This document shows positions 1 to 64,000 of a DNA stretch of 64,000 nucleotides, in pieces. The number at the start of each line of letters is the position of its first letter. Position 1 is the first letter of the stretch. Source of the stretch: an uncultured Arthrobacter sp. (lineage in GTDB: Bacteria; Actinomycetota; Actinomycetes; Actinomycetales; Micrococcaceae); NCBI RefSeq assembly GCF_947495145.1, contig NZ_CANLXP010000012.1, positions 1-64,000 of the forward strand, in the 5' to 3' direction. A program made the translations under genes and the position numbers. The notes under the pieces were generated by a model that saw only the letters and a list, made by a program, of their open reading frames with translations, ran no database searches and had not been told where the DNA came from.

Positions 1-138
1 CCAGCAAATCAACCAATCAAAAAACAATCGGTATCAACAAACATGGCACACTATTGAGTTCTCAAACAACAGAAGCACCCGGCACCAAACACAACCCTCA
101 AGGCCGCATCATCGCTCCGGAGCAACTTTTCAAACTTA
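1..138 (-). other. 5' leader of an rRNA operon (transcribed out of the window)
   Basis: Read on the minus strand, this stretch runs from the second promoter toward position 1. It contains the motif TTTGAGAACTCAATAGTGTG (about 48-67), typical of actinobacterial rRNA leaders with a boxA-like antitermination element. It is followed by an AT-richer segment leading to the left edge. The mature 16S gene would lie beyond the window. No coding potential is seen. The identification rests on recalled similarity of leader and promoter sequences. Confidence 0.7.
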
Positions 139-161
139 CCCGCCAAACCCCACCCCGTCAA
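133..161 (-). promoter_or_regulatory. rRNA operon promoter P2
   Basis: Minus-strand -35 TTGACG (156-161) and -10 TAAGTT (133-138) are separated by exactly 17 bp. They are followed by TGAAAAGTTGCTCCGGAGCG, the initiation region commonly seen at actinobacterial rRNA promoters. Confidence 0.8.
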
Positions 162-262
162 ATCCGCCCTTCACACACATTTCGCGGCAACCAGAAATGA
201 ACCTGATCTTCACTAGATGTGGATGTCGGCCGGATCCGAAGTGATCGTCGGCGCGGATATAA

Positions 263-292
263 ACTCTAGCACCCCGGGAGCGGACTTGTAAA
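263..292 (-). promoter_or_regulatory. rRNA operon promoter P1
   Basis: Minus-strand -35 TTTACA (287-292) and -10 TAGAGT (263-268) with an 18-bp spacer lie about 130 bp upstream of P2, giving the tandem arrangement usual for stable-RNA operons. The promoter starts just beyond the mak-glgB stop codon. Confidence 0.65.
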
Positions 293-318
293 TCCGACCC
301 CGGGGCGACTTTGAGGAG

Positions 319-3300
319 TTAGACCTGGGCTGGCGTCAGGTAGAGAACTCCGAGGGGTGGGACCCTGAGATCGGCATAGGCGGGCAGTCCGTTGTGTGCT
401 CCCTCAACCGCCTCTACGAGACCCATGTTTCCCACTCCTGAGCCGCCGAACTCCTCCGCGTCCGTGTTGAGCAGTTCGGTCCATTGTCCCGACCAGGGCA
501 TCCCGACCCGATAGCCTTCGTGCGGGGAACCGGAGAAGTTTGCAATGCAGACAAGGGGATTCCCCTGCGTGTCCCACCGGATAAAGGACAGGGTGTTGTG
601 GGCGCCGTCGTTCTCGTCGATCCACTGAAATCCGGAAGGATCGTTGTCCCGAACGTACATCGCCGGCGTATCGCGGTAGATGGAGTTGAGCGACTGCACC
701 ATCTTCTGCACACCCTTATGCGGGATTGTGTCCGACAGCCACCAGTCCAGTCCGTACTGCTCAGACCATTCCGATTCCTGCGCGAACTCTGTGCCCATGA
801 AGATCAGCTGCTTGCCCGGATGTGCCCACTGGAAAGCCAGGTAGGCACGCACGTTGGCCAGCTGTTGCCATCGATCGCCCGGCATTTTACGAAGGAGTGA
901 TCCTTTACCGTGCACTACCTCGTCGTGGCTGATCGGAAGCAGGAAGTTCTCGGTGTATGCGTACACCATCGAGAATGTCGCCTTGCCGTGATGGTGCACC
1001 CGGTTTATCGGGTCCTCGGAAATGTACTGCAGGGAATCGTGCATCCAGCCCATATTCCACTTGATTCCGAAACCAAGGCCGCCCTGTGATGTGGGACGTG
1101 TGACGCCGTCGAACGCGGTGGATTCTTCCGCGATCATCACAATGCCCGGTACCCGCTTGTATGCCGTGGCGTTCACCTCCTGCAGGAAGGAAATCGCCTC
1201 GAGATTCTCGCGTCCTCCGAACCGGTTGGGCTGCCACTGGCCATCCTCGCGTGAATAGTCCAGGTAAAGCATCGAGGCCACGGCATCAACACGCAGCCCG
1301 TCGATGTGGAATTCCTCCAGCCAGTACAGGGCGTTTGCCACGAGGAAGTTGCGCACTTCCCTCCGGCCATAGTCAAAGATCAGAGTTCCCCAGTCGGGGT
1401 GCTCACCCAACTGCGGGTTGCCGTGCTCGTACAGCGTGTCTCCGTCGAACCGTGCAAGCGCCCATTCATCCTTCGGGAAGTGCGCCGGCACCCAGTCCAT
1501 GATGACGCCGACACCCGCCTGGTGAAGCTTGTCCACGAGGTACTTGAAGTCGTCAGGGTGGCCGAAGCGGGCCGTCGGCGCGAAGTAGGACGTCACCTGA
1601 TAACCCCACGAACCACCGAATGGGTGCTCCGCAACCGGCATAAACTCAACGTGGGTGAATCCCTGCCAGCGCACATACTCGACCAGTTCTTCCGCGAGCT
1701 GCTTGTAGTCCAGACCTACCCGCCAGGACCCAAGGTGTACCTCGTAAACGCTCATGGGCCCGTTGTGCGGATCGCTGGAGCTGCGCCGCTGAATCCACTC
1801 GTCGTCACCGAACACATACCGGGACTCCACCACCCGGGAGCCGGTGAGCGGCGGCACTTCCGTGCCGCGCGCCATCGGGTCGGCCTTCTCACGCCATTGC
1901 CCGTCACGACCAAGGATTTCAAACTTGTAGCGGGCTCCAGCTTCCGCGCCCGGGACGAAAAGCTCCCAGATTCCGGAGCTGCCAAGTGACCGCATCGCAT
2001 GGACCGAGCCATCCCAACCGTTGAAGTCGGCCTTGACCCGGACCGACTGGGCGTTTGGCGCCCACACGGCGAAACTGACGCCCGAGATGTCACCCAGGGC
2101 CGAAGCATAACGGCGAACGTGTGCCCCGAGCGCAGTCCATAGGGTTTCGTGCCGTCCCTCAGCCAGCAGATGCATGTCGATCTCACCCAGCGTGGGCAGG
2201 AAGCGGTAGGCGTCGTCGCTCAGTTGAGGCGCGCCGTCGTACACCACTTCCAGGCGGTAGTCAGGAACATGCCCCGGCCGCTCCGCTTCGAGGGTGCCGA
2301 CCCAGATGCCGTTGTGCTCGTGGGTCAGCTCAACGCGGCCGGTGCCCGTTACCACGGTGACACGCTCCGCCAACCGGCGAAGCGTACGGATGGTCACATG
2401 CCCGTGCTGGTCCAGATGCGCTCCAAGCACAGCGTGCGGTTGGTAGTACCGGCCCTCGGATACCTCCTGGAGGACGTGCGGTTCCACCGGAATCGGGTCT
2501 GCGGAAGATGCGTTCGAGGTGGTCTGGTCCTGAACCAATGGCGTCTCGCTCTCCTGCCCAGCGGCGACTGGGCTCGGTGTCTGCTCTGCTGCGGAACCGC
2601 TGCCCTTGAGCATGCGCCGCACTGCCGATACGGGTACGTCCACCCAGTTTGGCCGGTTTCTCAATTCGTACACCACCTCATAGAGTGCCTTGTCAAGCCA
2701 TAGAGCGCGGAAGAGGGAACCTGCACGGTTCACCGTTGATCCGGCTTCACTGGAGTACCCGGCCAGGAAAGCTTCCACCGATTCCCTGGCCCATGCTTCG
2801 GCAGTCGACGACGAGACCGAGCCTTCGTGTACACCCACTCCGGCTGCGTACTCAAGGGAACGCACAAGGCCAACTACGTCGCGGACAGGCACATCGGGCA
2901 CGCTTCGTTCGGCGGCCGGGCGGAGCGGTTCGCCCTCGAAGTCAAGGACGAGCCAGGTGCCGTCACTTGTTGCGAGAATCTGGCCGAGGTGCAGATCCGC
3001 GTGGATGCGCTGAAGCTTGGGAAGCTCCGCCAGCCCCTGCACCTCGCCGATGACTGACTGGATCTCCTCGTCGCTCGGACCGACTGTGGATCCCGCCTCC
3101 CGCCAGGCCCAATCGATGCGGTTGGCCAGGGATTCCCGAAACTCGCTTTTTTCCTGCTCAGTTGCAGGGCGGCTTCCAAAGGCTTCGGCGAGTTGGAGGT
3201 GAACCCGCGCGATGACGCGGCCGAGCTCCGCAGCCTCACTGGTGAAGGATTGGCCCGCTTCCAGTGCTGTGATGGCCTGCCGCCAGGCATCCTTGCTGCC

Positions 3301-3983
3301 GGGGATGAATTCCCGCAGCACGCTGAGGTGCCCGGTGACCCATTCGTCGTCGGACCTCCCGTCCTGCCAGCTGCCCATCACCCAACCGAACGTCTGCGGG
3401 ACGTCGGTGGACCCGGTATCGGTGAGCTTCGCGCTCACCAGTACATCGGGGCTCTCCCCCGCAGCGAGGACCCGGAAGAATTTGAGAATCATCGGCGTCT
3501 CGCCGGAAGAGATCACCACCGAAGTGTTGGACTGTTCACCGCCGAGCACTGAAATCTCCGCGGACGGCGTTATTGCTGCGGTCGATGCGAAGCCGCCTAG
3601 AGCTGTAGCCGTGGTTCGGCCGTCCCCTGTGCCGCCCTCGGTGCGGATCAGTTCCAGCCAGGCGGAGACAAAGACGGGGTCATGAGTGCCGTCGTAGACG
3701 TATCGGCGTCCCAACTCGTCATGCTCGGTTTCACCCAGAAGCGCAGCCTCCGCGCCGGGTAGCGGCTCTGAACGAAAGGTGAGGGGCACATTGACAACGT
3801 CCAGTCTTCGTCCCGATTCCACTCCCACGATGTGGACCTCAACGCCAATCTCGCCCGTCGGGTCTTCAAGCCGGATTCCGCCAACGCGGCTCAGCTCTAT
3901 CTCCCTGCCCTTCGAGGGGAACCAGCGCTGGTTAGGCATCCAGGATGCGAGCAGTTCGGGAAGGGGTGACGTCGATGCGGCCA

Positions 3984-3984
<1 letters not shown>
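319..3984 (-). CDS. glgB: maltokinase-glycogen branching enzyme fusion (Mak-GlgB)
   Basis: A 1221-residue fusion. Residues about 1-465 are a maltokinase (Pep2/Mak type) with the kinase motif HADLHLGQ near residue 328 followed by LDFEGEP, which makes maltose 1-phosphate from maltose and ATP. A Ser/Pro/Gln-rich linker lies around 465-495. From about 495 on it is a 1,4-alpha-glucan branching enzyme with a CBM48-like N domain and a GH13 barrel: nucleophile Asp in GLRVDA (near 898), acid/base Glu in IAEEST (near 952) and [14 protein letters not shown] (near 1018). Substrate supply by TreS, polymerisation by GlgE and branching by this protein form the GlgE pathway. The ATG overlaps the treS stop by one base (TAATG), so it is the last gene of a translationally coupled glgE-treS-glgB operon. 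In most actinobacteria Mak is a separate protein of about 450 residues and GlgB is about 730. Confidence 0.95.
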
Positions 3985-7765
<3,781 letters not shown>

Positions 7766-7850
7766 GGATGCGCCTGCCCTTGTTCGTGTCGCCTCGCTCG
7801 AAGTGGTCACAGACTAGACGTTATCCATTATCGGGCCAGATTGCTAAGGG

Positions 7851-7888
7851 GACTTCCTAAACAGCAGAAGACTTCCTAAACAGCAGAA
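7851..7888. repeat. 19-bp perfect tandem duplication between glgE and glgP
   Basis: The unit GACTTCCTAAACAGCAGAA occurs at 7851-7869 and again, directly abutting, at 7870-7888. Both copies are identical and lie in the non-coding divergent promoter region. Confidence 0.95.
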
Positions 7889-7903
7889 GAGGCGGCCGAC
7901 ACA

Positions 7904-7920
7904 ATGCAAGCGTTTACGCA
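7904..7920. promoter_or_regulatory. candidate LacI-family operator
   Basis: The sequence ATGCAAGCGTTTACGCA is an imperfect palindrome around a central CG (AAGCG/TTTACG), the format recognised by LacI/GalR repressors. It lies 54 bp upstream of the glgP start, in the shared glgE/glgP control region. The regulator is not encoded nearby, so this is inference. Confidence 0.4.
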
Positions 7921-7960
7921 CATGAGGGCACGGGACGCGCTCCGGCGGATGAATGTGCGC

Positions 7961-7966
7961 TAACCT
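7961..7966 (+). promoter_or_regulatory. -10 box of a likely leaderless glgP transcript
   Basis: TAACCT is followed by 7 nt and then the GTG start at 7974. No Shine-Dalgarno sequence is present. Confidence 0.5.
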
Positions 7967-7973
7967 ACCGAAC

Positions 7974-10586
7974 GTGAAGGCAATCCGTAGGTTTACAGTC
8001 CGTACCGTTCTTCCGGCGAGCATCGCTCCCCTAGGCAGGTTGGCCAGCAACCTACGCTGGTCCTGGCATTTGCCGACTGCGCGTCTCTTCCACGACATCA
8101 ATCCTGAGGCCTGGGAAGCCAGTGGACACGACCCGGTTCAGTTCCTCGGCTCCATCACCCGTGAGCAGCTGCAGCAGATAGCTGCCAATCAGGAACTTAC
8201 CGCTCGCATTCAGGATCTTGGCGATGATCTTGAGCGCTACCTGTCCGAACCCCGCTGGTATCAGTCCCTCGGCGACGACGCCCCGCGGTCCATTGCTTAC
8301 TTCTCGCCCGAATACGGCATCAGCGCTGTGCTGCCCCAGTATTCCGGCGGCCTCGGTATCCTGGCCGGCGACCACCTCAAGGCCGCCTCCGACCTGGGCG
8401 TGCCTCTTGTCGGCGTCGGACTCCTCTACCAGGCCGGCTACTTCAAGCAGTCCCTCTCCCGCGACGCCTGGCAGCAGGAAACCTATCCCGTCCTCGACCC
8501 GGACGGTCTCCCGCTGACGCTCCTGCGCGAGGAAGACGGAACCGCAGCGACGGTAGTGCTGCCGCTGCCCAACGGCCGTGAGCTGCGCGCCCACATCTGG
8601 CGGGCCGACGTCGGCCGTGTTCCGCTGCTGCTGCTGGATTCCAACGTTCCGGGCAACGACGAGGCGGCACGCAATGTCACCGACCGGCTGTATGGCGGTG
8701 GCGGAGATCAGCGTCTGCAGCAGGAACTGCTGCTGGGCATGGGCGGGGTGAAGGCGCTGCGGATCTTCCAGCGGCTGAGCGGCATGCCTGCGCCCGAGGT
8801 CTTCCATACGAATGAAGGGCACGCCGGCTTCCTCGGCATCGAGCGCATCCGCGAGCTGATGGACTCTTCCAATGAGCAGCCGATGTCATGGGAGGAAGCT
8901 CTCACCGCCGGCCGTGCGTCCACCGTGTTCACCACTCACACGCCCGTTCCTGCCGGCATCGACCGCTTTGAGCGCGCGCAGATCCAGCACTTCTTCGACG
9001 CGGGCCTGGCCCCATCGGTTCCCACCGAACGTGTCCTGGAGCTTGGCGCAGAGAATTACGACGGCGGTGACGGCTCGAAGTTCAATATGGCCGTCATGGG
9101 GCTGCGGCTGGCGCAGCGCGCGAACGGCGTGGCGAAGCTGCACGGGGAAGTGTCCCGTGAAATGTTCTCGGGGCTCTGGCCGGGATTCGACGCTCGCGAA
9201 GTTCCGATCACGTCGGTGACGAACGGTGTCCATGTGCCCACCTGGGTGGATCCGCTCATCGCTGATTTTGCCCGGGAGAGCTTCGGCGCCGAATCGGTGC
9301 TGGACCCGCAGTGGGCCCGTGTGTATGACGTTGAGGACGCCGACATCTGGCGGCTGCGGCGGATCATGCGCTCCAACCTCATCGACGACGTGCGTTCCCG
9401 GTTGCGGTCCTCCTGGAAGAAGCGCGGAGCAGCGGACGCGGAACTTGCCTGGACCGACAACGTCCTGGACCCGGATGTACTGACAATCGGTTTCGCCCGC
9501 CGCGTACCCACCTACAAGCGGCTCACACTTATGCTGCGCGACGCCGATCGTCTGAAGGCGCTCCTGCTTCACCCGACGAACCCTATTCAGCTGGTTATCG
9601 CTGGAAAGTCACACCCCGCCGATGAGCAGGGCAAGCGCATGATCCAGGATCTGGTCCGATTCACTGATGACCCCGAGGTACGCCACCGGATCGTCTTCCT
9701 GCCGAATTACGACATCGCGATGGCCCGAACGCTCTTCCCCGGCTGTGACGTGTGGCTCAACAATCCGCTCCGCCCGCTCGAGGCCTGCGGCACGTCGGGC
9801 ATGAAGTCAGCGATCAACGGCGGCCTCAACCTGTCTGTTCTGGACGGTTGGTGGGACGAGATGTATGACGGCGACAACGGCTGGGCTATTCCCACTGCCA
9901 ACAACGGAGCTTCCGCCGACGAGCGCGATGACATCGAAGCGTCCGCCCTGTACGACCTCATTGAGGAACAGGTTGCTCCCCGGTTCTACAGCACTGTCCG
10001 CCCACCCGGGTTCGGCGCGGCTGAAGCGTCGTCAGCATCGAACGACGGCGTCCCGCATCAGTGGGTGGCGATGATCAAGCACACCATGGCGAAGCTAGGC
10101 CCGGCGGTTTCTGCGGAACGCATGCTGCAGGACTATGTAAGCCGGCTGTACCAGCCCGCTTGGCGCTCAGGGCAGCTCGCGATCGCCGACGGTTACAGCT
10201 CCGCCCGGCAGATGGCCTCATGGCGTTCCAAGATCAAGGACGGCTGGTCTGCGGTGCAGGTTGAGCACGTCGACTCCCTGGGCGTCTCGGAGGAACCGCA
10301 GATCGGAGACTCCCTGACCGTCAACGCCTACGTCTCCCTCGGAAGCCTCGGCCCGGACGACGTGACAGTGGAAGTGGTCTACGGGCGCGCGTCAGACAGC
10401 GACGATCTGAACGACGTGGCGGTAGCCGAACTGCGCGTCGAAGAGGACCTCGGGCGCGGCCGGTTCCTGTTCAGCGGCGAAATCACCATCGACCACTCCG
10501 GTTCCTTCGGCTATACCGTTCGCGTTCTGCCCCAGCATGAGAGCCTGGCGTCCAAGGCTGAACTCGGGCTCGTGGTGAACGCCTAG
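7974..10586 (+). CDS. glgP: glycogen/alpha-glucan phosphorylase
   Basis: 870 residues, GT35 family of the compact alpha-glucan phosphorylase type found in actinobacteria. It releases glucose 1-phosphate from non-reducing ends of glucan. The N-terminal DUF3417-like segment begins IRRFTVRTVLPASIAPLG. The PLP lysine lies in GTSGMKSAINGG, followed by NLSVLDGWWDEM. The GTG at 7974 matches where family members begin; an ATG seven codons upstream (7953) is possible but lacks a ribosome binding site. It is transcribed divergently from glgE, so synthesis and breakdown of glucan share a control region. It ends on the same CTAG as glgX. Confidence 0.93.
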   Translation: MKAIRRFTVRTVLPASIAPLGRLASNLRWSWHLPTARLFHDINPEAWEASGHDPVQFLGSITREQLQQIAANQELTARIQDLGDDLERYLSEPRWYQSLGDDAPRSIAYFSPEYGISAVLPQYSGGLGILAGDHLKAASDLGVPLVGVGLLYQAGYFKQSLSRDAWQQETYPVLDPDGLPLTLLREEDGTAATVVLPLPNGRELRAHIWRADVGRVPLLLLDSNVPGNDEAARNVTDRLYGGGGDQRLQQELLLGMGGVKALRIFQRLSGMPAPEVFHTNEGHAGFLGIERIRELMDSSNEQPMSWEEALTAGRASTVFTTHTPVPAGIDRFERAQIQHFFDAGLAPSVPTERVLELGAENYDGGDGSKFNMAVMGLRLAQRANGVAKLHGEVSREMFSGLWPGFDAREVPITSVTNGVHVPTWVDPLIADFARESFGAESVLDPQWARVYDVEDADIWRLRRIMRSNLIDDVRSRLRSSWKKRGAADAELAWTDNVLDPDVLTIGFARRVPTYKRLTLMLRDADRLKALLLHPTNPIQLVIAGKSHPADEQGKRMIQDLVRFTDDPEVRHRIVFLPNYDIAMARTLFPGCDVWLNNPLRPLEACGTSGMKSAINGGLNLSVLDGWWDEMYDGDNGWAIPTANNGASADERDDIEASALYDLIEEQVAPRFYSTVRPPGFGAAEASSASNDGVPHQWVAMIKHTMAKLGPAVSAERMLQDYVSRLYQPAWRSGQLAIADGYSSARQMASWRSKIKDGWSAVQVEHVDSLGVSEEPQIGDSLTVNAYVSLGSLGPDDVTVEVVYGRASDSDDLNDVAVAELRVEEDLGRGRFLFSGEITIDHSGSFGYTVRVLPQHESLASKAELGLVVNA

Positions 10587-12661
10587 GCGCGGTAGACAGT
10601 AACCGAGTTCGACGCCGCGGTGTCCGCTTCTCCCGCACGGAGACGGGCGCCGCGGCGTTTTGCCTGGCTGATGGCAGTGGTGAATCTCAGCTCAAACATC
10701 TGGTTCCGGCTCTCAAGCGCCCCAAGTTTTTCCAGTGCCGCTGCGGACGGTAGAACCACCCGGCGGTCTTCCAGCTGTCCGTTGACGACAATGAGCCCGT
10801 CAAGGGCCCCGTCCGGCGATCCCAGCAGCAGCTGAATGGTTCGGCATTCCTGGTCCGACCACTGTTCCTGCGACATCGGCTCGCCGTCGGCGTTGAACCA
10901 CAGCAGGTAGGAAGTTTCTTCCCGCGCCGGGTACCCAGCGGGCTGCTCACTGAGGAATTCGCGGCGGATGCGCAGCAGTTCCCGTGTTGCCGTGAGCATG
11001 GTGCCTGCGCCGTCGTCGTGGTTCCAGTGCACCCATGCCAGCTCGTTGTCCTGGCAGTAGGCATTGTTGTTGCCGAGTTGGGTCCGGCCGAATTCGTCAC
11101 CGGCGGTGATCATGGGAACCCCGAGCGCGAGGAGCTGCGTCGCCATCAGGTTCCGGGCTGTCAGCGACCGCGCAGCGAGGATAGTCTCCTGCTCCGTTGG
11201 TCCCTCCACACCGTGGTTGTAGCTGCGGTTGTCGTTGTGACCGTCCCGGTTGGCTTCACCATTGGCCTCATTGTGTTTCCGGTTGTAGGCCGTGAGATCC
11301 GTCAGCGTGAAGCCATCGTGGGCCGTGACGAAGTTGATGGAGGACACGGCGGTACGCCCGGAACGGGCGAACACCTCGGCCGAACCCGCCAGGCAGCTGG
11401 CCAGCCGGGCCGCGGTGCCGGCGCGCCGCCCGTCGGCCAGGGCTGCCTGATCGGAGAGCCAGAAGTCCCGGGCCGTGTCACGGAAGCGGTCGTTCCAGTC
11501 TGCCCAACCCTGGGGGAAGTTGCCCGTCTGCCAGCCGTTGTAGCCCACGTCCCAGGGTTCAGCGATGAGCTTGACGCCGCTCAAGACGGTGTCTGCCGCG
11601 ATCGCGATCAGCAGCGGATGCCGCGGCGTGAACTGGTGGGTCTCATCGCGACACAGCGCGACGGCAAGGTCGAAGCGGAAGCCGTCGATGCCGAACTCGT
11701 CCACCCAGTAGCGCAGTGAATCCAGCGCGAACTGAATGACGCGGGGCTCCGTGAAGTTGACCGTGTTTCCGCAACCGGTCGTGTCAAGGTACCGGCCGTC
11801 GTCGGAATGGCGGTAGTACTTCATCTCGCTCAAGCCCCGCCAGCACAGTGCGGGCCCACCCTGCGGCCCTTCGGCTGTGTGGTTGTAGACCACGTCGAGA
11901 ATCACTTCGATGCCGGCCTCGTGAAGGAGGCGGATCGCGCCCTTCAGCTCGTCCTGCACAGCCTTGGGTCCGGCCTTGCGGGCGACCTCGGTGGCGTACT
12001 CGGGATGAGGGGCGAAAAATCCCAGCGTGTTGTAGCCCCAGTAGTTGGTGAGGCCGAGCGGAGCCAGATGCGGTTCATCGATGTGGAAGTGGATGGGCAG
12101 GAGCTCGACGGCGGTCACCCCCAGTTCCCTGAGGTGCCCGATCATAGCTGGGTGGGCCAGGCCCGCGTAGGTTCCGCGAAGCTCCTCGGGAATATCCGGG
12201 TGCAGCTGGGTGAGCCCCTTGACGTGCGCCTCGTAGATGACTGTGTCCCGCCAGCGCGTGGCTGGGCGGCGTGACGACCCCCAGTCAAACTCCTGGTCAA
12301 CCACAAGGGAGAAGTAGGTGGGCTCCTCGCCCGCCTGAACGGTATCGACAGCGCGGCCGTACGGGTCCAGGAGCAGTTGCGATTCTCCGGGCCCCGTCGG
12401 GAGCGGCACCCCGGCCGGCCAGAACGCGTACTTCGCCGAACCGCCCATCCCGCTTACGAGTCCGTGGTGGACACCGTCCGTGATCTCCGGGAGGACAGCG
12501 GCTTCCCATTCGCCGTCCTCATTCTGGAAGTGCAGTTCGACCGCATCCAGGTCAGGTGCATACACAGCGACGTTGAAGAGGTCCGGCTGGTTTCCCTCAC
12601 ACCGACGAACGCCCAGTGGGAAGGCTTGGGAACGTTGGACGATCTCGGTGGTCATGCTCAT
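10583..12661 (-). CDS. glgX: glycogen debranching enzyme
   Basis: About 692 residues, GH13 subfamily 11. It hydrolyses alpha-1,6 branches of phosphorylase-trimmed glucan. An N-terminal CBM48 domain (about 15-110) precedes the barrel with VIYEAHVKGLT, DGFRFDLAVAL (nucleophile Asp), LIAEPWDVG (acid/base Glu) and TAHDGFTLTDL. The ATG at 12661 is chosen because it lies just downstream of the rlmB stop; ATG 12655 is also possible and a longer frame to 12715 would overlap rlmB. No strong ribosome binding site is visible, so coupling to rlmB translation is likely. It is convergent with glgP, sharing the CTAG at 10583-10586 for both stops. Confidence 0.9.
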   Translation of the reverse strand: MSMTTEIVQRSQAFPLGVRRCEGNQPDLFNVAVYAPDLDAVELHFQNEDGEWEAAVLPEITDGVHHGLVSGMGGSAKYAFWPAGVPLPTGPGESQLLLDPYGRAVDTVQAGEEPTYFSLVVDQEFDWGSSRRPATRWRDTVIYEAHVKGLTQLHPDIPEELRGTYAGLAHPAMIGHLRELGVTAVELLPIHFHIDEPHLAPLGLTNYWGYNTLGFFAPHPEYATEVARKAGPKAVQDELKGAIRLLHEAGIEVILDVVYNHTAEGPQGGPALCWRGLSEMKYYRHSDDGRYLDTTGCGNTVNFTEPRVIQFALDSLRYWVDEFGIDGFRFDLAVALCRDETHQFTPRHPLLIAIAADTVLSGVKLIAEPWDVGYNGWQTGNFPQGWADWNDRFRDTARDFWLSDQAALADGRRAGTAARLASCLAGSAEVFARSGRTAVSSINFVTAHDGFTLTDLTAYNRKHNEANGEANRDGHNDNRSYNHGVEGPTEQETILAARSLTARNLMATQLLALGVPMITAGDEFGRTQLGNNNAYCQDNELAWVHWNHDDGAGTMLTATRELLRIRREFLSEQPAGYPAREETSYLLWFNADGEPMSQEQWSDQECRTIQLLLGSPDGALDGLIVVNGQLEDRRVVLPSAAALEKLGALESRNQMFELRFTTAISQAKRRGARLRAGEADTAASNSVTVYRA

Positions 12662-12677
12662 AAAGGCGATTCGTTTC

Positions 12678-13667
12678 CTAGCGCGCTTCGGTTGCCCGCT
12701 GGCGCGAAATTTCATACAGGCTGATTCCCACGGCCATGGACGCGTTCAGCGATTCCATGGCCGAGTCGATCGGGATGGACACGATCTGGTCGCAGTTTTC
12801 GCGTACGAGACGCGAGAGGCCCTTGCCCTCAGAGCCGACGACGAGGCACACCGGATCGGCGCCCAGGGTGAGCCCGGGCAGTGAAACATCGCCGTCGCCG
12901 TCGAGCCCCAGCACAAAAATTCCCAGGTCCTTGAAGGATTTCAGCGTGGAGTTCAGGTTACCCACGCGTGCCACCGGTACGCGCACCGCTGCTCCGGCGC
13001 TGGTCTTCCAGGCGGACGCAGTGACGCCCACCGAGCGACGCTCGGGCACGATCACGCCGTGACCGCTGAAGGCCGATACCGACCGGATGATCGCACCCAG
13101 GTTGCGGGGATCCGTGATGCCGTCCAGTGCGACGAACAGCGGCGCCTGCCGGATATGCCCCTTCTTCCACTTTGCAACCGTCTCGCGGGCCAGATCCTGG
13201 CCGTCGGCATACTCATAGGGCGGAATCTGCAGCATCATTCCCTGATGCACTGATCCGTCCGCCAGACGGTCGAGTTCGGGCTTGCCGGTTTCCATGAGAG
13301 GGATTCCGCGCTCAGTGGCGAGCTTCAGGGACTCGCGGACGCGGTCATCAACGTCGATTCGGATGGCGACATACAGCGCCTTCGCGGGAATGCCTGCACG
13401 TAGCGCCTCGACAACAGCGTTGCGCCCGGTCACATACTCTTCGCCGGACTTCGACTTGGCGCGGCCGGAAGCGGCCTTGCCGGCAAGGCGCTTGGCGGCG
13501 GAACGCTCCCCGAGCTGCTTGCTTTTGTAGGCCTTGTGATAGGGGCGGTCCTCGGCTTTGGGCGTTGGCCCCTTGCCCTCAAGCGACTTCCGTCCGTGCC
13601 CGCCCGTGCCGATGCTGGGGCCCTTCTTGGTCTTGCGGATAGCACCAGGACGTCCGTGGTTGGCCAT
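12678..13667 (-). CDS. rlmB: 23S rRNA (guanosine-2'-O-)-methyltransferase RlmB
   Basis: 329 residues. A basic, disordered N-terminal extension (about 1-70, rich in Lys/Gly/Arg) is followed by the SpoU substrate-binding domain (EYVTGRNAVVEALRAG) and a SpoU/TrmH knotted methyltransferase domain. Its motifs are ALDGITDPRNLGAIIRS, LVVGSEGKGLSRL and SIPIDSAMESLNASMAVGIS. The family methylates the ribose of G2251 (E. coli numbering) in the peptidyl-transferase P loop. AAGG lies about 9 nt upstream of the ATG. It sits 88 bp downstream of cysS, the common cysS-rlmB actinobacterial order. Confidence 0.93.
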   Translation of the reverse strand: MANHGRPGAIRKTKKGPSIGTGGHGRKSLEGKGPTPKAEDRPYHKAYKSKQLGERSAAKRLAGKAASGRAKSKSGEEYVTGRNAVVEALRAGIPAKALYVAIRIDVDDRVRESLKLATERGIPLMETGKPELDRLADGSVHQGMMLQIPPYEYADGQDLARETVAKWKKGHIRQAPLFVALDGITDPRNLGAIIRSVSAFSGHGVIVPERRSVGVTASAWKTSAGAAVRVPVARVGNLNSTLKSFKDLGIFVLGLDGDGDVSLPGLTLGADPVCLVVGSEGKGLSRLVRENCDQIVSIPIDSAMESLNASMAVGISLYEISRQRATEAR

Positions 13668-13755
13668 GGGGAAACACCTTCAGATAGAGGACTTGCGTGA
13701 TTCCAGTTTACGCGGGCGGGCGTGTTGTCCTTCCCCTCCCGCTTTGGTGAAGGAC

Positions 13756-15219
13756 TCAGTCCCGGGCGAGACTCCAGCGCGCACCGTCAGCGGAGTCCTC
13801 GACGACGACGCCGGCTCCCGCCAGCGCATCCCGGATTGCGTCCGCGCGAGCCCAGTCCTTTCCTTCTCGTGCTGCTGCGCGATCCGCCAGTTGTGAGCGA
13901 ATCAGCGAGTCCAGAGCAGAGCGTTCGGGGCTTTCCTGGTTTCCGGACGCGGGGCGGGCATCATCGAGCCCCAGCGCAGCGGTCATGGCGGCGACAGCCG
14001 CTGCGGCGCGGGCGGCCGCGTCGTCGTCCCTGACTGCCAGCGCGGAGTTGCCGGCCCGGACCGTCTCGTGAAGAACAGCCAGCGCCCGCGGCACATTGAG
14101 GTCATCATCCATCGCCGCCGCGAACCCCTCCGGCAGGTCCTGCCAATCCGGCGTGGGTCCGACGGTGCCCGCCTTGGATGTGCCCGCCTTTGCAAGGAAT
14201 CCGTCGATGCGTTCGACGGCGGCAGCTGCCTCCTGGAGCGAAGTGGGCCGATAGTCCAGTACAGAGCGGTAATGGGCCTGCCCGAGGTAGTAGCGGACCA
14301 CCCGGGGACTTGCGAGCTGCAGCATTTCGTCCGGGCTGATCGTGTTGCCCACGGACTTGGACATCTTCTCGCCCTCGTAGGTCACCATCCCGTTGTGCAT
14401 CCAGATCCGGGCGAAGGGGTGTCCCGCGGCCTGGGACTGTGCCATCTCGTTCTCGTGGTGAGGAAAGCGCAGGTCGAGGCCCCCGCCGTGGATGTCGAAC
14501 TCAGCGCCAAGGTACTTCGTGACCATCGCGGAGCACTCAAGGTGCCAGCCCGGGCGGCCGCTGCCCCACGGGCTGCGCCAGGCCGCCGTTTCCGGCTCGC
14601 CTTCCTTCCAGCCCTTCCAGAGGGCGAAGTCGCGGGGGTCCCTTTTGCGGTTGCCGAACTGTTCATCAACGTCGGGCGCCGCCTGCATGTCATCTACGTT
14701 CTGCCGCGTGAGACTTCCATACGCGGGCCAGGAGCGAACGTCGAAGTAGACGTCCCCAGAGCCGTCCGCCGCCGGATAGGCATGACCACGGTCAATGAGC
14801 CGCTGGATGAGCTCGTGCATCTCCGGAATGTGGCCGGTGGCCCGCGGTTCATAGGTGGGCCGCTGCACGCCGAGGGCGTCGTACGCCTTGAGGAACTCCT
14901 GCTCATAGCGGTAAGCCAGGGCCCACCACTCTTCATTGGGCACGGCGTCCGGATCTGACGGCGCTTCTTCGAAGGACGCCTTCGACTTGGCGAGAATCTT
15001 GTCGTCGATATCAGTGACGTTGCGTACCACTGTGACTGCGTAACCGCACACCCGGAGCCAGCGTATGAGCTGGTCAAACGCGATGGCGGAGCGCACGTGT
15101 CCCACATGCGGCATGCCCTGCACGGTGGCGCCGCAGTAGTAGACCCGCGCGGCGCCTGGTGTCAGGGGCGCGAAATCCCGGACTTCTGCGGTTGCGGTGT
15201 CATAGAATCTCAGGCTCAC
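13756..15219 (-). CDS. cysS: cysteinyl-tRNA synthetase
   Basis: 487 residues, class I synthetase. The catalytic HIGH-type motif is in [10 protein letters not shown], preceded by YYCGATVQ whose Cys is a zinc ligand. The KMSKS motif is intact ([11 protein letters not shown]), and [12 protein letters not shown] carries further zinc ligands. The start is GTG at 15219, with TAGTCT and a 6-nt spacer directly upstream and no Shine-Dalgarno, so leaderless initiation is likely. The paralogous mycothiol ligase MshC is similar, but length, the CysS DALR region and the rlmB/ispF neighbours favour CysS. Confidence 0.93.
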
Positions 15220-15225
15220 GGATCC

Positions 15226-15231
15226 AGACTA
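15226..15231 (-). promoter_or_regulatory. -10 box of a likely leaderless cysS transcript
   Basis: Minus-strand TAGTCT is followed by GGATCC (6 nt) and then the GTG start. Confidence 0.55.
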
Positions 15232-15267
15232 CAGAATTTGCGCATGGCCCAGCTCGCTGGACACCCG

Positions 15268-15756
15268 CTAGAGCCGCACGACGACGGCGGTCGCGACTGC
15301 TGCTATCCCCTCGCCTCGTCCGGTGAAACCCAGCCCGTCGCTGGTGGTCGCCGACACGGTGACCGGCGCACCCGCAGCCTCGGAGAGTACTGCCTCGGCT
15401 TCCACGCGGCGGGGCGTGAAGCGGGGTCGGTTCCCAACAAGCTGGACGGCGATGTTCCCGATCTCGAAACCTGCCTCGCGCACAATTCGTGCCGCTTCCG
15501 CCAGGAGGGTAACACCGGAGGCGCCTGCGTACTCGGGCCGATCGGTGCCGAAATTCGTGCCGAGGTCGCCCGTCCCGGAGGCCGAGAACAGGGCGTCAGC
15601 TGCTGCGTGCGCCACGGCGTCGCCGTCGGAATGGCCGGCCAGCCCGCGCTCTCCCGGCCATTCGAGCCCAGCCAGCCAGAGCGTTCGCGGCTGATCGGCG
15701 GGGGCAAAGGCGTGGACGTCGATGCCAATGCCGGTGCGTGGAATATTGGCGGTCAC
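15268..15756 (-). CDS. ispF: 2-C-methyl-D-erythritol 2,4-cyclodiphosphate synthase
   Basis: 162 residues, full length for IspF. The metal-binding GIGIDVHAF near the N-terminus and [18 protein letters not shown] are diagnostic, as are [13 protein letters not shown] and the C-terminal [15 protein letters not shown]. It forms MEcPP from CDP-ME 2-phosphate in the MEP isoprenoid pathway. The start overlaps the ispD stop by 4 bases (ATGA), so it is coupled to ispD. Confidence 0.96.
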
Positions 15757-16472
15757 TGTTGCTCCCTGGCGTATCTGCGCGCCTGATGCACGAGCGCTTC
15801 GGCGAGCATCAGGTCGTTGGGCGTTGTCACCTTGAACGCCAGTGGATCGCCCTGGCCGACCGATACCGGGATGCCGAGGGATTCCACCAGCATCGCGTCG
15901 TCGGTGATGACACTGTCACTCCTCGATGCCCCGTGGGCGGCCCGCAGGGTTGCGGCGTCGAACCCCTGGGGCGTCTGGATTGCGCGCAGGGAGGTGCGGT
16001 CGAGGGTGGATGTCACCGTGTTCCCCTCCACTACCTTGATGGTGTCCGATACTGCAATCCCCGGCACGACGGCGGCTGCACCGTTCCGGACCGCAGTTAC
16101 CACAGCCCGGAAAACCTGCGGCGGGGTGAGGGCACGGGCTGCGTCATGGACGAGCACAATGTCGACGTCATCAGGTAGGGCATCCAGACCGGCACGGACG
16201 GATTCGGGCCGGCTTGCGCCGCCGTCGACAGCGCTGACGGTGACTCGGGGTTGGCGCTGCGCTTCGACTATTGAACGCAGCTTTGCGGCGCCGGCCGGTA
16301 CAACCACCCGGACATGCCCAGCCACTGCCGCTGCAAAGACGCCGTCGAGTGCATGTTCAAGCAGGGTGCGACCGGCGCACTGAACGAGCGCTTTGGGTAT
16401 TCCGTGACCGAGACGCTCTCCGGCTCCAGCGGCAACAACAATCACGCCGACGCGTGTTGGATCAACAGACAC
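15753..16472 (-). CDS. ispD: 2-C-methyl-D-erythritol 4-phosphate cytidylyltransferase
   Basis: 239 residues. The nucleotide-binding signature [30 protein letters not shown] and [14 protein letters not shown] define IspD, which makes CDP-methylerythritol from MEP and CTP. Coupled to ispF downstream through an ATGA overlap. The GTG start at 16472 lies 6 nt after TAGGGT, indicating a leaderless mRNA. A terminator separates it from carD upstream. Confidence 0.95.
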
Positions 16473-16478
16473 AGCTTC

Positions 16479-16484
16479 ACCCTA
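16479..16484 (-). promoter_or_regulatory. -10 box of a likely leaderless ispD-ispF transcript
   Basis: Minus-strand TAGGGT is followed by GAAGCT (6 nt) and the GTG of ispD. Confidence 0.55.
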
Positions 16485-16552
16485 CGCGAAGCGCATCGCT
16501 GCTTTTCCAGGTTTCCTGCTTTTCGCCGATGCAGCAAGCAGGAAAAAGAAAA

Positions 16553-16572
16553 GGACCGCAGTTACGCGGTCC
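16553..16572 (-). terminator. intrinsic terminator of carD
   Basis: A stem GGACCGC/GCGGTCC with a 6-nt loop is followed on the minus strand by TTTTCTTTTTCC, placed 10 bp after the carD stop. Confidence 0.8.
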
Positions 16573-16581
16573 TTTTTCTTC

Positions 16582-17064
16582 CTAGGAAGCCAGTACTTCG
16601 TCGAGTACCGTGGCTGCCTTCTCTTCGTCAGTTTTCTCTGCCAGGGCAAGTTCCGAGATCAGGATCTGGCGGGCCTTCGCCAGCATCCGCTTCTCACCGG
16701 CAGACAGACCGCGATCGTGATCGCGGCGCCAGAGGTCCCGAACTACTTCGGCAACCTTGATGACGTCTCCCGATGCGAGCTTCTCCAGGTTGGCCTTGTA
16801 GCGGCGCGACCAGTTAGTGGGCTCTTCGGTGAATTCAGCCCGGAGTACGTCGAAAACGTGCTCAAGGCCTTCCTTGCCCACAACATCGCGTACCCCGACG
16901 AGGTCAACGTTCTCTGCTGGAACTTCAATGGTCAGATCACCCTGTGCCACCTTGAGCTTGAGATACATCTTCTCTTCGCCCTTGATGACGCGCATCTTGA
17001 TCTCTTCGATCTTTGCTGCGCCGTGGTGAGGGTAAACAACTGTTTCGCCGACCTCAAAAACCAT
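16582..17064 (-). CDS. carD: CarD family transcriptional regulator
   Basis: 160 residues, as in mycobacterial CarD. The N-terminal RNA-polymerase-interacting Tudor-like domain starts [20 protein letters not shown], and the C-terminal helical DNA-binding domain carries [17 protein letters not shown] with the conserved Trp that wedges into the promoter bubble. CarD binds RNA polymerase beta and stabilises open complexes, notably at rRNA promoters, and is usually essential in actinobacteria. GGGGA lies at good spacing before the ATG, and TAAACT (17091-17096, minus strand) is a plausible -10. Confidence 0.95.
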
Positions 17065-17321
17065 GTGGATAATCCCCTTTCCCGCAGATCAGTTTATCAC
17101 GAAAACGACACGCCGATTACGCGTTTTCGCAGGTCAGCGGGGCGAACGGCGCTCAATTAGCTATCATTCCGCTCTTGACGCAGGACGGTTTTGATGCTTG
17201 CAGGCGGAGTTCCATGCGTTATAAACGCACTACCGGGTCCGATAATCTTCCTCGATGCCGATAGGCTGTTCATTAGCGATGTCCGCCGGTCCCCGTGACC
17301 ATACCCTCAGGAGTTAGTGCC

Positions 17322-17861
17322 GTGAAGATTGCCCCGAAGAAACGAGTACAGCTGGCAGTAGCTGCCGGAAGCGCTGTACTGGCTCTCCTTGGAGCAACCG
17401 GTTGTTCCGCAGTGAACGAGCAGGCCACCACCATTGAGTACGCCGCCTCGGACGGAATCGTTGAGCGCGTCGGTCCGGTACTGCTGCGCAATGTCCTCAT
17501 CATCACTTCCGACGAAGGGGAACCGGGCACGCTCCTGGGCACACTCTTCAACGAGTCCGATTCCCCTGTCCAGGTGACCATTGACGGCGAGAACGAAAAT
17601 TCACAGATCACCATCGAGGCCGAAGGCAAATACGTCTTCGAAGACGAAGTGGACGACGACGGCACGCTCCAGGGCATCAGCGAGATCCCCGGATCGCTGG
17701 TAGACCTCGAATTCACCGTGAACTCAGAGAATGAGACGTTCCGCGTACCAGTCCTTGACGGAACGCTTGAGGAATACCGCGAGTTCGTGCCCGGCGGATT
17801 CACTCCGGAGCCGTCACCCTCAGAGGATGCCGTCGAAGGGGCAGCTGAAGAGGAGCACTAG
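17322..17861 (+). CDS. secreted lipoprotein, DNA-modification-like conserved hypothetical
   Basis: 179 residues. A Lys/Arg n-region, a hydrophobic stretch and the lipobox LLGATGC (Cys 28) predict a lipoprotein signal peptide. The mature part is acidic and beta-rich, ends in a Pro/Ser/Glu tail, and has no recognisable catalytic motif. Start GTG 17322 is favoured by AGGAG 8 nt upstream; an in-frame ATG at 17295 has none. The position between carD and regX3/senX3 recalls small exported lipoproteins next to this two-component system in other Micrococcaceae. Function unknown. Confidence 0.8.
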   Translation: MKIAPKKRVQLAVAAGSAVLALLGATGCSAVNEQATTIEYAASDGIVERVGPVLLRNVLIITSDEGEPGTLLGTLFNESDSPVQVTIDGENENSQITIEAEGKYVFEDEVDDDGTLQGISEIPGSLVDLEFTVNSENETFRVPVLDGTLEEYREFVPGGFTPEPSPSEDAVEGAAEEEH

Positions 17862-17870
17862 GAACTTCAA

Positions 17871-17904
17871 CGAAAGGCGCCGGTCCGAGGACCGGCGCCT
17901 TTCG
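17871..17904. terminator. bidirectional hairpin between lipoprotein gene and regX3
   Basis: A perfect 16-bp inverted repeat (arms begin CGAAAGGCGCCGG and end CCGGCGCCTTTCG) with a 2-nt loop lies between the two convergent stops. No long U-run follows. Confidence 0.7.
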
Positions 17905-17918
17905 TGTGCTTGAGTGGC

Positions 17919-18599
17919 CTAGGGCTCGTACTTGTAACCCAGCCCGCGCACGGTCACGAGGTGCCGCGGCACTGATGGGTCCGGTTCGATTTTGCCCCGA
18001 AGCCGCTTGACGTGAACGTCGAGAGTCTTGGTGTCCCCCACGTAGTCGGAGCCCCAGACACGGTCGATGAGCTGTCCGCGGGTGAGCACGCGGCCGGAAT
18101 TGCGCAGCAGCATCTCGAGCAGCTCGAATTCCTTCAGCGGCAGCGGCACCTGCTCGCCGTTTACGCTTACGACGTGGCGCTCCACATCCATCCGTACCGG
18201 TCCCGCTGCGACGGTACTGGAAATCAGCTCTTCCGGTTCGCCCTGCCTGCGCAGGACGGCCCGGACCCGAGCGACCAGTTCACGGGATGAATAGGGCTTG
18301 GTCACGTAGTCATCGGCTCCCAGTTCAAGTCCGACCACCTTGTCGATCTCCGAGTCCTTCGCCGTGAGCATGATGACGGGCACACTTGACCGCTGCCGCA
18401 GCTGACGGCACACTTCCGTTCCCGAGAGGCCGGGCAACTGTAGATCGAGGAGCACCAGGTCCGCCCCTGCGCGGTCGAACTCCGTCAGCGCATCAAGGCC
18501 GTTGTCAACAACGACGGCGTCAAATCCCTCCTTGCCCAACAGGTAGGACAGGGGGTCGCTGAAGGACTCTTCGTCCTCAACGATCAGGATTCGGCTCAC
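17919..18599 (-). CDS. regX3: response regulator RegX3 (phosphate starvation)
   Basis: 226 residues, OmpR/PhoB class. The receiver domain begins SRILIVEDEESFSDPL; the phospho-acceptor Asp is in ADLVLLDLQLPGLSG and the conserved Lys in DYVTKPYSSRELVAR. The C-terminal winged helix contains PLKEFELLEMLL and RLRGKIEPDPSVPRHLVTVRG. A longer in-frame ATG would add 59 residues translating senX3. The GTG at 18599 overlaps the senX3 stop (GTGA) and has AAGGAG upstream. Partnered with SenX3 and flanked by phoU, it is the actinobacterial phosphate-limitation system. Confidence 0.93.
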   Translation of the reverse strand: MSRILIVEDEESFSDPLSYLLGKEGFDAVVVDNGLDALTEFDRAGADLVLLDLQLPGLSGTEVCRQLRQRSSVPVIMLTAKDSEIDKVVGLELGADDYVTKPYSSRELVARVRAVLRRQGEPEELISSTVAAGPVRMDVERHVVSVNGEQVPLPLKEFELLEMLLRNSGRVLTRGQLIDRVWGSDYVGDTKTLDVHVKRLRGKIEPDPSVPRHLVTVRGLGYKYEP

Positions 18600-19840
18600 G
18601 CTTTCACTCCTTGATTCCGGGCACTGTTGCCCTGCTCGCTCTGCGCACCTTCGTGGCTGTTTTCCGGCTCCGCACGCGCGGTGATGCTGGCAGCCGGCCC
18701 GGTGCCGGCGTCGTCGGCTGTTTCCATCTCCGGCAGGCGCACCGTGAAGGTGCTGCCCTGGCCCTGCTGCGACCACACGGTCACTTCGCCGCCGTGGTTC
18801 GAGACCACATGCTTGACGATGCTCAGGCCCAGGCCCGTCCCGCCGGTCTGCCGGGAGCGCGCCGCATCGATGCGGTAGAAGCGCTCGAAGATGCGTTCCT
18901 GTTCCTCGGCTGTGATGCCAAGGCCCTGGTCCGTGACGGAAATCTGCGCCAGCCCGTCGCGGGAACGGAGGCCAATGCCGACCCTGGTTCCGTCCGGTGA
19001 ATAGCGGATGGCGTTGTCGATGAGATTGCGGAAAGCCGTCATAAGCAGGTCCGGGTCCCCGTACACGGGAGCGTCGATCTTCCCGCCGACCACTATGTCG
19101 ATCTGTTTGCTCTCCGCAGGAAGCTTGTTGCGGTCCACTGCCTCGGCGATCACCGAGTTGATATTGACGGGCTTGCCACGGCGCACGACGTCGGTACCCT
19201 GCAGGCGGGAAAGCTCGATGATGTCCTGGACCAGGGCCGACAGACGACCCGATTCCTTGTGCATCCGCTGCGCGAAACGGCGCACCGCCACCTCGTCCGA
19301 TGCGGCGTCATCCAGCGCCTCAGCCAGGAGCGAGATGGCTCCAACGGGCGTTTTCAGCTCATGGGACACGTTTGCCACGAAGTCGTTACGGATCTCTTCG
19401 GTGCGGGTGATCTCCGTGCGGTCATCAGCGAGGATCAGGATGTACTCCTCACCCAGCGCGGCGACGCGCGCCTGCACGATGATGGTGCCCTGTCCCAGCG
19501 GGCCACGGGGAAGTTCGAGCTGGCGTTCCTCGATTACTCCGTCCCTGCGCACTCGTGCGGTGAGGTCGAGGAGTTCGCGGTGCACGATCGTGTGCCCGCG
19601 TACCAGCCCAAACGCGTAGGCGGCCGGACTTGCCCGGACCACTCCGTCGATACCGTCGACAATCACGTACGCGCGGCCGACGACTGAGAGCACATCGGCT
19701 GCTCCTTTGGGGAGCACCGGTTCATCCGAGTCAAGGCGCACACGGCGCTGTGCCTCGCTGGCCCGATGGGCGAGCATGCCGGCCACACCGATGGCGAGGC
19801 CGACCACCCCGGCTACGAGGCTCAGCAGTACAGGATCCAC
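18596..19840 (-). CDS. senX3: sensor histidine kinase SenX3
   Basis: 414 residues. One N-terminal transmembrane segment (LLSLVAGVVGLAIGVAGML) precedes a PAS-like domain, then the HisKA dimerisation helix with the phospho-accepting His in NVSHELKTPVGAISLLAEAL, and the HATPase domain with DNAIRYSPDG, GLGITAEEQERIFERFYR and GGTGLGLSIVKHV. It phosphorylates RegX3 under low phosphate, with PhoU as negative modulator in related species. The GTG start is 6 nt after TAAGCT, hence likely leaderless. Confidence 0.93.
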   Translation of the reverse strand: MDPVLLSLVAGVVGLAIGVAGMLAHRASEAQRRVRLDSDEPVLPKGAADVLSVVGRAYVIVDGIDGVVRASPAAYAFGLVRGHTIVHRELLDLTARVRRDGVIEERQLELPRGPLGQGTIIVQARVAALGEEYILILADDRTEITRTEEIRNDFVANVSHELKTPVGAISLLAEALDDAASDEVAVRRFAQRMHKESGRLSALVQDIIELSRLQGTDVVRRGKPVNINSVIAEAVDRNKLPAESKQIDIVVGGKIDAPVYGDPDLLMTAFRNLIDNAIRYSPDGTRVGIGLRSRDGLAQISVTDQGLGITAEEQERIFERFYRIDAARSRQTGGTGLGLSIVKHVVSNHGGEVTVWSQQGQGSTFTVRLPEMETADDAGTGPAASITARAEPENSHEGAQSEQGNSARNQGVKA

Positions 19841-19846
19841 GGATCC

Positions 19847-19852
19847 AGCTTA
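19847..19852 (-). promoter_or_regulatory. -10 box of a likely leaderless senX3-regX3 transcript
   Basis: Minus-strand TAAGCT is followed by GGATCC (6 nt) and the senX3 GTG. Confidence 0.5.
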
Positions 19853-19900
19853 GGCCGTAGATGTGCCTCCCTCTGCAGATCCGGTGGCTTTGGCCCGGTG

Positions 19901-19918
19901 GTTCAACTAACGTTCACC
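19901..19918 (+). promoter_or_regulatory. PHO-box-like direct repeat between senX3 and phoU
   Basis: GTTCAAC (19901-19907) and GTTCACC (19912-19918) are spaced exactly 11 bp start to start, matching the direct repeat unit format GTTCACC of actinobacterial phosphate regulators. The position suggests autoregulation of senX3-regX3 and control of phoU. Confidence 0.65.
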
Positions 19919-20013
19919 TAAAGGTGCGTAACAGTTAAGGGGCAGCTGAAAGCGTGCTGGACAGGACTGCGCATCTGCGCCCGTTCAGTACCTCAAAGGG
20001 AAAGGACGCCCAC

Positions 20014-20673
20014 GTGCGTAAGGTTTTTCAGGCGGAGCTTCACCAAATCGGCGAAGAACTCATCGAGATCTCGAAGCTGGTTACCGAGGCCATGCAGAAG
20101 GCCACGACAGCGTTCGAGGGAGCGGATACCGAACTGGCGCAGGAAGTGATTGCTGCGGATGCACGCATCGACTTCCTCCAGAACGATCTCGACGAGCGGG
20201 CCATCGACGTGCTCGCCCTTCAGGGACCGGTTGCCAGCGACCTGCGCATGATCGTCGGCGCGCTGCGGATGAGCGCGTCGCTGGAGCGGATGGGCGATCT
20301 TGCCCGGCATATTGCGCAGCTGGCCCGCCTTCGCTTCCCGGAACTCGTGATCCCCGAGAGTATCCGGCCTACCTTCGTTGAGCTGGCGGAGTTGGACATC
20401 GCTATCGCCAACAAGGTCACTGAGCTCCTCGAGACACGCAACCTGGAGCTGACCAGCGAGATCAATGCGCACAACGCGCGGATCAACGAACTGCACGCGA
20501 GCGTCTTCAAGGCGGTTGCCGCTGCGGACTGGGATGCGTCCGCGCCGACCACCGTGGATGTCACCCTTGCCAGCCGCTACTTCGAGCGTTTCGCCGACCA
20601 CGGCATCTCCGTCGCCCGCAAGGTTACCTACCTCGTCACCGGCGAGTGGCAGCCCAGCGCTCCGCTCAACTGA
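20014..20673 (+). CDS. phoU: phosphate signalling/transport regulator PhoU
   Basis: 219 residues with two three-helix PhoU repeats; the signature acidic helix motifs appear as VIAADARIDFLQNDLDERAI and EINAHNARINELHASVF. PhoU modulates the SenX3/RegX3 kinase and phosphate uptake. The GTG at 20014 (VRKVFQAELHQ) matches the family start and has AAAGGA upstream; a GTG-independent frame to 19954 would add an unsupported 20-residue tail. Divergent from senX3, with the PHO-like repeats in between. Confidence 0.92.
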   Translation: MRKVFQAELHQIGEELIEISKLVTEAMQKATTAFEGADTELAQEVIAADARIDFLQNDLDERAIDVLALQGPVASDLRMIVGALRMSASLERMGDLARHIAQLARLRFPELVIPESIRPTFVELAELDIAIANKVTELLETRNLELTSEINAHNARINELHASVFKAVAAADWDASAPTTVDVTLASRYFERFADHGISVARKVTYLVTGEWQPSAPLN

Positions 20674-20689
20674 CGCATCTGGTCTGACT

Positions 20690-20736
20690 GACGACGGCGG
20701 CTCGCCTCCTTTGCTGGGAGGCGGGCCGCCGTCGTC
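20690..20736. terminator. bidirectional terminator hairpin between phoU and gpmA
   Basis: A 20-bp stem (arms begin GACGACGGCGG and end CCGCCGTCGTC, one G:T pair) with a 6-nt loop lies between the convergent stops. Confidence 0.75.
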
Positions 20737-20769
20737 GTACTTGCTTTGTTAGTGCTCTGTTAGTGCGTC

Positions 20770-21525
20770 TTAGTGCTTGGATTTGCCCTGGTTTGCGACC
20801 GCCTCGATGGCGGCAGCGGCGGCGTCGGCGTCGAGGTAGGTACCGCCGGCCTTGACGGGCTTGAGGTCCTCGTCCAGTTCATACACCAGCGGGATGCCGG
20901 TGGGAATGTTGAGGGAGGCAATGTCAGCGTCGCTGATGCCGTCGAGGTGCTTGACGAGCGCGCGCAGGGAGTTACCGTGGGCGGCAATGAGGACCGTCTT
21001 GCCGGCCTTGATGTCCACGCTGATGTCTGACTCCCAGTACGGAAGGAACCGCTCGAGGACGTCCTTGAGGCACTCGGTGCGCGGAAGATCCTCACCAAGG
21101 TCCGCGTAACGGGGGTCATTGGCCTGCGAGTATTCGCTCGAATCGTCCAGGGGCGGCGGCGGCGTGTCATACGACCGGCGCCACTCCATGAATTGCTCCT
21201 CACCGAACTCGGCTAGCGTCTGGGCCTTGTCCTTGCCCTGGAGCGCACCGTAGTGACGCTCGTTCAGGCGCCAGCTCCGCTTGACGTCAATCCAGGTGCG
21301 GTCAGCCGCCTCCAGCGCGAGGTTGGCGGTAATGGTGGCCCGTTTCTGGCGCGAGGTATAAACGATGTCCGGCAGGAGGTCATGCTCCACCAGAAGCTCG
21401 CCGCCGCGCACGGCTTCCTTGCGGCCCAGTTCCGTCAATGCCACGTCAACCCAGCCGGTGAAAAGGTTCTTTTCATTCCACTCGCTCTGGCCATGGCGCA
21501 GCAGGATCAGTTTGTAAGAAGTCAT
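20770..21525 (-). CDS. gpmA: 2,3-bisphosphoglycerate-dependent phosphoglycerate mutase
   Basis: 251 residues, normal for dPGM. The catalytic His lies in [20 protein letters not shown] near the N-terminus, with [11 protein letters not shown] and [18 protein letters not shown] further on. It interconverts 3- and 2-phosphoglycerate in glycolysis and gluconeogenesis. An upstream frame extends to 22191 through the divergent methyltransferase gene and is rejected; [12 protein letters not shown] at 21525 is the family start. Proximity to regX3/senX3/phoU is conserved in many actinobacteria. Confidence 0.95.
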
Positions 21526-21594
21526 GGTTCCCAGTCTGCCGTATTTGGTGAGGAGGGGCACGTGAAGAGCTGAGGTCGGCAGTTTCATTACCCG

Positions 21595-21600
21595 TAACCT
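21595..21600 (+). promoter_or_regulatory. -10 box of a likely leaderless methyltransferase transcript
   Basis: TAACCT is followed by TGAACA (6 nt) and the GTG at 21607. Confidence 0.55.
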
Positions 21601-21606
21601 TGAACA

Positions 21607-22404
21607 GTGCCAGAACGAAAGCCCGGAAAGCCGGTTGGAGCCATCACCCGCGGCACCACCAACCCCAACCGGCTGCGGCGAATGGACCGGTGGCTGGCCG
21701 GCCCCCAGGCCTGGCGCCTCCGGTCGGCCGAGGACCCTCTCGTCGTCGACCTCGGATACGGCGCGACGCCGGTGACCGCCGTCGAACTCTTCACCCGCCT
21801 TCGTGCGGTTCGCGCCGACGTCCAGGTGGTGGGTGTCGAGATCGATCCTGAGCGGGTGCGCGCCGCTCTTCCGCTTGAGCGGCCCGGCCTGAGTTTCGTC
21901 CAGGGCGGCTTTGAGGTGCCGCTCGGCGGGCGGCGTCCCGTCGTTGTTCGCGCGTTCAACGTGTTGCGCCAGTACGGCGAGGACGCGTATGCGGCCCATT
22001 GGGACCGTGTCCGGAGCCGGCTGTCCGAGGATGGGCTGTTCATTGACGGGACCTGTGACGAGATCGGGCGCCGGGCAACGTGGGCTGCGATCAGTGTTGA
22101 GGGCCCGGTGTCGCTCAGTATTTCGCTGCGCTTCGGCGGATTCGAGGTGCCCTCGGATGTGGCCGAACGGCTGCCGAAGGCGCTGATTCACCGGAACGTT
22201 CCGGGCGAGCGGGTGTTCGATTATCTGCAGGCGCTTGACCGCGCCTGGTTAGATGCCGCTCCGCTGGGCTCTTTTGGGAACCGCCAGCGGTGGATGGCCA
22301 TGTGTTCAGCACTGGCCGACGCCGGTTGGCCGCTTGTCGACGGCCCCTCACGGTGGCGTCTGGGCGAGATTACGGTCGCCTGGGAGGCGGTTGCGCCTCG
22401 GTGA
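21607..22404 (+). CDS. class I SAM-dependent methyltransferase-like protein
   Basis: 265 residues. A Rossmann-type SAM-binding core is suggested by [18 protein letters not shown] (motif I-like) followed by [14 protein letters not shown] (acidic loop at the end of strand 2). The remaining sequence, with the short insert [16 protein letters not shown], is characteristic of a conserved actinobacterial family located next to gpmA. Substrate unknown. The GTG start lies 6 nt after TAACCT without Shine-Dalgarno. Divergent from gpmA. Confidence 0.75.
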
Positions 22405-22434
22405 TATAGCGGTAGGACTTAACAGGGCCGTGAC

Positions 22435-22755
22435 TTACCAGGGGCCGTAGGGACCGCTGCCCTGGACTTCGCTCACCGCGGGCTTCACGTCCGCGAGGTA
22501 GACGCAGGCGGCGATGATCGCAACGAGCTGCAGAAGTCCGAACAGGCCGAAACCGCCGAAGTACGCGGTGAGCGCCCCGATCGCTGCAGAGCCAGCAGTC
22601 AGGCCGAGCCAGAAACTCTTGGTGCGCTTGAAGGTGGCCTCGAAGGAGGCAGGCTTGCGCTGGGCGCAGTCCACGAGCGCCCACAGTTCAATGGCGAGCG
22701 CGAGGTAGCCGAGAACACGAAAGAGCCACAACTCGGTCAACAGCACAATTTCCAC
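22435..22755 (-). CDS. DUF2516 family membrane protein
   Basis: 106 residues with about three hydrophobic segments (LWLFRVLGYLALAIELWAL, FWLGLTAGSAAIGALTA, GLFGLLQLVAIIAACVYLAD) and the pattern ALVDCAQRKPASFEA, typical of the actinobacterial DUF2516 family. Function unknown. It starts 9 bp after the transsulfuration gene and may be cotranscribed, yet its GTG also sits 6 nt after TAGGCT, which uses the upstream gene's stop codon as part of the -10. Confidence 0.8.
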   Translation of the reverse strand: MEIVLLTELWLFRVLGYLALAIELWALVDCAQRKPASFEATFKRTKSFWLGLTAGSAAIGALTAYFGGFGLFGLLQLVAIIAACVYLADVKPAVSEVQGSGPYGPW

Positions 22756-22761
22756 GGAATC

Positions 22762-22767
22762 AGCCTA
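22762..22767 (-). promoter_or_regulatory. -10 box of a likely leaderless DUF2516 transcript
   Basis: Minus-strand TAGGCT is followed by GATTCC (6 nt) and GTG. Its TAG is also the stop codon of the upstream gene. Confidence 0.45.
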
Positions 22768-23910
22768 GCGGGTATTGGCGGCGGATGAGAGTGCCGCATC
22801 GAGGTCAGTCCACAGGTCCTCGACGTTCTCGATGCCGACGGACAGCCGGACCAGCGCCTCTGGTACCGTTTTCGGCTCACCGGGCTGGCGCCGTCGTCGT
22901 TCGATGAGGGACTCAACACCGCCCAGGGAAGTGGCGGGCAACCAGAGGCGGACAGCTTCGACCAGCGCGTCAGCGGTTTCCCGGCTCTCCAGTTCGATAC
23001 TGATGATGCCGCCGTAGCCTTTTAGCTGCGCAGTGGCGCGCTCGTGGCCGGGGTCCGTTGGCAGTCCGGGGTAGCGGACCTTCTGGACAGCGGCGTGCTG
23101 CGCCAGCCTGGTCGCCAGTTCCAGCGCGTTGGCCTGGCTGCGTTCCATCCTCAAAGCGAGTGTGCGGAGCCCGCGAAGGGCGAGCCACACCTCGAACGGC
23201 CCGGCAATTGCGCCGTGAAGTGTGCGGTAGGAGGTCAGCCTGGCGCGCAGTTCAGGATCGGACGTGACCAGCGCCCCGAGCACGACGTCGGAATGGCCGG
23301 CAAGATATTTGGTGACGGAGTGGAGGACGACGTCGGCGCCATAGTCCAGCGGCCGGCACACCAGCGGTGTGTTGAAGGTGTTATCAACGACGACGACGGC
23401 GTCGGCTGCGTGGGCAGCCTCCGTCAGCACCGCGGTTTCAGCGACCTCAAGCATGGGGTTGGTGGGGCTTTCGAGCCACAGCATGTGAGCGCCGTCGAGC
23501 TGGCCCAGCACCTGCTCGGTGTCCGCGATGTCCACCTGCCGGACCGTAAGGCGACCCCGCGCTTCCTCGGCGAGCGCCAGCGAGACGGAGCCGCCGTACG
23601 CGTGGCGGGGAATGACCACCATTCCCCCGGTGGGAACCAGCGACAGCGCAGCGGCGGCAGCACCAAGTCCGGATGCGAAAGCGAGCGCTGGCAGCGCGGC
23701 ACCCTCAAGTTCAGCGAGGGCTTCCTCGAAGGGATCCCACGTGGGGTTGGACATGCGCGCGTAGATGCGGTCGGATCCGGTGGGCGGCGCGGTCTCGTGG
23801 AAAGTCGATGACAGCACAATGGGCGGGTTGACCGGGGAATCGTGCTCACGGGGCGGGCGGCCTGCGGCCACAGTGAGGGTATCCGGGGCAAGGTGCGCGT
23901 GCTGGGTCAT
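22765..23910 (-). CDS. cystathionine gamma-synthase / transsulfuration PLP enzyme
   Basis: 381 residues, Cys/Met metabolism PLP-dependent family (fold type I). The Schiff-base lysine is in HSVTKYLAGHSDVVLG; RIYARMSNPTWDPFEEALAELEG and WLESPTNPMLEV are family motifs, and SLGGVESLIERR gives the C-terminal specificity loop. Candidates are cystathionine gamma-synthase, O-succinyl/acetylhomoserine sulfhydrylase or cystathionine gamma-lyase; sequence alone does not decide, so no symbol is given. The ATG is 6 nt after TAACCT. Confidence 0.85.
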   Translation of the reverse strand: MTQHAHLAPDTLTVAAGRPPREHDSPVNPPIVLSSTFHETAPPTGSDRIYARMSNPTWDPFEEALAELEGAALPALAFASGLGAAAAALSLVPTGGMVVIPRHAYGGSVSLALAEEARGRLTVRQVDIADTEQVLGQLDGAHMLWLESPTNPMLEVAETAVLTEAAHAADAVVVVDNTFNTPLVCRPLDYGADVVLHSVTKYLAGHSDVVLGALVTSDPELRARLTSYRTLHGAIAGPFEVWLALRGLRTLALRMERSQANALELATRLAQHAAVQKVRYPGLPTDPGHERATAQLKGYGGIISIELESRETADALVEAVRLWLPATSLGGVESLIERRRRQPGEPKTVPEALVRLSVGIENVEDLWTDLDAALSSAANTR

Positions 23911-23916
23911 TGGATC

Positions 23917-23922
23917 AGGTTA
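23917..23922 (-). promoter_or_regulatory. -10 box of a likely leaderless transsulfuration-enzyme transcript
   Basis: Minus-strand TAACCT is followed by GATCCA (6 nt) and ATG. Confidence 0.55.
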
Positions 23923-24084
23923 AGTTGCCGAGTGATACGGGAGGTAATCCGGCACCGCCGATGACGCCCGCAGGGGAGAGTCACCCGTTGAATCATCAAC
24001 TCTGAGTTAGCGGTTGCTCAGCACGACCGGTGGGTGGATTTTACGTGTTCTCCACAGGCTGCGCGTCTGCCAGGGCTAAGTCGG

Positions 24085-24090
24085 TAGGCT
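24085..24090 (+). promoter_or_regulatory. -10 box of a likely leaderless tmk-holB transcript
   Basis: TAGGCT is followed by GATCCA (6 nt) and the GTG of tmk. Confidence 0.55.
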
Positions 24091-24096
24091 GATCCA

Positions 24097-24744
24097 GTGA
24101 CATCCCAGACTTCCCGCCCTACCCGCGGCATGTTCGTTGCCTTCGAGGGCGGAGACAGCGCCGGCAAGTCCACGCAGGCTGCGCGGTTGGCGGAGTTCCT
24201 TCAGGCCGACGGCCGAACGGTGGTGCGCACCCGCGAGCCCGGTGGTACCGAAATCGGCGAGAAGCTGCGTTCCCTTGTGCTTGAACACGGGCACGGGCAC
24301 ATTGACTCCCGCACTGAAGCGCTGATTTTCGCGGCCGCGCGCGCAGCCCACGTGCATCAGGTGATCCTGCCCGCATTGGAGCGCGGCGACGTCGTCGTTT
24401 GCGACCGCTACATCGATTCCTCTGTGGCCTATCAGGGCGTGGGCCGGGGTCTCGGCTCGGACAGGGTGCGGGACATTAACCTCTGGGCAGTCGAGGGCCT
24501 GCGACCTGACCTCACCGTGCTGCTGGATGTTGACCATGTGGAAGGCCGCGGCCGCCGAACTTCCACTGCAGCACAGGAAGACCGCATGGAATCCGAGCCC
24601 GACTCCTTCCACGAGCAGATTCGGGCCGCTTTCCGGGACCAGGCGGCGTCGAGCCCGGACCAGTATCTGGTGCTGAACGCGTCGGATCCCGTCGATGAAC
24701 TGGCAGCGATCATCGCGGACGCCGTGCAGGAACGCCTCGCGTGA
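24097..24744 (+). CDS. tmk: thymidylate kinase
   Basis: 215 residues. Walker A is FEGGDSAGKSTQAARL, the DRX motif is in VVCDRYIDSSVAYQGVGRGLG, and REPGGTEIGEKLR completes the dTMP kinase signature. It phosphorylates dTMP to dTDP. The GTG start is leaderless in appearance. It overlaps holB by 4 bases (GTGA); the tmk-holB pair is conserved across bacteria. Confidence 0.95.
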   Translation: MTSQTSRPTRGMFVAFEGGDSAGKSTQAARLAEFLQADGRTVVRTREPGGTEIGEKLRSLVLEHGHGHIDSRTEALIFAAARAAHVHQVILPALERGDVVVCDRYIDSSVAYQGVGRGLGSDRVRDINLWAVEGLRPDLTVLLDVDHVEGRGRRTSTAAQEDRMESEPDSFHEQIRAAFRDQAASSPDQYLVLNASDPVDELAAIIADAVQERLA

Positions 24745-25904
24745 GCGTATGGACGTTCCTGACCGGTCAGGCCGCCGCTGTTGAACAACTGCGCCGTGCC
24801 GCGGCCGCTGACCAGCCCAACCACGCCTGGTTGTTTACCGGCCCTCCCGGCTCCGGACGCTCCAATGCCGCCCGAGCCTTCGCCGCGGCGCTGCTCTGCG
24901 ACCGCCCGCTGCTGGAGGAACGCGGCTGCGGGGAATGCAAGGCGTGCACGACGGCGTTGGCCGGCTCGCATGCCGACGTCACCAATGTGACTACCGAGAA
25001 GGTCACCATCAGCATCGACGAGGCCCGCGAGCTGGTGCGGAAAGCACAGGACAAACCGTCCACCGGCCGGTGGCGCGTCATCATCGTCGAAGACGCCGAC
25101 CGCATGCAGGAACGCAGCACCAACGTACTCCTCAAGGCAATCGAGGAGCCGCCCCCGCGCACCATCTGGCTGCTCTGCGCGCCGAGTCCCGGCGACGTGC
25201 TGGTCACCATCCGTTCCCGCTGCCGGTCGGTCAGTCTGCGTGTTCCGCCCGTCGAGGCTGTAACGGACCTGCTGGTGCAGCGTGACGGCATCGATCCGGT
25301 CATCGCCGAAGCCGCAGCCCGTGCAGCCCAGAGCCACATCGGTGTCGCGAAGCGGTTGGCAACGGACACAGACGCACGCGAACGCCGAAACCAGATCGTG
25401 CGGCTGCCCCTGAACCTGCGCAACATCGCCGGCGCAATGAAGGCCGCGGCGGATCTCGTGAAACTCGCCGAAGCCGAAGCGCAGAGCTCCTTCGAGCAGC
25501 GCGACGCCGAAGAGAAAGCCGCGCTGCTGACCTCGCTCGGTGCGCCGGAATCGGGCACGCTTCCACCTGCCATCCGCGCGCAGGTCAAGCGGCTGGAAGA
25601 GGACCAGAACCGCCGCGCCAAACGTTCCAAGAACGACTACTTCGACCGGGCACTGACGGATCTCACCTCGTTCTACCGTGACGTCCTCATGCTGCAACTG
25701 GGCACGGTTGGGTATCTGGTGAACGAGCCGCTGCGGCCCGAACTCGAGCGCTACGCGGAACACGGAACGCCTGAGCAGACTCTCGGGCGTATCGAGGCCA
25801 TCAACAAAGTGCGTACCCGAATCGTTGGAACCAATGTTGCCCCCCTGCTGGCCATCGAAGCGATGGCTGTCAGCCTGCTGCCAGAAAAGGAACTTTCCGC
25901 GTGA
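24741..25904 (+). CDS. holB: DNA polymerase III subunit delta'
   Basis: 387 residues. Clamp-loader AAA+ fold with a degenerate P-loop (FTGPPGSGRSNAAR, lacking the catalytic Lys, as expected for delta'), a zinc module CGECKACTT, and the SRC-like RSRCRSVSLR. VIIVEDADRMQERSTNVLLKAIEEPP matches the delta' signature. It acts in the clamp loader of the replisome. Coupled to tmk upstream and to the hydrolase downstream by GTGA overlaps. Confidence 0.94.
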   Translation: MSVWTFLTGQAAAVEQLRRAAAADQPNHAWLFTGPPGSGRSNAARAFAAALLCDRPLLEERGCGECKACTTALAGSHADVTNVTTEKVTISIDEARELVRKAQDKPSTGRWRVIIVEDADRMQERSTNVLLKAIEEPPPRTIWLLCAPSPGDVLVTIRSRCRSVSLRVPPVEAVTDLLVQRDGIDPVIAEAAARAAQSHIGVAKRLATDTDARERRNQIVRLPLNLRNIAGAMKAAADLVKLAEAEAQSSFEQRDAEEKAALLTSLGAPESGTLPPAIRAQVKRLEEDQNRRAKRSKNDYFDRALTDLTSFYRDVLMLQLGTVGYLVNEPLRPELERYAEHGTPEQTLGRIEAINKVRTRIVGTNVAPLLAIEAMAVSLLPEKELSA

Positions 25905-27448
25905 CCAACTCCCACCCCGTGCGCCGCTCACCCCTGCGCGCGCTGGCAGGTGCTGCCGCCGTCGTCGTCGCCCTGGTGCTTTCCGGCTGTAATGCCGGCC
26001 CGGAAACCGGCGCGGTCGCTGCACCCGCCGAAGTGATTGGCGAGGTTCCGGAGAACCTTCAGGGGTTTTACTCCCAGGAAGTCACGTGGGAAGAATGCGA
26101 GGACGGTTTCGCCTGCGCCACCGTCAAGGTGCCGCTGGACTACAGCGATCCCGATCGCGAATCGATCGATATCGCTGCTATCCGTCTGGACGCATCGGGC
26201 GATGCGCAGGGCTCACTCCTTGTGAATCCCGGCGGGCCCGGCGGTTCGGGCTACAACCTCGTTCGTGATTCAGCGGAGAACATCCTCAGCGAGGAACTGC
26301 GCCAGTCCTACGACGTGGTGGGCTTCGATCCGCGCGGGGTGAACCGGTCCTCCGCCGTGGAATGCCTGACGGACGAAGAACGCGATGAAGCCCGGACAGA
26401 GACCATCCCGCCGGACGCCACAGATGCCGAAGCGCTGGAAATCCTTGAAGCAGACTCCGCCGAATACGCCGACCTCTGCGCCGAACGCACCGGTGAACTA
26501 TTGGGTTACGTCGACACAGCCAGCGCCGCCAAAGACATGGATATCCTGCGGGCTGTAGTGGGCGATGAGCAGCTGAACTACCTCGGGTTCTCCTACGGGA
26601 CCCAGCTCGGGGCGGCTTACGCCGGGCTGTTTCCGGACAACGTAGGGCGCTTCGTGCTCGATGGTGCAGTGGACCCCTCACTGAGTTCAGCCGAGATCAC
26701 GGCGGGCCAGGTTGCCGCGTTTGATGAGGCGCTCCGGAACTATGTTGCGGACTGCCAGAGCCAGGCCGAATGCCCGCTTCCCGGCGACGTGGAAGAGGGC
26801 GTGGCCGTCGTTGATGATCTGTTCGAGTCGGTCGAGGAAAGTCCGATGACCGCCGCCGACGGCCGGCTGGTTACCGTCGGGACGTTCTTCCAGGGTTTTG
26901 TACTTCCGCTGTATGACAGCGCCAGCTGGCTGGCCCTCACCGGCGCGATTGACCGTGCGCTTCAGGGCGACCCAAGCGAAATTCTCCGGTTTGCGGACCT
27001 CGGCGCGGAGCGCCAGTCCGACGGCGACTACCTCACCAACGCGTCCGCCGCCTTCACAGCGGTGACGTGCCTCGATTACCCCATGTCCGCTGACCCGGAA
27101 GTCATGGCCGAGCAGGCGGCGGCACTTGAGGCGTCGTCGGCTGTGTTCGGCGAGTACCTCAGCTACGGCGCCCTGGCCTGCGAGGAGTGGGCGTATGAAC
27201 CGGTACTGGAACCGTCCCCCGCCAGCGCGCCGGACGCGCCGCCCATGCTCGTCATCGGAACCACCGGCGATCCTGCCACACCGTACGAATGGTCGCTGTC
27301 CCTGGCGGAGCAGCTGGAATCGGCCGTTCACGTAACCTGGGAGGGGCAGGGCCACACCGCTTATGGCCGCTCCGGCGAGTGCATCGAATCGCTCGTGGAT
27401 GATTTCCTGATCGAAGGCACCGTGCCCGAGGACGGCGTCCGCTGCTGA
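25901..27448 (+). CDS. secreted alpha/beta hydrolase, TAP-like peptidase lipoprotein
   Basis: 515 residues. A twin-Arg-poor signal with lipobox LVLSGCN predicts a lipoprotein. The alpha/beta hydrolase fold shows LLVNPGGPGGSGY (oxyanion region), nucleophile Ser in LGFSYGTQLGAAYAGLFP, and the C-terminal TAP-like domain with Asp in TTGDPATPYEW and His in GQGHTAYG. The family (Streptomyces tripeptidyl aminopeptidase SlpD/E-like, mycobacterial CaeA-like) cleaves peptides or esters outside the cell. It is the third gene of the tmk-holB unit through a GTGA overlap, an odd partner for replication genes but common in Micrococcaceae. Confidence 0.88.
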   Translation: MTNSHPVRRSPLRALAGAAAVVVALVLSGCNAGPETGAVAAPAEVIGEVPENLQGFYSQEVTWEECEDGFACATVKVPLDYSDPDRESIDIAAIRLDASGDAQGSLLVNPGGPGGSGYNLVRDSAENILSEELRQSYDVVGFDPRGVNRSSAVECLTDEERDEARTETIPPDATDAEALEILEADSAEYADLCAERTGELLGYVDTASAAKDMDILRAVVGDEQLNYLGFSYGTQLGAAYAGLFPDNVGRFVLDGAVDPSLSSAEITAGQVAAFDEALRNYVADCQSQAECPLPGDVEEGVAVVDDLFESVEESPMTAADGRLVTVGTFFQGFVLPLYDSASWLALTGAIDRALQGDPSEILRFADLGAERQSDGDYLTNASAAFTAVTCLDYPMSADPEVMAEQAAALEASSAVFGEYLSYGALACEEWAYEPVLEPSPASAPDAPPMLVIGTTGDPATPYEWSLSLAEQLESAVHVTWEGQGHTAYGRSGECIESLVDDFLIEGTVPEDGVRC

Positions 27449-27529
27449 TTTTGACCGGTGAGCTCATGCTCTTATACAGTTATTGCTTGTGGAATGAGCC
27501 TTTGCGTTAGCGGAGATCATCCACAAGTT

Positions 27530-27602
27530 GCCTCCTTAGCTCAGTCGGTAGAGCGTCTCACTCGTAATGAGAAGGTCGCCAGTTCGACTCTGGCAGGAGG
27601 CT
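27530..27602 (+). tRNA. tRNA-Thr (anticodon CGT)
   Basis: A 73-nt cloverleaf. The acceptor stem GCCTCCT pairs with AGGAGGC; the anticodon loop CTCGTAA carries CGT (reads ACG); the T arm is GCCAG-TTCGACT-CTGGC. No encoded CCA; a T-run follows immediately and may terminate transcription. Confidence 0.97.
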
Positions 27603-27630
27603 CTTTTTGTGCCCTGGCGAAGTTCGCTCC

Positions 27631-28209
27631 CTAACGGCGCCGCACAAGCTTCCTGACGACGACGACGGCGGCGCCTCCCGCCGCTACCCACGGCGCACCG
27701 ACAATCAGCGGGTCGATCCACTGATGATTGATGTCCGACCGCTTCACCCCGAATCGTGAGGCGATGCCATGCCGGCGCCTCTCCGACAGGACGCCCGTCT
27801 CGGTCACCGGGTTGTCGGGCCGCAGTGAGGCCAGGGAACGCAGATGACTCTCCCAGGCGTCCACGCGGTCGCCGAGAATCAGGAGCAGCCAATGAGCCGC
27901 CCGTCCCTCGCTGTAGGACGCGTAGGCGTGCCGCCGGATTGCACCCGAAAAGCCCTTGAGCGGGACGGACGTGCCGAACACCGGCGGAACGATCTCGTGT
28001 TCGATGGAGTGCTCGCGGCCCTCCGCGCCCGCCTGCCGCTCGGGGAAGTCCCAGTGCGCGCCGGTCGCTGACGGGTCCAGCCGTTCCTTGGGGTAGGACG
28101 GGCGGTCCGCCGGATCCAGGTCGGCACCCCAGCCGGGGATGCGGGCCCTCAGCTCCTCGCGCGTTTCGGTGTTCTTGGGCTTGTTGGAAACATAGGGCGT
28201 TGATGGCAC
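27631..28209 (-). CDS. conserved hypothetical protein with C-terminal membrane anchor
   Basis: 192 residues. The soluble, Arg/Pro-rich N-terminal part contains HAYASYSEGRAAHWLLLILGDRVDAWESHL, and the C-terminal DPLIVGAPWVAAGGAAVVVVRKLVRRR looks like a single transmembrane helix with a basic end. No known domain recognised. The GTG start has AGGAG 7 nt upstream. It begins 9 bp after the alcohol dehydrogenase and is almost certainly cotranscribed with it. Confidence 0.7.
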   Translation of the reverse strand: MPSTPYVSNKPKNTETREELRARIPGWGADLDPADRPSYPKERLDPSATGAHWDFPERQAGAEGREHSIEHEIVPPVFGTSVPLKGFSGAIRRHAYASYSEGRAAHWLLLILGDRVDAWESHLRSLASLRPDNPVTETGVLSERRRHGIASRFGVKRSDINHQWIDPLIVGAPWVAAGGAAVVVVRKLVRRR

Positions 28210-28218
28210 GTAGCTCTC

Positions 28219-29367
28219 CTAGCGGGCGTTCGGAACGATCAGCGGCTTGATGCAGTTATCGAGCTTGGCCGAAAACATGTGATAGCCCTCGGCGATGTGC
28301 TCAAGCGGTATGCGGTGGGTGACAATGTCGTTCGGTTTCAGGTGGCCGTTTCGTATGTGCTCCAGAAGCCGCGGCCACTGCCGTTTGACCGGGCACTGGT
28401 TCATCCGCAGCGTAAGCCCCTTGTTGACGGCGTCGCCGAACTTCACTGCACTGAAAATTGGTCCATATGCACCGACCACTGAGACGTTCCCGCCCTTGCG
28501 CACCGCGTCGATTGCCCAGTTCAGCGCGATCGGCGATCCGCCCTGGAGCTTGAGTTTCGCTGCAGTGACATGCTGGAGGAAGTTGCCGTCGGCTTCGGCG
28601 CCAACGGCATCGATGACGACGTCGGCGCCCAGATAGTCGGTCGTCTTCTTCATCTCGACGACGATGTCGTCGTACTCGTTGTAGTTGAACGTTTCGGCGT
28701 GCGCAAAGGTCCGTGCCTTCTCCAGGCGGTACTCCAGCTGGTCGATCACAATCACCCTGCCGGCGCCCATCAGCCATGCCGACTTCGCAGCGAAGAGCCC
28801 CACCGGCCCCGCACCGAAAACGACAACGGTGTCCCCCTCCACGATGTCGCCCAGTTGGGCGCCGAAATAGCCGGTCGCCAGGGCATCGGTCATGAGGAGC
28901 GCGTCCTCATCGTCGAGCCAATCCGGAATGAGTGAGGGCCCGACGTCGGCAAACGGGACGCGTACGTATTCCGCCTGTCCGCCGTCGTACCCGCCCGTTG
29001 TGTGCGAGTAGCCGTAGATGCCGCCCACCGCCGTCGCGTTCGGGTTGACGTTGTGGCAGTTGGAGTAGAGACCGCGGGCGCAGAAATAGCAGGATCCGCA
29101 ATAGACGTTGAAGGGAACCATCACCCGGTCCCCCGGACTGAGGCTGTGGACGGAGCCTCCCACTTTCTCAACGACGCCGATGAATTCGTGCCCGAAGGTT
29201 GTTCCGACGCGGGTGTCAGGCATCATGCCGTGGTACAGGTGCAGGTCGGAACCGCAGATGGCGGCCCTCGTCACGCGAATGATGGCGTCATTCGGGTGTT
29301 CGATCGCCGGGATGTCTTTTTCCTCGACACGGACCTTGTACGGGCCCCGATAGACCATTGCTCGCAT
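28219..29367 (-). CDS. zinc-dependent alcohol dehydrogenase (formaldehyde-dehydrogenase-like)
   Basis: 382 residues, MDR superfamily. Catalytic zinc ligands are in AAICGSDLHLYHG and FGHEFIGVVEKVG; the structural zinc loop is CGSCYFCARGLYSNC. The Rossmann motif VVVFGAGPVGLFAAKSA is followed by IDQLEYRLEKA, an acidic residue favouring NAD. Length and segments resemble bacterial glutathione-independent formaldehyde/polyol dehydrogenases; the substrate is not fixed by sequence. GAGG lies upstream of the ATG. A palindrome at 29376-29398 sits between the candidate -10 and the start. Confidence 0.88.
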   Translation of the reverse strand: MRAMVYRGPYKVRVEEKDIPAIEHPNDAIIRVTRAAICGSDLHLYHGMMPDTRVGTTFGHEFIGVVEKVGGSVHSLSPGDRVMVPFNVYCGSCYFCARGLYSNCHNVNPNATAVGGIYGYSHTTGGYDGGQAEYVRVPFADVGPSLIPDWLDDEDALLMTDALATGYFGAQLGDIVEGDTVVVFGAGPVGLFAAKSAWLMGAGRVIVIDQLEYRLEKARTFAHAETFNYNEYDDIVVEMKKTTDYLGADVVIDAVGAEADGNFLQHVTAAKLKLQGGSPIALNWAIDAVRKGGNVSVVGAYGPIFSAVKFGDAVNKGLTLRMNQCPVKRQWPRLLEHIRNGHLKPNDIVTHRIPLEHIAEGYHMFSAKLDNCIKPLIVPNAR

Positions 29368-29376
29368 TGTCGCCTC

Positions 29377-29398
29377 ATTCCGGACTGTTCGTCGGAAT
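29377..29398. promoter_or_regulatory. candidate operator at the alcohol dehydrogenase promoter
   Basis: Inverted repeat ATTCCG (29377-29382), 10-nt spacer, CGGAAT (29393-29398), placed 10-31 nt upstream of the ATG and just downstream of a candidate -10 TATGCT (29403-29408, minus strand). The binding factor is unknown. Confidence 0.45.
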
Positions 29399-29442
29399 AG
29401 TAAGCATACTGTCGACTGGCCGGGGCGGGTAGGGCAGGCTGG

Positions 29443-30693
29443 TCAGCGCCGGTGCTGCTTCGCACGCTCGGAAGAGAGAACACCGGCCAAGACGATGACA
29501 AGCACCGCGGCGAACGGCACAACCAGAAGCCCCAGTCGCAAGCTGAACGTGTCGGCGATCAGGCCCACCACCGGCGGCGACACGAGGAAACCAACGCGCA
29601 TGAGCCAACTGATCACCGTCAGGCCGGTTCCAGGACGCAAGCCGTGCAGTTCATCTGCGCCGTGCATTGCTGCGGGAACCAGGGTGGCAACGCCGAACCC
29701 GGCAAGACCGAACCCGATGATGGTGCCCGCAACGGACGGAAACGCGAGCGCCGCACCCATCCCGAGGAAGACGATGACCCCGCCCGCCCGGGCGACCGCC
29801 CGCTGCCCGAAGCGGTCCACGAGCCCATCACCCAATAGCCTGCCGACGAACTGCGCGCCGACCATCGCCACAAAGCCGAGGGCGGCAATGCTGACACTGG
29901 CGTCCAGCTGCCCTGAGAGGTAGACCGCTGCCCACGTGCTGCCGGCGTCCTCGACCAGCGTGCCGCCGACGGCGATGACCACCAACGCCGCAAGCGTAGG
30001 GTACGGCGACGTCCGGCGCGCCCGAGGGCCACCGCCATTGAGGCCGTGGGTTCTCGGATCATCCGCCTGCACCGTAACGGGCACTCCCCGTTCCGCCGGC
30101 TCGGCTCCGGGCAACAGGAACCTGTAACTGATCAGGACAACGACGAAGAACAGCGCACCGGTGACGGCGAGATGAATGCCCCGCGGAACGTCCAGTGCCA
30201 CGGCAAGACCGCCCAGCAACCCGCCCGAGACGGCGCCGATGGACCACACGGCGTGGAAGGAGTTCAGTATTGACCGCCCGTACAGCCGCTGGACACGAAG
30301 TCCATGCGAATTCTGGGCCACGTCGGTAATCGCATCCATGGCTCCCGCGAAGAACAATGCTGCAGCCAGCGTTATCCAGGTAGGCGATGCGCCTGCGAGG
30401 AAGACGCCTCCGGCAACGAAAAGCGTGCCCACGACTGCTACCCGTGATGATCTGTACCGCCGGATCAGCGCAGCTGCAGCCAGTCCTGCGATCAACGCGC
30501 CCAGTGGGAAGGAGGCTATCGCCAGCCCGTATTCGGCATTACTGAGTGCGAGGTCGCGTTTGATCTCGGGATAGCGGGGAAGAAGGTTGGCGAAGATGGC
30601 ACCGTTCGTGAAGAAGAGTGCTGCGACAGCGATCCGGGCATTCCGAAGGTCCCGTGGAGCGGCAACCGGCGCGCCGGCGGTAGTTGAGGTCAC
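29443..30693 (-). CDS. MFS transporter
   Basis: 416 residues with about 12 hydrophobic segments, for example IAVAALFFTNGAIFANLLP and the YGLAIASFPLGALIAGLA segment. The cytoplasmic central loop around 205-235 is rich in charged residues (DDPRTHGLNGGGPRARR). Best described as a YbjJ-like/FucP-distant MFS protein of unknown substrate. The GTG start has AAGGGACGGG upstream and lies 11 bp after the lactonase-like gene, so the two likely form an operon. Confidence 0.82.
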   Translation of the reverse strand: MTSTTAGAPVAAPRDLRNARIAVAALFFTNGAIFANLLPRYPEIKRDLALSNAEYGLAIASFPLGALIAGLAAAALIRRYRSSRVAVVGTLFVAGGVFLAGASPTWITLAAALFFAGAMDAITDVAQNSHGLRVQRLYGRSILNSFHAVWSIGAVSGGLLGGLAVALDVPRGIHLAVTGALFFVVVLISYRFLLPGAEPAERGVPVTVQADDPRTHGLNGGGPRARRTSPYPTLAALVVIAVGGTLVEDAGSTWAAVYLSGQLDASVSIAALGFVAMVGAQFVGRLLGDGLVDRFGQRAVARAGGVIVFLGMGAALAFPSVAGTIIGFGLAGFGVATLVPAAMHGADELHGLRPGTGLTVISWLMRVGFLVSPPVVGLIADTFSLRLGLLVVPFAAVLVIVLAGVLSSERAKQHRR

Positions 30694-30704
30694 GAACCCG
30701 TCCC

Positions 30705-31760
30705 TTACCCGACCCGGAGGACGCAGGCGGGCGCCGGTAGCCCGAGCAAAGAAACCTGTTCGACCGAACCTGCACCATCAACGCGCAGCACGTTGAGAGT
30801 CGACGAACCCTGGTTCGCCACGATCACGTAGTCAGCCGCATCGTCCTGCGCTGGCACAACGGCGAAGTGCCGCGGCCATGCCCCGCCGATGGGCGCGTCC
30901 GACAGGTGCCTGAGCGTCTGCCCATTCTCAGTCGGCTCCTCCTCCACAGCGAAGACAGCAAGCACGTCCGGCCCACGCGTTGCGGCATACAGCAGGTTCC
31001 TCGTCGCCGCGGACACACCGACGTCGAGGTGGGACGGCTGGCTCGGCCGGCCATCCGGCACCGGGGTTACCAGCGCCGGCACGCTTGAGAGGACGCTTCC
31101 GTCAAGTGACAGCACGTGCAGGCGCGAATCTAGTTCCCCCACAACGACGACGGCGCCACCTGGCAGAGATGCCTGGTGCCGCGGCCCCGTACCCGGCGGC
31201 AGATCGGCGGCAACACCGTCCGGGCCGGCCTGCGTGAACCGGCGGATTTCGTCGGTGCCCAAGTCACTGACCCAGACCGAGCCATTGCCGGCGTCGTGCA
31301 CGTAGTGCGCATGCGGGCCTTCCTGCCGCTCACTGTTCGGACCGGAACCGGCGTTCCGGTATACCGCCTGCGCGCCTGCCGGTAGGCCGTCGTCGTTCAG
31401 CTCCAACCGGGTCACGACGCCGTCTCCATAGTTAGCAACCCAGAGCGCTTCCCTGGACGCACGAAGGTGGCAAGGAGAAGCCCCGCCGGTGGGCACTGTA
31501 ACCAGATGGGTGAGACTGCCACCGTCCAGCCGAAACATACTGACAGCGCCTTCTTCGGTCTCGTTCACGGCATAAAGCACATGCCCGGAAGGGTGAAGCG
31601 CGAGGAAGGAGGGCGCCGTCGTCGTAATAAGACGCTGTTCACCGCTGAGGGCGCCGCTTCGGCGGTCGAGCGCTACCCGCCAGATGCCTTCCCCGGAGCC
31701 GGGGTCTGCGCCCTCAGGCGGGTAGGTGCCGATCAGAAGGTTAACCGTGTCGCTGTCCAT
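30705..31760 (-). CDS. lactonase family protein (beta-propeller)
   Basis: About 351 residues. The N-terminus LLIGTYPPEGADPGSGEGIWR and the repeated blade pattern (LALHPSGHVLYAVNE, HYVHDAGNGSVWVSDLG, HLDVGVSAATRNLLYAATRG) identify a seven-bladed propeller of the 6-phosphogluconolactonase/YkgB (PF10282) type. The biological substrate may be 6-phosphogluconolactone or another lactone. Start choice is uncertain: ATG 31760 is used; ATG 31769 and a longer frame to 31799 are alternatives, none with a good ribosome binding site. First gene before the MFS transporter. Confidence 0.82.
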   Translation of the reverse strand: MDSDTVNLLIGTYPPEGADPGSGEGIWRVALDRRSGALSGEQRLITTTAPSFLALHPSGHVLYAVNETEEGAVSMFRLDGGSLTHLVTVPTGGASPCHLRASREALWVANYGDGVVTRLELNDDGLPAGAQAVYRNAGSGPNSERQEGPHAHYVHDAGNGSVWVSDLGTDEIRRFTQAGPDGVAADLPPGTGPRHQASLPGGAVVVVGELDSRLHVLSLDGSVLSSVPALVTPVPDGRPSQPSHLDVGVSAATRNLLYAATRGPDVLAVFAVEEEPTENGQTLRHLSDAPIGGAWPRHFAVVPAQDDAADYVIVANQGSSTLNVLRVDGAGSVEQVSLLGLPAPACVLRVG

Positions 31761-31785
31761 GAGGACCATTGTTGCCGTAAAACGG

Positions 31786-31828
31786 TGCAGGCACCGCATG
31801 CGTTATTGCAACGCTCGCAGTGCCTGCA
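31786..31828 (-). terminator. stem-loop after the aldo/keto reductase
   Basis: Arms TGCAGGCAC and GTGCCTGCA (9 bp) enclose a loop that itself contains CGTT/AACG. On the minus strand the structure is followed by CCGTTTTACGG. It lies between the reductase stop and the lactonase start, so it could alternatively be part of the lactonase leader. Confidence 0.45.
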
Positions 31829-31870
31829 GCCTTTCGGGCGATCTACCGCCCGATCATTTCGGACCGGCGA

Positions 31871-32710
31871 TCAGGCGAAGTCCGCCGTCGCAGGATTGGC
31901 GCCGGTGCGGCCGGCTTCACCCTTGTCGAGGCCGTTGATCGCTTCAATGTCCTCATCCGTCAGCGAGACATCGAGTGCGCTCCAGTTTTCGATGATGCGG
32001 GATTCGGTCACCGACTTCGGGATGACCACAAGGCCAAGCGCGAGGTGCCAGGCGAGCACAACCTGCGCGGGGGTGGCGCCGCGCTTCTCCGCAATTTCGG
32101 CGAGAAGCGGGTCCTCAAGCAGGCCCTTGCCTGAGCCGAGCGGCGACCAGGACTCGTGCAGGATCCCCTTGTCGGCTTCGAAGGCGCGCAGTTCGGCCTG
32201 GTTGAGGTACGGGTGGGTCTCGACCTGGTTGATAGCGGGCACAACGCCGGTTTCATCGATGATTTCCTGCAGCGCTTCGACCGTGAAGTTCGAGACGCCG
32301 ATGGAGCGCACACGGCCGCGCTTCTGAAGCTCTATCAGCGCCTTCCAGGTGTCCACGTACTTGCCCTGCTTGGGCTGCAGCCAGTGAATCAGGTAGAGAT
32401 CAAGGGTTTCGAGGCCGAGCCGCTCCATGGAACCCTCGAAAGCCTCAAGGGTGCTCTCGTAGCCCTGATCGGCGTTCCACAGCTTGGTGGTGATGAACAG
32501 CTCTTCCGGGCTGAGTCCGGAGGCTTCGATCGCCCTGCCCACCCCAGCTTCATTCCCATAGATTTTCGCGGTGTCAATGTGGCGGTAACCCGCCTTGAAA
32601 GCGCGCCCGACGACGTCCTCAGCGGTTGCGTCGTCCACCTGCCACACGCCGTAGCCCAACTGGGGAATGGTGCGGCCGTCGTTGAAGGTCAGGTTGGGTG
32701 AAGTGCTCAT
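31871..32710 (-). CDS. aldo/keto reductase (2,5-diketo-D-gluconate reductase type)
   Basis: 279 residues. The catalytic tetrad is visible: Asp in YRHIDTAKIYGNE, Tyr in the same motif, Lys in FITTKLWNADQG, His in DLYLIHWLQP. SIGVSNFTVEAL and the NADPH-binding VVIPKSVTESRIIENW are family motifs. It reduces carbonyls with NADPH; the substrate is not predictable. AAAGG lies upstream of the ATG. Confidence 0.92.
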   Translation of the reverse strand: MSTSPNLTFNDGRTIPQLGYGVWQVDDATAEDVVGRAFKAGYRHIDTAKIYGNEAGVGRAIEASGLSPEELFITTKLWNADQGYESTLEAFEGSMERLGLETLDLYLIHWLQPKQGKYVDTWKALIELQKRGRVRSIGVSNFTVEALQEIIDETGVVPAINQVETHPYLNQAELRAFEADKGILHESWSPLGSGKGLLEDPLLAEIAEKRGATPAQVVLAWHLALGLVVIPKSVTESRIIENWSALDVSLTDEDIEAINGLDKGEAGRTGANPATADFA

Positions 32711-32787
32711 GAATGCCTTTCGGTGGCTGTTTGCTCTTGTCGAACTGTGGCAACCCGGCTCTCACCGGAAGTATTCCGGGTACCCGA

Positions 32788-33246
32788 CTATTGGCCGGAG
32801 CCAAACAGCAGGCGCTCAGCTTCGCTTACGTCCTCGGCGACCACTTCCGCCCGCCGCCGTACGTTCTCCAGGCCTGCCGACGCGATCCCCCACCGTTCCC
32901 CGTCGAGGCGGGCCATCGCCGCAGCCTCAGCAGTGGTTGCAAGGGCGTTGCCCGCGCGGGAGAGCGCCCGGTGCACCTGGAGGAGTGCACCCGGAATGTC
33001 GAGGCCGTCGCTCGGGTGCTGGGTCTGGGCGGCCACGCAGCATTCCCGCACGCGCGGGAGCAACTGGGCCAGACCATTGGCAATGCCGGCCAGCTCGTTG
33101 TAGACGGCGTCGTCCTCCACTCCCTCCAGAATCTGGTGGTAGCGGTCCAGGCCGCGCCGGAAGCGGTCATGCGCCCGGCGCCACACCCCAGTGCCGAGCT
33201 CGGCGTCATCCTTGCGTCCCTGCCGGGCCGCCGCGAAAAGTGCCAC
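32788..33246 (-). CDS. hypothetical helical protein downstream of bpa
   Basis: 152 residues, predicted all-helical with heptad-like Leu/Ala spacing (FRRGLDRYHQILEGV, IPGALLQVHRALSRAGNALATTAEAAAM). No catalytic motif or membrane segment. The GTG start lies 6 bp after the bpa stop, so it is coupled with bpa and may act with it. Function not recognised. Confidence 0.7.
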   Translation of the reverse strand: MALFAAARQGRKDDAELGTGVWRRAHDRFRRGLDRYHQILEGVEDDAVYNELAGIANGLAQLLPRVRECCVAAQTQHPSDGLDIPGALLQVHRALSRAGNALATTAEAAAMARLDGERWGIASAGLENVRRRAEVVAEDVSEAERLLFGSGQ

Positions 33247-33252
33247 GTGCGT

Positions 33253-33915
33253 CTAGAGGTACTGGCCCGGACCGTGGGTGTCCGGTGTCTGGGCTGGTCC
33301 GGATCCTGGGCGGGAGCCCGGCGCACGCTTCGGCTCGCCGTCCTCACCAACCACAACGCCGGGCGCGATGACGGTGCCCGGCGGCAGCTGCTTCAGCTGA
33401 AGTTGCGCGGCAAGCTGCTGGTTGGCCATCTGCTGAGCGGCCAGCGCGGTCTGAATGCCGTGGAAGAGTCCCTCAAGCCACCCCACCAGCTGCGCCTGCG
33501 CCACCCGGAGTTCCGCGTCGGTAGGGACCGAATCGTCAGTGAACGGGAGGTTGATCCGGTGCAGCTCCTCAACCAGTTCAGGAGCGAGCCCGTCCTCGAG
33601 TTCACGCATGGACCGCTCGTGGATCTCGGCGAGGCGGCTGCGTCCGGCGTCGTCCAGCGGGGCGCTGCGCACCTCTTCAAGCAACTGCTTGAGCATGGTG
33701 CCGATGCGCATGACCTTGGCGGGCTCGTCCACCAACTCGGTCAGCTTCGTCGCAGGGCCTCTTTCACTGCGGGAGGCGCCGTCGTCGTTCTGTTCCGGGA
33801 GCCCACGGCCGGCATCCAGTTTCCCGAGGAGTACAGGGCTCTCCTGGGAGTACTTCGCGGCTTGCTCAGGGGAGACTGCAGGGTGCTCGGGCTGCTCTTC
33901 GGTCATAGGTTTCAT
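33253..33915 (-). CDS. bpa: bacterial proteasome activator Bpa (PafE)
   Basis: About 220 residues. A disordered acidic N-terminus precedes a helical core (RIGTMLKQLLEEVRSAPLDDAG and AQLVGWLEGLFHGIQTALAAQQMANQQLAAQ), then a Pro/Gly-rich tail ending exactly in GQYL, the C-terminal motif with which Bpa docks into 20S proteasome pockets and opens the gate without ATP. The longest frame (to 33984) would overlap the upstream small gene; the ATG at 33915 or 33906 is more credible. Implies that a proteasome operon exists elsewhere in the genome. Confidence 0.88.
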   Translation of the reverse strand: MKPMTEEQPEHPAVSPEQAAKYSQESPVLLGKLDAGRGLPEQNDDGASRSERGPATKLTELVDEPAKVMRIGTMLKQLLEEVRSAPLDDAGRSRLAEIHERSMRELEDGLAPELVEELHRINLPFTDDSVPTDAELRVAQAQLVGWLEGLFHGIQTALAAQQMANQQLAAQLQLKQLPPGTVIAPGVVVGEDGEPKRAPGSRPGSGPAQTPDTHGPGQYL

Positions 33916-33946
33916 GCTCTCATGCGTGGCCGCGGCGGGAAGCGGG

Positions 33947-34201
33947 TCAGTCGGCTTCTTCCCTGTGTGCAAGCTCTTCCTCACGGCCCTCCTTGTACTC
34001 CCCTCCCGGGCTCACGCCGGGAACCCGCTGCCCGGCGTTGAGTTGCCCGGAAGTGAAGTGGCCTTCCGAGAATTCGGGGCCACCGTCATTCTCTTCGGAG
34101 GGGACGTTGATGTCTTCGCGCAGGTGCTCGTCCTCGGACTCGGCACCGGGGCTGGGCGCGCTGATGTCTTCACGGAGGTGTTCCGGCAGGTTCTCAGTCA
34201 T
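33947..34201 (-). CDS. small acidic hypothetical protein with internal repeat
   Basis: 84 residues, Glu/Ser/Pro-rich and probably disordered. It contains the near-repeat EHLREDISAPS / EHLREDINVPS. No known domain. GGAGG precedes the ATG but only one base away, so the start is not secure. It ends 31 bp before the bpa start and may be the first gene of the bpa operon. Confidence 0.5.
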   Translation of the reverse strand: MTENLPEHLREDISAPSPGAESEDEHLREDINVPSEENDGGPEFSEGHFTSGQLNAGQRVPGVSPGGEYKEGREEELAHREEAD

Positions 34202-34250
34202 TCCTCCAGCAAACCACGCGTGTTTCGGCGGCGCTAGGGAAGTCAGTACC

Positions 34251-34288
34251 GAGACGGCGGGTTCGACCTGAGTCGAACCCGCCGTCTC
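34251..34288 (-). terminator. hairpin after cstA-ybdD
   Basis: A perfect 17-bp inverted repeat (arms begin GAGACGGCGGG and end CCCGCCGTCTC) with a 4-nt loop lies 18 bp after the ybdD stop. The U-run is weak. Confidence 0.65.
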
Positions 34289-34305
34289 CGTAACCTTCCG
34301 GCCGA

Positions 34306-34482
34306 CTAGCAGCAGCGGCCCTGAGGATTGGCGTCCTGGCGGTCCGTCTTATCCCGCCAGAATTGCCGCTCGGTCATGGGCGGCTCATCACTGTGGGTAG
34401 AGGCATGGTGGTCAAGGTACTGCTGGTACGCGTTCTCGCCCATCACGCCTTTGAAGAGCCAGATCAGCTCCTTGACGCTCAT
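34306..34482 (-). CDS. YbdD/YjiX family protein, CstA partner
   Basis: 58 residues, full length for the family (DUF466). The signature is complete: GENAYQQYLDHH, PPMTERQFWRDKTD and C-terminal NPQGRCC. In E. coli the homologues YbdD and YjiX are required for pyruvate/peptide uptake by CstA-type transporters. The ATG overlaps the cstA stop by one base (TGATG); a longer frame to 34530 is inside cstA and rejected. Confidence 0.92.
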   Translation of the reverse strand: MSVKELIWLFKGVMGENAYQQYLDHHASTHSDEPPMTERQFWRDKTDRQDANPQGRCC

Positions 34483-36779
34483 CAGTGACCAGCCCGTGCC
34501 GGCTTCTTGTCCTGCGGGAGGTCGGCCCACTGCGCTTCGAGTTCCTTCTCAGCGGGCGTGGCGATCAGCCCGGCCGGCGCATAGGTGCGGGACGGAACCG
34601 CAGGATCCTCGGCACTTGGCCCGCCACCGGTGCGGTAGGCCTTGATGGTCGCGATGATGGCCGTCGCGATGACGATGATCGACAGCACCACGAAGACGAT
34701 CGAGAGCGTGCCCTGGATGAAGGTGTTGCGGACAACGGCCTCCATCGCGGCAACCGTCGGTGCGTTGCCGAAGCTCTCCTCCCCCGCCGCCAGTGCATTG
34801 CGGAAGGCGAAGTGCTGTGCCCAGTAACCCACCGCCGGCACCGGAGAGAAAATCTTGAGGAACGACGCCGAAATGGTCACCACAGAGGCGAAGGCGAGCG
34901 GCAGCGCCGGGATCCACAGATACTTGAAAGCACCCTTCTTCGCGCAGATTGCCATGCACACAGCGAGTGCAATAGCAGCAAGAAGCTGGTTGGCGATTCC
35001 GAAGAGCGGGAACAGCGTGTTGATTCCGCCGAGGGGATCGGTGACACCCATGATCAGGATCGCGCCCCAGCCGGCCACCATGATCGCGGTGCAGACCCAG
35101 GCACCCACCCGCCAGGAGGTGTCCTTGAACTTCGGCACGAAGTTACCGATGCTGTCCTGCAGCATAAACCGCGCAACGCGGGTACCGGCGTCGACCGCTG
35201 TCAGGATGAACAGGGCCTCGAACATGATCGCGAAGTGGTACCAGAACGCCATCATGCCCGCGCCGCCGAAGAGACCCTGCATGATCTGGGCGATGCCGAC
35301 GGCCAGCGTCGGCGCGCCACCGGTACGGGAGACAATCGACTCCTCACCGACGTTGGTGGCCAGCGTACTCAGGGCCTCGGGAGCGAGGTTCACCCCGGTC
35401 AGGCCGAGACCGTTGACGAATGCGACGGCGCCTTCGATGGTGCCGCCGGTTGCCGCAGCCGAGGAGTTCATCGCGAAGTAGATGCCGCGGTCGATCGACA
35501 GCGCCGCCACGAGCGCCATAATCGCCACGAAGGATTCCATCAGCATGCCGCCATAGCCGATGAAACGGGTCTGGCGTTCCTTCTCGATCATCTTCGGGGT
35601 GGTTCCCGACGAAATGAGTGCGTGGAAACCCGAGAGTGCGCCGCACGCGATGGTGACGAAAAGGAACGGAAAGAGGGTTCCCGGCACAACCGGGCCGTCG
35701 GCACGGCCGGCGAACTCGCTGAAAGCCGGAACGTTGATCTCCGGGCGCACGATGACGATCGCAACGGCCAGCATGACGATGGTGCCGATCTTCATGAAGG
35801 TGGAGAGGTAGTCGCGGGGAGCGAGCAGCAACCATACCGGCAGCACTGCCGCGATGAAGCCGTAGATGATGATGCCCCAGGCGATGGTGACGCGGTCCAG
35901 GGTGAAGACGGCGACGCCCCAGTCAGTCTCGGCAATCCAGCCGCCTCCAATGATGGCAAGCATCAATAGCGCGAACCCGATCACTGACACTTCGGTGACC
36001 TTGCCCGGCCGGATATAGCGCAGGTACACGCCCATGAACAGTGCGATGGGGATGGTCATGGCGACAGAGAAGACGCCCCAGGGACTTTCGCCCAGCGCGT
36101 TGACGACCACGAGTGCCAGGATCGCGACGATGATGATCATGATGGTGAGGGTGGCCAGAAGTGCTGCGGTCCCGCCGATGATGCCGAGCTCCTCGCGGGC
36201 CATCTGACCCAGCGACCGCCCTCCGCGGCGCATCGAGAAGAACATGACGAGGTAGTCCTGGACCGCACCGGCGAGAATAACGCCGAGAATGATCCAAATG
36301 GTTCCGGGAAGATAGCCCATCTGCGCAGCAAGGACCGGGCCGACAAGCGGACCCGCTCCAGCGATGGCGGCGAAGTGGTGGCCGTAGAGCACCCGCCGGT
36401 CGGTGGCGGCGTAGTCCTTGCCGTCAGCCTTGTACTCGGCAGGGGTGGCGCGGCGGTCGTTCGGCTTCAGCAGCTTGCGTTCGATGAATTTCGAGTAGAA
36501 CCGGTAGGCAATGAGATAGGTGCAGACCGCGGCGAACACGAACCACATCGCGTTGACCGTCTCACCGCGGACAACGGCAAGCATTGTCCAGCTCACGCCG
36601 CCGAGCAGCGCGATACCCACCCAGATTGCAATCTTCAGCGGCGTCCAGCCCCGGTTTTCCTTATCCGGATCCACCGCGGTGGACGGGAGGTTCGGGTCCT
36701 GAAGGAGGACGCCGCCGTCCTCTTCCCAATCGCCGCGGCCGGCTTCTCCACGCCCGCGTCCGACGTACTTCTCACTCAT
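34482..36779 (-). CDS. cstA: carbon starvation protein CstA (pyruvate/peptide transporter)
   Basis: 765 residues with about 16-18 hydrophobic segments. Family landmarks include YGHHFAAIAGAGPLVGPVLAAQMGYLPG in the first third, GALSGFHALISSGTTPKMI and FGIANQLLAAIAL. CstA proteins import pyruvate or peptides under carbon limitation. The ATG has GAGGGAGCACC upstream. Translationally coupled to ybdD. A GlxR/CRP-like site lies 19 bp upstream of the start. Confidence 0.93.
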   Translation of the reverse strand: MSEKYVGRGRGEAGRGDWEEDGGVLLQDPNLPSTAVDPDKENRGWTPLKIAIWVGIALLGGVSWTMLAVVRGETVNAMWFVFAAVCTYLIAYRFYSKFIERKLLKPNDRRATPAEYKADGKDYAATDRRVLYGHHFAAIAGAGPLVGPVLAAQMGYLPGTIWIILGVILAGAVQDYLVMFFSMRRGGRSLGQMAREELGIIGGTAALLATLTIMIIIVAILALVVVNALGESPWGVFSVAMTIPIALFMGVYLRYIRPGKVTEVSVIGFALLMLAIIGGGWIAETDWGVAVFTLDRVTIAWGIIIYGFIAAVLPVWLLLAPRDYLSTFMKIGTIVMLAVAIVIVRPEINVPAFSEFAGRADGPVVPGTLFPFLFVTIACGALSGFHALISSGTTPKMIEKERQTRFIGYGGMLMESFVAIMALVAALSIDRGIYFAMNSSAAATGGTIEGAVAFVNGLGLTGVNLAPEALSTLATNVGEESIVSRTGGAPTLAVGIAQIMQGLFGGAGMMAFWYHFAIMFEALFILTAVDAGTRVARFMLQDSIGNFVPKFKDTSWRVGAWVCTAIMVAGWGAILIMGVTDPLGGINTLFPLFGIANQLLAAIALAVCMAICAKKGAFKYLWIPALPLAFASVVTISASFLKIFSPVPAVGYWAQHFAFRNALAAGEESFGNAPTVAAMEAVVRNTFIQGTLSIVFVVLSIIVIATAIIATIKAYRTGGGPSAEDPAVPSRTYAPAGLIATPAEKELEAQWADLPQDKKPARAGH

Positions 36780-36797
36780 GGTGCTCCCTCGTCTGTG

Positions 36798-36813
36798 AGT
36801 GGCTTAATTCACT
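36798..36813. promoter_or_regulatory. GlxR/CRP-like site upstream of cstA
   Basis: AGTGGCTTAATTCACT fits TGTGANNTANNTCACA at the central TA and at 7 of the 10 defined arm positions. CRP-type control of cstA is established in enterobacteria; here it is inference. Confidence 0.4.
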
Positions 36814-36911
36814 GAAGGTAGCAGTGGAATGAGCGCAGTGTCACAGCTTTCCGGCGCGGAAAAGCGAAAGTCGCCGAACGGCAGGAACGGTGAGGTGAAT
36901 GACGAAACTGT

Positions 36912-37151
36912 TTAGTGCGAGGGGTCGTCGCGGCCGTCTCTGGAGTTGGACCCTTCGCTGAGGCTGGAGTGGGTGTCCGTCCGGGGATCGGGCCCATCGT
37001 TGGCGGTGTCACGGGGATTGTTCTTCACGCCGTCGTTCACCTGGTCGGCGAGGTTCTCGGTCCAGCTCTCGGCGGCGCGCTCCAGGCCCGACTCCTCGTC
37101 CTTGCCGTGCGTTGCGCCGTCCGGCTCGCCTTCTGCCCTGTGCTTGGCCAT
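36912..37151 (-). CDS. small hydrophilic hypothetical protein
   Basis: 79 residues, highly charged and Asp/Asn/Ser-rich with no hydrophobic segment, probably disordered (GLERAAESWTENLADQVN, then NNPRDTANDGPDPRTDTHSS). AAGGAGGAACCC directly upstream of the ATG is the strongest ribosome binding site in the area, which supports a real gene. Resembles small stress-type hydrophilic proteins of Micrococcaceae; function unknown. Confidence 0.72.
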   Translation of the reverse strand: MAKHRAEGEPDGATHGKDEESGLERAAESWTENLADQVNDGVKNNPRDTANDGPDPRTDTHSSLSEGSNSRDGRDDPSH

Positions 37152-37229
37152 GGGTTCCTCCTTGGAATTCCGGTGGGTGCTAGCTTGTCATACCGCCCCG
37201 GATCTACAAAGCAGCCTTAGTGTCGGGGA

Positions 37230-38201
37230 CTACAGAGTCAGGAGCACTTTTCCGGTGTGCTGCCCGGAGTCAAAGTACTCGTGTGCATGCACGACGTCGG
37301 TGAGGGGAAACGTCCGGTCAATGGGCACGGCTATCGACCCGTTCGAAATAAGCGGCCAGACGTGCTCGCGCACGCCAGCCATGATGGCCGATTTCTCCTC
37401 CACAGGCCGCGAGCGCAAGGTGGTGCCGGCGACGGATGCACGCTTGGCCATGAGCGCTCCAAGGTTCAGTTCAGCCTTCGCCCCGCCCTGCAGCCCGATA
37501 ATCACAAGCCTTCCGCCGGTCGCGAGCGCCTCAACGTTGCGGCTGAGGTACTTGGCGCCAACGACGTCGAGAATGACGTTCGCGCCCCGCCCGCCCGTTG
37601 CAGCGCCCACCTCAGCGACGAAGTCCTGCTCCCGGTAGTTCACACAGATCTCCGCGCCGAGCGAACGGGCGTAGTCCAGTTTCTCCGGCGTTCCGGCCGT
37701 CACGATCGTCCGTGCTCCCAGTGCACGCGCAAACTGGATCGCCATGGTGCCGATTCCGCCGGATGCGCCGTGGATGAGAAGCGTTTCACCGCTGCTCAGC
37801 CCTGCAGTCAGGACCAGGTTGGAGTACACCGTTGCCGCGATTTCAGGCAGCCCGGCAGCAGCTACGAGATCCACGCCGTCGGGTACGGGCAGCACCTGGC
37901 CGGCAGGCACCACAACCTGACCGGCATAACCGCCGCCTGAAAGGAGCGCCACGACGGGGTCGCCGGGCTGGAAGGCCGACCCGCTGCCGTCGACGATCCT
38001 TCCCGACACCTCCAGGCCGGGATACTCCGATGCCCCGGGAGGTGGCGGGTACACGCCTTTCCGCTGCTGCACGTCTGCCCGGTTCAGTCCGGCAGCGATG
38101 ACATCGATCAGCACCTCCCCGGTTTGAGGACGAGGCGGTTCAACGTCGGCCACCTCGAGAACGTTCGGTTCACCGAACTGGCGAAGCATTACGGCTTTCA
38201 T
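37230..38201 (-). CDS. NAD(P)H:quinone oxidoreductase, zeta-crystallin type
   Basis: 323 residues, MDR superfamily without zinc ligands. GLNRADVQQRKGVYPPPPGASEYPGLEVSG is the QOR signature, and LLIHGASGGIGTMAIQFARALGA the NADPH Rossmann motif. Reduces quinones or enones with NADPH. Annotated elsewhere as PIG3/QOR-like. AAGGA lies 5-6 nt upstream of the ATG. Confidence 0.9.
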   Translation of the reverse strand: MKAVMLRQFGEPNVLEVADVEPPRPQTGEVLIDVIAAGLNRADVQQRKGVYPPPPGASEYPGLEVSGRIVDGSGSAFQPGDPVVALLSGGGYAGQVVVPAGQVLPVPDGVDLVAAAGLPEIAATVYSNLVLTAGLSSGETLLIHGASGGIGTMAIQFARALGARTIVTAGTPEKLDYARSLGAEICVNYREQDFVAEVGAATGGRGANVILDVVGAKYLSRNVEALATGGRLVIIGLQGGAKAELNLGALMAKRASVAGTTLRSRPVEEKSAIMAGVREHVWPLISNGSIAVPIDRTFPLTDVVHAHEYFDSGQHTGKVLLTL

Positions 38202-38278
38202 GGTTTCCTTCCCGGATGGTGCCCTGATGGTTGGGAGTTTTGTGCAGCCTGCTCTGCATGAAACACTATTCCCCGTAT

Positions 38279-38366
38279 GGAAGGTTGTCCGAGCGGCCGA
38301 AGGAGCTGGTCTTGAAAACCAGTGGACGGTAACCCCGTCTCAAGGGTTCGAATCCCTTACCTTCCG
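38279..38366 (+). tRNA. tRNA-Ser (anticodon TGA)
   Basis: An 88-nt class II tRNA. Acceptor GGAAGGT pairs with ACCTTCC, discriminator G; anticodon loop TTGAAAA within TGGTC/CCAG carries TGA; long variable arm; T loop TTCGAAT. No encoded CCA. Confidence 0.96.
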
Positions 38367-38393
38367 CATCGAGCTGAGCCGAGCTCACCAGTT

Positions 38394-38419
38394 GCACCCC
38401 GTCCTGCTGGGCGGGGTGC
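38394..38419 (+). terminator. terminator after tRNA-Ser(TGA)
   Basis: Stem GCACCCCG/CGGGGTGC with a 10-nt loop is followed by TTCTGTTT. Confidence 0.7.
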
Positions 38420-38490
38420 TTCTGTTTACTGGGTGTTTCGGGCGGATTCTGCGCGGTTCACCTACACCTCGGCTTCCCTACCCAATCGGG

Positions 38491-38496
38491 TAGGCT
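38491..38496 (+). promoter_or_regulatory. -10 box of the septum-formation-type lipoprotein gene
   Basis: TAGGCT is followed after 6 nt by an in-frame GTG (38503), which could be a leaderless start or simply the transcription start of the SD-led ATG at 38530. Confidence 0.5.
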
Positions 38497-38529
38497 CCCA
38501 AAGTGCCGACAACGACGAGGAGCCTTTCA

Positions 38530-39051
38530 ATGATGATCGTTGCCCCGAAGCGATACTTCCTGCCCGTTGCCCTGCTATGTACGGCAGCGGTATTGAACGG
38601 CTGCACTCCCGGGAACGACGACGGCGCGCCGCCTTCAGCACCATCGGCGGTGGAAAGCGCTCAGGCTGTTGAGAGACAGGCGGCCTCCGAGGTCGCTCCC
38701 AAAGACCTGCAGGAGGGCCAGTGCATGGCTGACTCCGGGACTGCCGCCGATCCCAACCTCCAGCTGCTGCCCTGCGAGGAGCCCCATCCGTTTGAGGTGT
38801 TTGCTACGACGGACCTGCCCGCCGGCGACTACCCCGGCCTGGGCGAAGCAGACGCACAGGCGCAGGAATTTTGCCGCAGTGAGTTCGCTGCTTTCATCGG
38901 CCTGGACTACGACGCGTCAGCCCTTGACCTCCAGTATTTCTATCCCGTCGAGTCGGAATGGACTGACGACGGTGGGCGGTCGGTGGTCTGCCTCGTCGGC
39001 AACGCTGACGGCGCACCTTCGACGGGAACACTCCGCGGCTCCAACGAATAG
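38530..39051 (+). CDS. septum formation-family lipoprotein
   Basis: 173 residues. Hydrophobic signal PVALLCTAAVLNGC ends in a lipobox Cys. The mature part has an Ala/Pro/Ser linker and a domain with four Cys (GQCMADSG, LLPCEEPHPFEVF, EFCRSEF, VVCLVGN) matching the Septum_form type pattern of actinobacterial membrane proteins. The ATG at 38530 has GAGGAG 7 nt upstream. The in-frame GTG at 38503, 6 nt after TAGGCT, is a credible leaderless alternative adding 9 residues. Confidence 0.8.
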   Translation: MMIVAPKRYFLPVALLCTAAVLNGCTPGNDDGAPPSAPSAVESAQAVERQAASEVAPKDLQEGQCMADSGTAADPNLQLLPCEEPHPFEVFATTDLPAGDYPGLGEADAQAQEFCRSEFAAFIGLDYDASALDLQYFYPVESEWTDDGGRSVVCLVGNADGAPSTGTLRGSNE

Positions 39052-39195
39052 TTCCCAACGGCAAGCAGTCGTGCTTGAATATGCAAGGCGTTCGGTGTGG
39101 TCTACATCACTAAAAGGTGATGCTCCGGACGCCGACGTCCGGCACCACCGGACAGACGATGGGAAATGCCGTTGATGGTCTCAACCGGCTGTGCT

Positions 39196-39224
39196 GTTCT
39201 CCGCGAGGTAACCGCCCGTTCACT
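39196..39224 (+). promoter_or_regulatory. candidate three-unit PHO box upstream of the nuclease/nucleotidase
   Basis: GTTCTCC (39196), GGTAACC (39207) and GTTCACT (39218) are spaced exactly 11 bp apart and match the unit GTTCACC at 6, 5 and 6 of 7 positions. They lie about 145-170 bp upstream of the ATG. The whole gap 39052-39367 otherwise holds no gene. Confidence 0.45.
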
Positions 39225-39367
39225 ACGAGGTGGTTGGCTTGCCGCGACCGAAATGTCACCGGCAGTTCCTATTGTCACTTTCGTGGCCACTTCCGCCGGG
39301 GCGCAATGCCAGCGGCGGACATCACTCGCGGTCGCAATCCGGCCAAAAGCAAGGAGAAACAGGACGA

Positions 39368-42300
39368 ATGAAAAATTCGTGGAGGGGCGCGCTGTGTTCA
39401 GCGCTTTCGGTGGGGCTGCTTGCCTCGCCGATGGCGTTCTCGCCAGCCAGCGCAGAGGAAACCGTCGAGGCCCAGGCGGCCTCCGGCGTCGTTATCAATG
39501 AGGCGTACGTCAACGGGGGCAGCGCCAACGCACCGTTCAAGCACAAGTTCGTAGAACTGATCAACACCACCGATGTTCCGGTGAGCCTGGACGGCTGGTC
39601 TCTTCAGTACCGTTCACGGACGGGATCTGCCGCACCGACCAGCGTGGTGCCTCTTGGCGGCACCATACCGGCCAACGGCAGCTTCCTGGTGCAGGGTGGG
39701 AGCAACGGAATCAACGGCGATGCTCTCCCGTCACCCGACTTGTCCAGCGGGGCGCTGAACCCCGCGGGAGCAGGCGGCACGATAGTCCTCTCCGACCAGT
39801 CCACCGCGGTGGACCCGTTGGCGATCGGCTCTGTCGTTCAGGCGCCCGGTGTTGTGGACCTACTGGGCTACGGCAGCTCCAACACCTACGAAACGCTCGT
39901 TGAAGAAGGCGTGGGAAGCCTTACGACGCTGTCGATGAACCGCGCAGGCGGCGTGGACACCGACAACAACAAGGCAGATTTCACCGCCCTCGATGCCGTG
40001 ACTCCCACCAACGCAGCTGGTGAGACGGCAGGTAGCGAACCCGAGCCCGAACCGGAGCCGCCCACTCCGGGCGAAGTGATCCCGATCGATCAGATTCAGG
40101 GCACGGGCGGAGCAACGCCGCATGAAGGGCAAATTGTCACCACCCGCGGCGTAGTGACTGCCACTTACCCCACCGGCGGATTCGACGGCTACTACATCCA
40201 GACTGCCGGTACCGGCGGTGACCTCGGTGCGGATCACTCAGCATCAGACGGCATCTTCATTTACTCGCCCGTAACGGTCGCTGACGTTGCTGTCGGCGAC
40301 TTCGTCGAGGTAACTGGCACCGCCGGCGAGTACTTCGGCCTCTCACAGATCACCGTCCTGGCCGGCGGAATGACCAAGCCCGGCGAGCCGGCGGAGGCCG
40401 TCAAGACGGCCGCTATCGCGTATCCGGCCGACGATGCCGCACGCGAGGCACTCGAGGGAATGCTCGTGCAGCCGACCAACGGCTTCACTGTGTCGGACAA
40501 CTACGCGCTGAACCAGTACGGCGAAATCACCCTGGCCGACGGGGACACTCCCCTCGTGCAGCCGACGGAAATCGCGCCGCCGGGAACGGCGGAGAATGCT
40601 GCTGTCGCAGCTGACAACGCCGCCCGCCGGGTCAAGCTCGACGATGGCGCCACCACCGATTTCCTGCGTGGCGCCAACATGGACCAGCCGCTGCCCTACC
40701 TCACGGCGGAGCAGCCGGTGCGGGTCAATTCATCGGCGACCTTCACCTCGCCCGTTGTGTTCGATTTCCGCAACAGCTCCTGGAAGTTCCAGCCGCTGAC
40801 CGCGCTCACCGCAACGAACGCCGCCGAGGTACAGCCCGTGGCGTTCGAGGGCGCGCGTCCTGACGCACCGGAGAGCGTTGGCGGCGACCTCAAGATCGCG
40901 TCCTTCAACGTGCTGAACTACTTCACCACTACCGGCGACCAGCTGAGCGGGTGCACGTACTACGAGGACCGCGACGGCAATCCCGTCACGGTCCGAGGTG
41001 GCTGCGACGCGCGCGGCGCCGCGAATGCGGAAAACCTCGAGCGTCAGGAAGCGAAGATCGTTGCGGCGATCAACGGGCTCGGCGCTGACGTCGTCTCCCT
41101 CGAGGAGATTGAGAACTCGGCCAAATTCGGCAAGGACCGCGATGCCGCCCTTGCCACGCTGACGTCCGCCCTCAACGAGGCTGCGCCAGGTGTGTGGGAC
41201 TACGTCCGATCACCGGAGGCATTGCCCGCCATCGAGAACGAGGACGTCATCCGCACCGCGTTCATCTACAAGACCGCGGTTGTGGAGCCGGTTGGCGCGT
41301 CCGTCATCCTGGACGACAATGTGGCATTCTCGAACGCCCGCAAGCCCCTGGCTCAGTCCTTCAACATCGTCGGCGGTGACGACTCCACCAAGTTCCTGGC
41401 CATCGCGAACCACTTCAAGTCCAAGGGATCGGGCACCGGCGAGAACGCAGACCAGGGTGACGGACAGGGTGCATCCAACGCCGACCGCATCGAGCAGGCA
41501 ACCGCTCTCGTCGAGTTCGCTGAACAGCTGAAGACTGACGCGGGCACCGACAAGGTCTTCCTCGCAGGGGACTTCAACTCCTACTCGGCCGAGGATCCAA
41601 TGCAGATCCTGTACGACGCCGGCTACATAAACCAGGGCGCCAAGACCGACGGACACTCCTACGTCTTCTCCGGACTCGTTGGTTCCCTTGACCACATCCT
41701 CGCCTCCCCCGCAGCAGACGCGACGGTGTCCGGCGTGGACGTATGGAACATCAACGCGGTGGAATCCGTAGCGCTGGAGTACAGCCGCTACAACTACAAC
41801 GCCACCGACTTCTACGAGCCGAACCAATTCAGGGCGAGTGACCACGATCCAGTGATCGTCGGCCTGAACCTAGCACCGGCGGACACCACGACCGAGCTGA
41901 ACCTCATGGGCATCAATGATTTCCACGGGCGTATCGACTCGAACACCGTGAAGTTCGCCGGAACGGTCGAGGAACTGCGCGCCCAGTACGGCGAGGAGAA
42001 CTCGCTGTTCCTTTCCGCCGGCGACAACATCGGAGCATCGCTCTTCGCCTCCTCCGTTGCACAGGACCAGCCCACCATCGACGTTCTCAACGCTCTGGAC
42101 CTCCGCGCTTCGGCAGTCGGAAACCACGAGTTCGACGGCGGTTTCGCTGACCTGAGCGGCCGCGTTGCCGACGCCGCGGACTTCCCCTACCTGGGAGCCA
42201 ATGTGTACCAGAAGGGAACCACCACACCGGCGCTGCAGGAGTACGAGATCGTGGACGTGGGCGGGATTGACGTCGCAATCATCGGTGCCGTCACCGAGGA

Positions 42301-43843
42301 GACACCGTCTCTGGTGAGCCCCGGTGGAATCGCCGACCTCGACTTCGGCGACCCCGTGGAGGCCGTGAATCGGGTGGCCCAGCAGATCGAGGACCAGGAT
42401 CTGGCCGACGTTATCATCGCTGAATATCACGAGGGAGCCGGAGACGGCGCCGTCGAGGGCTCCACCATCGAGGCAGAGGTGGCCGCCGGAGGCGCGTTCG
42501 CTGACATCGTCACCGGCACCTCGCCGCTCGTGGACGCCATCTACACCGGCCACACGCACAAGCAGTATGCGTGGGACGCTCCGGTACCCGGCGCTGAGGG
42601 CGAAACCCGCCCGATCGTTCAGACCGGTTCCTACGGTGAGTTCATCGGTCACATCACCCTCACCGTTGATAACGCCACCGGAGAAGTTGAGTCGTACACG
42701 GCGCAGAACGTGGCGCGCACGACCACCGACCCGGCTGCGCTGGTAGCCACGTATCCGCGGGTTGCCGAGGTCAAGACGATCGTCGACGCGGCCCTCGCCG
42801 AAGCAGCAATCATCGGCAATCAGCCTGTCGGCTCAGTAACGGCTGACATCACCACCGCCTTCGTCGGCGGTGTACGCGATGACCGGACCGCCGAGTCAAC
42901 ACTCGGGAACCTGGTCGCTGATTCCCTGCGGGCGTCACTCTCATCCACCGAACGCGGTGGCGCGGAGATCGGCGTCATCAACCCGGGTGGTCTGCGCAAC
43001 GAGCTGTACTACGGCGAAGACGGCGTCATCACCTACGCCGAGGCGAATGCTGTGATGCCTTTTGTGAACAACCTGTGGACCATCACCCTGACCGGTGAAC
43101 AGTTCGTCACGATGCTCGAGCAGCAGTGGCAGCCGGAAGGTGCCTCGCGGTCCTTCCTGGCCCTCGGGCTGTCGGACAACGTGTCCTACACCTATAACCC
43201 GGATCTCGCTGCCGGTTCCCGCATTACCTCGGTCACGATTGACGGTGCCCCGTTGGATCCGGCCGAGGAGTACCGGATCGGCACGGTCAGCTTCCTGGCA
43301 CAGGGCGGCGACAACTTCACCGTCTTTCAGGAGGGCACCGACGTCCGTGACTCCGGCCTGGTAGACCGCGATGCGTGGATCAGTTACATCGAGCAGAACA
43401 GCCCGCTGTCTCCGAGCTTCGACCGCCGCTCAGTGATCGTGAAGGATGCACCGGCCACCGTCACGGCTGGTGAGAGTGTCACCTTCGACGTCGCGAACCT
43501 GAATCTGACGTCGCTGGGCAGCCCGACCAACACCAGCCTGTCGGCGAGCTTCGTCGACGGCGCCGGCAAGGTCACCGAGTTGGGCACCACGACCGTCACG
43601 GATGGCGCAGCACAGGTCACCGTTACTGTGCCCGAAGCAACACCGGGGTCAGGCAGCATCGTCCTCGTCGCCAAGGAATCCGGCACGACGGTGACCCAAC
43701 CGGTCACCATCGAGGCAGTCGCCGGAGCCGAGTGCGCCGCTCCGGAGAAGCCGAAGCGGGGCAAGGGCTTCGAGAAGCCGAACAGCTACGGCAAGGCAAT
43801 GGCGGAGTACCGCAAGTGCCTTGCAGATGCCCGTCGCGGCTAG
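39368..43843 (+). CDS. large secreted ExeM/NucH-type nuclease fused to 5'-nucleotidase
   Basis: 1491 residues. Sec signal peptide ending ...SPASA (about 1-31). Domains in order: lamin-tail domain (VVINEAYVNGGSANAP..., about 38-180); an OB-like segment (TTRGVVTATYPTGGFDGYYIQ); an endonuclease/exonuclease/phosphatase domain with KIASFNVLNYF, VVSLEEIEN, FLAGDFNSYS and SDHDPVIVG; and a UshA-like metallophosphatase with LMGINDFHGRID, LSAGDNIGAS, VGNHEFDGG, GHTHKQYAW plus its C-terminal nucleotide-binding domain (VINPGGLRNELYYGEDG). A basic tail KPKRGKGFEKPNSYGKAM follows. Predicted to degrade extracellular DNA and dephosphorylate the nucleotides. Start ATG 39368 begins the signal peptide; a longer frame to 39230 is not credible. 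No LPXTG motif. Confidence 0.92.
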   Translation: MKNSWRGALCSALSVGLLASPMAFSPASAEETVEAQAASGVVINEAYVNGGSANAPFKHKFVELINTTDVPVSLDGWSLQYRSRTGSAAPTSVVPLGGTIPANGSFLVQGGSNGINGDALPSPDLSSGALNPAGAGGTIVLSDQSTAVDPLAIGSVVQAPGVVDLLGYGSSNTYETLVEEGVGSLTTLSMNRAGGVDTDNNKADFTALDAVTPTNAAGETAGSEPEPEPEPPTPGEVIPIDQIQGTGGATPHEGQIVTTRGVVTATYPTGGFDGYYIQTAGTGGDLGADHSASDGIFIYSPVTVADVAVGDFVEVTGTAGEYFGLSQITVLAGGMTKPGEPAEAVKTAAIAYPADDAAREALEGMLVQPTNGFTVSDNYALNQYGEITLADGDTPLVQPTEIAPPGTAENAAVAADNAARRVKLDDGATTDFLRGANMDQPLPYLTAEQPVRVNSSATFTSPVVFDFRNSSWKFQPLTALTATNAAEVQPVAFEGARPDAPESVGGDLKIASFNVLNYFTTTGDQLSGCTYYEDRDGNPVTVRGGCDARGAANAENLERQEAKIVAAINGLGADVVSLEEIENSAKFGKDRDAALATLTSALNEAAPGVWDYVRSPEALPAIENEDVIRTAFIYKTAVVEPVGASVILDDNVAFSNARKPLAQSFNIVGGDDSTKFLAIANHFKSKGSGTGENADQGDGQGASNADRIEQATALVEFAEQLKTDAGTDKVFLAGDFNSYSAEDPMQILYDAGYINQGAKTDGHSYVFSGLVGSLDHILASPAADATVSGVDVWNINAVESVALEYSRYNYNATDFYEPNQFRASDHDPVIVGLNLAPADTTTELNLMGINDFHGRIDSNTVKFAGTVEELRAQYGEENSLFLSAGDNIGASLFASSVAQDQPTIDVLNALDLRASAVGNHEFDGGFADLSGRVADAADFPYLGANVYQKGTTTPALQEYEIVDVGGIDVAIIGAVTEETPSLVSPGGIADLDFGDPVEAVNRVAQQIEDQDLADVIIAEYHEGAGDGAVEGSTIEAEVAAGGAFADIVTGTSPLVDAIYTGHTHKQYAWDAPVPGAEGETRPIVQTGSYGEFIGHITLTVDNATGEVESYTAQNVARTTTDPAALVATYPRVAEVKTIVDAALAEAAIIGNQPVGSVTADITTAFVGGVRDDRTAESTLGNLVADSLRASLSSTERGGAEIGVINPGGLRNELYYGEDGVITYAEANAVMPFVNNLWTITLTGEQFVTMLEQQWQPEGASRSFLALGLSDNVSYTYNPDLAAGSRITSVTIDGAPLDPAEEYRIGTVSFLAQGGDNFTVFQEGTDVRDSGLVDRDAWISYIEQNSPLSPSFDRRSVIVKDAPATVTAGESVTFDVANLNLTSLGSPTNTSLSASFVDGAGKVTELGTTTVTDGAAQVTVTVPEATPGSGSIVLVAKESGTTVTQPVTIEAVAGAECAAPEKPKRGKGFEKPNSYGKAMAEYRKCLADARRG

Positions 43844-43877
43844 ATGCTGTCGGGGTGATGTAGGACCCTTGCAACAC

Positions 43878-43923
43878 AACGAAAAGCGCTCCTCCGGCAC
43901 GTGCCTGAGGAGCGCTTTTCGTT
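43878..43923. terminator. bidirectional terminator
   Basis: A perfect 17-bp stem (arms begin AACGAAAAGCGCTCC and end GGAGCGCTTTTCGTT) with a 12-nt loop lies between the convergent nuclease and FAD-protein genes. The A/T-rich arm bases supply U-runs in both directions. Confidence 0.85.
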
Positions 43924-43943
43924 AGGCGCAGGCGACTTCCAGG

Positions 43944-45860
43944 TCAGGCGAGGATCGCGCACGCGATGTCATCTGCATCAAGCAGCGTACGACCTCCTGC
44001 ATCGAGCGGAGCACCGGCCTCTGCGGCGATCGCAGTTCCCCACTGCACTGAGCTGAGCTGCAGTCCCACGACGAAGAGTTTCTCCTGGATTAGACCGTTG
44101 GCGCCCACAGCCCGGTACGGCGGTTTGGTGACGTCCAGTCCGGGCGAAATCTCCGGCACACCGTCCTCGGACATGGTGGTTCGCGCCCGGACCAAACCCT
44201 CCTCCAGCAGCCGGCGGAGCAGGACCGACCGGTTCTGGGCCACCCGGTTGGCCGGCATCATCGCCTCGACGAGGAAGCCGGCGTCGTACTTGCTGCCCTC
44301 CACCCAGGGCGAGGAGACGGTGAACCTGCGCAGCTCGGGATCCAGCTCGAACCGCGGCGCCGGACCCGCGAAGCGCACGACGCCGGCCCGCGCCAACGCT
44401 GCCAGCTGCTCGATGCGCAGGGCAGGCGGGCCGCTCGCGAGGCCCTCCACAAGCGGCTCGAACCAGCCGCGCAACTCCGCTGTCCACGACGCCTCAGTAA
44501 GGCCACCGTCGGCCACGACCTGCTTGATGACGGTGCGGCCAGCGTTCATCGCGCCGATAGCAACCTTCAGGGGATCGTCCTCGCCGCGCTCGGACCCGGC
44601 CGCGTCCCCCTCCAGATAGTCCAGCACCGCCCGGTTGTATTCCTCCTCGGAAGCAAACCGGTGCCGCCCGAACGGCCGCGCGAGCGCTTCCAGGTTCAAC
44701 CGGTCGGCGAGTGGCACGGTACTGCCGAGGAGTTCCTCCAACCGGCGGCGCCAGACACTGTCTGCGTCCGCCAGCACGTCCTGCAGTGACGTAAGGAATG
44801 AATCCGCCAAGCCTGAGGTGCGGGCCAGCGTGCTGTAGTAGGCCCACACGGCGTCACGGTGCAGCAACGGCCACAGGTCGTGGTCGAAGCCGGGCTGGAT
44901 ACCGTCTGCTGCGAAACTGCCGGCGCGTTCCGGCGTGCAGTAGCGGAGCCGGACGCTGCGTGGAACGTAGCTGTCGAGTTTCGCCTTCGCCCGGTAGGGC
45001 GTGCCACGACGGGAAGCCGCGACAACCAGCGGCTCCTGGCCCGAGGGTTGGTATGTCAAAGCTCGCCCTGCCGGTTCGCCGTTCGGGACGAACTTGCCGC
45101 CACGGCCCTCGGTGAGGTGGGTGATGATGTCGAAGAAGTTGAGTCCCAGCCCGCGCACCAGCACCGGTTTGCGTGCCGGAAGTCGATTCCAGTTCACATC
45201 GGCCGGGACGTTCGGCGGCCAGTACTGCAGACCGAGTCGGGCAGCGCCGTCGCGCAACTTTTCCTGCTCAGGGTTGAGCTGCGCGGGAAGGTGTCCAACC
45301 GCAAGCACGACGGCGTCAGTTCCCACTGTGCCGTCCTCACCGAGTTCCACCCGGAAGCCCGATTCCAGCGGCACTACATGTTGTGCTTCAGCACGGTGCA
45401 CAACGACATCGAAACCGGCTCCAAGCCGCTCCATCAGCGAGCTGTAGATCCATTCGAGGTAGCGGCCGTACAGCGCGCGGCTGGGGAAGTCGGCGGACGT
45501 CAGGGACTGCAACTCTGCGAGATCATCGTCGCTGAGCCGGCCATCCGGTGCCCCATCCATCAGTCGCCGCCAGTCATCGAAGGACACCGGAACGGGCGAC
45601 GGCGCACGTTCGGCGGCAGCCTGTCCCACCGGCACCACGGTGGGAAACAGCGCCGGAGTGTTCATGAGGAAATGCCGCGACTGGTCTGTCCGCCAGACGT
45701 GACCGGGACCGGGCTCGTAGGGCTCGATCAGATGGACGGTGACTCGCGGCCGGGTTCCTTCGGGGAGAGCTGCCCAGTTCGCTGCCAGGCGTTCGAGTAC
45801 GGACGTACCGCGTGGACCGGCGCCAAGAATGGCTGCCGTCACCGTCCGCGTCGTTTCCAT
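43944..45860 (-). CDS. FAD/NAD(P)-binding protein (FAD_NAD_binding_9 family)
   Basis: 638 residues. The N-terminal dinucleotide-binding motif AAILGAGPRGTSVLERL and HLIEPYEPGPGHVWR, then DAVVLAVGHLPAQLN (second nucleotide motif), identify the family that includes HcrB-like and cyanobacterial/actinobacterial FAD proteins of unknown substrate. The C-terminal part is specific to the family. The ATG is 6 nt after TAACCT, consistent with a leaderless mRNA. Confidence 0.82.
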   Translation of the reverse strand: METTRTVTAAILGAGPRGTSVLERLAANWAALPEGTRPRVTVHLIEPYEPGPGHVWRTDQSRHFLMNTPALFPTVVPVGQAAAERAPSPVPVSFDDWRRLMDGAPDGRLSDDDLAELQSLTSADFPSRALYGRYLEWIYSSLMERLGAGFDVVVHRAEAQHVVPLESGFRVELGEDGTVGTDAVVLAVGHLPAQLNPEQEKLRDGAARLGLQYWPPNVPADVNWNRLPARKPVLVRGLGLNFFDIITHLTEGRGGKFVPNGEPAGRALTYQPSGQEPLVVAASRRGTPYRAKAKLDSYVPRSVRLRYCTPERAGSFAADGIQPGFDHDLWPLLHRDAVWAYYSTLARTSGLADSFLTSLQDVLADADSVWRRRLEELLGSTVPLADRLNLEALARPFGRHRFASEEEYNRAVLDYLEGDAAGSERGEDDPLKVAIGAMNAGRTVIKQVVADGGLTEASWTAELRGWFEPLVEGLASGPPALRIEQLAALARAGVVRFAGPAPRFELDPELRRFTVSSPWVEGSKYDAGFLVEAMMPANRVAQNRSVLLRRLLEEGLVRARTTMSEDGVPEISPGLDVTKPPYRAVGANGLIQEKLFVVGLQLSSVQWGTAIAAEAGAPLDAGGRTLLDADDIACAILA

Positions 45861-45866
45861 CCGTCT

Positions 45867-45872
45867 AGGTTA
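45867..45872 (-). promoter_or_regulatory. -10 box of a likely leaderless FAD-protein transcript
   Basis: Minus-strand TAACCT is followed by AGACGG (6 nt) and ATG. Confidence 0.55.
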
Positions 45873-45902
45873 TCGGCCGGCTGGACCGGCCCGTTCACGC
45901 CG

Positions 45903-48275
<2,373 letters not shown>

Positions 48276-48353
48276 TGCCCCATTCAACCAGTTGCGGTCT
48301 CCGATGGGCAGGGTTTTTTGGAGCGCTGGCGCTACGCCACCCGGCAGGTTGCC

Positions 48354-48359
48354 TAAGAT
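48354..48359 (+). promoter_or_regulatory. -10 box of a likely leaderless oligopeptidase transcript
   Basis: TAAGAT is followed by AACGGC (6 nt) and ATG at 48366. Confidence 0.55.
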
Positions 48360-48365
48360 AACGGC

Positions 48366-50456
48366 ATGACGTCTACCGTGCCTGACCCCATCCCTACAAG
48401 TGACGACGAATTCCTCTGGCTTGAAGACATCTATGGAGACAAACCCCTCGACTGGGTGCGCGGCCAGAACGCGGTGACCGAGGCGGAACTCGTCAATGAG
48501 CAGTTCCTGGCCGGCGAACAGCGTCTCCTCGAGGTGCTCGATTCGACCGACCGGATACCGATGGTGGCCAAACGGGGCGAGCACTACTACAACTTCTGGC
48601 GGGACAAAGAACATCCGAAAGGACTGTGGCGGCGGACCACCTGGGACAGTTACCGGACTGATGCCCCGGAGTGGGACGTCCTTCTCGACGTGGACGAGCT
48701 GGCCGCTGCGGAGGGTCAGGAGTGGGTCTGGGGAGGCGCGATCTTCCTGCGCCCCGCCGACGGCGAACCCTACCGTCGCGCGCTGGTTGCGCTCTCCCCT
48801 GACGGCGGCGACGCGCAGCGCTACCGCGAGTACGACGTCGTTGACCGCTCCTTCGTGGAGGGCGGCTTCGACATTCCGGTTGCGAAGAGCAGGATCAGCT
48901 GGGCGGGGCCGGACACGCTGCACGTCGGCACTGATTTTGGCCCCGGATCAATGACCACGAGTTCCTATCCCCGGACGGTACGGACCCTCCGCCGTGGCGA
49001 GCCGCTCGAAGCTGCGCACCTTTACTTCGAGATCCCCGAAAACTCGATGATGGCTGCCGTGGCGCACGATCAGACGCCCGGCTTCGAACGCGATATCGCC
49101 GCTCACATCGTCGACTTCTACTCCAGCCGCACTTATTTGCGCCGCGAGGATGAGTGGGTGCACATCGACGTCCCCGATGACGTCAACGTGTCACTGCACC
49201 GTCAGTGGCTGCTATTGCGCCCGCGCACGGATTTCGAGCTCGACGGCGTCACGTACCGCGGCGGTTCTCTGCAGGCAGCGCTGCTGGAGGATTTCCTCGC
49301 CGGCCACCGCGCACTGACCACGGTGTTCGAGCCGGATGAGCACACCGCCCTGCAGTCCTGGAGTTGGACGCGCGATTACCTTCTGCTCAACCTCCTGAAG
49401 GATGTCTCTTCGGAGATCCGCGTGCTCAACCCCGCTGATTCCTGGTCCGCTGAACTGCTGGATGCCTGTCCCCCTTTTCATTCGGTGGATGCCTACGCAG
49501 TGGATGACGAAGACGACGACGCCGGCAACGACTACTGGCTCGTCGCCACCGGCTTCCTCACTCCCACGACGGTGGTGCGCGGCACCATTGGTGGGACGCA
49601 TGAGGAAGTGAAGGCGTCGCCGTCGTACTTCGATGAGTCCGCTTTCGAGGTTTCGCAGCACTTCGCGGTATCCAGCGACGGCACCCGGGTGCCCTATTTC
49701 CAGGTGGCGCCGAAAGGCCTGGTGCTCGACGGCGGCAACCCGACCCTGCTCTCCGGGTACGGCGGGTTCGAGCATGCCATGACGCCCGCGTACAGCGGCG
49801 TGATTGGACGTGGCTGGCTGGAACGGCGGACCGAGGACGGGCGATCCGGTGTGTACGTGTTGGCCAACATCCGGGGCGGCGGTGAGTATGGTCCGGCATG
49901 GCACCAGGCCGCGCTGCACGCAAACCGGCACCGTGCGTACGAGGACTTCGCCGCCATCGCCCAGGACCTGGTGGCTCGGGGGGTCACCCGTCCGGAGCTG
50001 CTCGGCTGCACGGGCAGGAGCAACGGCGGGCTCTTGGTGGGCAACATGCTGACGCAGTATCCGCACCTGTTCGGCGCCATCTCGTGCGGTGTGCCGCTGC
50101 TGGACATGAAGAGGTACACCAAGCTCTCTGCCGGGTACTCGTGGATTGCCGAGTACGGCGACCCCGACAAGCCCGAGCAGTGGGAATACGTGCAGACGTT
50201 CTCGCCGTACCACCGGCTGCAGGAAGGTACGGCGTACCCGAAGACCCTGATCTGGGCGGCGACCAGCGACGACCGGGTTGGCCCTGTTCAGGCGCGGAAG
50301 ATGGCCGCGCGGATGAAGGCGCTCGGGGTTGGCAACGTGTGGTTCCACGAGGCGCTGGAGGGCGGGCATGCCGGGGCGTCGGATAACCGTCAGGCAGCGC
50401 GGATGCACGCCATGTCCCACGAGTTTGTGTGGAAGGCGCTGACGGGTCAGCTGTAG
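48366..50456 (+). CDS. prolyl oligopeptidase family serine peptidase (S9)
   Basis: 696 residues. An N-terminal helix and seven-bladed propeller (about 10-400) are followed by the peptidase domain: oxyanion Tyr region LSGYGGFEHAMTPAYSG, nucleophile Ser in GCTGRSNGGLLVGNM, Asp in AATSDDRVGPVQARKM, His in LEGGHAGASDN. No signal peptide, so cytosolic cleavage of oligopeptides, likely after Pro. The ATG is 6 nt after TAAGAT and divergent from the uvrA-like gene. Confidence 0.92.
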   Translation: MTSTVPDPIPTSDDEFLWLEDIYGDKPLDWVRGQNAVTEAELVNEQFLAGEQRLLEVLDSTDRIPMVAKRGEHYYNFWRDKEHPKGLWRRTTWDSYRTDAPEWDVLLDVDELAAAEGQEWVWGGAIFLRPADGEPYRRALVALSPDGGDAQRYREYDVVDRSFVEGGFDIPVAKSRISWAGPDTLHVGTDFGPGSMTTSSYPRTVRTLRRGEPLEAAHLYFEIPENSMMAAVAHDQTPGFERDIAAHIVDFYSSRTYLRREDEWVHIDVPDDVNVSLHRQWLLLRPRTDFELDGVTYRGGSLQAALLEDFLAGHRALTTVFEPDEHTALQSWSWTRDYLLLNLLKDVSSEIRVLNPADSWSAELLDACPPFHSVDAYAVDDEDDDAGNDYWLVATGFLTPTTVVRGTIGGTHEEVKASPSYFDESAFEVSQHFAVSSDGTRVPYFQVAPKGLVLDGGNPTLLSGYGGFEHAMTPAYSGVIGRGWLERRTEDGRSGVYVLANIRGGGEYGPAWHQAALHANRHRAYEDFAAIAQDLVARGVTRPELLGCTGRSNGGLLVGNMLTQYPHLFGAISCGVPLLDMKRYTKLSAGYSWIAEYGDPDKPEQWEYVQTFSPYHRLQEGTAYPKTLIWAATSDDRVGPVQARKMAARMKALGVGNVWFHEALEGGHAGASDNRQAARMHAMSHEFVWKALTGQL

Positions 50457-50469
50457 CGCCGGCGCTATT

Positions 50470-50499
50470 TTGCTCTTGCCCGAAGGTTCTGGGTAGTCT
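50470..50499 (+). promoter_or_regulatory. promoter of tRNA-Ser(GCT)
   Basis: -35 TTGCTC (50470-50475) and -10 TAGTCT (50494-50499) with an 18-bp spacer end 22 bp before the tRNA. Confidence 0.6.
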
Positions 50500-50521
50500 T
50501 GGGTGGCTAGTAATAGCTGCT

Positions 50522-50609
50522 GGAGACGTGCCAGAGCGGCCGAATGGGCTTCACTGCTAATGAAGTGTGGGCCTAAAGCCTACCGGGGGTTCAAATCCCC
50601 CCGTCTCCG
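50522..50609 (+). tRNA. tRNA-Ser (anticodon GCT)
   Basis: An 88-nt class II tRNA. Acceptor GGAGACG pairs with CGTCTCC, discriminator G; anticodon loop CTGCTAA carries GCT; long variable arm; T loop TTCAAAT. No encoded CCA. Confidence 0.96.
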
Positions 50610-50616
50610 CGTTACT

Positions 50617-50653
50617 CGAAAGGCGCCCCGGTTCTGAACCGGGGCGCCTTTCG
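50617..50653. terminator. terminator between tRNA-Ser(GCT) and recQ
   Basis: A perfect 17-bp stem (arms begin CGAAAGGCGCCCC and end GGGGCGCCTTTCG) with a 3-nt loop is followed by TTT. It can serve both convergent transcripts. Confidence 0.8.
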
Positions 50654-50731
50654 TTTGCCTTCGGGTTTCGTTGCCTTCGGGCTGGATTCCGTTGGGCAGC
50701 GCTACTACCGGATGTGCCTGGCCAAGGCCTG

Positions 50732-52846
50732 TCAGGCCTTCAGCGCGAGGACAAAGGGCAGCACTTCCTGGGCGCCGGCCTGCCGGAGCGCACGTCCGGC
50801 AACAGTCAGGCTCCAGCGGCTGTCCGCCAGGTCATCGACCAGCAGCACCGGTCCGGGATTGGCCCCGAACCAGACGCGGCCCTCGTCAGGAACCGCGAAC
50901 CTGTCCCACACCGATGCGAGACGAAACGCGCTGTTACCGCCGGAGCTGCCGCTCGGCCACCCCTGCGGCAGTTGAAGCGCCCCAAGATAAGGGATTCGGC
51001 CGACGCCGGCCAGGCTTTCAGCGAGCGAACGGATCAGGAGGGGCCGCCGCCGGGAGGGCATGCTGACCACCGCCACCGGCCTGGAGTCCCACTGCCATTC
51101 GGCAAGCACGCGCACGCACGCCTGCACGGCTGCCGGATCCAGGGCCGCGTCCGGAGACGAGTCAGCGAGCAGCTCGCGCACCCGATTTCCCCAACCGAGG
51201 TCAGTCATGCGGGCGAGGGCACGTCCGGCGGAAATCTGTTGGTCCGCTGCAATCCGACCCTTCACCGGGACACCGAGCTTGTCCATCCCGGACGGCCATT
51301 GCCCCCTGGGTTCCAGGAGGACGCCGACCCTGCCGAGTGCGCTGCCCGCGCTCTCCGATGCATCATGGGACACCTCGTCCGAGTACCAGGGCGCGGCGCA
51401 GTTGTCGCAGCGCCCACACGGAGCGGCAGTGGGATCATCGAGCGCAGCCGCGAGGAACTCCATCCGGCAATCGCTGGTGTTCTCATAGTCCAGCATCGAA
51501 TTCTGTTCCTGCACCCGGGCCTTCGAAATGCGCGCATACCGCTCGCGGTCGTACTCCCAGGGCTTCCCGGTTGCCTGCCAGCCCCCGGTTACCTTTTGTA
51601 CGGCGCCGTCCACGTCAAGCACTTTCAGGAGGAGCTCAAGCGGTGAGCGCCGGACGTCAACCCGGGTTTCCAGTGCGGGCGTGGACAGTACAGCGCCTCC
51701 GGCCAGTTCCTCCAGAATTCGCTGCGCCTTGTCCTCAGCGGGCATGGAAGCGGTAGCAAAGTACTCCCAGATTTCGCGGTCCTCATTGCCCGGAAGCAGC
51801 AACACGTCCGCGTTGGGAGTTCCTCGGCCCGCCCTGCCCACCTGCTGGTAGTAGGCAACCGGGGAAGATGGCGCCCCGAGGTGGACCACGAACCCCAGGT
51901 CCGGCTTGTCGAACCCCATGCCGAGTGCGCTCGTGGCGACCAGCGCCTTCACCTCGTTGTTCTTCAGCGCCTTCTCTGCCGCTTCCCGGTCCGCCGGATC
52001 AGTGCGCCCTGTATAGGCCAGGACCGCGTGACCGCTCTCGCGCAGCAGCCGGGCAGTGTCTTCTGCAGCGGAAACGGTGAGGGTGTAGATGATGCCGCTG
52101 CCGGGTAGATCTCCCAGGTGTGTCAGGAGCCAGGCCAGCCGCGAACGCGGACTGGGAAGGCGAAGGACCCCCAGCCGGAGCGACTTGCGGGCAAGCTCTC
52201 CGCGCAGCGTGTAAACGGCGGTTCCATCGGAGCCGAGCTGGTCTTCAACGTCCTTGACCACCCGTGAGTTGGCGGTGGCCGTAGTTGCGAGGACCGGCAC
52301 GCCGTCGGGAAGCGTAGTGATCAGGTCGCGGAGGCGCCGGTAGTCCGGCCTGAAGTCATGCCCCCAGTCAGAAATGCAGTGCGCCTCGTCAATCACCAGC
52401 AACCCGGTGCGCCGGATGAGTTCGGGTAGCTGGTTCTCACGGAAGGCCGGATTATTGAGCCGTTCAGGAGACACCAGCAGCACGTCCAACTGGTTCGCTT
52501 CCAGCTGCCCGGTGATTTCCTGCCACTCCGTCTGGTTTGCGGAATTAATCGCCGCAGCGCGCACCCCGGCGCGTTCAGCCGCCGCCACCTGATCCCGCAT
52601 CAACGCCAGCAGCGGCGACACAATCAGGGTTGGACCGGCACCTGCTGATCGCAGTAGAAGGCTCGCAACGAAGTAGACGGCCGATTTTCCCCATCCGGTG
52701 CGTTGGACCACCAGTGCCCGGCGGCCCCCATTAACCAGTGCTTCGATCGCCTCGAACTGACCCTCATGAAAGACGGCGTCCTCACGCCCGACAAGCGACC
52801 GGAGGATGGAGAGCGCCTGCTGGTGCAGGGTGGTTGTTTCAGCCAT
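50732..52846 (-). CDS. recQ: RecQ-family DNA helicase with C-terminal phosphoribosyltransferase-like domain
   Basis: 704 residues. Superfamily 2 helicase core: Walker A VVQRTGWGKSAVYF (near 50), VIDEAHCISDWGHDFRPDYRRL, TTATANSRVV, ATSALGMGFDKPD and QQVGRAGR. A zinc-binding part follows (CRMEFLA, CGRCDNC). No HRDC domain is visible. Residues about 590-704 instead resemble a ComF-type phosphoribosyltransferase (VVSMPSRRRPLLIRSLAESL and PVLLVDDLADSRWSLTVAG), although the PRPP loop lacks the usual TGxT. A longer frame to 53005 is unsupported; MAETTTLHQQALSIL is taken as start, preceded by CATACT-7 nt. Confidence 0.88.
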   Translation of the reverse strand: MAETTTLHQQALSILRSLVGREDAVFHEGQFEAIEALVNGGRRALVVQRTGWGKSAVYFVASLLLRSAGAGPTLIVSPLLALMRDQVAAAERAGVRAAAINSANQTEWQEITGQLEANQLDVLLVSPERLNNPAFRENQLPELIRRTGLLVIDEAHCISDWGHDFRPDYRRLRDLITTLPDGVPVLATTATANSRVVKDVEDQLGSDGTAVYTLRGELARKSLRLGVLRLPSPRSRLAWLLTHLGDLPGSGIIYTLTVSAAEDTARLLRESGHAVLAYTGRTDPADREAAEKALKNNEVKALVATSALGMGFDKPDLGFVVHLGAPSSPVAYYQQVGRAGRGTPNADVLLLPGNEDREIWEYFATASMPAEDKAQRILEELAGGAVLSTPALETRVDVRRSPLELLLKVLDVDGAVQKVTGGWQATGKPWEYDRERYARISKARVQEQNSMLDYENTSDCRMEFLAAALDDPTAAPCGRCDNCAAPWYSDEVSHDASESAGSALGRVGVLLEPRGQWPSGMDKLGVPVKGRIAADQQISAGRALARMTDLGWGNRVRELLADSSPDAALDPAAVQACVRVLAEWQWDSRPVAVVSMPSRRRPLLIRSLAESLAGVGRIPYLGALQLPQGWPSGSSGGNSAFRLASVWDRFAVPDEGRVWFGANPGPVLLVDDLADSRWSLTVAGRALRQAGAQEVLPFVLALKA

Positions 52847-52957
52847 GCGCCCCAGTATGGCAGTTGCTACCGACGGTTTCGCCGGGCCGTTGGCTCTATG
52901 TGGACAACCGCCGTCGTCCATTACTCCCCACCCCGTCGAAGGACTGATCCGAACGGT

Positions 52958-52963
52958 TAGACT
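52958..52963 (+). promoter_or_regulatory. -10 box of a likely leaderless phosphomannomutase transcript
   Basis: TAGACT is followed by 7 nt and the GTG at 52971. Confidence 0.55.
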
Positions 52964-52970
52964 TTCCAGC

Positions 52971-54377
52971 GTGAATACAACCATCGACCTTTCCGCATCG
53001 TTCAAGGCCTATGACGTCCGGGGGATTGTCGGTGAGACCATCACCGTGGAATCCGTCAGGGCCGTAGGAGCGGCGTTCGTCGATGTGCTCGGATTGTCCG
53101 GGGAAACCGTGCTGGTGGGTGGCGACATGCGGCCCTCCTCCCCCGAGTTCTCGGAGGCTTTCGCTGACGGAGCGACCACCCGCGGCGCCGATGTCGTTTT
53201 CCTCGGACTGATCTCCACGGACGAGCTGTACTACGCCAGCGGCCGGTACAACGCGGCGGGAGTCACCTTCACAGCCAGCCATAATCCCGCACAGTACAAC
53301 GGTATGAAGATGTCCCGACCCGGCGCGGTGCCCATGTCCTCAGAGACGGGCCTTGCCGAGGTAAGGGACCTGGCGGAACGCTACCTAGCCGAGGGCACCA
53401 TTGCGGCGGCTGACCGCCAAGGCTCCACCTCCTCGCGCGATGTCCTGAAGGACTACGCCGAGTACTTGCGTTCACTGGTGGACCTCTCAAGCAGCCGCCC
53501 GCTGAAGGTCGTTGTCGATGCAGGCAACGGCATGGCCGGACTCACCACACCGGCAGTACTCGGCACGAAGTACCTGGACGCCCTGCCGCTGGATATCATC
53601 CCGCTGTACTTCGAACTCGACGGGACGTTCCCCAACCACCCCGCCAACCCGTTGGAACCCGAGAATCTCCGGGACCTGCAGACGGCAGTGGTCAGCAACG
53701 GCGCGGATATCGGTCTTGCTTTCGACGGTGACGCCGACCGGTGCTTCGTCATCGATGAACAGGGCAATCCCGTCTCACCCAGTGCCGTTACGGGCATGGT
53801 GGCACGCAGGGAGATCCGCCGGGCGCAGGCAGCCGGCGAGCAGGAACCGGTGATCATCCATAACCTGATCACCTCACGCGCCGTGCCGGAACTCGTTCGT
53901 GCAGAGGGCGGACGCCCGGTGCGTACCCGCGTTGGGCACTCCTTCATCAAGGCGGTCATGGCTGAGGAGGGCGCGGTCTTCGGCGGGGAACACTCAGCTC
54001 ACTATTACTTCCGGGAATTCTGGAATGCCGACACGGGAATGCTCGCAGCCATGCATGTCCTCGCAGCGCTCGGCGAACAGAACCAGCCGCTATCGGAACT
54101 CGGCCGCGAATACGAGCCCTACTTCGCCTCCGGCGAGATCAATACCCGGCTCGACGACGTCAATGCGGCCACTGCCCGGGTGCGGCAGGAATTCGAAAAC
54201 GACGGCGTCACCGTGGACGAGGTCGACGGCCTCACTTTCACTGCCGATGACGGTTCCTGGTGGTTCAATCTCAGGGCGTCCAACACGGAGCCTTTCCTGA
54301 GACTCAACGCGGAAGCCGAGAAGCCTGAGACTCTCGAAAGCCTCACCGCTGCGGTTCTCGAGCAGATCCGCCAGTAG
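52971..54377 (+). CDS. manB: phosphomannomutase/phosphoglucomutase
   Basis: 468 residues, alpha-D-phosphohexomutase family. Phosphoserine loop FTASHNPAQYNGMKM, metal loop LAFDGDADRCFVID, sugar loop GGEHSAHYYFREFW and phosphate loop RASNTEPFLRL are all intact. It interconverts mannose or glucose 6- and 1-phosphates for GDP-mannose and cell-envelope glycans. The GTG at 52971 (VNTTIDLSASFKAYDVRG) matches the family start; a frame extending to 52806 overlaps recQ and is rejected. Confidence 0.93.
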   Translation: MNTTIDLSASFKAYDVRGIVGETITVESVRAVGAAFVDVLGLSGETVLVGGDMRPSSPEFSEAFADGATTRGADVVFLGLISTDELYYASGRYNAAGVTFTASHNPAQYNGMKMSRPGAVPMSSETGLAEVRDLAERYLAEGTIAAADRQGSTSSRDVLKDYAEYLRSLVDLSSSRPLKVVVDAGNGMAGLTTPAVLGTKYLDALPLDIIPLYFELDGTFPNHPANPLEPENLRDLQTAVVSNGADIGLAFDGDADRCFVIDEQGNPVSPSAVTGMVARREIRRAQAAGEQEPVIIHNLITSRAVPELVRAEGGRPVRTRVGHSFIKAVMAEEGAVFGGEHSAHYYFREFWNADTGMLAAMHVLAALGEQNQPLSELGREYEPYFASGEINTRLDDVNAATARVRQEFENDGVTVDEVDGLTFTADDGSWWFNLRASNTEPFLRLNAEAEKPETLESLTAAVLEQIRQ

Positions 54378-54393
54378 CAACTCCCTCATCGAG

Positions 54394-54435
54394 ATGTGGC
54401 CGGCTCCGCCTTCGGGCAGAACCGGCCACATTTTT
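54394..54435 (+). terminator. intrinsic terminator of manB
   Basis: Stem ATGTGGCCGG/CCGGCCACAT with an 18-nt loop is followed by TTTT. Confidence 0.85.
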
Positions 54436-54466
54436 CTGCAGCGTGTGTCGTCTGCAGCCTGCCTCG

Positions 54467-56341
54467 CTAGACGGCGAACCGCTCTTTCAACCGCTGCAAC
54501 TCCCCGGACAGCTCATTCGGCAGCGAATCGCCGAATTGCTGGTACCACTGCTCGATACCCTCCAGCTCTGCTGCCCACTCCTCGGCGTCGACCCGAACCG
54601 CCTGCTCAACATCCGCGGGAGTGAGATCCAACCCGGTCAGGTCGATTGAATCCGGCGTCGGCACGTACCCGATCGGCGTCTCAACGGCGTCCGCGTCACC
54701 CTCGAGCCGCTCGATGATCCACTTGAGCACGCGCGAGTTGTCGCCGAAGCCCGGCCAGGCGAAGCCGCCGTCGGCTGTGCGGCGGAACCAGTTGACCAGG
54801 AAGATCTTCGGCAACCGTGACTGATCCGCCTGCCCACTGACCTTCAGCCAGTGACTGAGGTAATCACCGGCGTCGTACCCGATGAAGGGAAGCATCGCCA
54901 TCGGATCGCGGCGAACCCTGCCTACAGCCCCGGCAGCGGCGGCCGTGGTCTCCGAGGACAGGGTGGAGCCCATGAAGATGCCGTTGGTCCAGTCGCGGGA
55001 CTGCGTCACCAGGGGAACGGTGGTCTTGCGCCGGCCACCGAAAAGAATCGCTGACAGTTCAACGCCCTCAGGATCGTTGAACTCCTCGGCAAGCATGTCG
55101 ATCTGATCGATCGGCGTGCAGAACCGCGCGTTGGGGTGGGCAGCAGGCGCGTCCGACGACGGCGTCCAGTCGTTGCCCTGCCAGTCCGTCAGATGAGCCG
55201 GCACCTCCTCGGTCATGCCCTCCCACCAGACACCGCCGTCGTCGGTCATTGCCACGTTGGTGAAGATGGAATTGCCCTTGGCGATAGCGCGCATCGCGTT
55301 GGGGTTGGTGTGCCAGCCGGTGCCGGGAGCCACGCCGAACAGGCCTGCCTCAGGATTCACTGCGCGGAGTTCACCCTCCTCCCCGAAACGCATCCAGGTG
55401 ATGTCGTCTCCGAGGGTTTCGACCTTCCACCCGTCGATGGTTGGGTCCAGAAGGGCGAGGTTGGTCTTGCCGCAGGCGGACGGGAAAGCCGCGGAGACGT
55501 AGTAGGTCTTGCTGTCCTTGTCCGCCGAGGCAGGGGAGGTGAGCTTCAGGATGAGCATGTGCTCCGCCAGCCAGCCCTCATCCCGCGCCATCACTGAGGC
55601 GATGCGAAGGGCATAGCACTTCTTGCCCAACAGGGCGTTCCCGCCGTACCCGGATCCGAAGGACCAGATTGAGCGCTCTTCCGGGAAGTGCACGATCCAC
55701 TTCTCCTCGTTGCACGGCCACGCGACGTCCTGCTGCCCGGGCTCCAGCGGAGCACCCACTGAATGAAGGGCCGGAACGAAGTCGGCATCGAGGTCGGTCA
55801 GCCGGTCCAGGACCTCGGTGCCGATGGTTGCCATGATGCGCATGGAGGTGACCACATAGGCGCTGTCGGTGATTTCAACGCCGAACTTCGGGCTCGCCGC
55901 GTCCAGGTGGCCCATCACGAACGGGATCACGTACATGGTCCTGCCGCGCATCGAGCCGGCGAACAGTCCGCGCAGCTTTTCTTTCATGGTGTCGGGGTCC
56001 ATCCAGTTATTGGTGAACCCGGCATCACGTTCGTTGCGGGAGCAGATGAAGGTCTGCTCTTCGACCCGGGCTACATCGGCCGGATCGGAGAACGCCGCAA
56101 ATGAGTTGGGGAAAAGCTCCGGGTTGAGGCGCCTGAAGGTCCCTGTGGAAACCAGCTCGTCAGTGAGCTGGTTGTTCTCCGCCTCGGAGCCGTTGACCCA
56201 ATACACCCGATCCGGCTGCGTCAGCGCGGCAGTTTCCTCAACCCAGGTCAGCAGTTCCTGGTGGGTTGTCGGTGCAGGTGCTGCTGCATCCCGGTCAGTC
56301 GCTCGATCGGCCAGCAGCGGCTGACGCGCGGAATCGCCCAT
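54467..56341 (-). CDS. pckG: phosphoenolpyruvate carboxykinase (GTP)
   Basis: 624 residues. The GTP-PEPCK signature is [13 protein letters not shown] (kinase-1/P-loop with reactive Cys); [34 protein letters not shown] and [25 protein letters not shown] are further family blocks. It converts oxaloacetate to PEP, opening gluconeogenesis. The ATG at 56341 has GGGACGAG upstream; a frame to 56503 reads through the control region and is rejected. A perfect CRP/GlxR-type site and a 12-bp palindrome lie about 150-175 bp upstream. Confidence 0.95.
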
Positions 56342-56488
56342 TTCTCGTCCCTTCGTTGGGTGGATGGTGTGTATTGATGCTAGGGGCGGGATCTTGGCCG
56401 ATCCCGGCTCTCCGGCGCGTACAGTGGGTGGAGCCTGAGCACTGAACCGCGAGTTTCCGCGATTTTCGTGCGCCCGCGCCCGGGCCGT

Positions 56489-56504
56489 TGTGATAAAGGT
56501 CACA
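56489..56504. promoter_or_regulatory. CRP/GlxR-type site upstream of pckG
   Basis: TGTGATAAAGGTCACA has perfect TGTGA and TCACA arms separated by 6 nt, the consensus for CRP-family regulators. Confidence 0.65.
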
Positions 56505-56516
56505 TAGACCGGTCTA
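56505..56516. promoter_or_regulatory. 12-bp perfect palindrome adjoining the CRP-type site
   Basis: TAGACCGGTCTA is fully self-complementary and directly abuts the CRP-type site. The format resembles TetR-family operators; the regulator is unknown. Confidence 0.5.
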
Positions 56517-56553
56517 CACTACTGCCGGGTAGGAGTCGGCCCCTGCAGCTCAA

Positions 56554-56583
56554 TTAGCATTAGGTTCCGAATGGCTGTAAAGT
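56554..56583 (+). promoter_or_regulatory. promoter of tRNA-Arg
   Basis: -35 TTAGCA (56554-56559) and -10 TAAAGT (56578-56583) with an 18-bp spacer lie about 50 bp before the tRNA. Confidence 0.5.
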
Positions 56584-56633
56584 TATCTACGGCCAAACGG
56601 CCTTGCGAAGTCGCTCAATTCGGCTTTCAAATT

Positions 56634-56709
56634 GCGTGCGTAGCTCAACGGATAGAGCATCTGACTACGGATCAGAAGGTTGGGGGTTCGAATCCCTTCG
56701 CGCGCACCA
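56634..56709 (+). tRNA. tRNA-Arg (anticodon ACG)
   Basis: A 76-nt tRNA with encoded CCA. Acceptor GCGTGCG pairs with CGCGCGC (one T:G), D arm AGCTCAACGGATAGAGC, anticodon loop CTACGGA carrying ACG, T loop TTCGAAT. Confidence 0.97.
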
Positions 56710-56712
56710 GTC

Positions 56713-56741
56713 AAACCGCCTCGGGAAACCGGGGCGGTTTT
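56713..56741 (+). terminator. terminator after tRNA-Arg
   Basis: A 12-bp stem AAACCGCCTCGG/CCGGGGCGGTTT (one G:T) with a GAAA tetraloop is followed by T-rich sequence. Confidence 0.75.
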
Positions 56742-56815
56742 GCGTTTAACCGATCCTCAACAGGTGGCAGGCCAACTGCTTGCCTCCTGATCGGTCGGGT
56801 GACAGGCTCAGGACC

Positions 56816-58228
56816 ATGAGTGTTGAGCAAACTCCCGACGTCGTCGTTATTGGAGCGGGCGCTGTGGGTGAGAACGCCGCCGCCCGCGTAATCCGTGGCG
56901 GACTGTCAGTCATCCTCGTGGAGTCCGAACTGGTGGGCGGTGAATGTTCCTACTGGGCCTGCATGCCGTCCAAGGCACTGCTGCGGCCGGGCTCCGCACT
57001 GCATTCTGCGCGCGCAGTTGCGGGCGCCCGCGAAGCTGTCACCGGCACTCTCGATACTCAGCAGGTACTCGCCCGGCGCGATGAGTTCACATCGCACTGG
57101 GATGACTCCTCGCAGGAGGAGTGGGTGCGGGACACGGGTATTACCCTGGTCCGCGGACGTGCCCGCCTCACCGGCGAGCGGCGCGTCGAAGTGAGCGCCG
57201 ACGACGGCGTGACCACGTTGGTCGCCCGTCACGCCGTTGTCCTTGCCACCGGCTCCACGCCGTCCGTCCCACCGATCGACGGCCTGGACGGTCTGGACTA
57301 TTGGGGCACGCGGGAAGCAACATCGGCCAAGGAGGTGCCGGAATCGCTTACCGTGCTGGGCGGCGGCGTCTCGGGTGCCGAACTGGCACAGGCCTATGCC
57401 CGCCTTGGCTCAACGGTCACGCTGGTAGCGCGGAGCGCCCTGCTGGGCAGCTACCCGGAGCCTGCGGCACGACTGGTGCAGGAGGGCCTGGAGCGCGACG
57501 GCGTCACCCTCCACCTGCACACCGGCACTGAATCCGTTGCTTACGACGACGGCCGCTTCCGTGTGAGCCTCACCGGCGGAACCGTCGTAGAGTCAGAAAA
57601 GCTGCTCGTTTCCACCGGACGCCATCCGGCCCTGACCGGCCTGGGCGTCGAATCCCTTGGCCTCGAGCCCAAGCAACTCGACACGGATGACTCCGGTCAG
57701 GTAGCGGGCCATCCGTGGCTGTACGCGGTGGGGGACGCCGCCGGGAAAGTGCTCCTCACGCATCAGGGCAAATATGAGGCACGGGTGACCGGGGATGCCA
57801 TTGCCGCCCGGGCCAAGGGTGAACTTGACGGACAACCGGAGCGGTGGGGACCGTTTGCTGCAACCGCTGATAGCTATGCCGTCCCGCAGGTTGTCTTCAC
57901 CGATCCCGAAATCGCCATGGCCGGCAAAACCCTCGAGGCAGCACGCGACGACGGGGTGAATGCCAGCGAGACGTCCCTCGAACTCTCGGTTGCCGGCTCG
58001 TCACTGCATGCCGACGGCTACGAGGGTTGGGCTCAGATGGTGGTGGACGAGGACCGGAAGGTTCTGGTGGGTGTGACGTTCGCCGGGCCGGACGTCGCCG
58101 AACTCCTGCACGCGGCGACCATCGCCATTGCGGGCGAGGTACCGCTGGATCGCCTCTGGCATGCCGTCCCCGCCTACCCGACCATCAGCGAGGTGTGGCT
58201 GCGGCTGCTGGAAAAGTACGGGCTCTAG
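56816..58228 (+). CDS. pyridine nucleotide-disulfide oxidoreductase-like flavoprotein
   Basis: 470 residues, class I lipoamide dehydrogenase/mercuric reductase fold. FAD motif VVVIGAGAVGENAAAR, redox CX4C in GGECSYWACMPSKALLRPG, NAD(P) motif LTVLGGGVSGAELAQAYARLG, and LYAVGDAAGKVLLTHQGKYEARV. The C-terminal motif that normally reads HxHPTxxE is PAYPTISE, so the usual active-site base His is Tyr. That points to a quinone or small-disulfide reductase rather than true E3. The ATG at 56816 has AGGA upstream. The stop shares CTAG with sixA. Confidence 0.85.
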   Translation: MSVEQTPDVVVIGAGAVGENAAARVIRGGLSVILVESELVGGECSYWACMPSKALLRPGSALHSARAVAGAREAVTGTLDTQQVLARRDEFTSHWDDSSQEEWVRDTGITLVRGRARLTGERRVEVSADDGVTTLVARHAVVLATGSTPSVPPIDGLDGLDYWGTREATSAKEVPESLTVLGGGVSGAELAQAYARLGSTVTLVARSALLGSYPEPAARLVQEGLERDGVTLHLHTGTESVAYDDGRFRVSLTGGTVVESEKLLVSTGRHPALTGLGVESLGLEPKQLDTDDSGQVAGHPWLYAVGDAAGKVLLTHQGKYEARVTGDAIAARAKGELDGQPERWGPFAATADSYAVPQVVFTDPEIAMAGKTLEAARDDGVNASETSLELSVAGSSLHADGYEGWAQMVVDEDRKVLVGVTFAGPDVAELLHAATIAIAGEVPLDRLWHAVPAYPTISEVWLRLLEKYGL

Positions 58229-58749
58229 GCGCGGCGCACCACGAAGTCGCTCACATCGGCATCGCGCCCGTCCAGTTCCGACCACTGGCCGGCATGACTG
58301 AGGACGGTGAGTCCCGCCGACGGATAATGACTGGCAAGATCCACGACGGCATCCTCATCGGAGTTCACTGACGCGAGCCGCATGGCGAGGTTCTGGATGC
58401 CGGGCAGGTGCCCGATCACCAGTACGCTCGTCGCGGTATCCGGCACGTGGTTGATGACCGTGAGCATCTCGGTGGCGGTTGCCGCATAGAGCTTCGGCTC
58501 GAGCCGCGGCGTCGGTGCCTTATCCCCCAGTTCCTGGCACACCCAAATACAGGTCTGCCGTGCGCGTAGTGCGGTGGACGTGAGAATGAGGTTCGGAACG
58601 GCGTCGTGCTCCACCATCCAGCGCCCGATGAGGGGCGCGTCCCGATGCCCCCGCCCGCTGAGCGGCCGCTCATGGTCCGCCACATCACCATGCCAGTCGG
58701 ACTTGGCATGGCGCAGGAGCATCAGGCGCTTCAGGTGGTGAGAGGACAT
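58225..58749 (-). CDS. SixA-type histidine phosphatase
   Basis: 174 residues, histidine phosphatase superfamily. N-terminal LMLLRHAKSDWHGDVADHERPLS has the catalytic RHAKSDW, and VLVIGHLPGIQNLAMRL the second His. SixA proteins dephosphorylate phosphohistidine domains or small phosphorylated substrates. The ATG is 6 nt after TAGGGT. Convergent with the oxidoreductase, sharing CTAG for both stops. Confidence 0.88.
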   Translation of the reverse strand: MSSHHLKRLMLLRHAKSDWHGDVADHERPLSGRGHRDAPLIGRWMVEHDAVPNLILTSTALRARQTCIWVCQELGDKAPTPRLEPKLYAATATEMLTVINHVPDTATSVLVIGHLPGIQNLAMRLASVNSDEDAVVDLASHYPSAGLTVLSHAGQWSELDGRDADVSDFVVRRA

Positions 58750-58755
58750 CCCCTC

Positions 58756-58761
58756 ACCCTA
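58756..58761 (-). promoter_or_regulatory. -10 box of a likely leaderless sixA transcript
   Basis: Minus-strand TAGGGT is followed by GAGGGG (6 nt) and ATG. Confidence 0.5.
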
Positions 58762-58778
58762 CTTTGTGGAAGCGGAAG

Positions 58779-59621
58779 CTAGATGGAGTACTCCGGGGCA
58801 GCCCACACGACAACCTCGGGGTGCTCGTAAAACCGGTAGCCCTGTCCGCGGACTGTGCGCACGGTGTTGGCCAGGCGTCCGAGCTTCGAGCGCAGGCGGC
58901 GGATGTGGACGTCGATTGTGCGCTCGTTGGGCACCTCGTCCGCGTTACGCCAGAGGCCGCTGAGGAGCTCCTCGCGACCGACGGTCCGTGAGGCATTCTC
59001 GACCAGGTAGTTAAGGAGTTCGAATTCCTTGAATGTCAGGTTGAGGATGTCCCCGTCAAGGTGTACCTCGCGCCGTGAGAGATCGATCAGCACTCCGGTG
59101 GGGCGGGGCGCCGGCGGAGGAGTGGACTGCTGCTCGCTACGCGGCCGCCGGTTCACCGTCGGATCTCCAAGTGCCTGCCGGACAACGTCTATGTCGGTAC
59201 CGACGGCGTCGGCGGGAGCAAGCGCGACGGCAGCATGACTCTGCGCGCCGGGCACCAGGGTACGAACATAGGCACGGACATCCTGTGCGAGCTTGCTCAG
59301 GGTGGTCTCGTTCTCGGCGGCCGTGTCCTCATCCAGCGCAACGTAGAGCACGAACCCGCGTGCGGTGGTGTCGCCCGTGACCGCCTGGGGCCCCGGAATC
59401 CCGTTCGGGGTGACCACCGGAACCGGTGCGGTGATGGGCTGGGCCGAATCAGCAGGCGACGGCACAGACTTCAGCTGTCCGTAAGCCGGTGCGTAGGACG
59501 GAGCGGCCGGTTGGCTGTAAGCCGGAATGCCGGGGCGCTGCCCATAGGTCTGCCGCTGAATGCTTGCGCGGCTCTGTGCGTTGCGAAGGGAAATGTGGAC
59601 GTATCCGGAAGAAACGGTCAT
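58779..59621 (-). CDS. orphan winged-helix transcriptional regulator (OmpR-type DNA-binding domain)
   Basis: 280 residues. The first ~65 are low-complexity (Tyr/Pro/Ala/Gln-rich), then a globular segment about 70-145 (GFVLYVALDEDTAAENETTL), and a C-terminal OmpR/PhoB winged helix about 175-270 (LNLTFKEFELLNYLVENASRTVGREELLSGLW, ERTIDVHIRRLRSKLG, VRTVRGQGYRF). There is no receiver-domain phospho-Asp and no neighbouring kinase, so it is an atypical orphan regulator. The DNA-binding part resembles GlnR-type regulators, but the N-terminal half does not. A large non-coding region with repeated GTAAC/GTTAC motifs lies upstream. Confidence 0.82.
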   Translation of the reverse strand: MTVSSGYVHISLRNAQSRASIQRQTYGQRPGIPAYSQPAAPSYAPAYGQLKSVPSPADSAQPITAPVPVVTPNGIPGPQAVTGDTTARGFVLYVALDEDTAAENETTLSKLAQDVRAYVRTLVPGAQSHAAVALAPADAVGTDIDVVRQALGDPTVNRRPRSEQQSTPPPAPRPTGVLIDLSRREVHLDGDILNLTFKEFELLNYLVENASRTVGREELLSGLWRNADEVPNERTIDVHIRRLRSKLGRLANTVRTVRGQGYRFYEHPEVVVWAAPEYSI

Positions 59622-60069
59622 GTCTAAACAACCTCATGGTGAATCGCCGTCATCACGGCTCGAATGCAGGGGTGTGCCCGGTCGAGATGGAGCTTCTGTG
59701 GAGCCCGCCGTTGGGCTAGGGAATGCGTAAGAGGGTGGGGTAAACCGTTACGCGCACATTCGACAGCAGCGAGTTCCCTGCGCGGACATGATGCCCGGGG
59801 AATAAGCTGCGGCTGCAGATGCTGCTGAGTTGGTGTTCACGATTCGAATTATTGCACGTAACAATCCGTTACGCGCAAGTAACAATGGTAGGGCGTCCGC
59901 ATGCTGGACGCTCGGGATGGGAGACAAAGCGTTCTCGAAAACGCGCCGACTCAGCAAATGAAAAGACGAATTGCAAGGCATTGCACTGTGCCAATGCGGA
60001 ATGTCCGGAGATTCAGGCATTTGAGGCAACCACCTCTCACGCGCCCTTCCGAATAGTGGACGCCTTCGG
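59622..60069. other. 448-bp AT-richer non-coding region with GTAAC/GTTAC motif cluster
   Basis: No credible gene. It lies upstream of the orphan winged-helix gene and downstream of upp. CCGTTACGCGCA occurs twice (59745-59756 and 59866-59877). GTAAC (59858), GTTAC (59868) and GTAAC (59879) are spaced 10-11 bp; GTAAACCGTTAC spans 59740-59751. Confidence 0.6.
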
Positions 60070-60705
60070 TTAACCGACGACTCCGTAGAGGCGGTCTCCG
60101 GCGTCACCCAGCCCCGGCACGATGTAAGCGTTCTCGTTCAGCTTCTCGTCGATCGACGCGAGAACAATTGTCACGTTGGTTCCCTCCAGCTCCTGCCGGA
60201 GTGCTTCCAGTCCCTCGGGTGCCGCGAGAAGGCAGATGCACGTGACGTCCGCTGCGCCGCGCCGGAAAAGGAACTTGATTGCCTCGCGCAGGGTGCCGCC
60301 CGTTGCGAGCATCGGGTCGAGGACAAACACCTGCCGGCCGGTGAGGTCATCGGGCAGCCGCTCGGCGTAGGTAATAGCCTCGAGGGTCTCTTCGTTGCGG
60401 GCCATCCCAAGGAAGCCGACTTCCGCGGTGGGCACGAGGCGGGTCATCCCCTCAAGCATGCCCAGCCCAGCGCGGAGGATGGGGACAACCAACGGCGTGG
60501 GCTTCACCAGTCCGGTTCCGACGGCGGTGGTCACCGGAGTCTCGATCTGCACCGGCTCAACGCGCACATCCCGGGTTGCCTCATAGGCCAGCAATGTCAC
60601 CAGCTCCTCCGTGAGCAGCCGGAAGACCGGGGACGGAGTGTTCTTGTCCCTCAGGACAGTCAATTTGTGGGACACCAGGGGATGGTCGACAACCAGAACG
60701 CGCAT
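60070..60705 (-). CDS. upp: uracil phosphoribosyltransferase
   Basis: 211 residues. N-terminal [19 protein letters not shown] and [22 protein letters not shown] loop [18 protein letters not shown], and C-terminal [12 protein letters not shown] are diagnostic. Salvages uracil to UMP. Divergent from tadA with 22 bp between start codons; the minus-strand GATACT (60714-60719) is a candidate -10. Confidence 0.96.
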
Positions 60706-60715
60706 TGCTCAAAAG

Positions 60716-60721
60716 TATCAT
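60716..60721 (+). promoter_or_regulatory. -10 box of a likely leaderless tadA transcript
   Basis: TATCAT is followed by TGGCAC (6 nt) and ATG at 60728. It overlaps the candidate upp -10 on the other strand. Confidence 0.55.
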
Positions 60722-60727
60722 TGGCAC

Positions 60728-61207
60728 ATGCCCGCCCACCCTGCCGCCGCTCAGCGGGATCACAGCGCCTGGATGCAGTTGGCGCTGCAGGCAGCCCGGC
60801 GCACAGTTGAGAGCGCGGACGTGCCGATCGGCGCCGTCGTCGTCGGTCCTGACGGAACGGTGCTGGGCACCGGCTGGAATGAACGGGAGGCAACGGGCGA
60901 TCCGACCGCCCATGCGGAGGTTCTCGCGATCCGGCGTGCGGCAGCGGCGCTGGGTGCCTGGCGGCTTGAAGGCTGCACGCTGGTGGTAACCCTTGAACCA
61001 TGCTCCATGTGTGCCGGGGCCAGCGTGCTCGCCCGGGTTCCCCGTGTGGTCTTCGGTGCCTGGGATGACAAGGCCGGTGCGGCCGGATCGGTTTTCGATG
61101 TCTTACGGGAGCGTCGGTTGAACCACTGGACCGAAGTATTTCCCGGCGTCCTTGAAGACCAATGCGCAGCCCTGTTGAAGGAGTTCTTCGCTATTCGCAG
61201 GCACTGA
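60728..61207 (+). CDS. tadA: tRNA-specific adenosine-34 deaminase
   Basis: 159 residues, cytidine deaminase fold. Zinc site: HAE in PTAHAEVLAIRRA and PCXXC in TLEPCSMCAGA. It converts A34 to inosine in tRNA-Arg(ACG), the tRNA encoded at 56634 in this window. Starts earlier in the same frame lie inside upp; ATG 60728 directly follows a TATCAT-6 nt leaderless arrangement. Confidence 0.93.
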   Translation: MPAHPAAAQRDHSAWMQLALQAARRTVESADVPIGAVVVGPDGTVLGTGWNEREATGDPTAHAEVLAIRRAAAALGAWRLEGCTLVVTLEPCSMCAGASVLARVPRVVFGAWDDKAGAAGSVFDVLRERRLNHWTEVFPGVLEDQCAALLKEFFAIRRH

Positions 61208-61253
61208 CGTAGGGTGATTGATAAGCGTGCTTACCAATCGTACGGAGGGCCAA

Positions 61254-62216
61254 GTGCAGGGCGGACGGAGCGTCACGGGCGCCGTCGTCGTTCTAACCGG
61301 AGCGAGCAGCGGCATAGGCAGGGCTACCGCGCGGATCTTTGCTGAGCAGGGAGCCCATCTCGTCCTCGCTGCCCGTAGCGATGAGAACCTGCAGGAGGTT
61401 GAGGACGAGTGCCGCGAGCGCGGTGCGCGCGTGATCTCCGTCACAACGGATGTCGGCGATGAAGCGCAGGTCACGGAGTTGATGCGGTCCGCCGTCGCTG
61501 AGTTCGGCCGGATCGATATCTGCGTCATCAATGCCTCCGTGTATGGCTATGGTTCATTTGAGGCGACGCCGTCGGACGTGTTCCGCAGAATCATCGAGAC
61601 GAACCTGCTCGGAGCGGTGAACACGGCCAGGCAGGCCCTGCCGGCCATGAGGAAGCAGGGTGCTGGCTCGTTGATCTTCATCGGATCCGTGTACTCGCGC
61701 ATCACCTCCCCGTATGTCTCGGCGTATGTCACGAGCAAGTTCGGCCTGTACGGGTTTGTCCGGGTGCTTCGTCAGGAACTGCGCAAAGCGCGGAACATCC
61801 ACGTCTCGATGGTGCTTCCGGCCACGATTGACACCCCGATCTATCAGCATGCCGCGAACTACACGCGGCATAACGTCCACCCCTTGCCGCCGGTGGTCCA
61901 CCCCGAACGGGTGGCGCAGGCCATTCTGCGGACAGCCCAGTCCGGACGGGCAACGACCATAGTGGGTGCCGTTCAGCGCACCTTCATCCCGCTGCACGCA
62001 CTGCTTCCACGCGTGTACGACGCATGCGTTGGGCCGCTGATGAATCTCGTGGCACTTCGGCGGGGCCGAGTAGCTGCCCATCCGGGCACGGTGTTCGCAC
62101 CGAACCCCGGCGCAAACGGCATCACCGGCGGCTGGGGCAAGCTGGGACGCCTCCATCGAAGTACTCCCCCTACCCACAAAGATCCCCTACCCACAAAGAC
62201 TAAGGAGCAGGAATGA
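61254..62216 (+). CDS. short-chain dehydrogenase/reductase
   Basis: 320 residues. Cofactor motif VVVLTGASSGIGRATARIF, NAG-like motif CVINASVYG, and catalytic Ser plus YVTSK (GSVYSRITSPYVSAYVTSKFG). The C-terminal extension of about 80 residues beyond the SDR core may bind membranes. GTG 61254 is chosen because GGAGGG lies 5 nt upstream; TTG 61218 and GTG 61227 are less supported. The last codons contain a 17-bp tandem duplication. Overlaps the next gene by ATGA. Confidence 0.87.
   Translation: MQGGRSVTGAVVVLTGASSGIGRATARIFAEQGAHLVLAARSDENLQEVEDECRERGARVISVTTDVGDEAQVTELMRSAVAEFGRIDICVINASVYGYGSFEATPSDVFRRIIETNLLGAVNTARQALPAMRKQGAGSLIFIGSVYSRITSPYVSAYVTSKFGLYGFVRVLRQELRKARNIHVSMVLPATIDTPIYQHAANYTRHNVHPLPPVVHPERVAQAILRTAQSGRATTIVGAVQRTFIPLHALLPRVYDACVGPLMNLVALRRGRVAAHPGTVFAPNPGANGITGGWGKLGRLHRSTPPTHKDPLPTKTKEQE
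62167..62199. repeat. 17-bp-period tandem repeat at the 3' end of the SDR gene
   Basis: CCCCTACCCACAAAGA occurs at 62167-62182 and 62184-62199, giving PPTHKDP followed by PLPTKTK in a shifted frame. Confidence 0.9.
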
Positions 62217-62695
62217 ATTCGCAGCAGGACGGCATGAAGGAACTCATCAAGATCGTGAAGGACGCTGATATCGCGATCCTGACCACTGTGAACGCCCAGG
62301 GCCAGCTTGTGAGCCGGCCGCTCGCGGTGCAGGAGGCAGAGTTCGACGGCGACCTGTGGTTCTTCACGGAAGACCCCTCCCCGAAAGCGGACGAAATCCG
62401 CGCCAACCCGCAGGTGAATGTCTCGATCAGCAGCGGCAAGGGCTACCTCTCGATAGCGGGGACGGCCACGCTGACGAAGGACCGCGCAAAGATCGATGAA
62501 CTGTGGAGTTCTTCGGTCAAGCCGTGGTTCGACGGTAAGGACGACCCCTCTGTCGCCCTGATCAAGGTGGACGCCGACACAGCTGAATACTGGTCACTCG
62601 ACACCCCGCGGGTGGTGGCGGCCTTCGAGATCGCCAAGGGCATGGTCACCGGTGAGCGCCCTGATCCGGGGAAGAACGACGTCGTGGACCTCTAG
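62213..62695 (+). CDS. pyridoxamine 5'-phosphate oxidase family protein (general stress protein 26-like)
   Basis: 160 residues, split-barrel flavin-binding fold. AILTTVNAQGQLVSRPLAVQ, DLWFFTEDPSPKADEI and VNVSISSGKGYLSIAGTATLT are family blocks. These proteins bind FMN, F420 or related cofactors; the exact activity is unknown. AAGGAGCAGG precedes the ATG, which overlaps the SDR stop, so they form an operon. Confidence 0.88.
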   Translation: MNSQQDGMKELIKIVKDADIAILTTVNAQGQLVSRPLAVQEAEFDGDLWFFTEDPSPKADEIRANPQVNVSISSGKGYLSIAGTATLTKDRAKIDELWSSSVKPWFDGKDDPSVALIKVDADTAEYWSLDTPRVVAAFEIAKGMVTGERPDPGKNDVVDL

Positions 62696-62706
62696 AACCG
62701 CCCATT

Positions 62707-62736
62707 TTGGGTGGAGAGCACCTCAGCCGGTAAAGT
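62707..62736 (+). promoter_or_regulatory. promoter of tRNA-Ser(CGA)
   Basis: -35 TTGGGT (62707-62712) and -10 TAAAGT (62731-62736) with an 18-bp spacer end 9 bp before the tRNA. Confidence 0.5.
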
Positions 62737-62745
62737 GTTGGCGTT

Positions 62746-62835
62746 GGTGACGTGTCCGAGCGGCCGAAGGTGCAACACTCGAAATGTTGTTTGGTGTAAA
62801 AGCCAACGTGGGTTCAAATCCCACCGTCACCGCCA
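62746..62835 (+). tRNA. tRNA-Ser (anticodon CGA)
   Basis: A 90-nt class II tRNA including encoded CCA. Acceptor GGTGACG pairs with CGTCACC, discriminator G; anticodon loop CTCGAAA carries CGA; long variable arm; T loop TTCAAAT. Confidence 0.96.
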
Positions 62836-62839
62836 ACTG

Positions 62840-62881
62840 AAACCCCTGTTTCCCATCTGTACGACGGGAAGCAGGGGTTTT
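62840..62881 (+). terminator. terminator after tRNA-Ser(CGA)
   Basis: Stem AAACCCCTG/CAGGGGTTT, continued by TTCCC/GGGAA after a mismatch, is followed by T. Confidence 0.7.
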
Positions 62882-62912
62882 GCCTTGCCCAGGAACGGGC
62901 CGCAGCGTCCGC

Positions 62913-63680
62913 TTAGTGCTCAGTGTCCGACGCAGCAGTCTTCCTGGCATCCTTTTCGGCGCGCAGCGCCTCCGCGTCATGCTGTTCCTCGGCCTTTTCC
63001 TGGTGGATGACCTCGGCCAGAAGCTTCTCCATTTCCTTGGCCACTCCAGCCGCTGACGCCGGATTCTGGCCGGTCACCAACCGTTCGTCGACGATGACCT
63101 TCTCCTCGAAGACACCGGCGGACACGTGGGTTGCGCCCTGTTCCTCGAGCCGGTCCGCCAGGAAGAACGGAATGACTTTGTCCTTCCCTGCGGCGACCTC
63201 CTCGTCGTTGGTGAAGGCGGCCACCTCCCGGCCCTCCACGAGGCGAAAACCGTTCTCCAGTTCCACGTGAAGCAGGCCGGCCGGTCCATGGCAGACCGCA
63301 CCGACCACGCCGCCGGCGTTGTAGATGCTGGCCACCAGGTTCTGCAAGCCCTCGCTGTCAGGGAAGTCCCACATGGTGCCGTGGCCGCCCACGAGGTAGA
63401 CGGCGTCGTACTGGTCAGGATCAACGACGTCGACGCGGGCAGTGTTGTAAAGCCCGGCACGCGTGACCTCGTCCTCCGTGAAGGCAACCTGAATGGGATC
63501 ATGCGTGTCCACCTCGTCGCGCGGTGGCTGGCCGCCTTTGATGGACGCAAAGTCGACGAAGTGCCCGGAATCCTTGAAGACCTTCCAGGGATGTGCAGCC
63601 TCCGCCACGTTGTAGCCGGTCTTCTCTCCCGTATCGCCGATCTCGGAAACGCTGGTCAGTACCATGAGAATTTTCTTCAT
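62913..63680 (-). CDS. DJ-1/PfpI family, type 1 glutamine amidotransferase-like protein
   Basis: 255 residues. The nucleophile elbow is GVVGAVCHGPAGLL (Cys-His), with VYLVGGHGTMWDFPDSEGL and a DFASIKGGQPPRDEVDTHDPIQ segment, as in Hsp31-like/HchA-type proteins with glyoxalase III or deglycase activity. The C-terminal 25 residues are charged and Ala/Glu-rich. AGGAG lies 7 nt upstream of the ATG. Divergent from the ester cyclase gene; a palindrome sits in between. Confidence 0.88.
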   Translation of the reverse strand: MKKILMVLTSVSEIGDTGEKTGYNVAEAAHPWKVFKDSGHFVDFASIKGGQPPRDEVDTHDPIQVAFTEDEVTRAGLYNTARVDVVDPDQYDAVYLVGGHGTMWDFPDSEGLQNLVASIYNAGGVVGAVCHGPAGLLHVELENGFRLVEGREVAAFTNDEEVAAGKDKVIPFFLADRLEEQGATHVSAGVFEEKVIVDERLVTGQNPASAAGVAKEMEKLLAEVIHQEKAEEQHDAEALRAEKDARKTAASDTEH

Positions 63681-63732
63681 GAAGTGCTCCTATCGTCCAA
63701 CGGGTTGCGTGAAATGAGCTTTACCGCAAGGG

Positions 63733-63754
63733 TAGTTAGTAAGTCTACTGACTA
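63733..63754. promoter_or_regulatory. candidate operator between the DJ-1-like and ester cyclase genes
   Basis: TAGTTAGT (63733-63740), 6-nt spacer, ACTGACTA (63747-63754): 8-bp arms with one mismatch. It covers a candidate -10 (TCTACT, 63744-63749) that is 18 bp after TTTACC (63720-63725). Confidence 0.55.
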
Positions 63755-63768
63755 TCAAGGAGGACCAC

Positions 63769-64000
63769 ATGTCACGCGAGATCAACCTCAAGGCTCAGGA
63801 AAAGCTTGGCTCCATCATCGCTGCCCGGGAGGTCGACCGGCTGGATGAGGTATTTGCGCAAGATGTCGTCGACCACGATCCCGCTCCGGATGCAGCACCC
63901 GGTGTTCGCGGCATCATCGACTTCTGGGTTGAATTCCTGACCGCTTTCCCGGACGTCGAGCTCAACCCTGAGGTGCTGATGGCCGACGAGGACAAGGTCA
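63769..64000 (+). CDS. SnoaL-like ester cyclase (partial, cut by window end)
   Basis: The first 77 residues are present. MSREINLKAQEKLGSIIAAR..., FAQDVVDHDPAPDAAPGVRGIIDFW and FLTAFPDVELNPEVLMADEDKV match the SnoaL-like polyketide cyclase/ester cyclase fold (NTF2-like). AAGGAGGACC precedes the ATG at good spacing. Catalytic role cannot be judged from the fragment. Confidence 0.8.
   Translation, partial: MSREINLKAQEKLGSIIAAREVDRLDEVFAQDVVDHDPAPDAAPGVRGIIDFWVEFLTAFPDVELNPEVLMADEDKV

Follow-up and report, generated by a model that had tools for sequence, protein, structure and literature searches.

On balance, we read the intergenic stretch of 448 bp that separates upp (60070-60705, minus strand) from the gene of a transcription regulator (58779-59621, minus strand) as a composite 5' control region, in which a cysteine leader peptide would act together with an operator of the OmpR type and an NdgR-type box to govern a regulator carrying a GlnR-like winged helix. 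Every regulatory feature of the region is carried by the minus strand. The parts of this reading appear on comparison of relatives: a conserved operator, an open reading frame (ORF) with its frame, Cys codons and stop, RNA helices and the positions of the box. From them we infer a start site, translation, Cys sensing, the direction of control, its read-out and the binding proteins. The arrangement suggests that production of the regulator may be tuned to cysteine or sulfur supply. Positions given here are those of the window, the whole stretch of 64,000 nucleotides that was analysed. In the direction of transcription, the features are:

59895..59909, minus strand: inverted repeat GTCCAGCATGCGGAC (within GCGTCCAGCATGCGGACGC), an NdgR-type box by the published motif and by comparison with relatives, at about -69 to -55 from the putative start
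59879..59883, minus strand: outer half-site 1 of the operator, GTTAC of GTTACTTGC, conserved among relatives
59868..59872, minus strand: middle GTAAC, not conserved
59866..59877, plus strand: distal copy of a 12-mer, spanning the non-conserved operator centre
59858..59862, minus strand: outer half-site 2, GTTAC, which relatives replace by GTGAC or ATTAC; its distance from half-site 1 is 21 bp
59848..59853, minus strand: putative extended -10, TGC-AATAAT, 7 nt before the GTG
59748..59840, minus strand: leaderless-looking leader ORF of 30 codons with a GTG start, MNTNSAASAAAAYSPGIMSAQGTRCCRMCA, and the stop TAA
59763..59768, minus strand: tandem Cys codons TGC TGT, presumed sensor codons in view of the Cys excess before Arg-Met
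59756..59762, minus strand: 5' arm CGAATGT of a long-range helix (comparative pairing), in the leader ORF right after the Cys codons
59748..59753, minus strand: 5' arm GCGTAA of a helix over the leader stop codon, with a compensatory change and 88.4% paired
59745..59756, plus strand: proximal copy of the 12-mer, covering the last two codons and the stop of the leader ORF plus 3 nt
59725..59730, minus strand: 3' arm TTACGC of the same helix (comparative pairing), the GTAA..TTAC inverted repeat of the preliminary description
59661..59667, minus strand: 3' arm GCATTCG of the long-range helix (comparative pairing)
59646..59770, minus strand: RNA domain (model R2), from comparative pairing and model searches
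59632..59635, minus strand: Shine-Dalgarno GAGG of the regulator gene, nearly invariant among relatives
58779..59621, minus strand: the regulated gene, encoding a regulator of 280 amino acids, from sequence and domain searches and a structure model

The downstream gene had been credited with a GlnR-like winged helix behind an unrelated, low-complexity N-terminus. The first part is confirmed by sequence and by fold: residues 177-265 form an OmpR/GlnR-type winged helix followed by a conserved tail, the protein has a Trans_reg_C match, and its winged helix is closest to GlnR both by sequence (PDB 8hml, 8hig) and by fold (8hml, 8hih), the latter in a model of residues 84-280 with a mean pLDDT of 77.1. 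This second AlphaFold model is usable for the winged helix alone and not for residues 84-160; the first, with 5 sequences, was poor (mean pLDDT 40.5). Low complexity extends, by eye, to about residue 83, the first ~14 residues being conserved, and the description does not fit residues 84-160, a conserved domain with a weak DUF6415 match under the DUF6415 cut-off. No match to the N-terminal domain GlnR_1st was found in the regulator, which places it outside the GlnR protein family. A homologue at E<=1e-30 is present in 50 of the 77 genomes searched, the own genome counted, and upp was recognised upstream of it in 34 of these 50 loci; its absence at a locus is uninformative because the flanks are short. 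One genome (G014) holds a second, more diverged copy (locus L070, G014:C101), and distant homologues occur in other families (loci L071-L073). A record titled Vibrio cholerae strain 35D (L098, WNZI01000007.1, match 2501-2758) contains an Arthrobacter-like regulator, with 80% identity in the queried domain, and its leader; it is probably a mislabelled or contaminated assembly.

The upstream regions were compared in several sets. A first alignment of 41 regions, with 9 of 50 loci left out, displayed a promoter element, a short ORF and an RNA domain, each conserved, as well as the beginning of the gene. From a further set, 10 of 50 loci were left out, alignments A1 and A2 using 32 and 35 of 40, respectively, and alignment A7 used 27 of 32 leaders. 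Of 480 loci in a scan of named genomes, 80 were retained, the majority from Arthrobacter, Pseudarthrobacter, Glutamicibacter and Paeniglutamicibacter, and most of these 80 have the same layout. The proposal of a regulatory region before an uncharacterised regulator is therefore borne out by its conservation among relatives. Conservation, which the preliminary description had set as its own test, extends to the outer half-sites and the layout and leaves out the 12-mer repeat and the middle GTAAC.

The promoter of the own genome reads GTTACttgcgcGTAACggattGTTACgtgcAATAATtcgaatcGTG on the coding strand. What is conserved in the operator is GTTACTTG[C/T] plus GTNAC, spaced 20-21 bp (22 bp in one). 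The motif [A/G]TTACTTG[C/T] stands upstream of the regulator gene in 118 of 130 loci, and four of the 12 loci without it are truncated or masked (L042, L119, L123, L168). Across 32 aligned sequences, 21 columns of a 48-nt element are invariant. The outer units of 47 distinct operators recur with a period of 20 bp (23), 21 bp (23) or 22 bp (1), and only 3 of these operators have GTNAC between them; since the search pattern itself demanded the outer units, this count is informative for the period and the middle unit alone. By this comparison, the conserved operator is a two-turn direct repeat located at about -43 to -18 from the putative start, where a -35 would sit, and the earlier assignment of the distal cluster to the direct-repeat format of OmpR-family operators holds. 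The putative extended -10 is a feature of this genus: its AATAAT is conserved in the 32 sequences aligned and absent from Pseudarthrobacter-type promoters. A sigma-70 scan found no promoter (0.4 expected), and an intrinsic terminator scan returned one weak match (59929-59944, minus strand; 0.7 expected), upstream of the putative start.

The element had been thought to mark an undescribed regulon. A sequence-only model of the 48-nt element, with at most 150 candidates scored per genome, matched the regulator promoter in 17 of 25 chosen genomes (13 strongly, 4 at E 0.009-0.64); 7 genomes were without a match, and one match fell away from the regulator promoter (G045, E 3.2, chance level). In the own genome, the model matches solely the own regulator promoter among the candidates scored. 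The core TTACNTGCNNGTN8GTNAC, allowing at most one mismatch, gave one exact and one further match in a genome scan, against four for the reversed control. A multi-site regulon of the full element or its core was rejected; these scans, the one with the model being limited to 150 candidates per genome, produced no further regulon site of the full element.

There are exactly two copies of the 12-mer CCGTTACGCGCA, one at 59745-59756 and the other at 59866-59877, spaced by 121 bp precisely as described before. Judged by sequence comparison, the two copies are different things, the distal one belonging to the promoter element and the proximal one to the end of the leader ORF. On the minus strand, the proximal copy reads TGC GCG TAA CGG, that is, the last two leader codons, the stop and 3 nt; it is the end of the leader ORF and not a second operator. 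The distal copy is found in 1 of 122 assessable loci, that of the own genome, and the proximal copy in 10; the exact 12-mer was accordingly rejected as a conserved unit. Only 0.6% of shuffles of the 448-bp region contain an exact 12-mer repeat, and 6 sites in the window have at most one mismatch to this 12-mer, 0.47 being expected. The window contains 20 overlapping exact 12-mer pairs at most 200 bp apart, distributed over 5 separate places, and pairs of this kind are therefore not rare there (shuffled windows: mean 2.4, maximum 9). GTAAC, GTTAC and GTAAC start at 59858, 59868 and 59879, in steps of 10 and 11 bp; no other GTNAC trio of such spacing exists in the window, against an expectation of 0.03 per dinucleotide-shuffled window of 64 kb, and none of 2000 shuffles of the 448-bp region gave one. 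Three units on one helix face are seen in the own genome and are not supported as the conserved feature, the middle one being GTNAC in only 3 of 47 operators. The inverted repeat reported at the proximal copy exists as well, with arms GCGTAA/TTACGC at 59725-59730 and 59748-59753, and turns out to be an RNA helix with compensatory changes.

GlnR, MtrA and the regulator could each recognise GTNAC. The likeliest binder of the operator would be the regulator itself, at chances we judge about evenly balanced, with MtrA or GlnR as the alternatives. The 48-nt element is seemingly specific to the regulator gene, a pattern that autoregulation would produce but that does not prove it; GlnR and MtrA are less favoured, since the period is 20-21 bp and the middle unit is missing. 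We regard as very doubtful that the region is simply a cluster of GlnR boxes, bound at GTNAC in both 12-mer copies by the GlnR of the genome, or by the regulator acting alike, and nothing else. A genuine GlnR with GlnR_1st and Trans_reg_C domains is indeed encoded by another gene (L002, G000:C9), next to a gene that we take to be mshD-like, and GTAAC-n6-GTAAC lies upstream of a second glnA-type gene. The own GTTAC-n6-GTAAC also fits the published box formats, GTnAC-n6-GTnAC and variants, in the excerpted text of PMC10704036, so the GlnR-box comparison drawn earlier stands for the own genome. It fails beyond it: GTNAC-n6-GNNAC units 11 bp apart require the middle unit and are not a property of the 47 operators, the glnA and amtB sites in three genomes of the same family have another format, reading GTWAC-n6-GMAAC (by eye), and the proximal copy is a leader stop. 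Genome-wide, GTNAC-N6-GTNAC has 38 matches and its reversed control 51, and a genome-wide GlnR-type regulon detected through this pattern was rejected for want of enrichment. It is also unlikely, if less so, that the operator is a site of MtrA or of another OmpR-type response regulator with many targets, the regulator gene being merely one of them. Streptomyces MtrA has the same half-site in its consensus GTAACCNNNNNGTAACC (PMC12323332, excerpted text) and a related winged helix is encoded at eight other places in the genome, but the 20-21 bp period is unlike an 11-bp repeat, the 48-nt element matches the own promoter alone among the at most 150 candidates scored, and the core scan remained below its control.

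Other sequences of this kind were encountered in the same genome. Several GTTAC-N6-GTAAC palindromes with a CGCGAG/CGAG centre (G000 C2:117862, C2:196752, C3:144413, C11:97224) are perhaps sites of another repressor. Within the window, 17925-18200 encodes the C-terminal domain of an OmpR-type response regulator adjoining a histidine kinase, a pair that is presumably RegX3/SenX3-like.

The NdgR-type box lies 11 bp upstream of the operator. The own copy agrees with the Streptomyces coelicolor NdgR motif at 14 of 15 positions, and binding is predicted; in S. coelicolor, NdgR, a regulator of the IclR family, governs genes for the biosynthesis of branched-chain amino acids and cysteine (PMC4340878 for both). 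A matrix made from seven leuC-upstream boxes, found in 7 of the 8 genomes looked at, matches best at exactly the same offset, -29, in 47 of 99 distinct promoters, the runner-up offset being shared by 4, although only 23 of the 99 beat their own shuffles at p<=0.05. This leuC-type box is near-perfect in several lineages (e.g. L057, L065, L068, L099, L132); the own box is diverged and is not detected by the matrix. In the own genome, the perfect palindrome occurs exactly once, beside an IclR-family gene at leuC, and a hybrid form, GTCTCACTATGTGGAC, lies between ilvD and ilvB. A scan for NdgR-like boxes with one mismatch gave 47 matches against 23 for its control, which denotes much background, and the ilvB site alone was followed as a target. 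The two marks of an NdgR regulon thus appear to be present, namely a 15-bp palindromic promoter box, seen in the sequence, and an orthologue with boxes at known targets, the orthology of the IclR-family gene being judged by position only. Elsewhere, GTCCACTATGTGGAC at G000:C2:211873-211887 (L175) lies beside divergent transporter-like genes, one of them resembling NarK by eye, and may be a further target site for the NdgR-like regulator.

The leader ORF was found in 113 of the 122 assessable loci (8 of 130 could not be assessed), corresponding to 76 distinct sequences because two locus collections overlap and contain the same genomes twice. The search behind these 76 demanded a GTG start and one Cys near Arg-Met; it did not demand a Cys excess. 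The ORFs stop at TAA (43), TGA (28) or TAG (5) and end in RCCRM[H/C]A or, more broadly, in variants of R-C-C-R-M-[H/C/Q/Y]-A. Of the 228 positions that make up the three codons preceding Arg-Met, 150 are Cys, compared with 5 of 1633 farther upstream; the ORFs have one to three Cys codons, two or three of them in 56 of the 76, and in 28 of the 40 ORFs of thirty codons Cys stands at codon 26, which belongs to none of the modelled helices. In 41 aligned leaders that had not been filtered, GTG is present in 41 and the frame is kept in 40 despite indels of 3, 6 or 12 nt, with the non-coding remainder adopting all three lengths modulo 3 (28, 9, 4). The +2 frame is also open in 39 of the 41, so openness alone says little. 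Codons 2-27 are not under purifying selection (synonymous share 0.187 against 0.273 expected); such absence of selection is typical of leader peptides and by itself no evidence for translation. By comparison of frame and stop, the transcript leader has a conserved, putatively translated short ORF, and its Cys codons are clustered near the end, two of the features expected of a cysteine-responsive attenuator.

The ORF was not recognised at nine loci. The frame is broken in L056, at the same place as in L229, and in L155 (by eye); L064, L067, L068 and L069 belong to other genera; L108, L126 and L158 are Glutamicibacter-like variants, of which L126 retains Cys-Arg-Arg-Met and the other two have lost the Cys-Arg-Met end (by eye). 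Leaders of the Glutamicibacter type (L108, L109, L111, L112, L116, L117, L121, L122, L124, L126, L141, L158) mostly run past Arg-Met (e.g. CRMLGVxG...), and their downstream RNA differs. An ORF before the gene ends in MCCRMCR in L071 and in CVRCR in L073, so the Cys leader may predate the RNA domain.

The end of the leader ORF overlaps a conserved RNA domain. Model R2 comprises the helices CGAAUGC/GCAUUCG, GCGUAA/UUACGC, GCCC/GGGC and GCCG/CGGC as well as a short CCC/GGG hairpin. Pairing was counted in 46 of 68 non-redundant leaders (alignment A6), a few with trimmed ends: 96.3% of cells are paired, and both sides are changed in 6 pairs and 28 cells, compared with 13.4 cells in shuffles, none of 500 shuffles reaching 28. 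The covariation score of 0.122 compares with 0.083 for shuffles and with values no higher than 0.037 for slid versions. Within the GCGTAA helix, a compensatory change from G-C to C-G at column pair 105/136 is seen in 19 of 46 leaders, and the two inner pairs are unpaired in 12 of 46 each. The long-range helix CGAATGC/GCATTCG is invariant save for G-U and one mismatch and, because it is near-invariant, has no covariation support; it is compatible with the sequence comparison and unproven. Besides pairing, its arm codes for Arg-Met and for part of the codon that follows, and another helix (GCTG) partly fixes Cys codon 25. Searches with the RNA model, 14 candidates being scored per genome, gave 12 strong matches, in 12 of the 248 genomes of the order. 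All 12 genomes belong to a single family, for which 19 genomes were listed, and every strong match precedes the regulator gene; five weak matches, with E from 5e-4 to 0.009, had neither the regulator nor the ORF end, and one of these five came from a genome that also gave a strong match. No Rfam covariance model matches the leader. All that Rfam listed was an upstream match on the plus strand, weak and at chance level (E 5.1), and, elsewhere in the loci of two relatives, a tRNA and a c-di-AMP riboswitch. An unusually stable single-sequence fold of the own leader was rejected (z -0.99). Pseudarthrobacter-type leaders (L062, L128, L144, L164) have a second GCATTC directly before the ATG, absent from the own genome, that could pair with the CGAATGC of the leader ORF and mask the start codon.

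In the mechanism that we propose, transcription would start on the GTG at 59840 or no more than one or two bases away from it, and the promoter would have an extended -10 and no recognisable -35. The tandem GTTAC operator (-43 to -18) would take the place of the -35, as in OmpR/PhoB-type activated promoters, and the NdgR-type box would connect the gene with the regulon for branched-chain and sulfur amino acids. The transcript would begin with the 30-codon leader ORF, whose one to three Cys codons stand right before the 5' arm of the long-range helix. A ribosome stalled at these codons would cover that arm, so that ribosome progress, and hence charged Cys-tRNA, would set the folding of the RNA domain and with it the synthesis of the regulator, a case of ribosome-mediated attenuation. 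The read-out could be Rho-dependent termination or translation. The stretch after the leader stop is C-rich and G-poor (mean C 40%, G 20% in 32 leaders, five of them overshooting the 3' end), which makes it a candidate for Rho. A simple release of a sequestered Shine-Dalgarno by the stalled ribosome was rejected: when a ribosome was stalled in simulation on the Cys codons, mean accessibility was 0.26 in the free and 0.25 in the stalled state, rising in 6 and falling in 8 of 33 leaders, with no consistent effect. No sulfur gene emerged as a target, and the link to sulfur is putative.

The ORF could also be no cysteine sensor at all, and instead an arrest peptide that senses something else, or a by-product of a conserved RNA structure that resembles a riboswitch or binds a protein, with its Cys codons fixed by pairing. 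The invariant CGAATGC/GCATTCG and the GCTG pairing do overlap the Cys-Arg-Met codons, the rest of the ORF has no amino-acid selection, and the stalled ribosome of the simulation left the Shine-Dalgarno unaffected. Against it stand indels that preserve the frame, the three different stop codons, the frequent Cys of codon 26, which no modelled helix includes, and the two or three Cys codons of most distinct ORFs, and we hold this account to be rather unlikely. Mere chance, by which degenerate motifs without function would have accumulated in an AT-richer intergenic region, is scarcely credible: it would suit the non-conserved exact 12-mer repeat and the frequency of such pairs in the window, and it is contradicted by the conservation of operator, ORF, RNA domain and box across the family. 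The composite control region with a putative cysteine-sensing leader is the reading retained here, with moderate confidence.

Neither the leader ORF, the RNA domain nor the NdgR-like box figured in the preliminary description. A search of the open-licence literature found no description of the leader ORF or the RNA domain, and there was no Rfam match; a family-wide leader and RNA domain before a transcription regulator, joined to an OmpR-type operator and an NdgR-type box, is apparently undescribed. A motif curiosity is thereby replaced by a concrete, testable control region across a large family of soil bacteria. If the cysteine link is true, it would provide the first lead on the signal sensed by this conserved regulator and a further case of attenuation acting on a transcription factor and not on a biosynthetic operon. 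More speculatively, and with considerable reserve, the GlnR-like orphan regulator, which lacks a receiver domain, might be a hub of the sulfur/cysteine network of Micrococcaceae, receiving three inputs (its own tandem operator, NdgR, and the cysteine-sensing leader ORF with the RNA domain), the ribosome on the leader gating the regulator and not the biosynthetic genes.

Several known systems resemble parts of this region. In Class II OmpR/PhoB-type activated promoters, a direct-repeat operator stands in place of the -35 box; the operator described here is alike in this respect, and activation would follow by analogy. The GlnR system, in the excerpted text of PMC10704036, shares the winged helix (8hml, 8hig, 8hih) and the GTNAC half-sites, whereas here the GlnR-type N-domain is missing, the period is 20-21 bp and the middle unit is not conserved. 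Streptomyces MtrA sites likewise contain a GTAAC half-site as a direct repeat, but with an 11-bp repeat (PMC12323332), as opposed to an element that is, as far as searched, confined to a single gene. The NdgR box of S. coelicolor is a 15-bp imperfect palindrome, as here, and similar boxes stand at leuC and ilvB in the own genome; the differences from PMC4340878 are that the present box precedes an orphan regulator and that its own copy is diverged. Leaderless Cys-rich ORFs are reported as cysteine-responsive attenuators in mycobacteria (Canestrari 2020, as cited in PMC13236596, PMC9094748). To judge from these citing passages, the two systems have in common a short ORF at the putative 5' end of the transcript, its Cys codons and a regulated gene downstream. 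They differ in that the mycobacterial ORFs are polycysteine whereas one to three Cys codons are present here, in that the gene controlled here is a transcription regulator and not a known sulfur operon, and in that the simulated stall does not open the Shine-Dalgarno.
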